Source: a virus. Taken from it: a DNA stretch of 47,095 nt. A program made the position numbers and the translations under genes. The stretch covers positions 1 through 47,095 of IMG/VR virus record IMGVR_UViG_3300038629_000541, one strand, 5' to 3'. The notes below the pieces were generated by a model. The model was not told the DNA's origin, made no database searches, and was given only the letters and a program-made list of their open reading frames with translations. Positions 1-47,095 of the stretch are shown here, in pieces; position 1 is the stretch's first letter, and every line of letters starts with the position of its first letter.

Positions 1-1
1 A

Positions 2-2560
2 TATTATGGAATTGAAGGGATGATAAACAATAAGGAATTAGATCTTCCAAATGTTAAAATTCAAGATTTAGATGATAATATTTTAATGGATCTATTAATA
101 AAGGAGTGTAAACTTATCTATGATGAATTACAAAGCAACACCACACAAGATGATTTTATTTTAGAAATAGGAAGAGCATATTCAAAATATAATTCTAAAT
201 CTAAAGGTCATGATATTATTTATGCTCTCGATCTAATTCCACAGGTTGATATATTTACAAAAACTTTTTTGACAACAGGATCATTATTAGGCGAATTAAT
301 TTATACAATTAAGACAGGCGATGTGAGCGATATATTATTTACAAATAAAAGAGTTAGATGTTTTGAGTATATGATTTTTTCAAGGATATCAAAAATTATA
401 TTTGATTTATGCTTTTCAAATAGAACAGCTAAACAACCAAAATTCAACACAAATACAACTCAAATATTAAGTGAATGTAACGTTTCAGATATTGTTCAAT
501 TTGATTTTTCAATAAATCCTATTGAGGAATTAACAAAATTATCAAGGATAAGTCTTCTCGGTCCAGGAGGATTTAAAAGAGAAAATATTCCAAAACATTT
601 AAGAGATATATGCCCCACAATGTTTGGTCGTATTTGTCCCGTAGACACCCCAGACCGCGATAATTGCGGAGTTCTACAGAACTTAATACCTAATGTCAAG
701 TTAGACCAACATCTCCGATTTACGAATGAAATATGCGAGAAACAACCCATATCAATACCTGTATCTCTCACTCCATTTTGTGAGCATGACGATCAAACAA
801 GATTGCAAATGGCATCATCACAAATGAGACAATCTATTATGTTAAAAGAATTTGATCAACCAATGATTAAATCAGGTTGTGAAGGATTATATACAGATTA
901 TACACAGTTCATTAAACGTGCTAAAAAGAATGGGGAAGTCACTCATCTAGATGAGAAGTATTTGATGGTTGTATATGATGATAAAACAATTGATATCTTT
1001 GATGTTGAATATAGAAATATCTATGTTGAACATATGGATATTATGAAACTCTATGTTAACGTAGGTGATAAATTTAAAGCTGGGGATATATTAGCAGAAA
1101 GTAATTTTGTTCAAGATGGCGAAATTAATTTTGGTAGAAATCTATTAACAGGAGTGATGATTTATTATGGATGGAACTATGAAGATGGAATTATCATATC
1201 TGATAAATTAATACAAAATGATGCTTTTACATCAGTCCATTTTAAAGATTTATCATTTGTAATCCCTCCAAGTAAAGTTTTGCTATCTCTATCAGAAAAT
1301 GAATACAGACCATTACCAAAAGCTCTTGAAAAAATTGGTCAAGGAGATACTTATGCAATTTTAAAAACTCTTTCACTTGATGATTTTTATTCTGTTTTTA
1401 CAGAAAGCTCTAAATTAGTAGCAGAAAAATCATATATAATACCCAAGATAAAAATATTTGCAAATGAATGGAATACAGATATTCCTGAATATAAAGAGTG
1501 GGTAGAAAAGACTATTGAAACACAACAGAAAAAAGAGTCAATCTTTAGAACAATAATTAAAGAAAAGTTACCAAGAGAACAAGCAATAAAATTTATAAGA
1601 GAAAGAGATTTAGAACTTTTCTCATTCGTTGGTAAATATAAAATTAAGAAAGAAAAAATAAATGGAATATATGTAGAGATATCTGGAATTCATTTTAGAT
1701 CAATCAAGGTTGGAGATAAGATCGCAAATAGACATGGGAATAAAGGAGTTATATCTAAAATATTACCTCAAGAGATGATGCCACAATTAGAGGATGGTAG
1801 ACATTTAGATGTTTGTATTAATCCATTAGGTATTATATCTAGAATGAATATTGGTCAACTATTTGAACTACATCTAACAATGTCATTATATGATCTACAA
1901 CAAAATGCATTACAAATGTTAAAGAAAGAAAAACCACAAGATCAGATCAAAAATTATTTAACTGGATATATTCAAATTGTTGATAAAACAAAAGATAGTT
2001 GGTATACAAAACAATTTGTAGAACAGCTTCCAGATATTATAGATATTCCCTTTATTAAGGCATTTTCATTAATACAACCTCCATTTGAATCTTGTCATTC
2101 AGAGGATTTAGAAAAAGCATTAAAATATACAAATACAGGATTTACATATAAACTATATGATCCAATTGTAAGAAAGAATTTTTTAAATCAAATTTCAGTT
2201 GGATATATATATTTTTTAAGAATGGTTCATATAGCAGAAGAAAAGTTGGCAGCAAGAGGAATTGGTTCGTATGCAAAACGAACATTACAACCACTGGGTG
2301 GGAGAAAAAATAAAGGTGGTCAGAGATGTGGTGAAATGGAAACTGCTTGTATTATCGGACATGATGCTCCAAAGAATTTATTTGAATTCTTAACAACAAA
2401 ATCAGACTGTATAGATTTAAAAAATGATTACATTAGAAATTATATTAATACTGGACGAGTAGTAAAAACTGAAGATTTAGATCCAATGCCAGAATCAGTT
2501 AAATTATTAAATTCATATTTAACAGTATTAGGGGTAGATTATCATGGCAGTTCAAAATGA
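2..2560 (+). CDS. Phage RNA polymerase beta subunit (RpoB-like), 5' end probably outside the window
   Basis: This is a catalytic beta subunit of a multisubunit DNA-dependent RNA polymerase. Residues below are counted from the ATG at 20. The fork/rifampicin region is at about 160-184 (ending SRISLLGPGG), followed by the RICPVDTP block (204-211). Further on come GWNYEDGIIIS (E. coli E813/D814 region), GDKIANRHGNKGV (K1065 and K1073 region), NPLGIISRMNIGQ, and the C-terminal QPLGG, GGQRCGEME and MPESVKLL blocks. The part before the rifampicin region matches only the second lobe, so about 350 N-terminal residues of a normal beta are missing. The frame stays open to the left edge, and the ATG at 20 has a purine run touching it rather than a spaced ribosome site, so I think the gene starts upstream. 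A split beta, as in phiKZ- and AR9-type enzymes, is the alternative. The beta-prime subunit is not in the window. The next gene overlaps its end by 17 bases. Confidence 0.93.
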   Translation, partial: YYGIEGMINNKELDLPNVKIQDLDDNILMDLLIKECKLIYDELQSNTTQDDFILEIGRAYSKYNSKSKGHDIIYALDLIPQVDIFTKTFLTTGSLLGELIYTIKTGDVSDILFTNKRVRCFEYMIFSRISKIIFDLCFSNRTAKQPKFNTNTTQILSECNVSDIVQFDFSINPIEELTKLSRISLLGPGGFKRENIPKHLRDICPTMFGRICPVDTPDRDNCGVLQNLIPNVKLDQHLRFTNEICEKQPISIPVSLTPFCEHDDQTRLQMASSQMRQSIMLKEFDQPMIKSGCEGLYTDYTQFIKRAKKNGEVTHLDEKYLMVVYDDKTIDIFDVEYRNIYVEHMDIMKLYVNVGDKFKAGDILAESNFVQDGEINFGRNLLTGVMIYYGWNYEDGIIISDKLIQNDAFTSVHFKDLSFVIPPSKVLLSLSENEYRPLPKALEKIGQGDTYAILKTLSLDDFYSVFTESSKLVAEKSYIIPKIKIFANEWNTDIPEYKEWVEKTIETQQKKESIFRTIIKEKLPREQAIKFIRERDLELFSFVGKYKIKKEKINGIYVEISGIHFRSIKVGDKIANRHGNKGVISKILPQEMMPQLEDGRHLDVCINPLGIISRMNIGQLFELHLTMSLYDLQQNALQMLKKEKPQDQIKNYLTGYIQIVDKTKDSWYTKQFVEQLPDIIDIPFIKAFSLIQPPFESCHSEDLEKALKYTNTGFTYKLYDPIVRKNFLNQISVGYIYFLRMVHIAEEKLAARGIGSYAKRTLQPLGGRKNKGGQRCGEMETACIIGHDAPKNLFEFLTTKSDCIDLKNDYIRNYINTGRVVKTEDLDPMPESVKLLNSYLTVLGVDYHGSSK

Positions 2561-2921
2561 TCATACTTATCTTGAAGGAACTCGTTGGGAAGAGGTTTCT
2601 ATAAGTTTTGCGGATACATCTTCAGCAACATCGACAGCAACATTTCCAAGTTTTGGTTATGGAAATGATTATACAAATTTTTATAATAAGGTAGAAATAA
2701 ATAGCAAATCAATTTGTGAACAGATAGATCAAGATATATTAGATAGTATATATAGACAAGCTGGAGTTGAGGAATGTCTTAAAGTTGGTACATTTAATCC
2801 TGAAAAATTATGGAGTGATTCAAAATGCTTGAAACAAAATATTGTCCAATCTGTAAGGGAGAAATTATACTTAGATATCATATTCCTGATAAAAACTTTA
2901 AAATCTCAAAAGGAAAAATGA
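2544..2921 (+). CDS. Hypothetical protein, 125 aa
   Basis: I do not recognise this protein. The start is well supported: a GGGGTAG ribosome site lies before the ATG, which falls inside the last codons of the polymerase gene, so translation is probably coupled. The N-terminal third is rich in Ser, Thr and aromatic residues, and the middle is acidic and probably helical. The last 30 residues (from about 95) overlap the next ORF, which starts in another frame at 2825. This tail is Lys/Ile/Leu-rich and unlike the rest, so it may be a by-product of the overlap. Its position after an RNA polymerase gene could mean an accessory transcription role, but nothing in the sequence shows that. Confidence 0.65.
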   Translation: MAVQNDHTYLEGTRWEEVSISFADTSSATSTATFPSFGYGNDYTNFYNKVEINSKSICEQIDQDILDSIYRQAGVEECLKVGTFNPEKLWSDSKCLKQNIVQSVREKLYLDIIFLIKTLKSQKEK

Positions 2922-3079
2922 TTAGAGATGATGCTTGGAAAGGATCAGGTTTTGATGATTCAGAATTATTATTTGAATGTTCAAATGATAGAGAACATGA
3001 ATTACATCGTTCTAAAAATGATGAATGGGAAAATACTATTAGAGAAGAGTTTTATAGAGGAGCATATTATGCCGACTAA
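2825..3079 (+). CDS. Small putative zinc-binding protein, 84 aa
   Basis: The N-terminus reads as half of a zinc ribbon: YCPICKGEI near residues 7-15. A later Cys/His cluster (FECSNDREHELH, about 50-61) could supply the other metal ligands. The ATG at 2825 has a GGAG nine bases upstream even though it lies 97 bases inside the preceding ORF, which supports independent translation. The stop overlaps the folE2-like start by 11 bases. The protein is charged and has no membrane segment. A nucleic-acid-binding or metal-chaperone role is possible, but the function is unknown. Confidence 0.65.
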   Translation: MLETKYCPICKGEIILRYHIPDKNFKISKGKMIRDDAWKGSGFDDSELLFECSNDREHELHRSKNDEWENTIREEFYRGAYYAD

Positions 3080-3953
3080 AGAATGTTTACCAGATATGCA
3101 ATGTGAAGCACCCAACATATCAACTCCTATTAAACAAGTTGGTGTTGAAAATGTTGAAGTCCCTTTTCTGTTAGAATCTAAATATGGTGGTTATCATAAG
3201 TTACCAGCAAATGTTACTATGATGACTAATCTGGATGAGTCAACAAAAGGTATTTCAATGTCTAGATTATTATTAACATTAAAACCATATTTAGAACTCC
3301 CATTAAAAAGTTTATTAATTAAAGAAATTATTAAAAAAATGTTAGAGAATATTGGTGGTTCATCTGCATTTATGAGATTTGAATTTAAGTTGCCAAGAAA
3401 AAGAAAATCAATTAAAACTGATAATGAATTTCCAATTTATTATAAATGTAAATTTGAAGGACAAATTTTTAAAAAGGATTTTAATTTAACAGCAGATACA
3501 AAAGCTCCTGCTGAAATATTTAGATTCTTTCAAGGAGTCAGGATTCAATATGCTTCTTATTGTCCTTGTTCAGCAGAATTGTGTAGTGTTTTAGATGTAG
3601 CTGGATTTCCTCATAATCAAAGATCATATGCACATATTTTAACAGAGATAGATATTAAGTCTCATTATGTTTGGTTAGAAGATATAATTGATGCAGTTGA
3701 ATCAAATATTTACACTTTACCATATCCCATAATTAAAAGGGTTGATGAACAAGAAATAGCAAAAATTGCAGCTCAAAATCCAATGTTTGTAGAAGATGCT
3801 ATTAGAATTATATCAAAGACAGTTGATAAATTACCAGGTATAAAGGATTGGATTATCAAATGTATTCATGAAGAATCCATTCACACTTCCGAAGCAATAG
3901 CAGTTAATTGGAAAGGTATTGCTCAAGGATTCGATGGAAGGCGGTATATATGA
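3069..3953 (+). CDS. folE2: GTP cyclohydrolase FolE2 (type IB), 294 aa
   Basis: FolE2 converts GTP to 7,8-dihydroneopterin triphosphate, the first step to folate and to 7-deazaguanines such as queuosine precursors. Family signatures are present: the CPCS metal site with C165 and C167, PHNQR at 181-185 (usually AHNQR), and the C-terminal HEESIHTSEA at 267-276 carrying the conserved Glu. The length matches the family (about 250-300). I chose the ATG at 3069 because GAGGAG stands seven bases before it and it overlaps the stop of the preceding gene; an in-frame start at 2928 would only add residues unlike FolE2. In phages this enzyme usually feeds a pathway that puts 7-deazaguanine bases into the phage DNA as protection against restriction. 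The later enzymes (QueD, QueE, QueC, DpdA) are not in this window. The stop overlaps the next start as ATGA. Confidence 0.92.
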   Translation: MPTKECLPDMQCEAPNISTPIKQVGVENVEVPFLLESKYGGYHKLPANVTMMTNLDESTKGISMSRLLLTLKPYLELPLKSLLIKEIIKKMLENIGGSSAFMRFEFKLPRKRKSIKTDNEFPIYYKCKFEGQIFKKDFNLTADTKAPAEIFRFFQGVRIQYASYCPCSAELCSVLDVAGFPHNQRSYAHILTEIDIKSHYVWLEDIIDAVESNIYTLPYPIIKRVDEQEIAKIAAQNPMFVEDAIRIISKTVDKLPGIKDWIIKCIHEESIHTSEAIAVNWKGIAQGFDGRRYI

Positions 3954-4657
3954 TTCAGGTTTCAATTTCATATGGTTTTGGAAACGAAAATAGATATAAT
4001 CTTTCAAGGGTTCCAAAGAATATTCAATTAGCATTATATAAATATGAGTTATATTCAGAGTCTAAATTAAAGGAACTACAGAAGAATAATATAAATATAA
4101 ATGTTATCCATCTCCCTCTGGATACGCTCAAACGAGATGCACGTGATATGGTACAATTTATGAATTACTTATATGATATTACAGGTATAAAAAAATTCGT
4201 AATTCATCCAAATAAATTGATTAAGTCTTTCGTTCAGTACTGGATGGATAAAGAAGGAGAATATCCAAGGTTTCAATTATGTATTGAGAATTTTCAGTGG
4301 AAAACAAGGAAAGAGTTAAGAACCCCATTAAGAATATTAGAGTATTGTGTTAAATATCCCAACCATATTAAGATGTGTTTCGATACATCTCATGCAGAAG
4401 AACTTTGGTTCGATCATAGAATATTACATACTTTACTTCCTCATATTTCGGTAATTCATTTATCAAATAGAGCTAGAAGTAAAAGTCATATGCCATTTAA
4501 CTCAGGAAAGGGCGAGCTAAATCTAATGGCATTTGTTAATCGTTTAAAGTTTATAAAATGGAATGGGGATATTGTATTAGAATATATGCCAGATTACAGA
4601 GACAAGTTAATTAAAAACTATTATTTACTAAAGGAGATAATGGATGGAAAGAAGTGA
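3950..4657 (+). CDS. Xylose isomerase-like TIM barrel protein (AP endonuclease 2 / sugar isomerase superfamily), 235 aa
   Basis: The alternating strand/helix pattern and spaced metal-ligand motifs fit the xylose isomerase-like TIM barrel. There is an early NVIHLPLD segment, KKFVIHPN, QLCIENF with its Glu, KMCFDTSHAEE with Asp and His, VIHLSNRARSKSHMPFNSGKGEL with His ligands, and a final IVLEYMP Glu. Members include endonuclease IV and sugar-phosphate isomerases, and the metal-site residues look intact. The start at 3950 is set by GGAAGG upstream and by ATGA coupling to folE2, so the two are probably co-translated. Whether it acts in DNA repair, in pterin or deazaguanine chemistry, or on a sugar cannot be told from the sequence. 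Confidence 0.75.
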   Translation: MIQVSISYGFGNENRYNLSRVPKNIQLALYKYELYSESKLKELQKNNININVIHLPLDTLKRDARDMVQFMNYLYDITGIKKFVIHPNKLIKSFVQYWMDKEGEYPRFQLCIENFQWKTRKELRTPLRILEYCVKYPNHIKMCFDTSHAEELWFDHRILHTLLPHISVIHLSNRARSKSHMPFNSGKGELNLMAFVNRLKFIKWNGDIVLEYMPDYRDKLIKNYYLLKEIMDGKK

Positions 4658-5012
4658 AAAGATCAAACAAATTAGTCAACTCTATGCTAAAGAAAGAAAC
4701 TATCAACTCTGTGCATTTGGAGAATATGAGAACATCCAATCTTTAAATTTAGCGAGTTTCTTATTATTAATAGAAAAATATTTAGAGAAAGCGAAAAAAA
4801 GTTATGTAGGACCATGGACAAAAGAATTACCAAACTGGTTAAATGACTGTCAAGAATCTTTTACTGAGGGTTCAGCACCAGTAGAAACTTATGAAGAACT
4901 TATTAAAGTATTTGCATTGGCAGGCGCAGCATTGGAAACATATGCTGATTTTAATCTAAGTGAATGGCGTCAAAACATAACCGAAGATTTAAAAAAATGG
5001 GAAAAGGAGTAA
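4644..5012 (+). CDS. Hypothetical protein, 122 aa, helical
   Basis: This is a soluble, mostly helical protein with no metal motif or membrane segment. A central ETYEELIKVFALAGAALETY stretch (about 80-100) looks like a conserved helix pair. The ATG at 4644 has AAGGAG with seven-base spacing and overlaps the TIM-barrel gene by 14 bases in another frame. The context is the metabolic run after the polymerase gene. I cannot assign a family with confidence. Confidence 0.7.
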   Translation: MERSEKIKQISQLYAKERNYQLCAFGEYENIQSLNLASFLLLIEKYLEKAKKSYVGPWTKELPNWLNDCQESFTEGSAPVETYEELIKVFALAGAALETYADFNLSEWRQNITEDLKKWEKE

Positions 5013-5020
5013 AGTAAACA

Positions 5021-5866
5021 ATGAACGAAAATTTAAGCACATTGATCCAAGAAACACCATCTGAAGAAGCTATGAGATTTGATCCAAATAATCTTGAACT
5101 TTCAGGAGAAGAACCTGCTACAGATGAAACTATTACAGCGGAATCTCTTCCAGTAGATCCACCTGAAGAAAATACTGTAGAAGAAGTAGCTGACACAACT
5201 GAAGTAGCACCTGGGAATGCTGAAGAAGCAACAGTAGAAACACCAACTAATGAAATTCCTATTATACCTTTTGGTGAATGGTTTGCAACATATAGCACCA
5301 ACTTTGCCAGCATCCATCAAAGTAGAATTTCAATTCCAGGTGTTGATCCAAATGAATATCTGATGGTTTCCATTGATGATCCTGATGGAATAGAAAGTCA
5401 ACCTGGTGTTAGAAAAAGATCATTGAGATTATTTGATGATGCTTTAACTCAACCAGTTCTCAATCTGGCACCATCAGATCTACAAATCTATAAAAGTGGT
5501 TTCAAAACCGTATATCCTCTGAACGATGAAACATATATTAAAATGTATGGGGTTAAAACAGGACTGATCGCAATGTTCTGTCACTCATTAGATAATAGTC
5601 TTATCCCATTTTCAAAAATTGTTGCGAAGAGAAAAGATCTATTTATCAATATTCAAACAAATAATATTGAAAGTTATAGAGAACAATTATTACAACCTAT
5701 TGATATGGAAGCTCTTCATCTTCTGTATAGACAAAGTATAAAAGCTGGTGTCTTTGCTACAAAAGGAGCAGCAATCCATTGGTTGTTAACTCGACAGGAT
5801 GCTATTACGGATATCAATCATCATCTTCTGATTGATAAAGTGGTAATGTCTTTATTGTCTAGTTAA
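5021..5866 (+). CDS. Hypothetical protein with acidic disordered N-terminus, 281 aa
   Basis: The first 85 or so residues are almost free of basic residues and rich in Glu, Pro, Thr and Ala, so they are probably disordered and strongly acidic. The rest (about 88-281) is a globular alpha/beta region with a Trp near its start and a helical C-terminus. AAGGAG stands before the ATG. Similar acidic heads occur in phage scaffold, capsid-associated and anti-host proteins, but I see no motif that chooses between them. A strong stem-loop follows the stop codon, so this gene may close a transcript or mRNA segment. Confidence 0.75.
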   Translation: MNENLSTLIQETPSEEAMRFDPNNLELSGEEPATDETITAESLPVDPPEENTVEEVADTTEVAPGNAEEATVETPTNEIPIIPFGEWFATYSTNFASIHQSRISIPGVDPNEYLMVSIDDPDGIESQPGVRKRSLRLFDDALTQPVLNLAPSDLQIYKSGFKTVYPLNDETYIKMYGVKTGLIAMFCHSLDNSLIPFSKIVAKRKDLFINIQTNNIESYREQLLQPIDMEALHLLYRQSIKAGVFATKGAAIHWLLTRQDAITDINHHLLIDKVVMSLLSS

Positions 5867-5873
5867 CTCCTTG

Positions 5874-5924
5874 ACTCGGGTAGAAGTTTAATTCTCCCCC
5901 CTTGATGCGGACTTCTATCCGAGT
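5874..5924 (+). promoter_or_regulatory. Intergenic stem-loop, 14 bp stem
   Basis: ACTCGGGTAGAAGT (5874-5887) pairs with ACTTCTATCCGAGT (5911-5924), with one G-U pair, around a 23-base loop holding a run of six C. No T-run follows on the + strand, so it is not a classic intrinsic terminator. It fills most of the 72-base gap and could be an mRNA processing or stabilising hairpin, or a stop signal for the phage polymerase. Confidence 0.6.
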
Positions 5925-5938
5925 TCAAAGGAAGGAAT

Positions 5939-6667
5939 ATGAAAATAAATCCAAATTTAGAATTTATTATAAAAGAAGTTTATATCTATGATATTGAGTC
6001 GTGTCATTATACTCTTATGAAAATGAATGGATATAGATTAGATAATATAGATCCACATGATAAATTATCTAGAAATATTGCAATCGGAAAAATGATGCAA
6101 AAGAATCCAAGACTCACAGAATTTTTAAGAAGTACAACAATATCATTAATAGATGAATACATAACAGCAAATGAAATTGAGAAAGATGATATTGTTATTA
6201 GACAATATGATGGATTATTACTTACTAAATTTCTACATAAAAATAATATACAAGAAATCCCTTTAAATTTAAGAAGAACATTTGATGTATTTATTTCATC
6301 AATAAAAAAAGATATGTATATCGCTATTGATACTATGCAACAACCTTCAATTAAAGGGATTCCATTTAGATATTCACATATGGATCAAATTTATAAAAAA
6401 ATATGTCAATTAAATTTTTTTAATAAACCTGAATTGTTTAAAGGTTTAGAAAGAATAAAAAATTTAGTTCTTAATTCTAATGATGTAAATTTATTTGCTA
6501 TTCCTACAAAAGATGGAAAATTAAGTATTTTTTTAAAGGGTTATGGTGAAATGGAAATAACATCAAGCACACTAAAATTGGTTGATACTAATGAGATTGA
6601 TAAACGAAGATATTTTGATATTTATCTTTCGCCATTTACAAAAAGTATCGTTTCACAATATGCTTAG
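5939..6667 (+). CDS. Unknown protein resembling a minimal polymerase palm (family B-like motif order), 242 aa
   Basis: No known family is certain, but motifs fall in the order of family B DNA polymerase palm and thumb. YDIESCHYTL (about 17-26) recalls motif A (Asp-x-x-Ser-x-x-aromatic). A basic/Asn segment RNIAIGKMMQKN follows. IVIRQYDGLLL (about 84-94) recalls motif C, with a single Asp. Then comes IKKDMYIAI (about 117-125), like the KKxY motif, and SIKGIPF, like the following KG. There is no exonuclease domain and no fingers of normal size, so it would be very small for a polymerase. GGAAGG precedes the start, just after the 5874-5924 hairpin. It may instead be an unrelated conserved phage protein; the motif reading is inference. 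Confidence 0.75.
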   Translation: MKINPNLEFIIKEVYIYDIESCHYTLMKMNGYRLDNIDPHDKLSRNIAIGKMMQKNPRLTEFLRSTTISLIDEYITANEIEKDDIVIRQYDGLLLTKFLHKNNIQEIPLNLRRTFDVFISSIKKDMYIAIDTMQQPSIKGIPFRYSHMDQIYKKICQLNFFNKPELFKGLERIKNLVLNSNDVNLFAIPTKDGKLSIFLKGYGEMEITSSTLKLVDTNEIDKRRYFDIYLSPFTKSIVSQYA

Positions 6668-6675
6668 GAGGTCAT

Positions 6676-7287
6676 ATGAAAGTATTGAATGTTGCAGCTG
6701 GAAAAATGTCATATTTAAAAGGTGTCGATCAACAAGAGGGATCTAGCACCTTTGTTATAAATATAGATTCGATGTATTATAATTATACGCCAACTGATAT
6801 TATTGAATCTAGATATTATGAATGGACTAAACCTGGAAAACGTGAAAGAAAAGATGAAACTCATTATTGTAAGGAAGATGTATTTCAATTTTTAGAAAGA
6901 ACAACAATGGAATTTGATATGGTTACAATTTATAGATTTCTTGAACACGTTTCCTTTACACAAGTTCTATATTTTATATATCTCATTTCTACAGTTGTTC
7001 GCAAAGGGGGAATGGTCGATGTAATTGTTCCAAACTATGAAAAACTTGCTAATATGATTTTAGAAGAAGATATTAATGATATAAATTTTGAACGTAAAAA
7101 TATTCTCTTGACAACTGAATTATTAAATGAACCATCTTGTCCTCACGCTTCAATATGGACTCCACAAAGAGCTAAATATTTTTGGGAATTTGAGGATAGA
7201 TTTACAATTTATGAAGAACTAATTTGGGAAACATTTAAATACGATCGTCGTGATATATATCTTCGATTCCATTTAAAGAGAAAATAA
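6676..7287 (+). CDS. Class I SAM-dependent methyltransferase-like protein, 203 aa
   Basis: The N-terminus KVLNVAAG resembles the nucleotide-binding motif I of Rossmann-fold methyltransferases, though it has fewer glycines than usual. FDMVTIYRFLEHV (about 79-91) fits the motif after strand 4 in Methyltransf_11-type enzymes, and RKGGMVDVIVPNY (about 111-123) fits strand 5. A C-terminal segment with HASIWTP is typical of the small phage and polysaccharide-associated members. AGGAGGT gives an excellent ribosome site and the stop overlaps the next start (TAATG). The substrate is unknown; DNA base, tRNA and surface sugar are all possible. Confidence 0.7.
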   Translation: MKVLNVAAGKMSYLKGVDQQEGSSTFVINIDSMYYNYTPTDIIESRYYEWTKPGKRERKDETHYCKEDVFQFLERTTMEFDMVTIYRFLEHVSFTQVLYFIYLISTVVRKGGMVDVIVPNYEKLANMILEEDINDINFERKNILLTTELLNEPSCPHASIWTPQRAKYFWEFEDRFTIYEELIWETFKYDRRDIYLRFHLKRK

Positions 7288-7595
7288 TGACAACTTCAAG
7301 ATATACAGTAAATAAAAAAACATCTCCTATTCGGATGATGCATAGTGCCGATATGGTCATTGCTATAACAAGAGAAATAGATGAACCAAAAAAAAGAATT
7401 GTTAAAATATTAAAAAATAGATATGGTCCGCATGGAAATGTAACTCTGCAAACAACAATTAATGTTTGCTGTCGTATGATTGCTATGTCTATTTTTGGAG
7501 GTAAATCATTAAAACTATTTCGAGTAGAACTAGAAGAATTAATAAAAGAAACAATAATGAAAAAGATAGGTGATATTCATGACCCCTTTCAATGA
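7287..7595 (+). CDS. Small protein with a RecA-fold-like core segment, 102 aa
   Basis: Residues 15-52 (SPIRMMHSADMVIAITRE, then IVKILKNRYGPHGNVTL) resemble the late strands of RecA-fold phage helicases such as T7 gp4 and DnaB, where S-x-x-L/I-R-x-x-(A/S)-D-x-x-I-x-x-x-R is followed by a KNR(x)G turn. No Walker A or B motif is present, so alone it cannot be an ATPase. It may be a detached C-terminal piece or a helicase-subunit remnant. It starts in the stop of the methyltransferase-like gene, and its end overlaps the next gene by 17 bases. Confidence 0.65.
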   Translation: MTTSRYTVNKKTSPIRMMHSADMVIAITREIDEPKKRIVKILKNRYGPHGNVTLQTTINVCCRMIAMSIFGGKSLKLFRVELEELIKETIMKKIGDIHDPFQ

Positions 7596-8511
7596 GAGAG
7601 CACAAGAGATGGGACTTAATATTTCAGGAGCCCATAAAGGTTTATACGCATATGAAGATAGATATTCTAAAGTTGCATATCGACAATTAGGATCTGGAGC
7701 TGAACCAGAAGGCGATCCAATTACTCCACCACATCCAACAGATGGACAAGGAACTTCTATATTAGGAATATGGACCGCACCTCCCAATACTGATGACTAT
7801 ACATACATTGGTTACGTTTCACAGATGTATAAATTTGTTGGCAATGAAGAAATAACTGGTAGAGTCATTGAATCATTAGAGGAAATTGGCAATCCGATAT
7901 TAAATACAACCTCTCTTATTCTCGATGATTTTAGTGGTATTAGAGAAGAAGTTGTATTACAAAGTAGTTTAAATTCACCACAAGCTGGAGATATTCATCC
8001 TGCTATGATTATTGGTAATAGTTATAATGGTCAAAGAGCAGCAACTGTTGGTTTTGGAATTACCATTGATGATGTTCAGATAGATCGACCTACAGTATTT
8101 GGTTTCTCTTTGGGTGAGATGAAGATGGTTCATATTGAAAGTTCCAATACTAGACTATCTTCAGGGATCAATCAATACCTTGAAGTATTCAACAATGACA
8201 TACTTGGTATGATTGAAACTAGTTTTTCATCTCCATTGACTCAAGATCAAATGTTCACAACTCTAGATGTCATTGAAAAGTATGGTAAAAAAAGAAGAGA
8301 TAAAATTACTGATATATTAAAGACTTTACAACCACTACCAATAGATGGTCAACCTCCTGAATTACCAAGTGCCTGGCAAGTATTTTTATCTATTACAAGA
8401 TACTGCGCACTTGAACCAAATTTAAATATGAAAAGATTATTAGAAAATATTGCAGAAAGTGTATTAGTTGTTCCAACTCGAATGTATGAAGTGTTGGATC
8501 AATTACAATAA
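7579..8511 (+). CDS. Hypothetical protein, 310 aa
   Basis: This is a soluble alpha/beta protein. A Gly/Pro-rich loop lies near residues 35-60, and later a beta-rich core contains MIIGNSYNGQRAATVGFGI (about 138-156). The C-terminal 100 residues are helical. The layout loosely recalls DUF932/DUF945-type phage and plasmid proteins, but I cannot confirm that. I prefer the ATG at 7579 over the in-frame GTG at 7570 because AGGTG is then correctly spaced. An intrinsic terminator follows at once, so this gene closes the left-hand transcript. Confidence 0.75.
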   Translation: MTPFNERAQEMGLNISGAHKGLYAYEDRYSKVAYRQLGSGAEPEGDPITPPHPTDGQGTSILGIWTAPPNTDDYTYIGYVSQMYKFVGNEEITGRVIESLEEIGNPILNTTSLILDDFSGIREEVVLQSSLNSPQAGDIHPAMIIGNSYNGQRAATVGFGITIDDVQIDRPTVFGFSLGEMKMVHIESSNTRLSSGINQYLEVFNNDILGMIETSFSSPLTQDQMFTTLDVIEKYGKKRRDKITDILKTLQPLPIDGQPPELPSAWQVFLSITRYCALEPNLNMKRLLENIAESVLVVPTRMYEVLDQLQ

Positions 8512-8515
8512 GATC

Positions 8516-8552
8516 AAAAAAGAGGTACTATATATTGAGTGCCTCTTTTTTT
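8516..8552 (+). terminator. Intrinsic terminator closing the left gene block
   Basis: AAAAAAGAGGTACT pairs with AGTGCCTCTTTTTTT, with one G-U pair, around an eight-base loop, and ends in a run of seven T. It separates the 7579-8511 gene from the late-type promoter motif and the hub gene. The 18 bases TTTTTTTGTCTAAATTTT at its end recur exactly at the terminator at 26275. Confidence 0.9.
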
Positions 8553-8564
8553 GTCTAAATTTTT

Positions 8565-8581
8565 TTGGAACAAAATATAAA
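8565..8581 (+). promoter_or_regulatory. Putative phage late promoter motif (site 1)
   Basis: TTGGAACAAAATATAA lies right after a terminator and 30 bases before the hub-like gene's ATG. It matches six other intergenic sites in this window and does not look like a bacterial -35/-10 pair. See the finding on the shared motif. Confidence 0.6.
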
Positions 8582-8600
8582 AGAATGGGAGTTTTTGTCT

Positions 8601-9836
8601 ATGACAACAAGATATTGGTCACCATCAAGAACATATGAATTTGAAGTAAAAGTAGCAGATAGAGACCTTACTCCCGATTTATATAAATTAACTATTTTAA
8701 CTTCAATAGACCTTCCTTATCAAACATTTGTATTAGAATTTTTTCTTGATCCTAATGACTTAATACTAGAAAAGATATATGGTCAACAAGAAATTAAATT
8801 AACAGCAAAATTAATGGCAACAGCTCCTAGCATTGTCAATGATCAAATTGATTTTAGTTTAATGTATTTATCAGGAGATATTCCTTTAAGGGTTCAAAAT
8901 ACAATACAAAATCAAACAGATATTCAAAGATCACCAATCACGATAACTGCAGTTTCTCGTAAATCATTCATCACTATGTCAACTTATGTTAATGATATTT
9001 TTACAAATACCACTATCGGTGATATAGTTTCAAATTTAGTAAGCAAAGCAAAGGGAGAATTAAAACAAGATATTGTAGGAAGAAATACTGAAAAATTAGA
9101 TCAAGTTCTTATTCCTCCTACAACTCTCTATCAATCCTTAAAACATTTAAATAGAACTTTTGGTATATTTGATGGATGGTTAGCATTATGGTGTTCTCAT
9201 GATAATAAAGTTTATTTAAAAAATTTAACATCTAAAATGAAATCATCTTATTTATTTTCAGTATATCAATTTGCATCTAATATTGATAACGAAAAAATTA
9301 TAGAAACATTTGATGAAGAAGTTTATTATACTCGATATGATATTAAAACTTCATATACTGGAAATACTAAATTTGCTATTTTTGCTCCAACGATGAAGCA
9401 TATTGTTAAACCAAAAGATAAGTTGAGTAATACAATTGAAATTAAACTGGAAGAATTTTCTAAAACATATGGTTTAATATCTAAAAGGAATAAAATATTT
9501 TTTGATAATACAGCTATGACCACATCAAATAGACAAAGAATTTATAAAGACCATACAGGATATGAAGCAAATGAATCATTTATTAATTCAAATATGGCAG
9601 AAGAAATTGGAGATTTATCAGTAATTAAAGTTTCATTGGAACGTTATTTAAAAATGAAAAATCTTATGAATGTTGGTGAAGCAGTAACGTTCATTTCAAA
9701 AGTTGATGACTATAAAGACTTAACAGGAGTATATATTCTTAGAAACTCTGAATTGAACTTTATCAAAGCAAAAGATTGGGAATCATCTGCAGAAATAACA
9801 CTAATTAGAACAAATAGAATTATATCTAAAAGTTAA
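8601..9836 (+). CDS. Putative baseplate hub / late control D-like virion protein, 411 aa
   Basis: The protein is beta-rich, with a mid-protein helix-turn segment TTLYQSLKHLNRTFGIFDGW (about 176-195). This is like the domain boundary of T4 gp27, P2 gpD and related hub proteins, in which a short helical stretch precedes 'tyr-gly-(ile/val)-(x)-gly-trp'. It has no lysozyme domain. The ATG at 8601 is chosen because GGAG is nine bases upstream; the in-frame TTG at 8565 lies inside the promoter motif. Its position first in a late operon before terminase and tape measure suits a tail hub component. The family call is moderate. Confidence 0.7.
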   Translation: MTTRYWSPSRTYEFEVKVADRDLTPDLYKLTILTSIDLPYQTFVLEFFLDPNDLILEKIYGQQEIKLTAKLMATAPSIVNDQIDFSLMYLSGDIPLRVQNTIQNQTDIQRSPITITAVSRKSFITMSTYVNDIFTNTTIGDIVSNLVSKAKGELKQDIVGRNTEKLDQVLIPPTTLYQSLKHLNRTFGIFDGWLALWCSHDNKVYLKNLTSKMKSSYLFSVYQFASNIDNEKIIETFDEEVYYTRYDIKTSYTGNTKFAIFAPTMKHIVKPKDKLSNTIEIKLEEFSKTYGLISKRNKIFFDNTAMTTSNRQRIYKDHTGYEANESFINSNMAEEIGDLSVIKVSLERYLKMKNLMNVGEAVTFISKVDDYKDLTGVYILRNSELNFIKAKDWESSAEITLIRTNRIISKS

Positions 9837-9838
9837 AA

Positions 9839-9856
9839 TTTGGAACAAATATAAAA
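9839..9856 (+). promoter_or_regulatory. Putative phage late promoter motif (site 2)
   Basis: TTTGGAACAAATATAAAA fills most of the 28-base gap between the hub-like gene and the terminase gene, running into the AAAGGAG ribosome site. It has one A fewer than the other sites. A second similar string, TTAGAACAAATAGAATT, lies just upstream inside the hub coding sequence. Confidence 0.5.
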
Positions 9857-9864
9857 GGAGTTTT

Positions 9865-11520
9865 ATGGGTAATTCATCAAAGTTAAAAAGATTAGCTCAA
9901 AAATATGTAGAGGAATTCATTAAATGTAAAGCATCATTTGATTACTTCTGCAGAAACTATATTTTAATTGAGCTACCAGGAAGAGATGAAAAATTAATTC
10001 CTTATAAAAAACAAACTGAACTAATTGATTTAATTGAAAGTCGACATTATGTCCTTGTTCTTAAAAGTAGACAGATTGGAATTTCAACAGTCATTCAAGC
10101 ATACTCTGTCTGGTTAACTATATTTTTCGATAACGTTGTAATAGGTATTATTTCAAAAGATGGAAAAGAAGCAACTGATTTTGCTAGAGCTATTAGAGGG
10201 ATGATAGAGAAACTTCCTGATTGGATGAAACCATTAAAGGGTATATTAGGTAGAGGATTTGCAAAAAGAACTGAACAATCATTTATTCTAACAAATGGTA
10301 GTAAAGTTTTTGCTTCACCAGTAAATCCAAATGCTCCAGAAAAGACTCTTCGAGGTAAAGCAATTACATTCCTAGTTATTGATGAAGCTGCATTTGTTCA
10401 CCATGTTGATACCGCTTGGACATCTATGGTTCCAGCACTTTCAACAAATCAAATGCAAGCTCGAAAAGCTAATATTCCATTTGGAACAATCGTTCTATCA
10501 ACTCCGAATAAAACAATTGGTGTTGGTCAATGGTATTTTGAAAGATATTTAAAAGCAATATCTGGTGATGATATTTTTAATCCTTTTGTTATTCACTGGA
10601 AAATGATTCCAGAACTTGCTGAAGATCCTTTATGGTTTGATACCCAATGTAGATTATTTGACAATGATAAAAAGAAAATTGCCCAAGAGTTAGAACTAAA
10701 ATTTCTACCAGCAGAAGGATCATTCTTTGAAGCTGATACAGTTGAAAGAATGCAAGAGAATACTATAAAACCATTAGAGAAAATTAAATTATATAATGGA
10801 GAAATATGGTCATTTAGTCCAGCAATAGCAGGGACAACTTATATTATTGGAGTTGATACAGCACCAGAACATGGAACAGATAAATCAGCTATAACAGTTT
10901 GGGATTATACAACTTTAGAACAGGTATGGGAATATCAAGGTAAATGTAAAGTTCTTGATTTTGTAAATGTTGTTAAAGTTGCAGCTACAACATATAAGAA
11001 TTCTGTTATAGTTGTAGAATCAAACTCATATGGAAATCAGGTTGTAGAACACTTAAATGCAAGTGAGTATTCACCACAATTATATAAAGAAAGACGTGGA
11101 AAAGATACATTAGTTCCAGGTCTATCCACTAACTCTAAAACTAGACCTTTAATGATTGATGCTTTATATTCATATATGACTGAATATCCTGAATCTGTAA
11201 AATCAGAAAGATTAGCATTAGAACTAACAGGACTTGTATCTAAAGCTAGTGGAAAGGTTGAAGCTGATACTGGATGTACTGACGATATAGCATTATCTTC
11301 AGCTCTATGTTTTTATGTTAGAAAATACGATCCACCTCTAGCATTGCAGATGAACATGATAGATGGTTCAATGATAACAAATGATCTAAAAGATATTCTT
11401 AATTATAATATTGGTCACTCTGATGTTGAATTTACTGATCAAAGTATTATGAAATATATTAAAAATAAACCAGAAGAAAATGTAGGATATATAGATACAA
11501 TAAGTTTCTTCAAGGGGTAA
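9865..11520 (+). CDS. Terminase large subunit (T4 gp17-like), 551 aa
   Basis: This is the packaging motor ATPase and headful nuclease. The ATPase part has a deviant Walker A, KSRQIGIST (67-75), matching T4 SRQLGKT but with Ile where the P-loop Lys would be. It also has Walker B FLVIDEAAF (169-177) and the coupling motif LSTPNK (about 212). The RNase H-like nuclease part has IGVDTAPEHGTDKSA with the first acidic residue, IVVVESNSYG with the second, and DDIALSSAL with the last. The length is slightly below T4 gp17 (610). AAAGGAG precedes the ATG. No small terminase was seen next to it. Confidence 0.95.
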   Translation: MGNSSKLKRLAQKYVEEFIKCKASFDYFCRNYILIELPGRDEKLIPYKKQTELIDLIESRHYVLVLKSRQIGISTVIQAYSVWLTIFFDNVVIGIISKDGKEATDFARAIRGMIEKLPDWMKPLKGILGRGFAKRTEQSFILTNGSKVFASPVNPNAPEKTLRGKAITFLVIDEAAFVHHVDTAWTSMVPALSTNQMQARKANIPFGTIVLSTPNKTIGVGQWYFERYLKAISGDDIFNPFVIHWKMIPELAEDPLWFDTQCRLFDNDKKKIAQELELKFLPAEGSFFEADTVERMQENTIKPLEKIKLYNGEIWSFSPAIAGTTYIIGVDTAPEHGTDKSAITVWDYTTLEQVWEYQGKCKVLDFVNVVKVAATTYKNSVIVVESNSYGNQVVEHLNASEYSPQLYKERRGKDTLVPGLSTNSKTRPLMIDALYSYMTEYPESVKSERLALELTGLVSKASGKVEADTGCTDDIALSSALCFYVRKYDPPLALQMNMIDGSMITNDLKDILNYNIGHSDVEFTDQSIMKYIKNKPEENVGYIDTISFFKG

Positions 11521-11523
11521 ACA

Positions 11524-12408
11524 ATGTCTCAAAAAATACAAGAATTTTTTGCACCTCCTGTTGGACTCAAATTAGTTGACACTGTTGATGGAATGAAATT
11601 ATATTCTTCATCAAAATTAATGAAGAATTTTTTATTAGCATTTAAAAAGTCTAGTAGAGGAAGTGATAAAGTTAAAATAATTGAAAAATTAATGAAGAAA
11701 GGATTCATAGTTCCTTGTTTTAGATCTAAAGGTGTTTTTAATTTTCTAAAATATAAGATGTTTGGAGATAACGAATCAAAATCAATTTTAGGAATGTATC
11801 ATATTGAGAATAAAAGAGTTTATATTTTAATTGATAATAATTCTACTATTTTTGGAACTTCATCTAATGATGAAATGGTATCAACTACCTTGCATGAAAC
11901 AATGCATTTAGCAGCAGGTAAAAATATGAAAGGTTTCTTAAAAGTTATGATGCCAACATTAAGAAAATACTATGGAGAAGCTTTTACTTTAATTTTTTCT
12001 TTAAAATCTATTCCTAATATTGATAAAGTGATATATCATTTAGCATCATATGAAGATTCAAAAAATAGACCAGTAAATAAACAACTATCTGAATATTATC
12101 ATTTACTCTATGATACTTTTAAAAGTTCAACAAAATTAGAGGAAAAAGATTTTAGATTAAAACTACAAAATTATATTGTAGCTATGAAAATATTCTTTGT
12201 AAGTTTTTCAACATTTGTAAGATCATATAGAAAATGGCAGAGTATATTTATTGAATTAAATCATGCTTATGAAAAAACATTTGGAAAACGAAATATATAT
12301 ACATCTCCATTTCAAGAATTAGTTTCTGTTTCAGAAGTTGCTTGTGTAATGGCAGAAATGAGATCAAAAGATCCAAGAGTAAACTCAATATTGAAAATAT
12401 TGAGATAA
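11524..12408 (+). CDS. Putative HExxH zinc metallopeptidase, 294 aa
   Basis: HETMH at 124-128, preceded by hydrophobic/Thr residues, is a zincin active-site helix. Downstream acidic residues (for example the Glu in YYGEAF, about 151) could be the third ligand of a gluzincin. The rest is Lys-rich and mainly helical, with no signal peptide. It begins three bases after the terminase stop, with AAGGGG as ribosome site, inside the late morphogenesis operon. A role in virion maturation or in cutting a host protein is possible. I do not recognise a named phage family. Confidence 0.75.
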   Translation: MSQKIQEFFAPPVGLKLVDTVDGMKLYSSSKLMKNFLLAFKKSSRGSDKVKIIEKLMKKGFIVPCFRSKGVFNFLKYKMFGDNESKSILGMYHIENKRVYILIDNNSTIFGTSSNDEMVSTTLHETMHLAAGKNMKGFLKVMMPTLRKYYGEAFTLIFSLKSIPNIDKVIYHLASYEDSKNRPVNKQLSEYYHLLYDTFKSSTKLEEKDFRLKLQNYIVAMKIFFVSFSTFVRSYRKWQSIFIELNHAYEKTFGKRNIYTSPFQELVSVSEVACVMAEMRSKDPRVNSILKILR

Positions 12409-12420
12409 GGAGATTAAAAG

Positions 12421-15222
12421 ATGGCAATAAATGATCGCCAAGAACCAGGCAGTATAACTAAAACTGCTGATGCTCAAAATGAAAGGATATCTGGAATAAG
12501 TAACGTTTCTCGAACAGTTACACAAATGCAAAAAACAACTCAACGTAAAATTGAAGAAACTCAAGAATCTATTAACTATGGAGAATCCCAGGAAGCAACA
12601 TCACAACAAATGAATAGTGTTCTTTCTCGGTTTGGAAAAACAATAACAGCATTCACCAAAGGTGTAGAGAGTATATCAATAAGTACAGCTAGAGCAACAA
12701 AAGATGCGATTGGTCAATATGGAAAAGCAATAAGTCAGGATCTTAATTATAATAAACAAAATATTGTTGCTATGGCGTTAGCAAGATCAACTCCATTATT
12801 TGGTTATTTTGCTGCTAAATTTATGGAGACAGATGTCTTTCAAAAAGCTAAAGAAAGAATGAAAGAATCCATTGCTGGTGTATTTAAAGGTATTGGATCA
12901 GGTATAGCAAATATCTTTAAGGGCGGAAAAAATGCCAAGGAAGCAGCTAAAGATAAAGTTCCAAAAATGCAGAGGGGTGGTTATGTTGAAAAAGGAGGTA
13001 TGATTGAAGTTCACCCTGCTGAAGTTGTTATGCCAATTGAAAAAATTCTTGCACGTATTGATGATTCAATTTCTGTTGGAAGAGAAATAGCTGAAATTTC
13101 ACAAAAGACCCAAATGCGTTCATTAGCAAAAATGTCAACATTCGTTTCAGCTGAAAGAGATAAAGAACCTGTTGGTCTAGTTAAAGGTTTCTTGAGAGCT
13201 ATGAGAGAAGTTCAAACTCAATATGAAGAACCAGCTTCTATGCGTATGTTGAGAGCTGTTCTGTCAATTCAAGATACACTGGGTGCAACGATTGGAACTT
13301 GGGAACAAGTATGGACTAAAATGCTTATTGAGCATCCAACTTTTAGACAGTTAGCATTTGGAATGAAAACTGTGAGTGCCATATTAGGTTCTCCATTTCA
13401 ATTAATATCTAAAATATTCAAGAGAAGAGGGGGATATTTATCCCAATTATCAAAAAAGAAAAATCCATTTGAAAATATTGGTGAAAATCTAGGATCATTA
13501 TATGTCAATACAATGCATCGTCTTGATAATATTTCTTTCTATACTAAAGCAACAGCTGTAATGATAAGAGATATAGCTGGTGTGGTTTCACAAGGAAGAC
13601 TTAAATATGGTAGTTTAGAAGCTATTTCAGAAGGGACTAGAAGTCTTTTTGGTTGGGCAAGATTTGGTTTTCAAAATTTGATCAAATATGGTCCTCGTGT
13701 TGTTGCTGCTGGTATAGAGATGCTATTAGGAACAGGAAAAGGAGCATTGTATGCAAGAGGTAAAAAGATAGGAGACTATTTAACCCAGACAGTAGAATGG
13801 GGAGAGAAAGCTAAGTTTGCATTAAAATCGAAGAGACAAAAGAAATTAGATTTTGCATTGGGCGGAGCTGGAGATTTTGCTCAAACAATTCAAGAACAAC
13901 ATAAGAAAAGACTTCCTCCTTTGATAACAATGAGTGCAGGAAAAGCTCAAGAAGAAGCAGCAGAAGAAATGGTGGAAACAAGAGAAGGAATTTGGGAGAT
14001 TGCTAAAGTTCAAAAGAAAAAATGGTTATGGGAAAAAATGCAAGCTGCTAAAGGCGGTATCAAAAGTGTATTCAGTTGGATTTTTAGAATGTTAATGATG
14101 GGAGGAGGATTGATAAAAAGTCTTTTTGGTTTTGGAGCTGGTGGAGTCATGTCTGCACTTTTTTCAAAAACTGGACCAATAGGAATGGGAGTTGCAAAAC
14201 TAATGGCAGGACCGGTGATGACTGGCATTAAAGTTATTGGAGCTTATCTTGCTACTACTGCATTTTTAGGTCCAATACTAGCTCTTATTACTACTGCATT
14301 AACTGCTGTTGGAGTTGGATCGTTAATTAACAAATATCTTGTCAAACCTCTTGTGGATGCTAACTTTAAAAAACAAGATGAAGTAAATAAGAAAGGAATG
14401 AAAGATAATGCTGCTATTATGAAAAAACAGATGTCTGATGCAAGAGGAACAACTGCAACAGGAAAGGATACTTACGATGCAAAAATATCGACTGCTGCAT
14501 CAGCAACTGTAAAGGGACAAGGAACTTGGTTTGGCACATCTTTATCACACGGAGCAATACGTGCAGCGCAAAATAAATTCATTGTAGAAAATCGTGCAAA
14601 GTATAGTGAATATGATGAAGAAGAAATTATAAAGGCAAGAAATAGATGGAGACGTTCAGGAAAATATTGGTTAGAATGGAAATGGACAACAGCAAGTGGA
14701 GCAAATGCATCTCAATTTGGAGAAGAAAAAGAAGCAGCGTTTTTAAAATATTTACAAAATGTGGGAACTAAAAATAAAGATTTGGCAGGATCAATAAAAG
14801 CACATGAAAAACAAATAATGCAATCGAGATCTATTGGTGGTAAAGCTGAATATTTTGGAAGAAAACATGCACCTAAAGCTACAAGCTGGATTATTGATAA
14901 AGGAAAATATGCAATAGATAAAGCAGGTCAATTGATAGAAAAAGTAACTGGTAGAGTTATTCAAGGAAAAGAATTAGCAGAGATGCAAGCACAAGAATTA
15001 TTAACATCTGGAAAATTAGTAGGTCAAGAAATAAAGAAAAGAGGATTAGAACAAGTAGAAGGATTGAAAGGTCTTGGAGATCAACTTCAACAAAATATAA
15101 ATCAAGTAAGAAATGACATTAACCAACAAGTAAGTAATGTAACAAGAATCTTTAATTCAGGCAATCAAGGATCTATGATGGATGAAATGGCCCAAAGAGT
15201 TGCTACAGGTAATTTTCATTAA
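12421..15222 (+). CDS. Tail tape measure-like protein, 933 aa
   Basis: This long helical protein probably spans the tail lumen and sets tail length. After a Gln/Thr-rich helical N-terminus comes MQRGGYVEKGGMIEVHPAEV (about 182-201), followed by VMPIEKI. This is the Gly-rich 'GG-(x)-V-x-P-x-E-x-V-(x)-P' loop very typical of tape measure proteins. A hydrophobic zone at about 550-640 contains several membrane-capable segments. The C-terminus (about 840-920) has Gln/Asn heptad-like coiled coil. At the usual 1.5 angstrom per residue it would suit a tail of about 140 nm. The next genes (tube initiator-like, baseplate) fit this role. Confidence 0.75.
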   Translation: MAINDRQEPGSITKTADAQNERISGISNVSRTVTQMQKTTQRKIEETQESINYGESQEATSQQMNSVLSRFGKTITAFTKGVESISISTARATKDAIGQYGKAISQDLNYNKQNIVAMALARSTPLFGYFAAKFMETDVFQKAKERMKESIAGVFKGIGSGIANIFKGGKNAKEAAKDKVPKMQRGGYVEKGGMIEVHPAEVVMPIEKILARIDDSISVGREIAEISQKTQMRSLAKMSTFVSAERDKEPVGLVKGFLRAMREVQTQYEEPASMRMLRAVLSIQDTLGATIGTWEQVWTKMLIEHPTFRQLAFGMKTVSAILGSPFQLISKIFKRRGGYLSQLSKKKNPFENIGENLGSLYVNTMHRLDNISFYTKATAVMIRDIAGVVSQGRLKYGSLEAISEGTRSLFGWARFGFQNLIKYGPRVVAAGIEMLLGTGKGALYARGKKIGDYLTQTVEWGEKAKFALKSKRQKKLDFALGGAGDFAQTIQEQHKKRLPPLITMSAGKAQEEAAEEMVETREGIWEIAKVQKKKWLWEKMQAAKGGIKSVFSWIFRMLMMGGGLIKSLFGFGAGGVMSALFSKTGPIGMGVAKLMAGPVMTGIKVIGAYLATTAFLGPILALITTALTAVGVGSLINKYLVKPLVDANFKKQDEVNKKGMKDNAAIMKKQMSDARGTTATGKDTYDAKISTAASATVKGQGTWFGTSLSHGAIRAAQNKFIVENRAKYSEYDEEEIIKARNRWRRSGKYWLEWKWTTASGANASQFGEEKEAAFLKYLQNVGTKNKDLAGSIKAHEKQIMQSRSIGGKAEYFGRKHAPKATSWIIDKGKYAIDKAGQLIEKVTGRVIQGKELAEMQAQELLTSGKLVGQEIKKRGLEQVEGLKGLGDQLQQNINQVRNDINQQVSNVTRIFNSGNQGSMMDEMAQRVATGNFH

Positions 15223-15235
15223 GGAGGAGAAATAG

Positions 15236-16522
15236 ATGGCGCACTATGGTGATTTGACGAAAATAGATTTTATTATTGGTATGCCCCCAATTACAACATC
15301 CACGGGGGATCCAATACACACTCAAAGATCTGCTGAATTATTAAGAAATGCAATGCCCACAGCAACTATTTATCCAGGTATTCCATCGTTTGAATCTGGT
15401 ATAGATCTATTTACAAGAATACCTGTTTTTGATACTAAAGGTTTTCATCCTGATGCTAAAAAAGTTAATACTACCTATTATCTACCACTGTTACAAGAAC
15501 ATGGTTATACATTAGATACTGAAATACATAATAATGGAGTTAAACTTGCATACTTAGCAGATAACTTTCCAACAGATACATTTACTAATGAATATGGAGA
15601 AAATTTCTTACAAAAATTTACAGATGTAGCTTCAGAAGGTGCAGCATCATTAGCACAAATGTTTGGAGCTAGAAATGTAACAGATTTAGCTTCTAGAGCG
15701 ACAACAGTTGCACAAAAGCAAGGGGGTGCCATTGGTACAGTTGGAGATATGGCACGTAGAGCAGGAGATTATATTAATAAACTTGGTGGAATGTTTTCTG
15801 AATATAGTTCAGCAGGAGCTAGAATGGGAAAAATGATTGGTTCACTTGCTGCTGGTTCAAGAATTGATTTCCCAATGGTTTGGAAATCAAGCTCATTTCA
15901 ACCATCATATACAATGACAGTTAGATTATATAATCCAGATCCTACCAGCAAATCAATGACAAAGAAATATATTATAGGACCTATTGCAGCAATAATGTTA
16001 TTGGGAATTCCAATATCAGAAGATGGAAGTACATACAGTTGGCCATATCTTCATAGAGTTGATTCTCCTGGTATATATGAATTAGATCCTGCTTATATTC
16101 AAAATATCACAATTATAAAAGGTGGGGATCAACAACAGATTGCTTATAATCAAAGATTGGGAATAGTTGATGTTAGAATTGATTTTGGAAGTTTATTTAG
16201 TAGTATGCTCGCATCTAATAAAAGGACAACAAAAACAAGACCAACTTTAAGAAAATATTTAAGATCCATGGAAAATCATACAAATGCATGGACTACTACA
16301 GGTGGAAGTCTTAAAAATAAAGCAGCTGTATCACAACAAAAACCAGTAGAACCAGTGATTAAAGGACCTGGAAGAAATCAAGCAGCATTTACTCAATCAG
16401 TTTCTATACTTGATGCTGCATCACCAGAGGAACCACCTGATAGAGTTACTCAGGCAGTCAAGGATATTGGAAACGCAATTATAGATCAAATTCCGAAAGG
16501 AATTAAAATCAGTACCTCTTAA
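15236..16522 (+). CDS. Baseplate / tail tube initiator-like virion protein, 428 aa
   Basis: A beta-rich C-terminal half contains FPMVWKSSSFQPSYTMTVRL (about 217-236). The conserved-looking PYLHRVDSPGIYEL and VDVRIDFGSLF segments come later. This resembles T4 gp48/gp54-type proteins that cap the baseplate and nucleate the tail tube. Residues about 120-200 are Ala/Gly-rich and helical. GGAGGAG gives a strong ribosome site. The last 80 residues are Pro/Gln-rich and look flexible. The gene ends four bases inside the convergent gene on the other strand. The family assignment is moderate. Confidence 0.7.
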   Translation: MAHYGDLTKIDFIIGMPPITTSTGDPIHTQRSAELLRNAMPTATIYPGIPSFESGIDLFTRIPVFDTKGFHPDAKKVNTTYYLPLLQEHGYTLDTEIHNNGVKLAYLADNFPTDTFTNEYGENFLQKFTDVASEGAASLAQMFGARNVTDLASRATTVAQKQGGAIGTVGDMARRAGDYINKLGGMFSEYSSAGARMGKMIGSLAAGSRIDFPMVWKSSSFQPSYTMTVRLYNPDPTSKSMTKKYIIGPIAAIMLLGIPISEDGSTYSWPYLHRVDSPGIYELDPAYIQNITIIKGGDQQQIAYNQRLGIVDVRIDFGSLFSSMLASNKRTTKTRPTLRKYLRSMENHTNAWTTTGGSLKNKAAVSQQKPVEPVIKGPGRNQAAFTQSVSILDAASPEEPPDRVTQAVKDIGNAIIDQIPKGIKISTS

Positions 16523-17631
16523 CACATAGTACTTCTAAATAATAACGTTAAATATGAGGCAAGAAATAAATTAACAATGAATTGAGTTTGCGAGGTATAC
16601 TTATTATACTGATCTGTTATTTTTAAATTATCTAAAACAACAAGTAATAAAACATTAACTTGCTGTTTGAAATAGACCGGAGCATTACTTCTTTTAACTG
16701 CCATTAAACTTCTCAAATATTTTTCATATCCACTTCCACATATTTGATTTGTGCTTCTTAATTCCTTCATGTATAAACCTAAAATCATTCTTACCTTATC
16801 AGAATACTCCACTTGTATCATTTCAGCAGCAATTAGTTCAGCAATAGAAGCTTTTACTTTACTTATTTTTTTAGCTTCAAGCAATGCCTTCTTATCAACT
16901 ATTTTATATATAGTTAACTTTCTGATTGTCTCATCAACTTTCGCTTTTCCTCTTTCAAGAGTTCTATATTGATACGCATTAGCTTCATCATCGGGTGTAT
17001 CAGTCTGTGTTTTAATTGCTTCACCCTTTTCTTTTGCTTTATAATAATTCTCAACAAAACTCTTCACACTCTGTGAGATTCTATGTCTTGATGCTCCAAT
17101 AAATTCAATGATTCTATCTAAATCCCAATCCCTAATATATCTCTCATATTTTTTCTTTAACTCAGTTGATAGATAGTATAAACTATTTGCTATAGTTTTT
17201 TCACGAACAAAAAGATGCGTTTTAGTTAACATATCAATTGTATATCTAAATATATCATCATTGCAGTATCTTAACTGTTTATGCATTAAACGACCATATT
17301 GAAAAAACATATAATAAGCAAGAGTTGTTTTGAAGGCAGCAACATCTCTATGTAAAAGAAATAAATGCATAACAACAACTAAAAGATTCGTTGCAGGATC
17401 CTTCCATAATAACCAGGTTTCAGCTTTAGTTCCTTTATATTGTCTCTTGACAAATGCTTTAACTTCTTTATCCGTAAGTTTCATTGCTCTTAATATTTCA
17501 TGATACGCTAACTTTGTTTTTGGATAATAACATGGTTCAGATAAAGCATCGAACTCTCTTGCTGCAAATCTGGTAATTGTTTTTTTGAGAAGTCTAATAT
17601 CATATTGAGATTTTTCTATTAATTCTTTCAT
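16519..17631 (-). CDS. Hypothetical protein, 370 aa, helical, last gene of the baseplate operon
   Basis: Rich in Lys, Arg and Tyr and almost wholly helical. Two hydrophobic helices, around 103-113 and 326-334, seem too short or too polar to be membrane spans. It starts in the ATGA-type overlap with the gp6-like gene's stop, so translation is coupled. It ends 4 bases into the convergent tube-initiator-like gene with no terminator between. Its place suggests a baseplate or tail assembly part, but I recognise no motif. Confidence 0.7.
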   Translation of the reverse strand: MKELIEKSQYDIRLLKKTITRFAAREFDALSEPCYYPKTKLAYHEILRAMKLTDKEVKAFVKRQYKGTKAETWLLWKDPATNLLVVVMHLFLLHRDVAAFKTTLAYYMFFQYGRLMHKQLRYCNDDIFRYTIDMLTKTHLFVREKTIANSLYYLSTELKKKYERYIRDWDLDRIIEFIGASRHRISQSVKSFVENYYKAKEKGEAIKTQTDTPDDEANAYQYRTLERGKAKVDETIRKLTIYKIVDKKALLEAKKISKVKASIAELIAAEMIQVEYSDKVRMILGLYMKELRSTNQICGSGYEKYLRSLMAVKRSNAPVYFKQQVNVLLLVVLDNLKITDQYNKYTSQTQFIVNLFLASYLTLLFRSTMC

Positions 17632-20111
17632 TATGAGAATATCCTAATTGCTATGTCATCTTCTTCAAAGAAGATATATTCTGGACCATATGATAATAAT
17701 TCTTCCTGAGTCAATGCATCTAAATCAAAATTAAAAAAGATACTAGATTCAGGTTTAATTAATCGACAATGTTCAACACCTTCTACTCCTTGAACTACAT
17801 CAATAATTTCGGATCTATATAAGTATGAGTTAATACCAAATCTGTTCGTAAATGCTGCAACAACTGCTGTTCTAACTTCACTTATTAAATTAGAATTTGA
17901 TCCCGTATAAGTTGAAGTTTTGAAAACATCTAATTCAAGTTGTAATGGAATTTCATATTGCGGTATTACCCATCCAGCTTGACAGTAAATATATTTCTTT
18001 GCTTCATCAGTTACATAAACAATCTGTTCTGTTTTTGGTATATAATACGCCCAAACCATTGATGTTGAATCACTAAGTTGTGCAATTTGATCATCTTTTC
18101 CTATCCATTCTCCTGTACCATTTAAAATAATATATCTATCTCCTTCAATTCCGGATACTGGAGGAATAGATAAAATATCATTAACTGCAGGTAGATCAAC
18201 TTTATTCAATTGCATGTTCTGCATTAAACCATAAGTATTTGCAAGTTTGAAATTAACAAAATCAGTTGTCATTTTATAATCTTTAAAATCTAATGTGGTT
18301 ACTAATTTTTGCATTACATTAGATTCAAAATCTGCTTGATCTATTCCATCATAATAACTTGCTTTAATCGCAGGAATATCATAAACAGTATTTGATGCCC
18401 CATCAACAATTACATTTGATAACTCAAAATCATCAAGAGATTTTCTAAATGTAAATAATGCAGTATATTGAGCAATTAAATCAACACCGTGTTTTAGAGT
18501 AAAATAATAAGTTGCTTCTCCAGTTGGTAAAACAGTATAATCTGCAAGTGTTAATAAAAAAGCAGAAGTTGAATCATTGGTCATAGTATAAGTTGAACCA
18601 GTTTCTAATACCTCAACTTCACAAGTAACAGTATCTGCATCAGTTTCTGTTGTTTTATAATCTAATTGAAAATCTGCTCCAACTCCATTTTTAGAAACAG
18701 TTAATAAATCACAATATAGATCATATTCAGAATCATAACTTGTAACTAAAGTTGGTACTTGTTTTATTTCATACATCACATATGTATAAGTAGCTACAGA
18801 ATTTAACAGTTCAATTTCCATATCAAATATTGTATAGTAATCTGTTCCTTCATATGTTAAAGTTGTACCTCTTGGAATGGTTGTATATGCAAAAACATAT
18901 TTAATATTTCTTGCTGGAACAATTACAGTTGAATATAACAGAGTAGAAAATAAACTTATTTCATTAACTTTAATATCAGATCGTTTTAAAACAGGTAATG
19001 AGTTTTGTGAAATGGGAGAATCATCAATAATAACATTTGAATTGACATAATCATTTTCAGTAACAAGTCTTTCTAAAGCTGTTATATTTGTAATAGCATT
19101 TCTTCGAACTTCTTCAATTGATTCTTCATCCACACCGCCTGTTCCAGGAGCTGGATTAGTAACTGTATAATTAACAGCTTTACCTTCATCATCGCTAATT
19201 CTAGTTTTAATATCAGTTGTTTTTCCTGTTATAGATCCAGCAATAATATTTCCATCTGCACCCTTTGTTAATTCTGTTGTAACTTGTACTGTTGCTCCAG
19301 GTTCAGGTTGATAACCAATTAGTCCATTACCAAATTGAAGACTGAATCCTGTATCATTTCTCTTCTTAACATATCCCTTTGTATTCTTATCCATTAAAAA
19401 TAAACTACTATACTCTGTATATGTTTCATATCCAGAAGAACCAGGAGGACGAACCTCAACTATTACATCAGATATTTTTTTAGTTATATCAGTAAAAGTT
19501 ACATCGAAATCAAAAAATTGATATGTTTGTAAATCTCCAGGAACTTGAAATTCTTGAATATCAGTTTCAAATTGTTTGAAAGGTAAAACTACAGAAAAAT
19601 ATCTCTTTCCATCATCTGTAGTTGATACAGTATAGGGCATATTATAAACTTTATTATCTTCTCTAATAGTTATTGTTACATTTGAATTATCTACAACATT
19701 AACTGTAGTTGAATAATAAGTATTAAATGCTATTGCACCAGCTGATAGTTCAAATCCCTCCTCTATCTCAAATGTTACATCATTATCTTCAAACTCTAAT
19801 TCAAACGAAAATAAAACATTTACATATGCAGTTGATGCTTCAGAAGGAGTATACCCTAAAAATGATGCTAAATTATAAATTGATGATGATAATTGAGCTT
19901 TGGTTAAAAAGAATTCTCTATAAGAAGATATTTGATAAAATAAGGTATTGGTTGTCAGCATAGATAACGCTTCAACAACGAAAGCAAGAAATGAAGACTT
20001 AGTCAAATCAACCTCATTTAGTTCGAGATATTGTGCCAAAAGCTCTATGATTTTAAGAGTTGTTTGATCTTTAGATTTATAAACTTGATACGATGTTGTA
20101 TTATCTACCAT
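17631..20111 (-). CDS. Baseplate wedge protein, gp6 / Baseplate J-like, 826 aa
   Basis: The N-terminal part, with NLASFLGYTPSEASTAYV (about 80-97), has the pattern that opens T4 gp6 and Mu/P2 gpJ-type wedge proteins. PAPGTGGVDEESIEEVRRNA (about 318-337), followed by ALERLVTENDYV, is the most conserved block of the family. Beta-rich insertions occupy about 120-310 and 400-600. The C-terminal 200 residues include a QGVEGVEHCRL segment, also typical for J-like proteins that end with a strand-loop at the wedge contact. Gp6 homologues form the ring that controls sheath contraction. It follows the gp25-like gene at short spacing, the usual order. Confidence 0.85.
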   Translation of the reverse strand: MVDNTTSYQVYKSKDQTTLKIIELLAQYLELNEVDLTKSSFLAFVVEALSMLTTNTLFYQISSYREFFLTKAQLSSSIYNLASFLGYTPSEASTAYVNVLFSFELEFEDNDVTFEIEEGFELSAGAIAFNTYYSTTVNVVDNSNVTITIREDNKVYNMPYTVSTTDDGKRYFSVVLPFKQFETDIQEFQVPGDLQTYQFFDFDVTFTDITKKISDVIVEVRPPGSSGYETYTEYSSLFLMDKNTKGYVKKRNDTGFSLQFGNGLIGYQPEPGATVQVTTELTKGADGNIIAGSITGKTTDIKTRISDDEGKAVNYTVTNPAPGTGGVDEESIEEVRRNAITNITALERLVTENDYVNSNVIIDDSPISQNSLPVLKRSDIKVNEISLFSTLLYSTVIVPARNIKYVFAYTTIPRGTTLTYEGTDYYTIFDMEIELLNSVATYTYVMYEIKQVPTLVTSYDSEYDLYCDLLTVSKNGVGADFQLDYKTTETDADTVTCEVEVLETGSTYTMTNDSTSAFLLTLADYTVLPTGEATYYFTLKHGVDLIAQYTALFTFRKSLDDFELSNVIVDGASNTVYDIPAIKASYYDGIDQADFESNVMQKLVTTLDFKDYKMTTDFVNFKLANTYGLMQNMQLNKVDLPAVNDILSIPPVSGIEGDRYIILNGTGEWIGKDDQIAQLSDSTSMVWAYYIPKTEQIVYVTDEAKKYIYCQAGWVIPQYEIPLQLELDVFKTSTYTGSNSNLISEVRTAVVAAFTNRFGINSYLYRSEIIDVVQGVEGVEHCRLIKPESSIFFNFDLDALTQEELLSYGPEYIFFEEDDIAIRIFS

Positions 20112-20122
20112 AAGTCATTTCC

Positions 20123-20767
20123 TTATATAAAATAAAAACCACTATTATTATCAAATAATGTTTTTGTAGTTTCTCTTAAACTTTCATTTTTTGATAAAAG
20201 TCTTGTCATAAAAGAAGCGTCATCAACAGTATGAATTTTTTTATCATAATCATAAAATGTGTATGTTTCTTGTACCTGTTGATTTAGTTGAGTTTCTGTT
20301 ACGCTTTGTTCCAAACTTACAATAATTTTCCAAAATACTCTATCAGCATTTACAGATTTTTCTACTCCACCAATATTGAATAAAGGATATACATTATTGG
20401 TAGGTCTTAAATAATCCTGCTCTAATTTAAGTTTATCATTGGGTAAAGGAGTTATTCCATATGTACTGGGAATAACAAATGTACTATTATTCTCTTTAAT
20501 ATAACCAATATCTTGACCATCTAGAGGTGTGTTGATCTCATCAATATAATAGACTGGAAGTAGTAAAACTTTATTCCATCTTACTCCAGAGTATTCACCA
20601 ACTCTATCATAAGAACCAGCAAAAACATTTTCATCTTCCCAAATAGTTTCATTTGTATCAATATGATAATATGTAGTTAAAAACGCAACAACATGCTTAC
20701 TATAATAATCATATATTAAATTTTGATACTCATGAATGTAGTCATATATTCTTTCATATTTTTGCAT
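20123..20767 (-). CDS. Probable baseplate protein between gp25- and gp6-like genes, 214 aa
   Basis: The N-terminus is Tyr-rich and helical (YERIYDYIHEYQNLIYDYY), followed by a beta-rich middle and a helical C-terminus. Its ATG overlaps the gp25-like stop by one base, so the wedge proteins are probably made together. T4 gp53 or another small wedge protein would suit the position, but I see no sequence signature for gp53. Function inferred from context only. Confidence 0.65.
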   Translation of the reverse strand: MQKYERIYDYIHEYQNLIYDYYSKHVVAFLTTYYHIDTNETIWEDENVFAGSYDRVGEYSGVRWNKVLLLPVYYIDEINTPLDGQDIGYIKENNSTFVIPSTYGITPLPNDKLKLEQDYLRPTNNVYPLFNIGGVEKSVNADRVFWKIIVSLEQSVTETQLNQQVQETYTFYDYDKKIHTVDDASFMTRLLSKNESLRETTKTLFDNNSGFYFI

Positions 20768-21207
20768 TATGTTTGTCCCTGTGCTGCTGAACCAGCTAAT
20801 GTAGAACCATCAAATCGTACAGATAAAGTTCCCCGATCTCCATCATAGTCAATAATAATATCAATTTCAAAACCTTTTTTGTTAGAGATTAATCGAACTT
20901 CTACATCTTCAATACTTGCTCTATTGTCATATTTTTGTATTCTATATTCAATTTCAGTTTTTATTTCTTCTATAGTTTGATCATTAACAGGTTGAAATAT
21001 CATTAAATGTAAATCGCTTCCATATTCAGGATCATGCATATGAGTTCTTCTAGGAGTAATTAAAATATTATTCCACGACGAAATAATCACATCTAAATTA
21101 CTTATTTTTTGAAAATCTCCTGCTGATGTTATCTTAGGGAGAAAGTCATGTAGTTTACCTTCGGAACCAGTAACTTCCTGTTTAAATCTATCTAATAAAT
21201 TTGACAT
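20767..21207 (-). CDS. Baseplate wedge protein gp25-like (gpW/gp25 family), 146 aa
   Basis: NILITPRRTHMHDPEYGSDL (about 47-66), followed by HLMIFQP, matches the gp25/gpW signature, in which a 'I-x-T-x-x-G-x-R-x-x-x-P-x-(F/Y)-G-(S/C)-x-L' loop precedes 'F-(E/Q)-P'. The Tyr and Gly of the loop are kept, and the usual Gly before Arg is replaced by Arg. The rest is the helix-strand pattern of the family, with IEYRIQKYDNRASIEDVEV. Gp25 is the most conserved wedge protein of contractile tails and contacts the first sheath ring. The ATG directly follows the stop (TAAATG) of the small frameshift-candidate ORF. Confidence 0.88.
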   Translation of the reverse strand: MSNLLDRFKQEVTGSEGKLHDFLPKITSAGDFQKISNLDVIISSWNNILITPRRTHMHDPEYGSDLHLMIFQPVNDQTIEEIKTEIEYRIQKYDNRASIEDVEVRLISNKKGFEIDIIIDYDGDRGTLSVRFDGSTLAGSAAQGQT

Positions 21208-21354
21208 TTAACCGCCTTTGAGTCCGCTAATGATTTCTTCTGCAACCATTTTTTTCTTCTCATCTTCTAAATCACTTTTCCATTTTAAATAAGCGTAAAA
21301 TCTCTGAATAGGCATTCTAATGATGTCATTGTATGATTGCTTGCTCATTTCCAT
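21208..21354 (-). CDS. Small ORF (48 aa from its ATG), probably expressed by frameshift from the gp26-like gene
   Basis: From the ATG at 21354 the frame encodes 48 residues, including SYNDIIRMPIQRFYAYLKWK and a charged helix. The frame is open further, up to a stop at 21439-21441, giving about 76 codons. No convincing ribosome site precedes the ATG, and the only earlier codons are non-start. This pattern (short helical ORF, out of frame with the end of the hub gene, ending right at the gp25-like start) suggests it is made as a C-terminal extension of the gp26-like protein. The 'I-x-x-(M/L)-P-I-x-R-(F)-(W/Y)' style helix is common in phage tail-assembly chaperone extensions. Confidence 0.6.
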   Translation of the reverse strand: MEMSKQSYNDIIRMPIQRFYAYLKWKSDLEDEKKKMVAEEIISGLKGG

Positions 21355-21403
21355 ACATGAGAAAATATTTTTTTCAAGTTGGGATCTGTACTCGTTAATT
21401 TCT

Positions 21404-21438
21404 TCAGAACGAGTACACCATACGAAAAAAATTGCCCA
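21404..21438 (-). other. Candidate programmed frameshift window with T7 slippery run
   Basis: On the minus strand the overlap between the gp26-like frame (stop 21404-21406) and the small downstream frame (open from 21438) is only 35 bases. It contains a run of seven T (21425-21431 as A on +). The change needed is +1 or -2. Phage Mu uses a -2 shift for its tail chaperones and many other phages use -1. Confidence 0.45.
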
Positions 21439-22186
21439 CTAAATCAATATCTATTACTTCCTCAAAACCACAGTGTTGACAGGTACTCAACATCTTTAAT
21501 TCAATACCATACTTTCCAAAAGTGTCTTTATATTTTCCATAGAGAAATCTTTTATCTTTAGAAGGAAGACTTCTATAAGCATCAATTATATCTTCTCTTT
21601 CAGAATAGACAATACTATCCCCACCCTTTTCTGGATTTTGATAAAACTTTTGAATGATTAAAGTCTCTGTAAATATATCTAAATTGGCACTTCCTCTTTG
21701 ACTTTTTAAAGAAATAACCTCATCCCATAGAGTAGGTTGTTTCAACGTAACAAATACAGTTTTAGAAACAGGTAATTCAATATCAAATTCCTTACTAATA
21801 ATATCTCCATTTGGATAAGATTCCATGCTGAATGTTTCTGAAGCTTTAACTGTTACAGGATATCCTTTATCACAAGAACTGCATGTAACATCATAGTTTC
21901 TAATATCCTCATAAGTAATATGATATAAACCATATAGTAAAGCATCTCTATCTTTTAAAGTAGTCTGTTTCAACCAGGTATCATAACTTTTAATAGCATC
22001 TGGTTTTTTGACAAACGCATCATAAATACACTTATTCAAATGATCATTTGCTTTAGTTGGAGTTAAGAAACTAGCTTTGAGACGTTCTTCTTCTTGAACA
22101 TTTAATGATCTAACGTGATACGATAAATTTGTTTGTGGGGTTATTACTTCATATTCTGGATACTTAATATCAAATCCTTTAAACAT
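21404..22186 (-). CDS. Baseplate hub / tail chaperone-like protein, T4 gp26-type, 260 aa
   Basis: The N-terminal half is helical and charged (SYHVRSLNVQEEERLKASF). Two zinc-knuckle pairs follow: VTCSSCDKGYPV at about 119-130 and LSTCQHCGFEEVI at about 234-246. The end is VGNFFRMVYSF. Paired CxxC motifs and a terminal 'FF' hydrophobic stretch are seen in the gp26-type hub/chaperone proteins of T4-like phages. I chose the ATG at 22186 because AAAGGAG lies eight bases upstream. It sits between the tube gene and the gp25-like gene, typical for an assembly factor, and is probably extended by frameshift into the 21208-21438 frame. Confidence 0.8.
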   Translation of the reverse strand: MFKGFDIKYPEYEVITPQTNLSYHVRSLNVQEEERLKASFLTPTKANDHLNKCIYDAFVKKPDAIKSYDTWLKQTTLKDRDALLYGLYHITYEDIRNYDVTCSSCDKGYPVTVKASETFSMESYPNGDIISKEFDIELPVSKTVFVTLKQPTLWDEVISLKSQRGSANLDIFTETLIIQKFYQNPEKGGDSIVYSEREDIIDAYRSLPSKDKRFLYGKYKDTFGKYGIELKMLSTCQHCGFEEVIDIDLVGNFFRMVYSF

Positions 22187-22225
22187 AACTCTATCTCCTT
22201 TCAATTCTCATTTATTAAAATTTTT

Positions 22226-22262
22226 ACTACTTCCTGAAAATATCTCTATAACAGGAAGTAGT
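22226..22262 (-). promoter_or_regulatory. Intergenic stem-loop after the tail tube gene
   Basis: ACTACTTCCTG (22226-22236) is perfectly complementary to CAGGAAGTAGT (22252-22262) across a 15-base loop. On the minus strand, the direction of transcription, AAAAATTTT follows rather than an immediate T-run, so termination would be partial at most. It may stabilise the tube mRNA or lower expression of the hub gene downstream. Confidence 0.6.
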
Positions 22263-22277
22263 ATTTTCATAACCTTA

Positions 22278-23000
22278 TTATGTAGCTGAGTTCATAATAT
22301 TTCCGTAATCTTCAATAACGTCTGCTTTAATTGCATATACATCATCTGCTAACATTTGACATTTTTCTTTAACCCATTGTTCATGCCATACATAGTCACA
22401 GTTAAACTCAATTTCTACATCCAGTCTACCTACTGTTTCTACATCACTTGTAAAAAGATCTTGTGGATCTTTTGTTGGAAAAACACCGTCATATGCTGCA
22501 TAATATTCAACTGTTTTTGCATCAGGTGCTGTTGTCCAGTAATACATTACACACGCATAAGTTGATTTAGTGTAACCACTAAGGTTGTCGCCATCAATTA
22601 GATTAGCTGTTCCAGTACGATAATCTCTTATCATCTTGATCCAACCATGAAAAATATTTAAAAGTGGTATTCCATTGAATTCTAAAAACTTTACAGAAAC
22701 AGAATTTCCATAATCAATGTTTCCTGGAACTGCCCACTTTACTCCACCCAATCCTGTGAACTCAACCTTATTTAGAGTTCCTCCAGGAGGGGTAACGGAT
22801 AAACATGAAGCTGCTAAAATATTTCCAATTTGTTTTGTAGTCATATCATCAGCATATTTCGGAAGACCATTTGGAATACTAGCAAAATATACAAAGTGAT
22901 AACCGCTTAGATATGGATCAGCTACACCAGCAACTGTTCCGCCAAAATTTCTAGTCAATCTATTATTTGGCACTTTAGCAAAAGAATTTTTAATGCCCAT
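22278..23000 (-). CDS. Tail tube protein (T4 gp19-like), 240 aa
   Basis: The beta-rich sequence contains LSGYHFVYFASIPNGL (about 31-46) and PPGGTLNKVEFTGLGGVKWAVPG (95-114 region). These match the tube protein fold of T4 gp19 relatives, in which a 'P-P-x-(G)-x-L-(x)-K-V' strand and a G-x-G-G loop precede the conserved ring-forming barrel. An aromatic-rich C-terminal helix (VWHEQWVKEKCQML) follows. It has a very good ribosome site (GGAGGTAT). It is the second gene after a late promoter motif, suiting a highly expressed structural protein. The hairpin after its stop may protect its mRNA. Confidence 0.82.
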   Translation of the reverse strand: MGIKNSFAKVPNNRLTRNFGGTVAGVADPYLSGYHFVYFASIPNGLPKYADDMTTKQIGNILAASCLSVTPPGGTLNKVEFTGLGGVKWAVPGNIDYGNSVSVKFLEFNGIPLLNIFHGWIKMIRDYRTGTANLIDGDNLSGYTKSTYACVMYYWTTAPDAKTVEYYAAYDGVFPTKDPQDLFTSDVETVGRLDVEIEFNCDYVWHEQWVKEKCQMLADDVYAIKADVIEDYGNIMNSAT

Positions 23001-23017
23001 CTTATAATACCTCCAAA

Positions 23018-23509
23018 TTAAACTTTCATTCTCGATCTAATAATTTTCTTAACAGAATCCCAATCTCCATTCGTTATTGTAATTGCTTTATCGTCAATAT
23101 AAAATTTAGCTCCTAATTTTTCTGAAGTAATTCTATTAAAATAAATTTCGTGATCAGTTAAATAATTTTCAATATTTTTTATCTCTTTTAAATGATCTCC
23201 ACCTATTTCTTCCGCATTTTCTTTTGAAGCACGAGTTGTGAATATAACAATTTCAAAACCCATTCCTTTTAACCAGTCTATTGCTTCTTTAGCTCCATCA
23301 AATGGTTCCTCATAAAGTGATCCATCTTGATAACCCTTTGAATATTTAAATATTGTATTATCAAAGTCTATCATTACTCTTTGACTGGCATTAGAATTTA
23401 TTACCTTTTCTTCATAGTATTTAATAACTTTCTTTTTTTTAGTAGCGAATCCCATAGGAAAAACGGACTCACTATTTTGTATTTTTTTCAGATAATCTCT
23501 AATTTTCAT
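23018..23509 (-). CDS. HAD-superfamily hydrolase, 163 aa
   Basis: All four HAD motifs are visible: MIDFDNTI with nucleophile D48 and D50, the Thr motif FTTRAS (90-95), a motif III Lys (K131), and YIDDKA with D139 and D140. The core is small, so any cap is minimal. This size fits phage HAD phosphatases acting on nucleotides, sugars or polynucleotide ends; the substrate is not evident. It is the first gene after late promoter site 6, and shares the transcript with the tail tube. Confidence 0.9.
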   Translation of the reverse strand: MKIRDYLKKIQNSESVFPMGFATKKKKVIKYYEEKVINSNASQRVMIDFDNTIFKYSKGYQDGSLYEEPFDGAKEAIDWLKGMGFEIVIFTTRASKENAEEIGGDHLKEIKNIENYLTDHEIYFNRITSEKLGAKFYIDDKAITITNGDWDSVKKIIRSRMKV

Positions 23510-23540
23510 ATATTCAAATGCTCCGTTAAGTAAACATCAA

Positions 23541-23560
23541 GTTTACATTTTGTTCTAAGA
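23541..23560 (-). promoter_or_regulatory. Putative phage late promoter motif (site 6), minus strand
   Basis: On the minus strand it reads TCTTAGAACAAAATGTAAAC, about 35 bases before the HAD gene's ATG. It would drive the HAD, tube, hub and wedge genes down to 16519. It stands back to back with the AT-only element at 23592. Confidence 0.6.
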
Positions 23561-23591
23561 AAATATCCACATCTCGTTTAAAAAATAGATC

Positions 23592-23614
23592 TATATATAT
23601 TAATAATTGAATAG
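23592..23614 (+). promoter_or_regulatory. Putative second-class (early?) phage promoter, + strand
   Basis: TATATATATTAATAA starts 75 bases before the ATG at 23667 and is identical to the element at 30173, 71 bases before the ATG at 30244. Both are followed by a similar TGAATAG / CTAATAG. Early promoters of phiKZ- and AR9-type phages are AT-rich with a TATATTA core, which this contains. Confidence 0.55.
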
Positions 23615-23666
23615 GAAAATATTTTTATCTTTTTTTAACCAACCATTTCAGGGAGGAGTACAAACG

Positions 23667-23918
23667 ATGGATGATATTAAAATTTCAGAAGAAAAAATCA
23701 AGTATGTAATTAAAACATTAAATGAACAGTGGGATAAAAATGATCCACTTATTAGAACTGTTGCAACAATAATTGGCGTTATAACACTATTATTTATACC
23801 TATTTTATTTTCGTTGATTATAATTTTATTATTTGGAGGGCAAAGAGTTCTTTATCATATGATGGAATTAAAGAAGAAGGAATCTTATGATGAAGTCGAT
23901 GAAACAAATAACACATAA
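23667..23918 (+). CDS. Small single-span membrane protein, 83 aa
   Basis: A charged N-terminal helix of about 30 residues is followed by one strong hydrophobic segment (about 31-57), then a basic/acidic tail after RVLYHMMELKKK. No signal peptidase site is seen, so it is likely an inner membrane protein. The ATG at 23667 has GGGAGGAG eight bases upstream; the longer frame upstream lacks a better start. It leads the radical SAM island and its end overlaps that gene by 32 bases. The function is unknown; early phage membrane proteins often act in host takeover or superinfection exclusion. Confidence 0.75.
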   Translation: MDDIKISEEKIKYVIKTLNEQWDKNDPLIRTVATIIGVITLLFIPILFSLIIILLFGGQRVLYHMMELKKKESYDEVDETNNT

Positions 23919-24924
23919 AATTAATGATTACTCAAATATTACATACTATTATAATAAACATTTTAAGACAGATCGATATGAAGTATTTTATAATTCTGAA
24001 ATTGGACTTCAAATATTAAGAGGAATAAACGGTCTGGAAGATCCTATTGTTTTAGATTATCCCATACTATTAGACATTGGAATTATGGGTCACTGTAAAA
24101 ATAAATGTGCTATTTGCTATCAAAGTAATGAAATAGAAAAACACATGTCTCTTAAAAATTTTAAATTGATAATGGATCAAACAAAGTATCGAGTTAATGA
24201 AGCTGCACTGGGTGGTAGAGGAGATCCAAATCATCATCCCCAATTTAAAGACATTGTTGAATATGCCATCAAACGTGATGTTGTTCCCACTTATACAACA
24301 AGTGGTTTTAATCTCACAGATGAACAGATAGAAATTTCAAAGATGTGTGGTGCAGTTGCTGTAAGCGATTATGGACAAGACTATACATATAACGCAATTA
24401 AAAGATTTCAAGAAGCAAATATAAGAACAAATATTCATCTTGTATTTACATCTGCTTCATATGAGAAATGTATTGTAATACTCCACGGTCACAATCCTTG
24501 GAAACGTAAAATAAATTTAGATAAAATAAATGCAGTTATTTTTTTATTATTCAAACCAGTAGGAAACGCTAAACAGCTATACTCTTTACAACCAAAACCA
24601 TATCATATATCAGTATTTTCAGAATTAATATTAGAAAATAAAGGATTTACAAAAGTTGGTATGGATGCTTGTTTAGTTAATCATATTAAAGAAATTCCAA
24701 AACATATGGAACCAGTATTACAAACCTGTACTGCTGCAAAAGAATCAGCATGTATCAGTCCATCATTAATCATGACTCCTTGTAGTTATATGCGTTCTAA
24801 ATCTCCCTCTTATAAAATTACGCAAACAAAAACAATTGAAAAAATATGGAATACTTCTAATCTTTTTAAATCATTCAGAAGAAAATTAAAGAAACAACCA
24901 AATATTTGTCCAATTGAATTTTAA
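23887..24924 (+). CDS. Radical SAM enzyme with SPASM-like C-terminal domain, 345 aa
   Basis: GHCKNKCAICYQ (69-80) is the CX3CX2C [4Fe-4S]-SAM site with C70, C74 and C77. AALGGRGDPN (about 105-114) corresponds to the second SAM-binding motif. A C-terminal Cys cluster (C in LQTCTAAKESACIS, TPCSYM, and the final NICPIEF) suggests a SPASM/twitch auxiliary cluster as in peptide- and protein-modifying enzymes. It is not QueE, whose cluster spacing differs (CX14CX2C). AAGGAAT precedes the ATG. It is followed by a small double-CxxC protein and an NSSSSSF-type protein, which could be partners or substrates. Confidence 0.88.
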   Translation: MMKSMKQITHKINDYSNITYYYNKHFKTDRYEVFYNSEIGLQILRGINGLEDPIVLDYPILLDIGIMGHCKNKCAICYQSNEIEKHMSLKNFKLIMDQTKYRVNEAALGGRGDPNHHPQFKDIVEYAIKRDVVPTYTTSGFNLTDEQIEISKMCGAVAVSDYGQDYTYNAIKRFQEANIRTNIHLVFTSASYEKCIVILHGHNPWKRKINLDKINAVIFLLFKPVGNAKQLYSLQPKPYHISVFSELILENKGFTKVGMDACLVNHIKEIPKHMEPVLQTCTAAKESACISPSLIMTPCSYMRSKSPSYKITQTKTIEKIWNTSNLFKSFRRKLKKQPNICPIEF

Positions 24925-24937
24925 GGGAGGGGATAAA

Positions 24938-25165
24938 ATGTATGATAATTCAATAAATTTAATGTGTCTAAAATGTGTTAAAAATAATCCTAAGATACCC
25001 TCTGATCCCCTTAATTTAGTACATATACCCCCATCACCTTATAAACTATGTCCAAAGTGTAAAGCAAGAATTTCAAATTATAGATATTTTAGTACTCATG
25101 AATTAGAACGATTAGAAATAGATGGAGGTGTTGATAATAAAAGAATAGAAAAATATAGAAGTTAA
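24938..25165 (+). CDS. Small zinc-ribbon protein, 75 aa
   Basis: Two CxxC knuckles, LMCLKCVKN (about 8-16) and LCPKCKARI (about 38-46), make a four-Cys zinc ribbon. The rest is charged. I take the ATG at 24938 because GGGAGGGG lies upstream and it follows the radical SAM stop by 13 bases. Such ribbons bind nucleic acid or proteins. Here it may serve the radical SAM enzyme, but that is inference from position. Confidence 0.75.
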   Translation: MYDNSINLMCLKCVKNNPKIPSDPLNLVHIPPSPYKLCPKCKARISNYRYFSTHELERLEIDGGVDNKRIEKYRS

Positions 25166-25175
25166 AGAGGTTATT

Positions 25176-25730
25176 ATGAGAATAAAGTTTGACTTTGTAA
25201 CCAACTCAAGTTCATCATCATTTATGGTTGGTTGGCCAAATAAAATAATGTATTTAACAGATGTTTTAAAATATATTCACGATAAAAGTAAAGCAAAACA
25301 AGTTTTTAAAGATGCAAAAAATAATCAACATATTATTCAACTTGATCCAAACGATAAAAATCTTATTGAAGATCTTGCTCAACATATAACAGTAGGATCC
25401 ATGGAACATCTTTGTAGTCAACCAAAGTATAGAAAATATTGGAAGGAGAAACTTCATTATAGAAAGTATGAACTCGACTTTAAAGAAAGACATAATATTA
25501 CAGAAGAAGATCTTAATAAAAACTATTACTATAGACATCTACTTTATGAAGAACGTGAAATTTATACATTGACATTGGCAAGACAAATAGCAAGAGATTT
25601 TTGTGAGCAAAATAAATTCTACTATTTATACAAATTTGAATATGGAGATAATGAAGGTGATTTCTTTTCAGATATGGAACACGGAAATACCTTTTCACTT
25701 CTCCCCCATATTAAAATTAATAAACACTAA
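25176..25730 (+). CDS. NSSSSSF-motif protein of unknown function, 184 aa
   Basis: The N-terminus MRIKFDFVTNSSSSSFMV carries a Phe-Val-x-Asn-Ser5-Phe signature that recurs at the very start of uncharacterised bacterial and phage proteins. I know no function for it. The body is helical and rich in Tyr, Lys and His, and the end GDNEGDFFSDMEHGNTF is acidic with His. The motif sits exactly at the start, which could make it a leader or recognition tag. Being ten bases downstream of the zinc ribbon and close to a SPASM-type radical SAM enzyme, it is a candidate substrate. Confidence 0.75.
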   Translation: MRIKFDFVTNSSSSSFMVGWPNKIMYLTDVLKYIHDKSKAKQVFKDAKNNQHIIQLDPNDKNLIEDLAQHITVGSMEHLCSQPKYRKYWKEKLHYRKYELDFKERHNITEEDLNKNYYYRHLLYEEREIYTLTLARQIARDFCEQNKFYYLYKFEYGDNEGDFFSDMEHGNTFSLLPHIKINKH

Positions 25731-25751
25731 AAGGAGTTATTTTCAATTACT

Positions 25752-26264
25752 ATGGGAATACAAATTACTGATGTGATAGCAGTACCGGAAGACTTTATTA
25801 TTGAAGAGTATATGGGTATGAGAGAAAGAATGGGATTTTTTAAATATCCTGATTATATTACGCTCGCCTTAATTGGTAAAACCAATGCGGTTATTAAGAC
25901 AACAGGTTTTCTTAAAGTTAGTTTATTATCACATGCTCAAAATCATATGCAGGAAAGACAAGCAATAGCATCAGCTGCTGCATACTTAATGTGTCTAGAC
26001 GAGTTGGGATTAATAGTTACCTCATTTAAAAAGTTCAGTTTTAAAGAGTTATTATGGAGTGGCAATAAGGAAGAAGCATTTGATGTATTTATGAAAGAAG
26101 TTGTACAAGAATCATCTGGCATGGCAGTTCATATGGTTAATATTTTTCCCTTAATTCAGAATAGTAAATTTTATTTAGAAAGTGCTATTCAAAATCTTTT
26201 GAGACTAGATGAACTAGAATTGGATAGACAAGAAACTCTAGCATCAATAGATCGAATTGATTAA
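25752..26264 (+). CDS. Hypothetical protein, 170 aa, last gene of the island
   Basis: A helical, soluble protein with no recognisable motif. The central stretch ERQAIASAAAYLMCLDELGL is an amphipathic helix. AAAGGAG lies 15 bases before the ATG, longer than usual. No alternative start fits better, so initiation may be weak. A strong two-way terminator follows. Confidence 0.7.
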   Translation: MGIQITDVIAVPEDFIIEEYMGMRERMGFFKYPDYITLALIGKTNAVIKTTGFLKVSLLSHAQNHMQERQAIASAAAYLMCLDELGLIVTSFKKFSFKELLWSGNKEEAFDVFMKEVVQESSGMAVHMVNIFPLIQNSKFYLESAIQNLLRLDELELDRQETLASIDRID

Positions 26265-26274
26265 ACTACCAACG

Positions 26275-26320
26275 AAAAAAAGACCGACTAACAATTGATT
26301 AATTAGTCGGTCTTTTTTTT
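26275..26320. terminator. Bidirectional intrinsic terminator between the radical SAM island and the sheath gene
   Basis: AAAAAAAGACCGACTAA (26275-26291) pairs with TTAGTCGGTCTTTTTTTT (26303-26320) around an 11-base loop. The T-run on + and the A-run that becomes T on - let it stop both the + island and the - strand sheath transcript, whose gene ends ten bases further on. Confidence 0.93.
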
Positions 26321-26329
26321 GTCTAAATT

Positions 26330-28324
26330 TTATATAATAAAAAAGTTCAACTCAATTTTCTCAACCACTCTGGTTGGTTGCAGAATGATATTAACATGGA
26401 AGGTCTTTGTTTTCTTCTCATAATCGGTTGCACCAACCTCAATAGAATAAGAATCAAGACCTCTTTTGTTCTTAATAACTTCCAAGAACTCTGTTATTGC
26501 TCCACCTACTTCACCCCATGTAATAGGATCGTTTTGTTCAAAGATAAAGAAACGACAGAATTGTTCAAGAGCTCTCTTACAATACAGAACAAGTCTTACA
26601 ATATTAACATCCTGTAATGCACTCGCTTTAGCTTGAGATGTCAATTGTCCCCAAACGACATAACCAGCTGAAAATTGAACAATTGGATTTAGTTGTTTTA
26701 GATACATCTGATCTCTTTGCCCAAGTCTTGGATTATATCTAAGCTCTTTAATACTATCAATTGCACCTCTAGTGAATCCAGCTGCTGCAAACCAAAGTTC
26801 AGCAATATTATCATTTCTTGGTAGCAGGTATGCCATATGATACATTGGAGAGAACCAAATATCTTGACCTGTAAATGGATCAGAAACTTTATTGTATGAT
26901 TCATATAATGAAACATAATAGTTATTAAATGGATGACTTTCTGTACGTGTTGCCAACGCAGTAGTCACTGATACATTATCACCATTATCAAGAACTCCAA
27001 TACAATCCTTTCTGGTTGTACAAAGTGTACTGATAGCTGTTTTTGTATCTGATGGATAACCAGCATCAAATACAATTGAAAAATAAATGTTCTCAGTATC
27101 CAATACTTCATCTACATAATTTCCAGTATTCGGATTTGTTAAAACACCTGTATATCCTTGTTCAAGTAGAGTTGGTGCTGAATATAGAGCATTAGGTCCT
27201 GAATCATCAGTATTAAGAGCACCATCTATCCACAGTGATCCTTCAGTTCCTTTTCTTAAAGGAACTGGTTCAGATGAACTAAATGCATCAGCAACATTTA
27301 TATATGACTGTCTAACTGTATATGTAACTGTGGAATTAACATCAAATGCTGCTATTTCTTCTGATGTACCATTCCATGACTGTGTAGTAAGACTTCTTTC
27401 TTTAAATACACTGATGGTTTCATTATCGACTCCTGATGAAGCTCCTAACCAACCCCAGATTTCATTTCCTCTACCATCTTTAGCAACTACAACATAATCT
27501 GCTGGAGATGCTGCTGATTCCCAGTCAGAGAAATCTTGTTTAACATCAGTGATAGTTGCTGCAGCAGTAGTATCGACAACAGTTGTAGTTCCAATTTCTT
27601 TATCATACTCTTTAACTGCTAATTCATAACCACTTGTATAATCACCACTTGCAAGTTCCATATCTGCTCTTAAAACAGATGAATATGTTTCAAGAATTGA
27701 TCCAATAAAAATAGACTCACCAGCTGAATCAACAGCTTTAGGTTCAAAAGAAACTTCAAATGATTCAATAATAACATCATCATCATCCGATTGTTTCTCA
27801 TATACATCTAGAACATAAACCCCAGTAAGTGTTGGATTGGAATGCTCTGTAAGTCTTATTCCAAGAGCGTTATAATAATCTCCTCTTCCAATTGGTCTAA
27901 GAAATGCAACTGGTTTAGTATCTCCAACTGCTGCTAGATTTGTTGTAACTTCTGCTATAGAATTTAAACTATCAACATACGTAATTGAAATTGAAGAAGT
28001 TCCATCAGTATTTAATGAACTATCAATTCTAAAGTTAGCATATTGTGCATCATCTGGTAATAGACGAATCCAAAATAATGCACCCGATTCACCTAAGTAA
28101 TTGTACGCTACATATGGACCTTGTCCATAACTCTTTCCAAAATCGGTAATTTTAGGTTCACCAAATTCAGAAATCAATTCTGCTCTTGAACCCAAAAATA
28201 TCAATTCGTTATCTCTTCCCTTATGTGTAAAACCGCAAAGAAAACCAATGGTTGACGGTACAGCTTGCACATAAGCAGAGAGATCAATAATTTTGGTGTA
28301 TACACCCGGAGAAACATTAGCCAT
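26330..28324 (-). CDS. Tail sheath protein, 664 aa
   Basis: The N-terminus MANVSPGVYTKIIDLS is typical of contractile sheath proteins ('P-G-V-Y-x-x-E/I-x-D'), followed by the PSTIGFLCGFTHKG strand region. The C-terminal domain has YKRALEQFCRFFIFE-type helices and WGEVGGAITEFLEVIKNKRG, then the typical FHVNIILQPTRVVEKIEL strand that inserts into the neighbouring subunit. The large middle (about 150-360) is a beta-rich insertion, so it is T4 gp18-sized. The ribosome site GGAGGTTAT is strong. Upstream (28325-28429) there is only a degenerate AGATCTATTATAAAA string, so it is probably fed by the promoter at 29126. Confidence 0.93.
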   Translation of the reverse strand: MANVSPGVYTKIIDLSAYVQAVPSTIGFLCGFTHKGRDNELIFLGSRAELISEFGEPKITDFGKSYGQGPYVAYNYLGESGALFWIRLLPDDAQYANFRIDSSLNTDGTSSISITYVDSLNSIAEVTTNLAAVGDTKPVAFLRPIGRGDYYNALGIRLTEHSNPTLTGVYVLDVYEKQSDDDDVIIESFEVSFEPKAVDSAGESIFIGSILETYSSVLRADMELASGDYTSGYELAVKEYDKEIGTTTVVDTTAAATITDVKQDFSDWESAASPADYVVVAKDGRGNEIWGWLGASSGVDNETISVFKERSLTTQSWNGTSEEIAAFDVNSTVTYTVRQSYINVADAFSSSEPVPLRKGTEGSLWIDGALNTDDSGPNALYSAPTLLEQGYTGVLTNPNTGNYVDEVLDTENIYFSIVFDAGYPSDTKTAISTLCTTRKDCIGVLDNGDNVSVTTALATRTESHPFNNYYVSLYESYNKVSDPFTGQDIWFSPMYHMAYLLPRNDNIAELWFAAAGFTRGAIDSIKELRYNPRLGQRDQMYLKQLNPIVQFSAGYVVWGQLTSQAKASALQDVNIVRLVLYCKRALEQFCRFFIFEQNDPITWGEVGGAITEFLEVIKNKRGLDSYSIEVGATDYEKKTKTFHVNIILQPTRVVEKIELNFFII

Positions 28325-28429
28325 TTTTTATAACCTCCATAATAAATTTTTTATAATAGATCTAATTTATATTTTTCCTTTCTCTCCAGGTCTAAGTTTA
28401 AAACTCCTTTTAAAATTTTCTAATATCCT

Positions 28430-29092
28430 TTAGACGTAAAGGTACCACACAAAGACTAGTCTTCTATCTGAAGTCTTTACAATTGATGAGAAGGTAACCC
28501 TTGCAAATAAGAAAAAGTCACCTGACCAACCTCCTGCATTTGAAGTTGCAGTAAATAAACCTGCCTCACTTATTTGCTTACCGTTTGCATCATCAACTCC
28601 GATAGTAACTGTAATTTTTAGAATTAACCATTTATCATCATTTAATGGATCCCTTTCAAATTCAATCTGATCAAATGGATGTTTAAATCCACTATCTGCT
28701 GCAGTTGAATCATCTGTATTAATTTCTACAGCTGAATTAAGATCAGTATTAATTAATGTTGGTGGTACAGGATCTAAAGGATCAGCTGGTAAGACTCCGC
28801 CATTACCTAAACCAAACCAGCTAAGAAAATGATCTTTTGCGTTCGGAGCATTTGAACTTGATGAATTATTTTGTCTAACTAACATTTGAGCAAGCGCTTC
28901 TCTTCCGTTATAAACAACTAAATTGTTCTTTCTAACAAGTTGTTTTTTTCCATTTTCATCTACTTCAAAGATATGAACCACACCTAGTGGTCTTCTACTA
29001 ACACTCATATCTCTGTTAAAAGAATCTCCTAAACATTCTTCACCATAATGATCATGGATCTGAACCTCAGTTGTTTTTATCTTATTTTCCAT
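28430..29092 (-). CDS. Virion-like protein, possible tail or head accessory, 220 aa
   Basis: The beta-rich C-terminal half (ISEAGLFTATSN, FARVTFSSIVKTSDRRLVFVWYLYV) follows the pattern of small phage virion proteins in which a 'G-L-F' turn precedes two final strands. The N-terminus contains VVYNGREALAQMLVRQ. I take the ATG at 29092: AAGGAAG lies seven bases upstream, and the longer frame starting at 29206 would run through both a promoter motif and a terminator. It is first after late promoter site 3, just before the sheath. It could be a fibre-base, whisker or neck protein. Confidence 0.75.
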   Translation of the reverse strand: MENKIKTTEVQIHDHYGEECLGDSFNRDMSVSRRPLGVVHIFEVDENGKKQLVRKNNLVVYNGREALAQMLVRQNNSSSSNAPNAKDHFLSWFGLGNGGVLPADPLDPVPPTLINTDLNSAVEINTDDSTAADSGFKHPFDQIEFERDPLNDDKWLILKITVTIGVDDANGKQISEAGLFTATSNAGGWSGDFFLFARVTFSSIVKTSDRRLVFVWYLYV

Positions 29093-29125
29093 AGTATTCT
29101 TCCTTCTAATGTAATAGCGGATAAA

Positions 29126-29145
29126 GTTTATATTTTGTTCTAAAA
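29126..29145 (-). promoter_or_regulatory. Putative phage late promoter motif (site 3), minus strand
   Basis: On the minus strand it reads TTTTTAGAACAAAATATAAA, about 35-50 bases before the ATG at 29092 and downstream of a terminator hairpin. It would drive the virion-like gene and the sheath gene. Confidence 0.65.
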
Positions 29146-29174
29146 ACCTTTTGAGATTAGATACTTGAAACGAA

Positions 29175-29236
29175 AAAATAGGGGGTGCAGGGACATAGAG
29201 CATCATTTTATCTATATCAAATTAAACTGCACCCCC
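29175..29236 (-). terminator. Terminator-like hairpin after the zinc-ribbon virion protein
   Basis: GGGGGTGCAG (29181-29190) and CTGCACCCCC (29227-29236) are perfectly complementary with a 36-base AT-rich loop. On the minus strand TATTTTTTCG follows the stem, as in an intrinsic terminator. The stem is GC-rich in an AT-rich setting. The loop is longer than usual. Confidence 0.65.
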
Positions 29237-29256
29237 AGGCCCGCCCAATGGCCACT

Positions 29257-30081
29257 CTATTCTAGAAATGTTGCACATCCAGAACAAAATTTAGCTGAAG
29301 ATTTTGATTTCTTTCCACAAGTAGGACAGGTAATTTTATTCTTAACAGATAATGAACTTTTTATCTTTACACCGCTTTCTGTTAAACCACAAAGTTTAAT
29401 AATTATAACTTTTGAATCTTCTAAAGGACCCATTGAAGCATAGTTAAAAGCTTGATTAATCTGGGAACCTTTTACAGTAATTCCTTCATCCTGTGCAGGA
29501 GTCACTCCAAGATTTTCAACACTACAATTATATGAAGAAACTGGTTCGCCAAAACTTGCAATTCCTCTTCCTCTAATTACATCTCTATCATCTCCACTAT
29601 CTCCACTATCTCCACTATTACTATAAGTCCAATCTGCATCACTTCCATAATGATCATATCTAAATGGTGGATTATAATGATGATGGTGATGAACTTCATC
29701 AATAGTTTTAGTAATCCAAGGTTCTTTAGATGGTCTCTCAAATGCAAATTCAACTCTTACAACACCATCTTCAATCTTATCACCACGATGCTCTTGTATC
29801 TGTTTTGTTTTCTGAATGAATCTAAATCTGTTTCTAGCTGTTGCTCCTTTTAAGAAACCCATCAATTCAGATGTTTCATTTGCACCAATAATTAAACTAT
29901 GTCCATCTAAAACATCCTGTCCATCAATATCAATATTAAGCGATGCTCTTTGAGTATTCAAATTCTTTAATAGTAATGAATACTCTGACTTAAAGGGTAG
30001 ATAAACAGTATCATCCTTTACTCGAAGAATTTTACCACCACATTTGATTTCTGCAACGAAGCGATCTTTGTAAGTCATCAT
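29257..30081 (-). CDS. Virion-like protein with C-terminal zinc ribbon and internal His5 and GDS repeats, 274 aa
   Basis: Residues about 1-120 look like a phage beta-sandwich domain (YLPFKSEYSLLLKNLN, then LNIDIDGQDVLDG and VVRVEFAFER). A flexible linker follows, with VHHHHHY (about 129-135) and a Ser-Gly-Asp run (about 155-163) encoded by three perfect 9-base repeats. The C-terminus is a four-Cys zinc ribbon: CPTCGKK and FCSGCATFLE. AGGAGG precedes the first ATG. Such domain order is unusual for a virion protein; the ribbon may anchor it or bind a partner. It is first after late promoter site 7. Confidence 0.8.
   Translation of the reverse strand: MMTYKDRFVAEIKCGGKILRVKDDTVYLPFKSEYSLLLKNLNTQRASLNIDIDGQDVLDGHSLIIGANETSELMGFLKGATARNRFRFIQKTKQIQEHRGDKIEDGVVRVEFAFERPSKEPWITKTIDEVHHHHHYNPPFRYDHYGSDADWTYSNSGDSGDSGDDRDVIRGRGIASFGEPVSSYNCSVENLGVTPAQDEGITVKGSQINQAFNYASMGPLEDSKVIIIKLCGLTESGVKIKSSLSVKNKITCPTCGKKSKSSAKFCSGCATFLE
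29591..29617 (-). repeat. Three tandem copies of a 9-base repeat (TCTCCACTA on +)
   Basis: Three perfect copies encode an in-frame Ser-Gly-Asp run in the linker of the 274-residue protein. Copy number could change by slippage without breaking the frame. Confidence 0.85.
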
Positions 30082-30153
30082 AACATCCTCCTTTTACAGG
30101 TCACTGACTAAGACCTCAGATTTATTTAAAGTCAGTTGGTATATTGGTTGGTG

Positions 30154-30174
30154 TACATATATATGTTCTAATTA
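30154..30174 (-). promoter_or_regulatory. Putative late promoter motif (site 7, divergent from the + island), minus strand
   Basis: On the minus strand it reads TAATTAGAACATATATATGT. It keeps TTAGAACA but not the AAAT that follows elsewhere, so it is the weakest of the seven. It lies about 75 bases before the ATG at 30081 and partly overlaps the opposite-strand element at 30172. Confidence 0.4.
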
Positions 30175-30194
30175 TATATATTAATAACTAATAG
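30172..30194 (+). promoter_or_regulatory. Putative second-class (early?) phage promoter, + strand, second copy
   Basis: TATATATATTAATAA (30173-30187) is the same 15-mer found at 23592, here 71 bases before the ATG of a small gene. CTAATAG follows where the other has TGAATAG. Confidence 0.55.
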
Positions 30195-30243
30195 AATTAA
30201 ACTTATATCTTTTTTAATAAGTTTCAAATTGAAAGGAAATAAA

Positions 30244-30534
30244 ATGAGCGCACAAATTAGTTTTTTAAGACTGAATAAAGAATTTAGTATAGAAGATCTT
30301 AAACAACTCGTAGATAATAAAAAATGGATTCACAAGAATCTAAATAATTTGATTATCGCATTAAAAGATCTTCAAAATTATGGTATTTGTACTCGAGATG
30401 ATGCTGGTTATAACGAGCTTTGGGAAATATTTCATGATAATAATTTAATTCTTGATACAGTACATTTGGGAGGTTGGGATAGCGCTCTAATAAATCTTAA
30501 CGCTTTAAAAGTTGATAGATCAGTTTCAGAGTGA
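30244..30534 (+). CDS. Small acidic/helical protein of unknown function, 96 aa
   Basis: AAAGGAAATAAA gives a ribosome site before the ATG at 30244. The protein is soluble and mostly helical with a central Trp/Lys pair (KKWIHKNLNNLI) and a GGWDSALINLNAL helix. It is the only sizeable gene of a + strand island inside minus-strand late genes, behind a promoter element shared with the radical SAM island. That suggests early expression and perhaps a host-takeover role. The 3' end of the gene is the left arm of the stem at 30525. Confidence 0.7.
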   Translation: MSAQISFLRLNKEFSIEDLKQLVDNKKWIHKNLNNLIIALKDLQNYGICTRDDAGYNELWEIFHDNNLILDTVHLGGWDSALINLNALKVDRSVSE

Positions 30535-30612
30535 GAGGTCTATGCTGGTGGAGCGAACGGGGTGATCATCTTCGTTGCTTATCCCAGTAAGAATGATCCC
30601 TTTCACTCTGAA
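30525..30612 (+). ncRNA. Structured RNA candidate (88 nt) after the 96-aa gene
   Basis: TTCAGAGTGA (30525-30534) pairs perfectly with TCACTCTGAA (30603-30612), and the stem extends to 14 bp with one G-U pair. The inside, about 60 bases, is visibly more GC-rich than its surroundings. It contains further complementary parts: AGCGAACG with CGTTGCT around 30557-30580, and GATCAT with ATGATC. These compete, as in a switch or pseudoknot. No tRNA fold fits. It could be a small RNA, an element regulating the mini-ORF downstream, or a transcript end. Confidence 0.4.
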
Positions 30613-30648
30613 TCAAAAAATAAATTCTATAAAAGGGGGTGAAAACTT

Positions 30649-30714
30649 ATGCCAAAGAGAGATGGTGATAGAACTTGTATCACCATCTCTTTTTTTTGGT
30701 TTATATATTCTTAA
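30649..30714 (+). CDS. Mini-ORF of 21 codons with strong ribosome site, overlapping a terminator
   Basis: GGGGGTG stands seven bases before an ATG; the 21 residues end FFWFIYS, a hydrophobic tail. Its middle coincides with the terminator stem at 30654-30697, so translation and termination must interfere. This looks like a leader peptide, or a tiny membrane peptide. It is too short to support with confidence. Confidence 0.35.
   Translation: MPKRDGDRTCITISFFWFIYS
30654..30697. terminator. Intrinsic terminator between the small + island and the long minus operon
   Basis: AAAGAGAGATGGTGATA pairs with TATCACCATCTCTTTTTTT (one G-U pair) around a seven-base loop, with a T-run on +. On the minus strand the tail is weaker (TCTCTCTTT), so it ends + transcripts well and minus transcripts less well. 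Confidence 0.88.
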
Positions 30715-33596
30715 GTTATATCATAACTATACATTCCACTAGTTGACCCTGCCACATAAATAAAACCCGTAGCTTTATGAATTTTAAAATAATGACCAGT
30801 TGAAGAAGGTGCATATGTATCATCTGTATCTATATGTGTTAAATTTCCACTACCATCTACAGAATAGCTTAATATACCATCTAATTCTGCTACAGCATAA
30901 ATATAAGTTCCATCACCCCAAACACCCTTGTACCAGCCTGGTACATTATCTTTTGTATCTATATATGTTAAGTTTCCACTACCATCTACAGAATAACTTC
31001 TTATACCCTCAGAAGTAGCAACATAAATAAAATTTCCATCACCCCAAACATCATAATAACCCCCACCTTGATTATGTGTATCTATGACTGTCAAGTTTCC
31101 ACTTCCATCTACAGAATGACTTCTAATTCCAATACCCGAATGAGCACCATAAATATAAGTTCCATCCCCCCAAACTCTATAACAAAATCCACCTCCACCC
31201 ACTAAACTTATATGTGATAAGATACCACTTCCATCTACAGAATAAGTTCTTATACCAAGACTAGTAGCAGCATAAATATAAGTTCCATCACCCCAAACAC
31301 CATAGTAAGTACCACCTTCATCCTGCCAGTTTACTATATATGTTAAGAGTCCACTACCGTCTACTGAATAGCTTTTTATACCATCAGTACCGACAGCAAC
31401 ATAAATAAAATTACCATCTCCCCAAACACCCTGGTAATTATCTACACCTTGATAATCTGTATCTATATGAGTAATTTCACCTGTAGAAGGATTAACAGAA
31501 TAACTATGAAGACCACTACCACTAGCAGTAGCATATACAAAAGTTCCATCATCAAAAACATCTGTATGACTTCCTCCTGCATTTCCCTGATCTAAAGGTA
31601 TAAAAAATCCTGATGGTGCTGCTGACGTTGATGAACTGCTTGATGAAATAGAGCTTGAACTTGAACTACTTGAGGAAGAAGTAGAGCTACTCGAACTACT
31701 CGTATTATAAACTTGTATAAAAACCGCATCAAATGCTGTTTTACAATCAAACTTTCCAGATAGATGATTTTCATAAAGAGTAGCGATAACACTAGTTCCA
31801 TCAGCAGGATCATATACATAACCACTAGGATCACCCTGTTCACCATCAAAATTAGCAAAACCTCCAGTCGTTACTTCTTCATAAATTAATTCATCCACTT
31901 CAGCAGTAGAATCTGTTACTATTATTGTAGACGTACCATCCTGAACCATTGATCCATTAAGAACTTCATTATAAACAATAGAAGTCGAATCCAAATCAGG
32001 TGGAATACATACTAATGATATATGACGTATTTCCTCTATGAATGGAAAGAAATCAGTTTGTCTTATATCTGATACAGCACCAATATCATGATAGGAACCA
32101 CAGTCATAAGTTTCTCTTGCATAATATAAATTACTTGTTGAATCTTCTAAACAAATTGTACAAGGTCCAGTTGAATCAATATTCTCTTCTGTACAACAAG
32201 GATTTCCATTTGCTGTTAACCAATCATAGATAGGAAATTCTACTCTTGGAACTTCAGGATCATCTTCAACAATAATTGTATTAAATAGAGGATTGCTTAT
32301 TTGTAATAACTCAAGTAATAATAATCTTGCTCTATATGGTTTGAAGAAATTAATAACAGGTTTAAGATCATCAAAAAATGAATCTAAACCAAACATAATG
32401 AATCCCATATTAACAAAACCATATCCAAGATTAATACGAACCCAAGTTGATAGATCTTTCATTAAACTAAATAGCATCTCAGAGTCTGTTAATGTAGTAG
32501 AGTCCAATGAAGCTTTCAATGAAGGATTTATTAGAGTTAGAAACATTTCAGCATCTGTCTTGTTTTGTAGAAAGTTTCTAGGATTTTCTCTAGTGAATCC
32601 ATCATAAAATGTTGTAAGACCAGATAGAATCTCTGCTCTAACAGTTGGTTTAGTGGTTGCAGTTTCAAACTCATCTACTATGTCAGTTATTATAGAACTA
32701 GTTCCATCATAACATATAAAACTATCCCCAGTTTGACCAACATTGTATTGCTTAATAAAAACATATAAAACTGATAGATAGAGTTCTAATAAAGAAACGA
32801 CCTCACCTATTTCACTAACTTCAGCATTTGCTTCTGGTGGCACTCCATTATCTAAATAATATTGAAATTGATCTTGTACAAGTCGAATAAGAATACCAAT
32901 TTCAGCACCATCAATAGCAGCTACTGGACGAACACCTAAATAGGGAGTTTTAGAAGGAAGGTTAATATCATTTGTTTGTTGCAGTTGTAAGATTTGTTCT
33001 TCAGTATATAACCAGTGAGGATCATCTGCAGTTAATCTTTCATATTCAAATATAAGTTTAGAAGGATTAGTTGTTGTTCCAGCAACTGCTGTTCCTTCAA
33101 AAATTAAAGAATTTGCATTTTTTAACTTTATAAAAAACTCATATACATCCACTTTTGTAACACCATAATATTGTAACACTTCAACAATAGCTTGTGGTGT
33201 TCCTTTTCGTTTATACAAATTAACAAGATCTAAAAAGAAATTAATTTTTAAATCAGTGGGATTTTCATCATGTCCTTTTAATTGTGGAGAATAGTTATAT
33301 CCAAAACTTCTAAATAACTCATCAATATCAGAATTAGAAAGAGTTCTTGGGTCTGTTATTTTTGATGTTGCTGAACCAATAGTTTGATGTGATGCATACC
33401 AGTCAAGCAGAAAAGCTCTTAAACGTAACCAATCATTTTCATTAGTAGGAGGAGCTCCACCAAGAACAAAATCGAAATATAATTGACCTTTAGCTTTAGC
33501 ATCCTTGGCAAGGGAATCAAGCACTTCCGTCATACCATCTACAGTTTCTCCACTTGCTGCAGTGAATATGTCCCAAAAGTTATCTACTGTAAACAA
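30711..33596 (-). CDS. Baseplate/tail protein with Ser-rich linker and C-terminal seven-bladed beta-propeller, 961 aa
   Basis: Residues 1-480 resemble phage tail proteins at the baseplate edge: a helical head (DNFWDIFTAASGET), LRLRAFLLDWYASH, and FFLDLVNLYKRKGTPQAIVE, the 'R-(K)-G-T-x-x-A' segment of gpI-like proteins. After a Cys-containing beta region comes an almost pure Ser linker (about 637-672). Then follow seven repeats of about 40 residues built on VWGDGTYIYAA...GIRSYSVDGSGNLTHIDT-like units; the first and last are degenerate, as in a closed seven-bladed propeller. Propellers of this kind bind sugars or proteins, so it probably contacts the host surface. The gene closes the long fibre/lysis operon, directly after a 213-residue partner. 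Confidence 0.85.
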   Translation of the reverse strand: MFTVDNFWDIFTAASGETVDGMTEVLDSLAKDAKAKGQLYFDFVLGGAPPTNENDWLRLRAFLLDWYASHQTIGSATSKITDPRTLSNSDIDELFRSFGYNYSPQLKGHDENPTDLKINFFLDLVNLYKRKGTPQAIVEVLQYYGVTKVDVYEFFIKLKNANSLIFEGTAVAGTTTNPSKLIFEYERLTADDPHWLYTEEQILQLQQTNDINLPSKTPYLGVRPVAAIDGAEIGILIRLVQDQFQYYLDNGVPPEANAEVSEIGEVVSLLELYLSVLYVFIKQYNVGQTGDSFICYDGTSSIITDIVDEFETATTKPTVRAEILSGLTTFYDGFTRENPRNFLQNKTDAEMFLTLINPSLKASLDSTTLTDSEMLFSLMKDLSTWVRINLGYGFVNMGFIMFGLDSFFDDLKPVINFFKPYRARLLLLELLQISNPLFNTIIVEDDPEVPRVEFPIYDWLTANGNPCCTEENIDSTGPCTICLEDSTSNLYYARETYDCGSYHDIGAVSDIRQTDFFPFIEEIRHISLVCIPPDLDSTSIVYNEVLNGSMVQDGTSTIIVTDSTAEVDELIYEEVTTGGFANFDGEQGDPSGYVYDPADGTSVIATLYENHLSGKFDCKTAFDAVFIQVYNTSSSSSSTSSSSSSSSSSISSSSSSTSAAPSGFFIPLDQGNAGGSHTDVFDDGTFVYATASGSGLHSYSVNPSTGEITHIDTDYQGVDNYQGVWGDGNFIYVAVGTDGIKSYSVDGSGLLTYIVNWQDEGGTYYGVWGDGTYIYAATSLGIRTYSVDGSGILSHISLVGGGGFCYRVWGDGTYIYGAHSGIGIRSHSVDGSGNLTVIDTHNQGGGYYDVWGDGNFIYVATSEGIRSYSVDGSGNLTYIDTKDNVPGWYKGVWGDGTYIYAVAELDGILSYSVDGSGNLTHIDTDDTYAPSSTGHYFKIHKATGFIYVAGSTSGMYSYDIT
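30714..31570 (-). repeat. Tandem repeats of about 120-135 bp encoding propeller blades
   Basis: Five central blades are so similar that strings like CCATCTACAGAATA recur about every 120-135 bases. This indicates recent blade duplication or gene conversion, and gives a substrate for recombination that changes blade number or surface. Confidence 0.85.
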
Positions 33597-33610
33597 ATTT
33601 TTATCTCCCC

Positions 33611-34252
33611 TTAGTCAAACGTAGTAATATCTGGTTCTCTTAAAGTCATGTAGTCAAAATACTGATCCATAACATACATTTCATAAAGAGATTCTAAAAC
33701 AGTTCCGTTTGATACTAATGTTGAATTATTATAATTGGAATAGTTACTATATATTTTTAAATCTAAATATAAAAAAATTAACTTTGATAAAACAGTCGAT
33801 AAGTTTTCATAATTCGCATATAAAATATTTGCAGTTGAATCAAAAGAGGTAGAGAGGGAATCAACTATTGTTACTCCAGTTGAATCCCCTCTATACGCTA
33901 ATAAAGAATCCAATAAAACAAAATCATCAGATTGCAAAGTAAAGACATTTGTTCCTTCGTCATCATCCGTTATAAGATATTTAGCTGATGCTGGATAAAT
34001 CATAATTCGATGTTTAACAACGTTGGGCCAACAAGAAATACTTTCTTCTTTATACAGATATTTATATGTTGGATATGTTACTGTATCAAAATCATCATTA
34101 AAAAGAAGAGCTATAAATGAATTGGGTGTAAGATAAACTGAACCAATATCAACTGGCAAAGGAACCTCATTCTTATTTATTGAAGATCCTACTACAAACG
34201 AATGAAACCACGTTTGTAATTCAGAAACTAATATAGTAGATGCTAATGTCAT
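33611..34252 (-). CDS. Virion-like protein paired with the propeller protein, 213 aa
   Basis: A helical N-terminus is followed by a beta-rich middle rich in Tyr, Ser and Thr, and a final YVMDQYFDYMTLREPDITTF. No catalytic motif is seen. It starts at the stop of the HD gene (one-base spacing) and lies 14 bases before the propeller gene, so it probably supports that baseplate/fibre part. Function inferred from context. Confidence 0.65.
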   Translation of the reverse strand: MTLASTILVSELQTWFHSFVVGSSINKNEVPLPVDIGSVYLTPNSFIALLFNDDFDTVTYPTYKYLYKEESISCWPNVVKHRIMIYPASAKYLITDDDEGTNVFTLQSDDFVLLDSLLAYRGDSTGVTIVDSLSTSFDSTANILYANYENLSTVLSKLIFLYLDLKIYSNYSNYNNSTLVSNGTVLESLYEMYVMDQYFDYMTLREPDITTFD

Positions 34253-34819
34253 TTAATTCCTCACGTCAGTCTGAATTAAATCAGCTGTACTCATCATATC
34301 TAACACATGAATAAAGAGAGTTTCTGGATTATAATCCTTAAAGGAAAAAGGTTTATTTTTTGGTACATCTGTACTCCATTGACCAGAATGAAATCTCATA
34401 GATTCCTCCATGATTTGAAATTCTTCTTCAGTTAATATTTCTAAAAATGTATCTTTATTAATATTAACCATATCAGCAGCTGATTGATCATGTTTAGTAT
34501 CTGTATGTCTACGACTTCCTTGTTTTCCATATTTCAATGAGTCATGTAAAGCAATTGCAAGCAACATTTTATCTCCGTTAGATGTTCTTAATTTAAAGTT
34601 GAACAACCTCATAACTTTAGTTGCTGCATAAAGTAATTCATAAACATGCTCTCCTTGATTAGGAACATCTCCATTCAATTTCTTATGCCATTTTCCTGTT
34701 GACGATGTTGCCTTATTCCAAGTATTGGGAAGTACACGATCAATACCCTTCCATAAATTAAACGCTCTTCCTGTCAAATTATTATTTAACAATTCAGTAA
34801 TCTTCTCTTTATACTCCAT
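34253..34819 (-). CDS. HD-domain phosphohydrolase, 188 aa
   Basis: The HD core is visible: H58 in GEHVYELLYAA, H92-D93 in AIALHDSLKYG, further HD at 110-111, H144 in RFHSGQW, and D174/D180 in HVLDMMSTADLI. It lacks a second domain, so it belongs to the small phage and bacterial HD hydrolases that act on nucleotides or signalling molecules. The residue set for two metals looks complete. Its position, between small lysis-side genes and fibre genes, gives no clear pathway; nucleotide pool control or counter-defence against cyclic nucleotide signals are possible. Confidence 0.8.
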   Translation of the reverse strand: MEYKEKITELLNNNLTGRAFNLWKGIDRVLPNTWNKATSSTGKWHKKLNGDVPNQGEHVYELLYAATKVMRLFNFKLRTSNGDKMLLAIALHDSLKYGKQGSRRHTDTKHDQSAADMVNINKDTFLEILTEEEFQIMEESMRFHSGQWSTDVPKNKPFSFKDYNPETLFIHVLDMMSTADLIQTDVRN

Positions 34820-34849
34820 TATATTTCCTTTCTTTTAAATCAACTTATC

Positions 34850-35083
34850 TTATTTATCAGAAGCTTCACTTTTATTTAATTTATGAGATTTGAATCTAAT
34901 ATTAACAATTTCTTCTGCTTGTTCATCCAAATTAATAATCTGACCATCAAGTAAAAATGCTTTTGTTTGAACTATTGTTGCTTCAGTTTTTAACCAATTT
35001 AATAATTGTATCTTTGCTGGTTTTGATAATTTAGATTCAAACACTATTGATCCAGCAAGTTTTTTTAATTTAACTGTATTCAT
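34850..35083 (-). CDS. Small helical protein, 77 aa
   Basis: Two amphipathic helices (LKKLAGSIVFESKL and AKIQLLNWLKTEA), then an AFLLDGQI turn and an acidic/basic tail. No cysteines, no signal. A ribosome site AGGACAAT precedes the ATG. It resembles small conserved phage proteins I cannot name. Confidence 0.65.
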   Translation of the reverse strand: MNTVKLKKLAGSIVFESKLSKPAKIQLLNWLKTEATIVQTKAFLLDGQIINLDEQAEEIVNIRFKSHKLNKSEASDK

Positions 35084-35104
35084 TTTTATTGTCCTCCAAT
35101 GTAT

Positions 35105-35509
35105 TTACTTCATTAACTCATCTAACTTACTCTTAACTAAATCTTTTTTTTGTTTTAAATTGTCATAATCCTCCATAGCTTCAGAATCATTTGGATGTTG
35201 TCTTAACCATTGTCTCATCTTGTATATTTGATTTTGAATACTATCTAATAGATTAGAATAATATCTATAATCATTTTCTCTTTTTTGATTTTCTAAAGAA
35301 ACTTGTTGCTCCTTTCTAAATTGTTCTAAATTCATTACTAAATGTTTTTCTATATTTTCAAACTTTAAATTAGTTACTTCCCTTTCACCTGCAATATCTT
35401 TATCGTGATCGTCTTGATTATTATATCTATCTTCTAAAACAAATCCAGTAGTCACAAGAGAAGCAACTATTAAAATTGCTCCACCTATTACTGTAATTTT
35501 TTTCCACAT
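35105..35509 (-). CDS. Inner-membrane coiled-coil protein, spanin-like, 134 aa
   Basis: MWKKITVIGG starts one N-terminal membrane span (about 5-24, with positive residues before it), so the rest should face the periplasm. Residues 40-130 are charged and heptad-like (VTNLKFENIEKHLVMNLEQF, then Gln/Lys/Glu-rich). This is the layout of an i-spanin. The gene follows a holin-like gene and a lipoprotein gene, as in spanin-type lysis modules of Gram-negative phages. Confidence 0.65.
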   Translation of the reverse strand: MWKKITVIGGAILIVASLVTTGFVLEDRYNNQDDHDKDIAGEREVTNLKFENIEKHLVMNLEQFRKEQQVSLENQKRENDYRYYSNLLDSIQNQIYKMRQWLRQHPNDSEAMEDYDNLKQKKDLVKSKLDELMK

Positions 35510-35522
35510 TTTAACATTCCTT

Positions 35523-35924
35523 TCAACCTAAACGCTTTCTTTCTTTTTCATTATAAACTATTTCTTCAATTCTAGTGTTTATCAAATCATCAAGATCATT
35601 AACACCTCTTCTCAACATAATTTCTGTACGCTCCGGAATTTGTTTTTTAACTTCATTAAAGACAGTATTTTTTATGTTAGTTGCTTCTTCTTTAGTGATT
35701 TTACCATCAGCAGCATATTTCTTCATTTCTTGTTCTGCTTTTTTAACAGCACCAGTTGCTATAAAATTGAATTGTTTAAATGCAAAATCAATTGCTTCAT
35801 TATCTGTTCTTCCTCTAACAAATCTTCGAAGTTCATTCAATCCCCAAGTTAAAACTATTCCTACTGCTGTAACTAAAGTAGGAACAATCAACATCATAAA
35901 TTGTTTCAATATTTCATCTACCAT
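35523..35924 (-). CDS. Holin-like protein (LLH family-like), 133 aa
   Basis: A single N-terminal span (about 8-28, IVPTLVTAVGIVLTWGL) is followed by a long, charged helical domain with AIDFAFKQFNFIATGAVKKAE and a Lys/Glu-rich end. This is the layout of LLH-type phage holins. The neighbours are a lipoprotein, a papain-like peptidase and the spanin-like protein, all pointing to lysis. It could also be a tail-associated membrane protein. Confidence 0.65.
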   Translation of the reverse strand: MVDEILKQFMMLIVPTLVTAVGIVLTWGLNELRRFVRGRTDNEAIDFAFKQFNFIATGAVKKAEQEMKKYAADGKITKEEATNIKNTVFNEVKKQIPERTEIMLRRGVNDLDDLINTRIEEIVYNEKERKRLG

Positions 35925-35927
35925 AAT

Positions 35928-36209
35928 TTACCTCCCAAGCAAAGGTGTTGATAATTGTGCATCTGCATCTGCTTGTATATGTTTTGGAACCTCTGCTTGA
36001 ATATAAATAGTTAAATTTCCAGATCCAGGTGGAATAAAAATAACTTGTCTTTGTAAGTTATTTGTTTCTTCTAAATTAATATCTTGTTCTTGTAATTTCT
36101 CAAGATCTTCATTGTTACCAACATAGTAATGAAAATTAACATCATATGTTCTTACAGTACACGATAAAAATATTAAAAGAAAAAGTGATATATAAATTAA
36201 TCTATTCAT
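35928..36209 (-). CDS. Small lipoprotein, candidate o-spanin, 93 aa
   Basis: MNRLIYISLFLLIFLSC is a lipoprotein signal with Cys at the end of the hydrophobic segment; the residue three before the Cys is Phe, slightly atypical. The mature part is about 77 residues and contains IFIPPGSGNL and a short Pro-poor tail. I prefer the ATG at 36209, which overlaps the upstream stop as TAATG, to the in-frame ATG at 36221. Together with 35105-35509 it may form a two-part spanin. Confidence 0.65.
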   Translation of the reverse strand: MNRLIYISLFLLIFLSCTVRTYDVNFHYYVGNNEDLEKLQEQDINLEETNNLQRQVIFIPPGSGNLTIYIQAEVPKHIQADADAQLSTPLLGR

Positions 36210-36769
36210 TATGATTTCCATGAATATATTTTAATTCTTGGTTTATAAATTCCAAGGTTGTCAAATTCACCTGGTCTCAAAGCTCTATCTTGTTTTTCTA
36301 ATATTTTAGATTCTTCTAATACCCATTGAGCAAATTCAGAACAAAAGCTATATTTTTCTACATCAACACTAACCTTTTTATATGAGTTACGAATTAATGA
36401 TATATAGTCATATTTCATTTCTACTACTCGACCTTCTGCTAAAAGACAAATACTTGCAACTTCATCTCTATATTCATTATACTCACTCTTTAGAGAATGC
36501 CAATATATAGTTCCTTTATAATTTTTTAATCTAGCAGATATTAAATTCAATTCAAGACCATTTGCTAATGCTTCCATTATAAATTTTCTATCTTTAATAT
36601 TTTTAAACTGATCCACACACCATAAAAGAGCAGTATGATTAACATCCTTCTTTGTTATCTTACGTATCATTCTTCCAACAAATGAATGAGTAGCAAATTC
36701 CAAAAGATCTCCATTATCCATCAAATGACGATATACATAATATTGTCCTAGATCTTTTATTCTATCCAT
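36209..36769 (-). CDS. Permuted NlpC/P60 (YiiX-like) papain-fold peptidase or amidase, 186 aa
   Basis: GDLLEFATHSF (20-30), then NHTALLW with H45, and a late KYSFCSEFAQWVL with C143. The order His first and Cys last marks a circularly permuted papain fold, as in YiiX/YebB-like proteins. There is no signal peptide, so it needs the holin to leave the cytoplasm. In this operon it probably serves as the endolysin or as a cell-wall peptidase of the virion. It overlaps both neighbours. Confidence 0.72.
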   Translation of the reverse strand: MDRIKDLGQYYVYRHLMDNGDLLEFATHSFVGRMIRKITKKDVNHTALLWCVDQFKNIKDRKFIMEALANGLELNLISARLKNYKGTIYWHSLKSEYNEYRDEVASICLLAEGRVVEMKYDYISLIRNSYKKVSVDVEKYSFCSEFAQWVLEESKILEKQDRALRPGEFDNLGIYKPRIKIYSWKS

Positions 36770-37296
36770 ATGCTTAATCCCCTCACTTCGACCACGAGAT
36801 CATCAATACTAGATATTACAAGAATAATATCATCTGGAGGAATTATTTCAGCTTGTGGAATTTGTAAAAATGTGCCACCAAGAAGAAGAATTTGAGCACC
36901 AACCATTTTATTTATTTTAGTAAATTGAGCTAAAACTATGGTTTGTAGATCACCAAATGATAAACCATTTTTAACACGGTCTTTAGTATAGTCTGCCCAT
37001 TTTTTAAACTCTTTAAATGTATATCCTTCTAATATTAGACCTTCTTTAGATACAACTTCTAATCCCCTATGAAGAACACATGGGTCGAGACTATAATCTT
37101 GTTCCAAATTGCAAATATAACTCACTCTTCCAGCTTCTCTAACTTCAATACAAAACTGACTTAATTCAATTTGTGAACCATCCGGTTTATCAACAATACA
37201 AGGAACTGTTACTCCTCCTGGTTGTAGTCCAATACTCGAACACGCTACCATTAAAAGTAATACACCTGAACACAATGCCATAACTAAACTTTTCAT
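36757..37296 (-). CDS. Lipoprotein, 179 aa
   Basis: MKSLVMALCSGVLLLMVAC gives a signal with lipobox-like Met-Val-Ala-Cys. The mature part has five further Cys (CIVDK, FCIEV, YICNLEQ, DPCVLH) in its first 65 residues, probably disulfide-forming in the periplasm. The C-terminus is beta-rich. It heads the lysis cassette and overlaps the peptidase gene by 13 bases. A lysis or superinfection role is possible. Confidence 0.7.
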   Translation of the reverse strand: MKSLVMALCSGVLLLMVACSSIGLQPGGVTVPCIVDKPDGSQIELSQFCIEVREAGRVSYICNLEQDYSLDPCVLHRGLEVVSKEGLILEGYTFKEFKKWADYTKDRVKNGLSFGDLQTIVLAQFTKINKMVGAQILLLGGTFLQIPQAEIIPPDDIILVISSIDDLVVEVRGLSIWIE

Positions 37297-37299
37297 AAC

Positions 37300-37998
37300 T
37301 TATCCTCGCTTCTGATTTGGTTTTTTCTTACCAAGTATTTTTACGACTTCTTTTAAGATTTTATATTGATCTCCACTTGCTGCAGCATTTGTTGCTTGTT
37401 CATATATGATGTCTTGAATCCGTTTGGTTTTACTTCCAACTTTTGCCATATATTTATAAATGAACTCTTCATTAACGTGTTTTTTAAGATCGTTTCTTGT
37501 AATTTTTCTCTTTTCAGTTTTTGGTTTAACATTTGTAGTTTTAATATTTCTATATTGACTAAGCTTCTCCTCAACAATTTGTTCCTTTTTTAACTTGGTC
37601 TTATCACTTGATTCTGAAACAGACTTAACTTTGACTCCAGTTTTTCTATTCTCACTAACTCGAGAACGATCATCTTCATCTGCTATTTTAGCTTCAATTG
37701 TCACAGGCATCTTAACTTCTATTTCACCTTTCCAAGGACTAAAATAATCTTGATCTTCTGTATATAAATCAAGTTGAGCTTCAAATACTGTTCCATTTTT
37801 AATAGCTTTCTTAACAAGATTTTTTAATGGAGCAATAACTGCCTGTATTTGATTATCTCCAACGACGACTGGAAATCCAAGTTGAACTTCTTCGGAAATA
37901 AAGAATCTTACAAACCCATTAATTTCTGAAGAACTTGCTCCTGACAATTCAACTTCAAATGTCAAAACCTTTTCTTTAGTTGGATTTAAATATAACAT
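37300..37998 (-). CDS. Hypothetical protein, 232 aa, beta N-terminal half and basic helical C-terminal half
   Basis: Residues 1-105 have a strand pattern (VLTFEVELSGASS, GFVRFFISEEVQLGFPVVVG), like a small virion domain. A Lys/Glu-rich flexible region follows (about 108-175). The end (FIYKYMAKVGSKTKRIQDII, then QYKILKEVVKILGKK) is helical and basic. A head or tail accessory protein is plausible; no family is recognised. Confidence 0.7.
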   Translation of the reverse strand: MLYLNPTKEKVLTFEVELSGASSSEINGFVRFFISEEVQLGFPVVVGDNQIQAVIAPLKNLVKKAIKNGTVFEAQLDLYTEDQDYFSPWKGEIEVKMPVTIEAKIADEDDRSRVSENRKTGVKVKSVSESSDKTKLKKEQIVEEKLSQYRNIKTTNVKPKTEKRKITRNDLKKHVNEEFIYKYMAKVGSKTKRIQDIIYEQATNAAASGDQYKILKEVVKILGKKKPNQKRG

Positions 37999-38013
37999 TA
38001 TTTTTTACCTCTT

Positions 38014-38223
38014 TTAATAATCACCTATTGTAATTTGTTTAACAAGAATTTTTAATCCTTTATCTTTTTCCTTAACATTTCTAAAATATACTTTATCAAC
38101 TGTAACTGCAAACTTTTGTTTTTCTGCTAATTGACTAGTTGGTGGCGCTCCACCTCCAAATCCTGTACCTCCACCACCGCAACAATCTCGAAACATTCCT
38201 CCAGTTGCGATGCTTACTGACAT
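38014..38223 (-). CDS. Small Gly-rich protein, 69 aa
   Basis: After MSVSIATGGMF comes RDCCGGGGTGFGGGAPP, a Cys-Cys plus poly-Gly linker. A beta-rich end follows (KFAVTVDKVYFRNV). The ATG at 38223 has GGAGGG seven bases upstream. That ribosome site and the start lie inside the 3' end of the homing endonuclease gene, ten bases before its stop. Function unknown; a virion-associated peptide is possible. Confidence 0.65.
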   Translation of the reverse strand: MSVSIATGGMFRDCCGGGGTGFGGGAPPTSQLAEKQKFAVTVDKVYFRNVKEKDKGLKILVKQITIGDY

Positions 38224-39041
38224 TCGATTGCCCTCCAACCAATAGTACTTTTTGATTTCTCACTTCTTAAATTTTTTTGATTAGAACTTACCTCTATGCT
38301 ATTTTTTAAACTTCTCCTTATCATAGAAAATGATAAATTCATTTCATTACAAAAATTTAATAAACCATCTTTAACTGTAAAAATAATTCCTTGTGGCGAT
38401 ACCATTTTATATTTTTTAGACATTGGATTTTTTCTACCAACAAAACATTCTTTCTCTATCAAAACATCTGATATTTTTAAATTTGTCTCTTTAGTTGGTT
38501 TATATAAACGTCGTTTTTTATTTCCCTTCTCTATAATTTCCTTCTTTCTTTCTTCAGATAATTTACAAAAGGGATTATTACTACCTTTTAAATAGCTATT
38601 ATCTCTTTTTAATATATTTCTTCTTCTTTCTTCAATAGTCATATTTTTAAAGATTCCATTTTTTAAATAAGTGTTATCCCTATTTTCACAAGCTTTTTTA
38701 GCAGCTAATTTTCTTCTTTCAATAGATATTCTTTCTTTGGTCCATAGTGGACCTCCTTCCCCACCTTGTGTCATATTATAACCAGATTTAAAAGAATCAA
38801 AGAAATAAATATAAAATTTTTCTAATTCATTTAACCAATTTTTTGAACAATTTCCTTTCCATAGAATATCCCAAGAAAAATTTTCAGAACTATATTTTCT
38901 TAAAGCGTCATGTAATGTAGATTTATATTTATTTTTCTCCATATCACATAGATGCTGTTTTATTCTAATATTTAACGAAAATATACTTTTACCAATATAG
39001 CATTTTTCATTCTTTAGATTTAAGCATCTATAAATTAACAT
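38214..39041 (-). mobile_element. GIY-YIG homing endonuclease gene, 275 aa
   Basis: The nuclease domain is at the N-terminus: LIYRCLNLKNEKCYIGKS, giving a degenerate GIY and a full YIG, IRIKQHL with the catalytic Arg, and NELEKFYI with the metal Glu (about 72). Then come NUMOD3-like, basic DNA-binding repeats ('G-S-N-N-P', EERKKEI, EERRRNI) and a helical C-terminus (MIRRSLKN). Its codon use is much more Lys/Asn/Ile-heavy than that of the neighbours. It starts in the stop of the virion gene before it (TAATG) and ends ten bases inside the next gene, so it has inserted without any spacer. It is a freestanding selfish gene that spreads by cutting phage genomes lacking it. Confidence 0.88.
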
Positions 39042-39559
39042 TATTCCACCACCTGTTTCCAATATGTGAATTGACCACATTCGGTTCCATCTGCTTCAAT
39101 ACGATAAGTTTCAATAACATTATTTACTGTTCCAACAGAAGCTTTATCGGAATATGTTCTTACTCTTGCTGCAATCATATTCCCACTCTCATCATATGTT
39201 GGATTATCTATGTACATATTATGCTTTGATAGACCAAGAGTTTTTTCTACAGAATCATATATCATTGTTAAGTCTGCATTGAATATTTGAACATCATCCG
39301 CTTTACCCCAAGGAAAGTAAGTTGGGTGTGTTGCATTTACATACCATGTTCCCTCAGAGTTTGGAGTAAATGCATATTTATAATTTCCACTTCCAAGTTC
39401 TGTAATTGATCCAGACACAGAACCTGATACTTCATTACCTGTTGGATTATATACATATAAAGTAAATGCTCCTGGAACGATACCTGTTATTAAGTTACCA
39501 TTGATATCTGAAACTGTAAAGTGTTCAGATACAGGTTGATTAATAACTCCTTGTAGCAT
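39041..39559 (-). CDS. Virion-like beta-sandwich protein, 172 aa
   Basis: Two beta-rich parts. The first (about 1-85) has an Ig-like 'G-S-G-N-Y-x-(F)' turn in ELGSGNYKYAFTP. The second carries NMYIDNPTYDESGNMIAARV and TYSDKASVGT, then GQFTYWKQVVE. This second pattern recurs in phage fibre/head-tail accessory proteins I know only as hypothetical. It starts the fibre group on the downstream side and ends in the overlap with the homing endonuclease gene. Confidence 0.72.
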   Translation of the reverse strand: MLQGVINQPVSEHFTVSDINGNLITGIVPGAFTLYVYNPTGNEVSGSVSGSITELGSGNYKYAFTPNSEGTWYVNATHPTYFPWGKADDVQIFNADLTMIYDSVEKTLGLSKHNMYIDNPTYDESGNMIAARVRTYSDKASVGTVNNVIETYRIEADGTECGQFTYWKQVVE

Positions 39560-39569
39560 ATTACTCTCC

Positions 39570-40865
39570 TTATAATATACCTGGTATTAAACCAGTATCT
39601 TTCTTGATATTTTTTATTTCCTGACCAGAGCTATCCTCTGTAATATGATCTGTCAGATCCTCATCCCAAACATTATCAATAATATTTTCAATAGAGATAA
39701 AACCATCTGAATCAACTTGACATCCTGGTCCAGAATTATCAGATTCAATTATACCAACTCCTAATAATTGAATAATTCCGGCAACACATGATGAAGCAAT
39801 AAGTATATTCATAGAATCTGCATTAATAATCGTTCTGTTACTTCCCGTTTTTCCGGTTAGTTTTAAGTTACCTGCAAAATGAGAAATATTAAGAGAACCA
39901 GTTCCTATATTAATCTCTGGCTCATTTGTTGGATTTCCTCCTGCTGTTGCTTGAATAATTGTTGCCCAATTTCCAATTGATATTTCAGATCCCTGACCAA
40001 AAGCAACGTTGTTCATAATACCAGTGAAATTTTCTAAATTCATAATCGAACAATTTTCAATTTGAATAATGTCTCCATTTGATACAGTTCCTTCTATATT
40101 TAAATATCTAAAAATTGTTGAATTACAAGTGCAGTCTGGAGCTAGTGTTAAATCTATACCCATTGTTCCGATTGTCTCAATAGATTTATTAGAAATATCA
40201 TCATCCGCCTCAACTGTCATACTAGATAGTAACATTAACCTTTTAATTTTTCTACTATTTGCAACAGTTACAGCATCATTAATGTTATTCAAAGGTTGTG
40301 CTTTTGTTCCAAGTCCAAATGTTCCTGTTCCTGAATAAGCACTATTACCATCAACAAAAATATATTCACCATATAGAAGAGTCTGGAATCCTGCTCCAAC
40401 AGTAGCTGGTTGAAAACCACTGACTTTTGCTTCCCAAACAGCTTCAGCAACTGCAGCTGGATCACTCCCCTCCGCCTCTGATAATGTAGCGGATGAAGAT
40501 GCAGCTCTATCAACAGATGTAAAGGCAGTGGGATAGCGAGGATCTAACGCTGCCCCATTTTCATCCACCGCAACAATGTTACCGCCCGAGATCGTACATA
40601 AAACCCAATTAGGTCCTGCTCTTGCTTCAAATGCAATCTGGCAATTGTTTAGGGTAGCAGTAATACCAACGGAAGTGGTTCCTCCTAAAGGTTCCTTTCC
40701 AGCAGCATCAATAAGATAATCATAATTTTCACCTGGAGTTGTATCTTCTAAGAATCTACAAGTATCAACAATCTCTTGCACCGAAATTTCAACTGACGTT
40801 GCATCAACTGTTAGGAGACGCGGACTGGAAACCCAATCTATGGTTACATCATAACGAACTGCCAT
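39570..40865 (-). CDS. Fibre-like structural protein, 431 aa
   Basis: The C-terminal two thirds are made of short strands with Asn/Ile/Gly turns (IQIENCSIMNLENFTGIMNN-type), suiting a beta-helix or stacked strands. Two AEAVWEAKVSGF / DNVWDEDLTDHIT-like segments occur, as in tail fibre proteins where 'V-W-D/E-x-x-(x)-x-x-H' marks a shaft unit. There is no catalytic motif. Its place among fibre genes suggests an appendage or its base. Confidence 0.72.
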   Translation of the reverse strand: MAVRYDVTIDWVSSPRLLTVDATSVEISVQEIVDTCRFLEDTTPGENYDYLIDAAGKEPLGGTTSVGITATLNNCQIAFEARAGPNWVLCTISGGNIVAVDENGAALDPRYPTAFTSVDRAASSSATLSEAEGSDPAAVAEAVWEAKVSGFQPATVGAGFQTLLYGEYIFVDGNSAYSGTGTFGLGTKAQPLNNINDAVTVANSRKIKRLMLLSSMTVEADDDISNKSIETIGTMGIDLTLAPDCTCNSTIFRYLNIEGTVSNGDIIQIENCSIMNLENFTGIMNNVAFGQGSEISIGNWATIIQATAGGNPTNEPEINIGTGSLNISHFAGNLKLTGKTGSNRTIINADSMNILIASSCVAGIIQLLGVGIIESDNSGPGCQVDSDGFISIENIIDNVWDEDLTDHITEDSSGQEIKNIKKDTGLIPGIL

Positions 40866-40880
40866 ATCATTTATCTCCTA

Positions 40881-41099
40881 TCAGTTTAACATAGGGTCAC
40901 CATCCCTTACAACTTCAACTTGAGATGACATTTCTTTACGGATCTTTGCTTCTCTTTTTTTACGTTCAATTATATCAATCATTTCTCGATACTCTTTAAT
41001 AGTATTTCGTTCTTTATCAATGGCATCTTCAAAAACTAGAATGTTCTTCTTGCTTGCTTCGATGCCATTGTCCAAAGATTCTACACTAAATCCACCCAT
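40881..41099 (-). CDS. Small coiled-coil protein, 72 aa
   Basis: A single Lys/Glu/Ile-rich helix of about 45 residues (about 13-58) and a short tail EVVRDGDPMLN. It probably acts as a chaperone or a connector for the fibre proteins on either side. Confidence 0.65.
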   Translation of the reverse strand: MGGFSVESLDNGIEASKKNILVFEDAIDKERNTIKEYREMIDIIERKKREAKIRKEMSSQVEVVRDGDPMLN

Positions 41100-41117
41100 T
41101 AAGTTACCCCTTTCTTT

Positions 41118-43658
41118 TTATGGTGTTGATATAATTGTATCCTCGGTTCTAATAACAGGAACCGATTGATTACTTGTGCTTGTGGCAACTGTTCCATCAG
41201 AACTGTATGGTTTAATTGGACCATTTGGAGCTGATGATCTTGTATTTCTTACTTTTACTCTAAAGTAAAGTTCAGCACCAAAAATAACAGATACACTTTC
41301 GGAAGCTGCGGCAGCGATTTTGTCAATAAATGGAACGTAGACATCATCATCAGAAACAACTGTAATTGGAATACAGTTAATTTCAATTACATCACCATCT
41401 GACTGACTATCAATACCAGTGCCTTCAAGTTGTAATACAGTATCTGAATCTACAGTTTTAACATAACCAACTGCACCTTGAGTTGAATTGTAAACTAAAT
41501 CACCACGTTTTACAGCTGCAAAAGGTGTGCCGGTATCATACTGAACTTGAGTTTCAGATGTTCCTGCATCTGATGTAAAGTTAGGGACATTAGAAAGTGT
41601 AAATGTAGATGTATCCCAAGAGTCATATCTGATTTTATATTCAGCACCAATCACATCAGGATCATCAACTAATACTAACCACCCACCTGTAGATTTACCA
41701 GGTGTGTCTTGTGTAATACCACCTGAAACAACCAAAGTAGCATCACCAGGAGTTTCACCACCAACTGCATTGTATTCAGTTTTCTTAACAATTCCACCAG
41801 ATGTTGCAAGACGAAATACTGATACTCTATCATGATCATCTTCAGTTTCAAGACCACCATAAAGATTTGTAACCTCAATGATAAACGCCTGTGGTCTTTC
41901 TTTGGTTCCACCTTCAATAGGTGTTAACTGGAATGAGTTCTCATCCAAAGTCGCCCAATTATCAAGAAGAACACCACGTGCCCCAAAGAAGGTTCCACCA
42001 GCAAATGTTCCCAATGGAGAAGCAGTCTTCGGTGCGAAGGTTACAGCAGCTATATTAGCAGTCACTTCACCACTATTATCTGTTGAAGTAATTAATGCAG
42101 CTGTGTTAAATGTTCCTCTAGTATCTCTCAATAAAAGAATTTTATCAACTGTGTTATGAGAAATAACTACACCAGTAGCAAGTGTTGTTGCTTGTGATAC
42201 ATCATCACCTTCTCCAATAGTTCCGCTTGCAACAGCACCATCATACTCAAGGTATACTTCACCACCAATATAACGCTCACCATTAATACCATTAAGATCA
42301 TTTGTTACTTCACCATTTCTTGTGGCATATTTTAACCATTCATATACTTCTGTTAATGGATTAGATTTACAGTCGATTGTAATACCGTAATTTTCTGGAG
42401 TTCCATTATCATCAACATCGAATGTGGTATTTGCAAACGTAACTGTTGGTGTGGTTGTTTGACCAAACCAACCAGCAATAGCAGGACCAGAATCAGCATC
42501 AGCTTCACTTGTTGCAGTATAACCTGTAACTGAACCAGTTACGGTTTGACCACCTGCACTAAAGAACTCAATTTGAGGATCATCAATCGGAATATAACTG
42601 ATCCATTCATCAAGCAATTGTCCTGTAACAATACCTCTTGCTCCTGATACGTCTTCTGTAATAATTTCACCAACAGTAAATAGCAATGGTGTATCAGAAA
42701 AAGGACTAGTAGTAACTGTTCTAATGCCAGTTGTATTGTCAAGGTCAGCAGATGATTGTAGCGGAATTGGGTTCCTTCCACCTGCAGTTGCAGAGTTTGC
42801 TACCTCAAATGATGCATACAAATCGCCATACTTACGAGCAAAACAAGTAATATAACCAGCATCAATTGTTGACCATGTGGGATCAGTTGGATCGTTTAAG
42901 GCAACACAAATATCAATATGACCATTTGCATACCAATCTTCATTTGTGCCTACACCATCCCAATTCCATGAATATACACGGTTTCTATCTGCATCATCTC
43001 CTGCTTCTCCCTGATATAGATATAGATGGACGTTTGGATCTATAGTTCCAATTGAATATAGATTCGCCCAAACCATTTCTCCAGTTGTTGCAACACCATC
43101 TGTTTCTAATACATCTGCAACGTGAGTATTACAAGTTAGATCATCAGATGTAGCACCAGCAAAACTATTTGCAACACCGCTTGTTAATGGTCTAATGAAA
43201 CATAGATCCACGGCACCACCAGTTTCAACAAACTCTAATAGAACTCCCTCATCACCATCACTATGAACAATTGTGAACCCTCTATCGCCAGCTACAATTG
43301 CTCCACCAGAATCGACCTGAACACATATGATTCCAGTATTAGAATCTTGAACTCGAGTCCAACCAGATGTCTTTAGAGCACCACTTGTAATTTTTTCCAT
43401 TAAATCAAAGGACATATACCAAGGTTCGGTATCGCCCGTATCAATTTTTCCAGTTGTATACTCAACCGGAGTTTCAGCGGAGAACGCAGTTCCACTATCA
43501 ATTGTTGTAGTTTCATCAAGCAGTGTTGCCATTGCTGAATAGACTTCATTCATAGTATACTCTGTTAATGTTCCGCCAATCCAATACATAAGTTTTTGAC
43601 GATTATTTGCTAGGTAGTTTACACCAATGTCGCCGTCTAAAATTGTTGCATCAGCCAT
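41118..43658 (-). CDS. Large fibre-like structural protein, 846 aa
   Basis: Almost wholly beta-rich, low in Lys, and rich in Thr, Gly, Asp and Ser, as is usual for long tail fibres. N-terminal helix-containing region (LANNRQKLMYWIGGTLTEYTM). Several repeated-looking 'T-G-x-V-T-G' and 'D-x-D-(T)-V-(L/Q)' turns lie along the length, for example ITEDVSGARGIVTGQ and GYVKTVDSDTVLQLEG. No enzyme motif. The ribosome site is clear. It lies between the beta-helix fibre gene and the coiled-coil gene. It could also be a long tail sheath-surface protein. Confidence 0.75.
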   Translation of the reverse strand: MADATILDGDIGVNYLANNRQKLMYWIGGTLTEYTMNEVYSAMATLLDETTTIDSGTAFSAETPVEYTTGKIDTGDTEPWYMSFDLMEKITSGALKTSGWTRVQDSNTGIICVQVDSGGAIVAGDRGFTIVHSDGDEGVLLEFVETGGAVDLCFIRPLTSGVANSFAGATSDDLTCNTHVADVLETDGVATTGEMVWANLYSIGTIDPNVHLYLYQGEAGDDADRNRVYSWNWDGVGTNEDWYANGHIDICVALNDPTDPTWSTIDAGYITCFARKYGDLYASFEVANSATAGGRNPIPLQSSADLDNTTGIRTVTTSPFSDTPLLFTVGEIITEDVSGARGIVTGQLLDEWISYIPIDDPQIEFFSAGGQTVTGSVTGYTATSEADADSGPAIAGWFGQTTTPTVTFANTTFDVDDNGTPENYGITIDCKSNPLTEVYEWLKYATRNGEVTNDLNGINGERYIGGEVYLEYDGAVASGTIGEGDDVSQATTLATGVVISHNTVDKILLLRDTRGTFNTAALITSTDNSGEVTANIAAVTFAPKTASPLGTFAGGTFFGARGVLLDNWATLDENSFQLTPIEGGTKERPQAFIIEVTNLYGGLETEDDHDRVSVFRLATSGGIVKKTEYNAVGGETPGDATLVVSGGITQDTPGKSTGGWLVLVDDPDVIGAEYKIRYDSWDTSTFTLSNVPNFTSDAGTSETQVQYDTGTPFAAVKRGDLVYNSTQGAVGYVKTVDSDTVLQLEGTGIDSQSDGDVIEINCIPITVVSDDDVYVPFIDKIAAAASESVSVIFGAELYFRVKVRNTRSSAPNGPIKPYSSDGTVATSTSNQSVPVIRTEDTIISTP

Positions 43659-43681
43659 GACTTATTTCTCCCATTATAAAT

Positions 43682-45322
43682 TTAAGTTGTAGCATTATTA
43701 TTTGGATCCACTATCATTGTAACTGCTAAAGATAATCCTATAGTTGTTGCTATAGTCTGTATTGAACTATAATTTTTATATCTTGGATCGTCGAGAGATG
43801 ACGCTTTACGACATCTAACTTCAACCTCTTCCGGAGTCGATTGTGTGTAACCTGTATCAACCTCTCCGTTTACATCTGTTTCTTGATTTTTAATTTCCGT
43901 TCTATCAGATGTTTTATAGATCCCAACCCAAACATTTTGAATTGGATCTCCATTTTCATCTTTAACTATTATATAAAGAGGAACTGAAGCAGTAATAATT
44001 GTTACTGATATACCAACATCATGAACGGTTGGAATCTGACCTGTGCCAACTCCAATTGTTACAGTTCCTCCAGTATTATTATAAATACACTCATTTCCGG
44101 TATCTCCATCTGAACCTGCATAACCAACAAATGAACATCCTGACATTGTATAACTGTTGCCTGCCATTGAAGCATTTAACTCCATAGCATAACCAGTTCC
44201 ATCACTATTAAACACACAGTTATCAACAACATCTAAATCTGTTACTTCAAAACCAACAGGTCCTGATGGTTCATCAAATAAACAACCATCAAATGTAGCA
44301 CCATCTTGAGTTACTAATCCACATCTACGGAATGTTGTATCATCAATCGTAACTGTATTAACTCCTACACTAAATATAAATGAATCCATATCTATAAATG
44401 TGCATTTATCTATTGCCACATCTGCATCATCTGTCATTAACAATCTTCCTTTTGATGCAGTTGATACATCTAATACTTGAAATGTAAAACCTGTCATCTC
44501 AATATTACTATCTGTATTAAGAATCTCAATTAAATTAAAATTAGCTGTAACCTTTGGAGTCCATTTAATAAATATAGTTCTGTTAGAATCTCTAAAATCA
44601 ACTAGGTTTGATACGCTTCCAAGTTGTATTCGACCTTGCCATAAATAACCACCAGCAGTTTCTTGAATCAATCCCCATCTATTAATTTGGTTATCATTTT
44701 CAGTAGCAAACCCAGGAATTGTAGCATAATTTAAAGCTTCTCCAAATTCAAATATAGCGCTACACCTTCCAAATCTCATAACATCAACTTGATGTGGATT
44801 ACCTTTTGATGGATATGCTGTAAGTGCTATTGCTGCACCAACATATCTATCAATTGTTTTAGTTCCGTTTGATGTATTATCAGCAGCAACTGTTGTATTA
44901 ACAGCATGACATTGAAACCCACCATAAGGCATAGGAGTTTTATCTTTTCCACCAACATTCCATACCTCAAAATTACTTACATCGTCACCAATAAGAACCA
45001 TCATTCCAGCAAATGTGGTTGATGTTCCAACATAATCATCTATTGCAAATGGAGATGAAAATGATTGCCATACAAGAAAAGCACCATCTGTAGGAAGAGA
45101 TATAGTCGAAGCATAATCAAAACCAAGAGAACCTAATGTCTTACTCTTACTACAACTTTGTGTAACAGCAAAGCTTCCTTGAATATAGGGATAATCAGCA
45201 TCCTCATATACAGGAACGCCCTGATCGTCAAACCCAGAAGTTCCTGCAAATTCGATCCATCCAGAAGCTTCATCTCCAGTAGCTATATCTGTAAGGTCTT
45301 CTGTATAGCTTGGTGCCGCCAT
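43682..45322 (-). CDS. Fibre protein with right-handed beta-helix and C-terminal Ig-like domain, 546 aa
   Basis: The middle (about 265-430) shows successive short strands ending in Asn/Cys/Phe: TGFTFQVLD, DKCTFIDMD, DDTTFRRCG, DGCLFDEPS, DNCVFNSDG, SGCSFVGYA. These are turns of a parallel beta-helix as in pectate-lyase-like and tailspike proteins. The C-terminus (VPLYIIVKDENGDPIQNVWV onward) is an Ig/carboxypeptidase-regulatory-like domain. No catalytic residues can be named. It overlaps the YkgJ-like gene upstream by 40 bases. A receptor-binding or depolymerase role is plausible. Confidence 0.78.
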   Translation of the reverse strand: MAAPSYTEDLTDIATGDEASGWIEFAGTSGFDDQGVPVYEDADYPYIQGSFAVTQSCSKSKTLGSLGFDYASTISLPTDGAFLVWQSFSSPFAIDDYVGTSTTFAGMMVLIGDDVSNFEVWNVGGKDKTPMPYGGFQCHAVNTTVAADNTSNGTKTIDRYVGAAIALTAYPSKGNPHQVDVMRFGRCSAIFEFGEALNYATIPGFATENDNQINRWGLIQETAGGYLWQGRIQLGSVSNLVDFRDSNRTIFIKWTPKVTANFNLIEILNTDSNIEMTGFTFQVLDVSTASKGRLLMTDDADVAIDKCTFIDMDSFIFSVGVNTVTIDDTTFRRCGLVTQDGATFDGCLFDEPSGPVGFEVTDLDVVDNCVFNSDGTGYAMELNASMAGNSYTMSGCSFVGYAGSDGDTGNECIYNNTGGTVTIGVGTGQIPTVHDVGISVTIITASVPLYIIVKDENGDPIQNVWVGIYKTSDRTEIKNQETDVNGEVDTGYTQSTPEEVEVRCRKASSLDDPRYKNYSSIQTIATTIGLSLAVTMIVDPNNNATT

Positions 45323-45720
45323 TTAATCTCCTCCTTAACAGATTCTACCGTATGACCATCTGCTACATAAAAAGTTCTCGTTTTTTCATTTTGATTTACT
45401 ATTAAAATAGAGATACCTTCGTTTTTAAAATATTCTATTTGATTAAGAATTAATTTTGATAATTTGTTTTCTGTTGAACCAACTATTACTTTGTCAGACC
45501 ATTTCTCAAATAAAACTCCACATACATTTGGTCTTAATTCTTTTCCTGCAATTTTCATCTGTTTCCAACAACATTCAAATATTCTACAAGATTCCGGTCT
45601 TTCAGAATATATCTTACAACCAACACCTTCTTCACAATGTTGACAAAGATCACCTTCTTTGCTATCGGTTTCTGGTATATTTAATTGTCTACAACATTCG
45701 GTGCAATTTCCACAATTCAT
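45283..45720 (-). CDS. YkgJ-like Cys-cluster protein (putative Zn or Fe-S binding), 145 aa
   Basis: MNCGNCTECCRQL has the CxxCxxCC start of the YkgJ/UPF0153 family. Then come LCQHCEEGVGCKIY, PESCRIFECCW and a late VCG. The many Cys suggest one or two metal or Fe-S clusters; the function of the family is unsettled. It is out of keeping with the fibre genes around it, and its last 40 bases overlap the fibre gene. It has late promoter site 5 upstream. Confidence 0.82.
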   Translation of the reverse strand: MNCGNCTECCRQLNIPETDSKEGDLCQHCEEGVGCKIYSERPESCRIFECCWKQMKIAGKELRPNVCGVLFEKWSDKVIVGSTENKLSKLILNQIEYFKNEGISILIVNQNEKTRTFYVADGHTVESVKEEIKWRHQAIQKTLQI

Positions 45721-45782
45721 TATTTAATCCTAACCTTATGATTTACTTTCATTGTATCTTTTTTATCCATAGATACTATTCC

Positions 45783-45802
45783 CCTTTTCATTTTGTTCTA
45801 TG
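45783..45802 (-). promoter_or_regulatory. Putative phage late promoter motif (site 5), minus strand
   Basis: On the minus strand it reads CATAGAACAAAATGAAAAGG, in the 100-base gap, about 65-80 bases before the ATG at 45720. It would drive the YkgJ-like gene and the fibre genes. Confidence 0.6.
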
Positions 45803-45820
45803 TTTTTAACTTCGTTATGG

Positions 45821-46420
45821 TTATGTTGAACTGGACGAGGATGAACTTGAAGTTGAACTACTTGATGAACTGCAAGAGCAGTAACCACTTCTTTCTATTG
45901 ATATTAATTGTTTCGACGCATTGTAATTAAATACGCTAGTTAAAAGTGATCCGTCTGAAATTCTTGTGAGATCTATTTGAATTAAATTCTTTTCAACATC
46001 ATATGTTAAATCTTTATGAAATAACTTTATAGTTGCTGTTGAATCAGTCCATATCTCTATATCAGTCAATTGCTTACTAACATTATATGTAAACGTTTTA
46101 TAATGACATAGATATGCAGTTTTAAATGCCATCTCCATTTCGAGAATTAATTTATCGCAACTCGTATATGCACCAACCCCATCAACTCCATCTACACCGT
46201 CTTGTCCTCCCTCAACAAACAAGTCCCAATATAGTTGCCAATTAACACCAACACCTGGTTCATCGTTAAATGTTGAAGTGTGCGCAGCTATTGCTATATA
46301 AGAATCGCCATCATTTTCGACTAGATCATTTATAATATAAGATGTACTATCACCCCAAGGTCCTTTCCACACAAGATTGGAAGTAACTCCGCCACCTCTT
46401 ATAATATTATCTCTTAACAT
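45821..46420 (-). CDS. Fibre-like protein ending in a Ser-rich tail, 199 aa
   Basis: WKGPWGDSTSYIINDLVEND (about 18-37), then SYIAIAAHTS and NWQLYWDLF, has the pattern of the small carbohydrate-binding (CBM5/12-like) domains often used in phage fibres. A short collagen-like run GQDGVDGVDGVG follows (about 73-84), then a beta-rich part, then a C-terminal tail of almost pure Ser (about 178-198). That tail looks like the linker of the propeller protein at 30711, but here nothing follows it. The gene may have lost a C-terminal receptor-binding domain, or the tail may be the end. Confidence 0.75.
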   Translation of the reverse strand: MLRDNIIRGGGVTSNLVWKGPWGDSTSYIINDLVENDGDSYIAIAAHTSTFNDEPGVGVNWQLYWDLFVEGGQDGVDGVDGVGAYTSCDKLILEMEMAFKTAYLCHYKTFTYNVSKQLTDIEIWTDSTATIKLFHKDLTYDVEKNLIQIDLTRISDGSLLTSVFNYNASKQLISIERSGYCSCSSSSSSTSSSSSSSST

Positions 46421-46454
46421 ATAATAGAAACCTCTCTAGTCGTTATATTCCCTT

Positions 46455-46470
46455 TTGTATTTTGTTCTTA
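46455..46470 (-). promoter_or_regulatory. Putative phage late promoter motif (site 4), minus strand
   Basis: On the minus strand it reads TAAGAACAAAATACAA, between two genes and about 35-50 bases before the ATG at 46420. It would start the long fibre/lysis operon. Confidence 0.6.
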
Positions 46471-46471
46471 T

Positions 46472-47095
46472 TTATTTCTTTCTTTTTAAATAAGTTTGAT
46501 CAATATAATTCCAAGGGATGTCCTCTTTATTTCCATATCTCATTAAATAATTATACTCACCGTGAATGTGTCTAAAACCCACAGTCTTATACCAAGTTCC
46601 GACACCAGGTTTCCATACTTGTGTATTAAATGGATTCTCTTTTGGTTTAACACATTTCAAACCCAACTCTAAAATAGCTTTAGCAAAACGTGCTTCTGTA
46701 TTACCCATTTGTTGAGCATACTTTTCATAGTTAGCTAAAGGGATTAAATGATCTTGAAAGTGTTTCATCATAGCATTAATAGCAGTAGTCTTGGCAATGA
46801 ATCCTGTTGTATTAAATAGAGGTCTCTTATTATTTTTTTCCCAACCAACTCCGAATATATCAGCATCTCCCATCATATCTAACAACTGATCAAAATTTTC
46901 TGGTTTCTCTAATATGCAATCTCCATTAGCACAGTAGACATATTCAAAAGCTCCCATAGTTTGAAGTCCAAATCTCAAACACCAAAAATAGGGATATAAC
47001 ACTCCACCCCAAGTTTGATATCTTGAAATAATAAATGTATCAATTTCATCGAAGACTTCTCTCTTTGGCATTAGTAAATCAAATGTAGCTGACTT
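46472..47095 (-). CDS. Glycosyltransferase-like protein, 5' end probably beyond the right edge
   Basis: From the ATG at 47071 it has 199 residues. FEYVYCANGDCILEKPENFD (about 43-62) has the look of the nucleotide-sugar-binding region of GT-A type transferases, with an Asn-Gly-Asp where a DxD would be. Then come DADIFGVGWE and TTGFIAKT. The frame stays open to the end of the window, and no ribosome site precedes the ATG, so the gene probably starts outside. It could sugar-modify phage DNA, a virion protein or host surface. Only the C-terminal part is visible, so the family is uncertain. Confidence 0.7.
   Translation of the reverse strand, partial: KSATFDLLMPKREVFDEIDTFIISRYQTWGGVLYPYFWCLRFGLQTMGAFEYVYCANGDCILEKPENFDQLLDMMGDADIFGVGWEKNNKRPLFNTTGFIAKTTAINAMMKHFQDHLIPLANYEKYAQQMGNTEARFAKAILELGLKCVKPKENPFNTQVWKPGVGTWYKTVGFRHIHGEYNYLMRYGNKEDIPWNYIDQTYLKRKK

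Follow-up and report, generated by a model that had tools for sequence, protein, structure and literature searches.

Genes and features of the locus

The window, that is, the whole stretch of DNA analysed here, is a complete 47,095-base IMG/VR virus fragment. The virus is a phage with a contractile tail that encodes a beta-type subunit of RNA polymerase, and the window is therefore probably part of a jumbo phage that possesses its own RNA polymerase. Embedded in it is a compact island of plus-strand genes whose neighbours all lie on the minus strand, with the tail tube and HAD-type genes on one side and the tail sheath gene on the other (Table 1). The initial annotation had described five compact genes behind a promoter class of their own and ahead of a two-way terminator. 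All five open reading frames were confirmed in their setting between minus-strand tail genes, and so was the terminator; the promoter class was not, since sigma-70-like sites (17, as compared with 21.0 in shuffled sequences) show no enrichment. An Rfam search of the window gave no match. The island occupies the same genomic slot in about 30 related phage loci. The HAD-type protein is a regular neighbour of the tail tube gene and of the island in related phages.

Table 1. Features of the radical SAM island and its surroundings (positions in the window, nt)
Feature	Position	Strand	Basis or remarks
RNA polymerase beta-subunit-like protein	20–2560
Tail tube gene	22278–23000	−
HAD-type gene (phrog_1238)	23018–23509	−
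One-span membrane protein, 83 aa	23667–23918	+	ORF; homologues directly upstream of the radical SAM gene in L004, L006–L010, L023, L024
Radical SAM enzyme with shortened SPASM (twitch-like) region, 345 aa	23887–24924	+	Pfam Radical_SAM; phrog_7293; AF2 model; SuiB fold
Cys4 zinc-ribbon-like protein, 75 aa	24938–25165	+	Two CxxC pairs
Tag-bearing protein (starts MRIKFDFVTNSSSSSFMVGW), 184 aa, proposed substrate	25176–25730	+	Largest body cluster; phrog_7397
N-terminal tag MRIKFDFVTNSSSSSFMV	25176–25229	+	Profile E = 3.1e-13 in the window
170-aa partner protein, function unassigned	25752–26264	+	Homologues directly 3′ of the tag gene in relatives
Two-way intrinsic terminator	26272–26322	.	20-nt arms 26272–26291/26303–26322, 95% complementary; A and T runs
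Tail sheath gene	26330–28324	−

The one-span protein is conserved only inside the phage clade of the window. Homologues of the zinc ribbon, which had been suggested as a partner of the enzyme, were found only in the closest relatives (L005, L008, L009, L021, L025 and L026), so that it is not a general partner. A more regular and better conserved neighbour than the zinc ribbon is the 170-aa protein: most phages of the clade to which the window belongs have a homologue immediately behind the tag gene (loci with a homologue: L005, L010, L013, L014, L024, L050, L052, L102, L120, L126, L132, L140, L142 and L145). A resemblance seen by eye between this protein and a 135-aa protein of the bacterial loci described below (VPEDF.. 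and APEGL..) was discarded after profile comparison (probability 0.6%).

The radical SAM enzyme

The window enzyme scores 29.7 bits against the Pfam Radical_SAM model PF04055 (cut-off 29.5; E = 8.9e-7) and matches phrog_7293 at 7.3e-20. It contains the cluster motif CX3CX2C (C70-x3-C74-x2-C77) as well as later conserved cysteines at positions 262, 281, 299 and 341. The SPASM region of the window enzyme is shortened and stays below the Pfam cut-off (17.8 vs 21.5 bits), because the phage clade to which it belongs has lost the last SPASM cysteines. The full cysteine set, including CxGGC...C, is absent from the window and its clade, where the proteins end after the CP at 341–342, and present in bacterial relatives; the SPASM score lies above the cut-off in the bacterial relatives L176, L225, L210 and L234. 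In clostridial enzymes (L225:863-1966, L234:2661-3731, L188 and L220), an unusual motif CX7CX6C (GHCVHGASGLCIKSGVQCYQ) stands in place of CX3CX2C. The match to the enzyme runs through one stop codon (TAA, TAG) in L156 and in L172, whose radical SAM genes are in G050 and G048.

With an AF2 model of the enzyme (pLDDT 91), 79 PDB chains were retrieved at E ≤ 0.001, and radical SAM enzymes occupy the top ranks. The nearest solved fold is that of SuiB (1.1e-13), and the fold neighbours further include SkfB, PqqE, DesII, the sactipeptide maturase 5why, BlsE, viperin, TigE, EpeE and anSME. Sequence comparison likewise puts SuiB, SkfB and PqqE first among solved enzymes, and peptide maturases lead the ranking by both measures. 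Viperin, DesII and BlsE act on nucleotides or sugars, and their presence among the structural neighbours counts against a reading in terms of peptides only. The initial annotation had named a grouping with known nucleotide or cofactor enzymes as a refutation of its reading; with SuiB, SkfB and PqqE nearest and peptide maturases ahead, this refutation did not occur. No NCBIfam equivalog reaches its cut-off for the enzyme, which falls into no named maturase family of that collection.

An N-terminal tag shared by many proteins

The protein encoded after the zinc ribbon had been credited with a fixed N-terminal F-V-T-N-S5-F tag, and MRIKFDFVTNSSSSSFMV is indeed the start of the 184-aa protein. Beyond that claim, the tag proved to be common to many unrelated proteins. 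Related phages have the same start on a number of distinct proteins, whose genes are frequently lined up behind the radical SAM gene, as with four in L012 and five in L022. Tags were sought with a 20-column profile (A2) and then with a degenerate DNA pattern over viral contigs, bacteria and archaea, and the counts given here are those of the matches listed. With the profile, a single 244-kb phage record gave 10 tags, three others gave 6, 5 and 5, and Cronobacter phage GAP161 gave 2; the DNA pattern matched many more viral contigs and many bacteria and archaea among the matches listed. A tblastn search with the window tag protein returned no match in 50,697 phages, probably owing to low-complexity masking and divergent bodies, a negative that alone would have spoken wrongly against the pair, while whole-record profile searches did find tags; a search among close relatives of the tag protein yielded two loci only. 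In L267 (ten tags), L094 (nine) and L211 (seven), tag genes with differing bodies follow one another in long tandem arrays.

The consensus derived from 486 tags among the matches listed is M-K-[IV]-[RK]-x-[DG]-F-V-[TS]-N-S-S-S-[STA]-S-[FY], 16 residues long; the logo is somewhat biased, since one tag per locus was picked by the pattern and the remainder by motif. In these tags, N10, S11 and S12 are invariant, and F7, V/I8, T/S9, S13 and S15 exceed 90%. The serine codons of the tag are a mixture of TCN and AGY (about 45/55), which indicates that selection acts on the peptide and rules out an RNA- or DNA-level element.

Behind the tag, the proteins differ. BLAST comparison of the bodies sorted at least 448 complete phage and cellular tag proteins into 146 clusters, of which 100 have a single member; the window protein belongs to the largest cluster (39 loci among the matches listed). 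The 55 loci with at least three tags contribute 234 tags from 220 body clusters, again among the matches listed. When the tag is included in profile comparisons, the proteins match each other with a median probability of 98; once it is removed, the median drops to 0.2, two groups excepted. Clusters 1/3/6/8 merge at this level, as do clusters 0/11, and the other large body clusters show no relation. The figure of 146 is therefore an upper bound, but the modular make-up of the tag proteins holds. Judged by its sequence, the tag is a portable module and not a feature of one family. Known domains are rare among the bodies (LRR, BRCT). The tag proteins tested fall under no Pfam or NCBIfam model. 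The window tag protein matches phrog_7397 over its full length (2.4e-7). The same family is hit by 98 of 145 tag proteins whose bodies differ, which evidently reflects the common tag and makes phrog_7397 an annotation trap.

In the structural model of the window tag protein, residues 1–10 are disordered and the body is well folded from about residue 13 (pLDDT 91); a Foldseek search with this model gave no match in the PDB or the viral library. The disorder of residues 1–10 suggests that the tag can reach an active site. Residues S11–S16 run into a strand of the body sheet in the model, and part of the tag may therefore be structural in the window protein.

A shared start of this kind might also be a leader peptide on which the radical SAM enzyme docks in order to modify the bodies. 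ProcM acts in this manner, a single enzyme modifying many prochlorosin substrates that have a common leader and differing cores, and the shared N-terminus, diverse remainder and tandem paralogues of the tag proteins are reminiscent of these precursors. The prochlorosin system differs in its lanthipeptide chemistry, long leaders and short variable cores. The tag proteins, whose median length is 135 aa among the matches listed and whose window member has a folded body, are not short precursors made up of leader and core like those of classical RiPPs. Furthermore, the bodies share neither a residue nor a motif, no cleavage motif was seen, and leaders are usually much less invariant than the tag. 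We consider a leader function unlikely.

Co-occurrence of tag and enzyme

The pairing of the enzyme with the tag is far from chance. When cellular loci were picked by the tag alone, a radical SAM gene was present on the retrieved stretch in 96 of 115 among the matches listed, so that the genome-neighbourhood search proposed at the outset was positive. In all 96, it lies on the strand of the tag gene, in 86 at a distance of 50 nt or less, with a median overlap of 4 nt (matches listed). Ten of 12 checked loci without a local radical SAM gene have one elsewhere in the genome, two of these partial. Among the tag-bearing viral contigs listed as matches, the enzyme was detected (E < 1e-40) in 33 of 47 of at least 40 kb, in 22 of 26 of at least 100 kb and in 14 of 14 of at least 165 kb. 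By comparison, none of 42 random viral contigs had more than a marginal radical SAM match and none of 18 had a tag, although the random contigs were shorter on average, which weakens this control.

Other samples gave the same picture. Of ten reference phages, RB43 alone has tags and RB43 alone has the enzyme, the other nine having neither. Among 150 genomes of the Acetatifactor muris family, tags occur in 3, all of them within the 4 that bear the radical SAM gene and always adjacent to it (hypergeometric p 7e-6). A search of 50,697 phage records found the tag protein of the RB16/RB43 type in 175 and the radical SAM enzyme in 174, with near-identical host lists; here, the two genes lie about 20 kb apart and the carriers are close kin of the same genera. 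Taken across the matches listed, the linkage extends over phages, Firmicutes, Bacteroidota, Proteobacteria, Campylobacterota and archaea, and the tag-first searches thereby answer the objection, raised in the initial annotation, that the pair might not recur elsewhere.

Tags without the enzyme were met in 13 contigs of 54–162 kb, even with a broader profile, and in two Erysipelotrichaceae MAGs, all of which are fragments or drafts. Conversely, the close relatives L006–L009 and L011 have the enzyme and no tag on the fragment. A decayed tag gene (ENKTDFVTNSSSTL*) lies directly behind the radical SAM gene in L017:4660-5000, L018:3180-3520 and L019:5985-6320. Two contigs, L210 and L211, are binned as Lokiarchaeota and Kaiserbacteria. 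The former also carries a tail sheath gene and is therefore likely to be phage DNA in that bin; L211, the locus with seven tandem tags, may be phage DNA too.

The tag exists in two flavours, DFVT and GFVS, in which residues 6 and 9 are coupled (DT 235, GS 205, DS 16 and GT 4 among the matches listed). The flavour is nearly uniform inside one genome across unrelated bodies and changes only 3 times on the enzyme tree, as compared with a mean of 20.7 after shuffling. Tag presence and flavour follow the enzyme, and the match in flavour can partly reflect shared ancestry. These observations bear on the view that enzyme and tag have no functional link, the tag being the common N-terminal strand of one superfamily that travels with the radical SAM gene. 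The merging of clusters 1/3/6/8 and 0/11 would be in line with this, as would the modelled joining of the second half of the tag to the body sheet. Against it, the other large body clusters are unrelated, the linkage recurs in all the groups of phages, bacteria and archaea listed above and the flavour goes with the enzyme; we regard this explanation as very improbable.

Bacterial loci beside STAND NTPases

In 35 of 116 cellular loci among the matches listed, 135-aa proteins and STAND NTPases of about 900 aa are encoded upstream of the pair (as in L176, L179, L189, L202, L206, L214, L216, L230 and L246). The NTPases match Avs2 models of PADLOC, with E-values down to 9.4e-32, the matches being partial. 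Their front modules are swapped between loci (SMEK and PNP_UDP according to Pfam, a trypsin-like module recognized by eye, and FFSWQSD), and in one locus there is also an MBL hydrolase resembling LmuA/Avs1a. This bacterial branch looks like a candidate anti-phage system, a locus of the defence type built on the pair. The window has no STAND-NTPase locus of this type. Although the NTPases recall the Avs2/AVAST proteins, no such radical SAM/tag pair was described in the papers found.

The proximity of defence-type NTPases would also suit an enzyme that makes a small molecule, as viperins do, or another product of its own, in which case the tag proteins would bind the enzyme or its product as regulators, sensors or effectors. 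The weak neighbours of the enzyme do include viperin folds and pVip profiles. However, peptide maturases outrank the viperins by fold and by sequence, the viperin model NF038283 gives 20.5 bits against a cut-off of 180, and catalysis on the tag better accounts for its presence on dozens of unrelated bodies and its match in flavour to the enzyme. A small-molecule role is, in our judgement, improbable.

A proposed tagging system

We consider it likely that the enzyme and the tag form a widespread two-part system, in which a single SPASM/twitch-type radical SAM enzyme modifies a 16-residue N-terminal tag on every protein that bears it, the window representing the phage branch. The enzyme would recognize MK[IV][RK]x[DG]FV[TS]NSSSSSF at the start of a protein and introduce the same modification into the tag whatever body follows. 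That the enzyme acts on the tag itself and not on the bodies is what we infer from the sequences: the tag is modular and conserved as a peptide, its presence and flavour are matched to the enzyme, and the nearest folds to the enzyme are those of peptide maturases. The initial suggestion that the NSSSSSF protein is a possible substrate of a peptide- or protein-modifying SPASM-type enzyme accordingly gains support from the co-occurrence and from the fold kinship with SuiB, SkfB and PqqE.

Peptide-modifying radical SAM enzymes usually have one or a few short precursors as substrates. SuiB (streptide synthase), SkfB and PqqE are the nearest solved structures by fold and sequence, yet the identity is 15–18% for SuiB and SkfB and 10% for PqqE, the SPASM region of the window enzyme is shortened and the tag is without their substrate motifs. 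As to chemistry, the radical SAM/SPASM enzymes XncB, OscB and MscB form the three-residue cyclophanes of triceptides, and MscB joins Phe C4 to Ser C-beta at i,i+2 (PMC11002830). In both cases a SPASM-type enzyme is associated with a short motif, and the tag has the almost invariant F7-V8-[T/S]9, which in nearly all of the 486 tags among the matches listed agrees with the triceptide aromatic-x-[N/D/S/...] motif, a short and weak one. By analogy, the product might be an i,i+2 cross-link of F7 to T/S9 (an F-V-[S/T] cyclophane, −2 Da), a tentative proposal for which Ser/Thr oxidation, an ether cross-link or epimerization would be alternatives. Unlike the triceptide substrates, which are short precursor peptides, the tag is a fixed N-terminus on folded proteins, and the present enzyme lies outside every named NCBIfam maturase family, its cross-link being only proposed.

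Modules of an FxSxx peptide and a radical SAM/SPASM enzyme have been described in NTP-dependent conflict systems (PMC7159879). They resemble the present pair in combining such an enzyme with a small substrate protein in a defence-like locus. They differ from it in that the tag motif here is FV[TS]NSSSSSF and N-terminal, a shared tag on unrelated proteins is undescribed there, and here only one bacterial branch is linked to defence. The action of SPASM-type enzymes on a short motif is thus already known from triceptides and FxSxx modules; what appears to be new is the pairing of one enzyme with a fixed tag at the N-terminus of many folded proteins that are unrelated to one another, and for this pairing we found no description in the open literature searched. 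The initial annotation knew of no phage system of such make-up, and within the same scope none was found.

For small phage proteins produced during infection, the modified tag might be a shared handle or a cap, serving their placement, protease resistance or joining to one partner, or else a binding mark, and the bacterial branch would use the pair inside STAND-NTPase loci of the defence type. It is about an even chance, in our view, that this is a general tagging chemistry on dozens of unrelated folded proteins, a handle in large phages and a part of STAND-NTPase defence loci in bacteria, with the tag on both sides of the conflict. Should the tag be the target, it would represent a route of post-translational tagging that annotation has overlooked. 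It would give testable functions to hundreds of ‘hypothetical’ proteins, probably involve a new radical SAM reaction on a serine-rich motif and link the tagging pair to STAND-NTPase defence. RB43 makes the pair testable now: this E. coli phage (NC_007023) has one radical SAM enzyme, encoded near 92.9–93.8 kb, and two tag proteins, near 68.9 and 72.8 kb, and the tryptic peptide expected from its tag is SGFVSNSSSSSFIVR.
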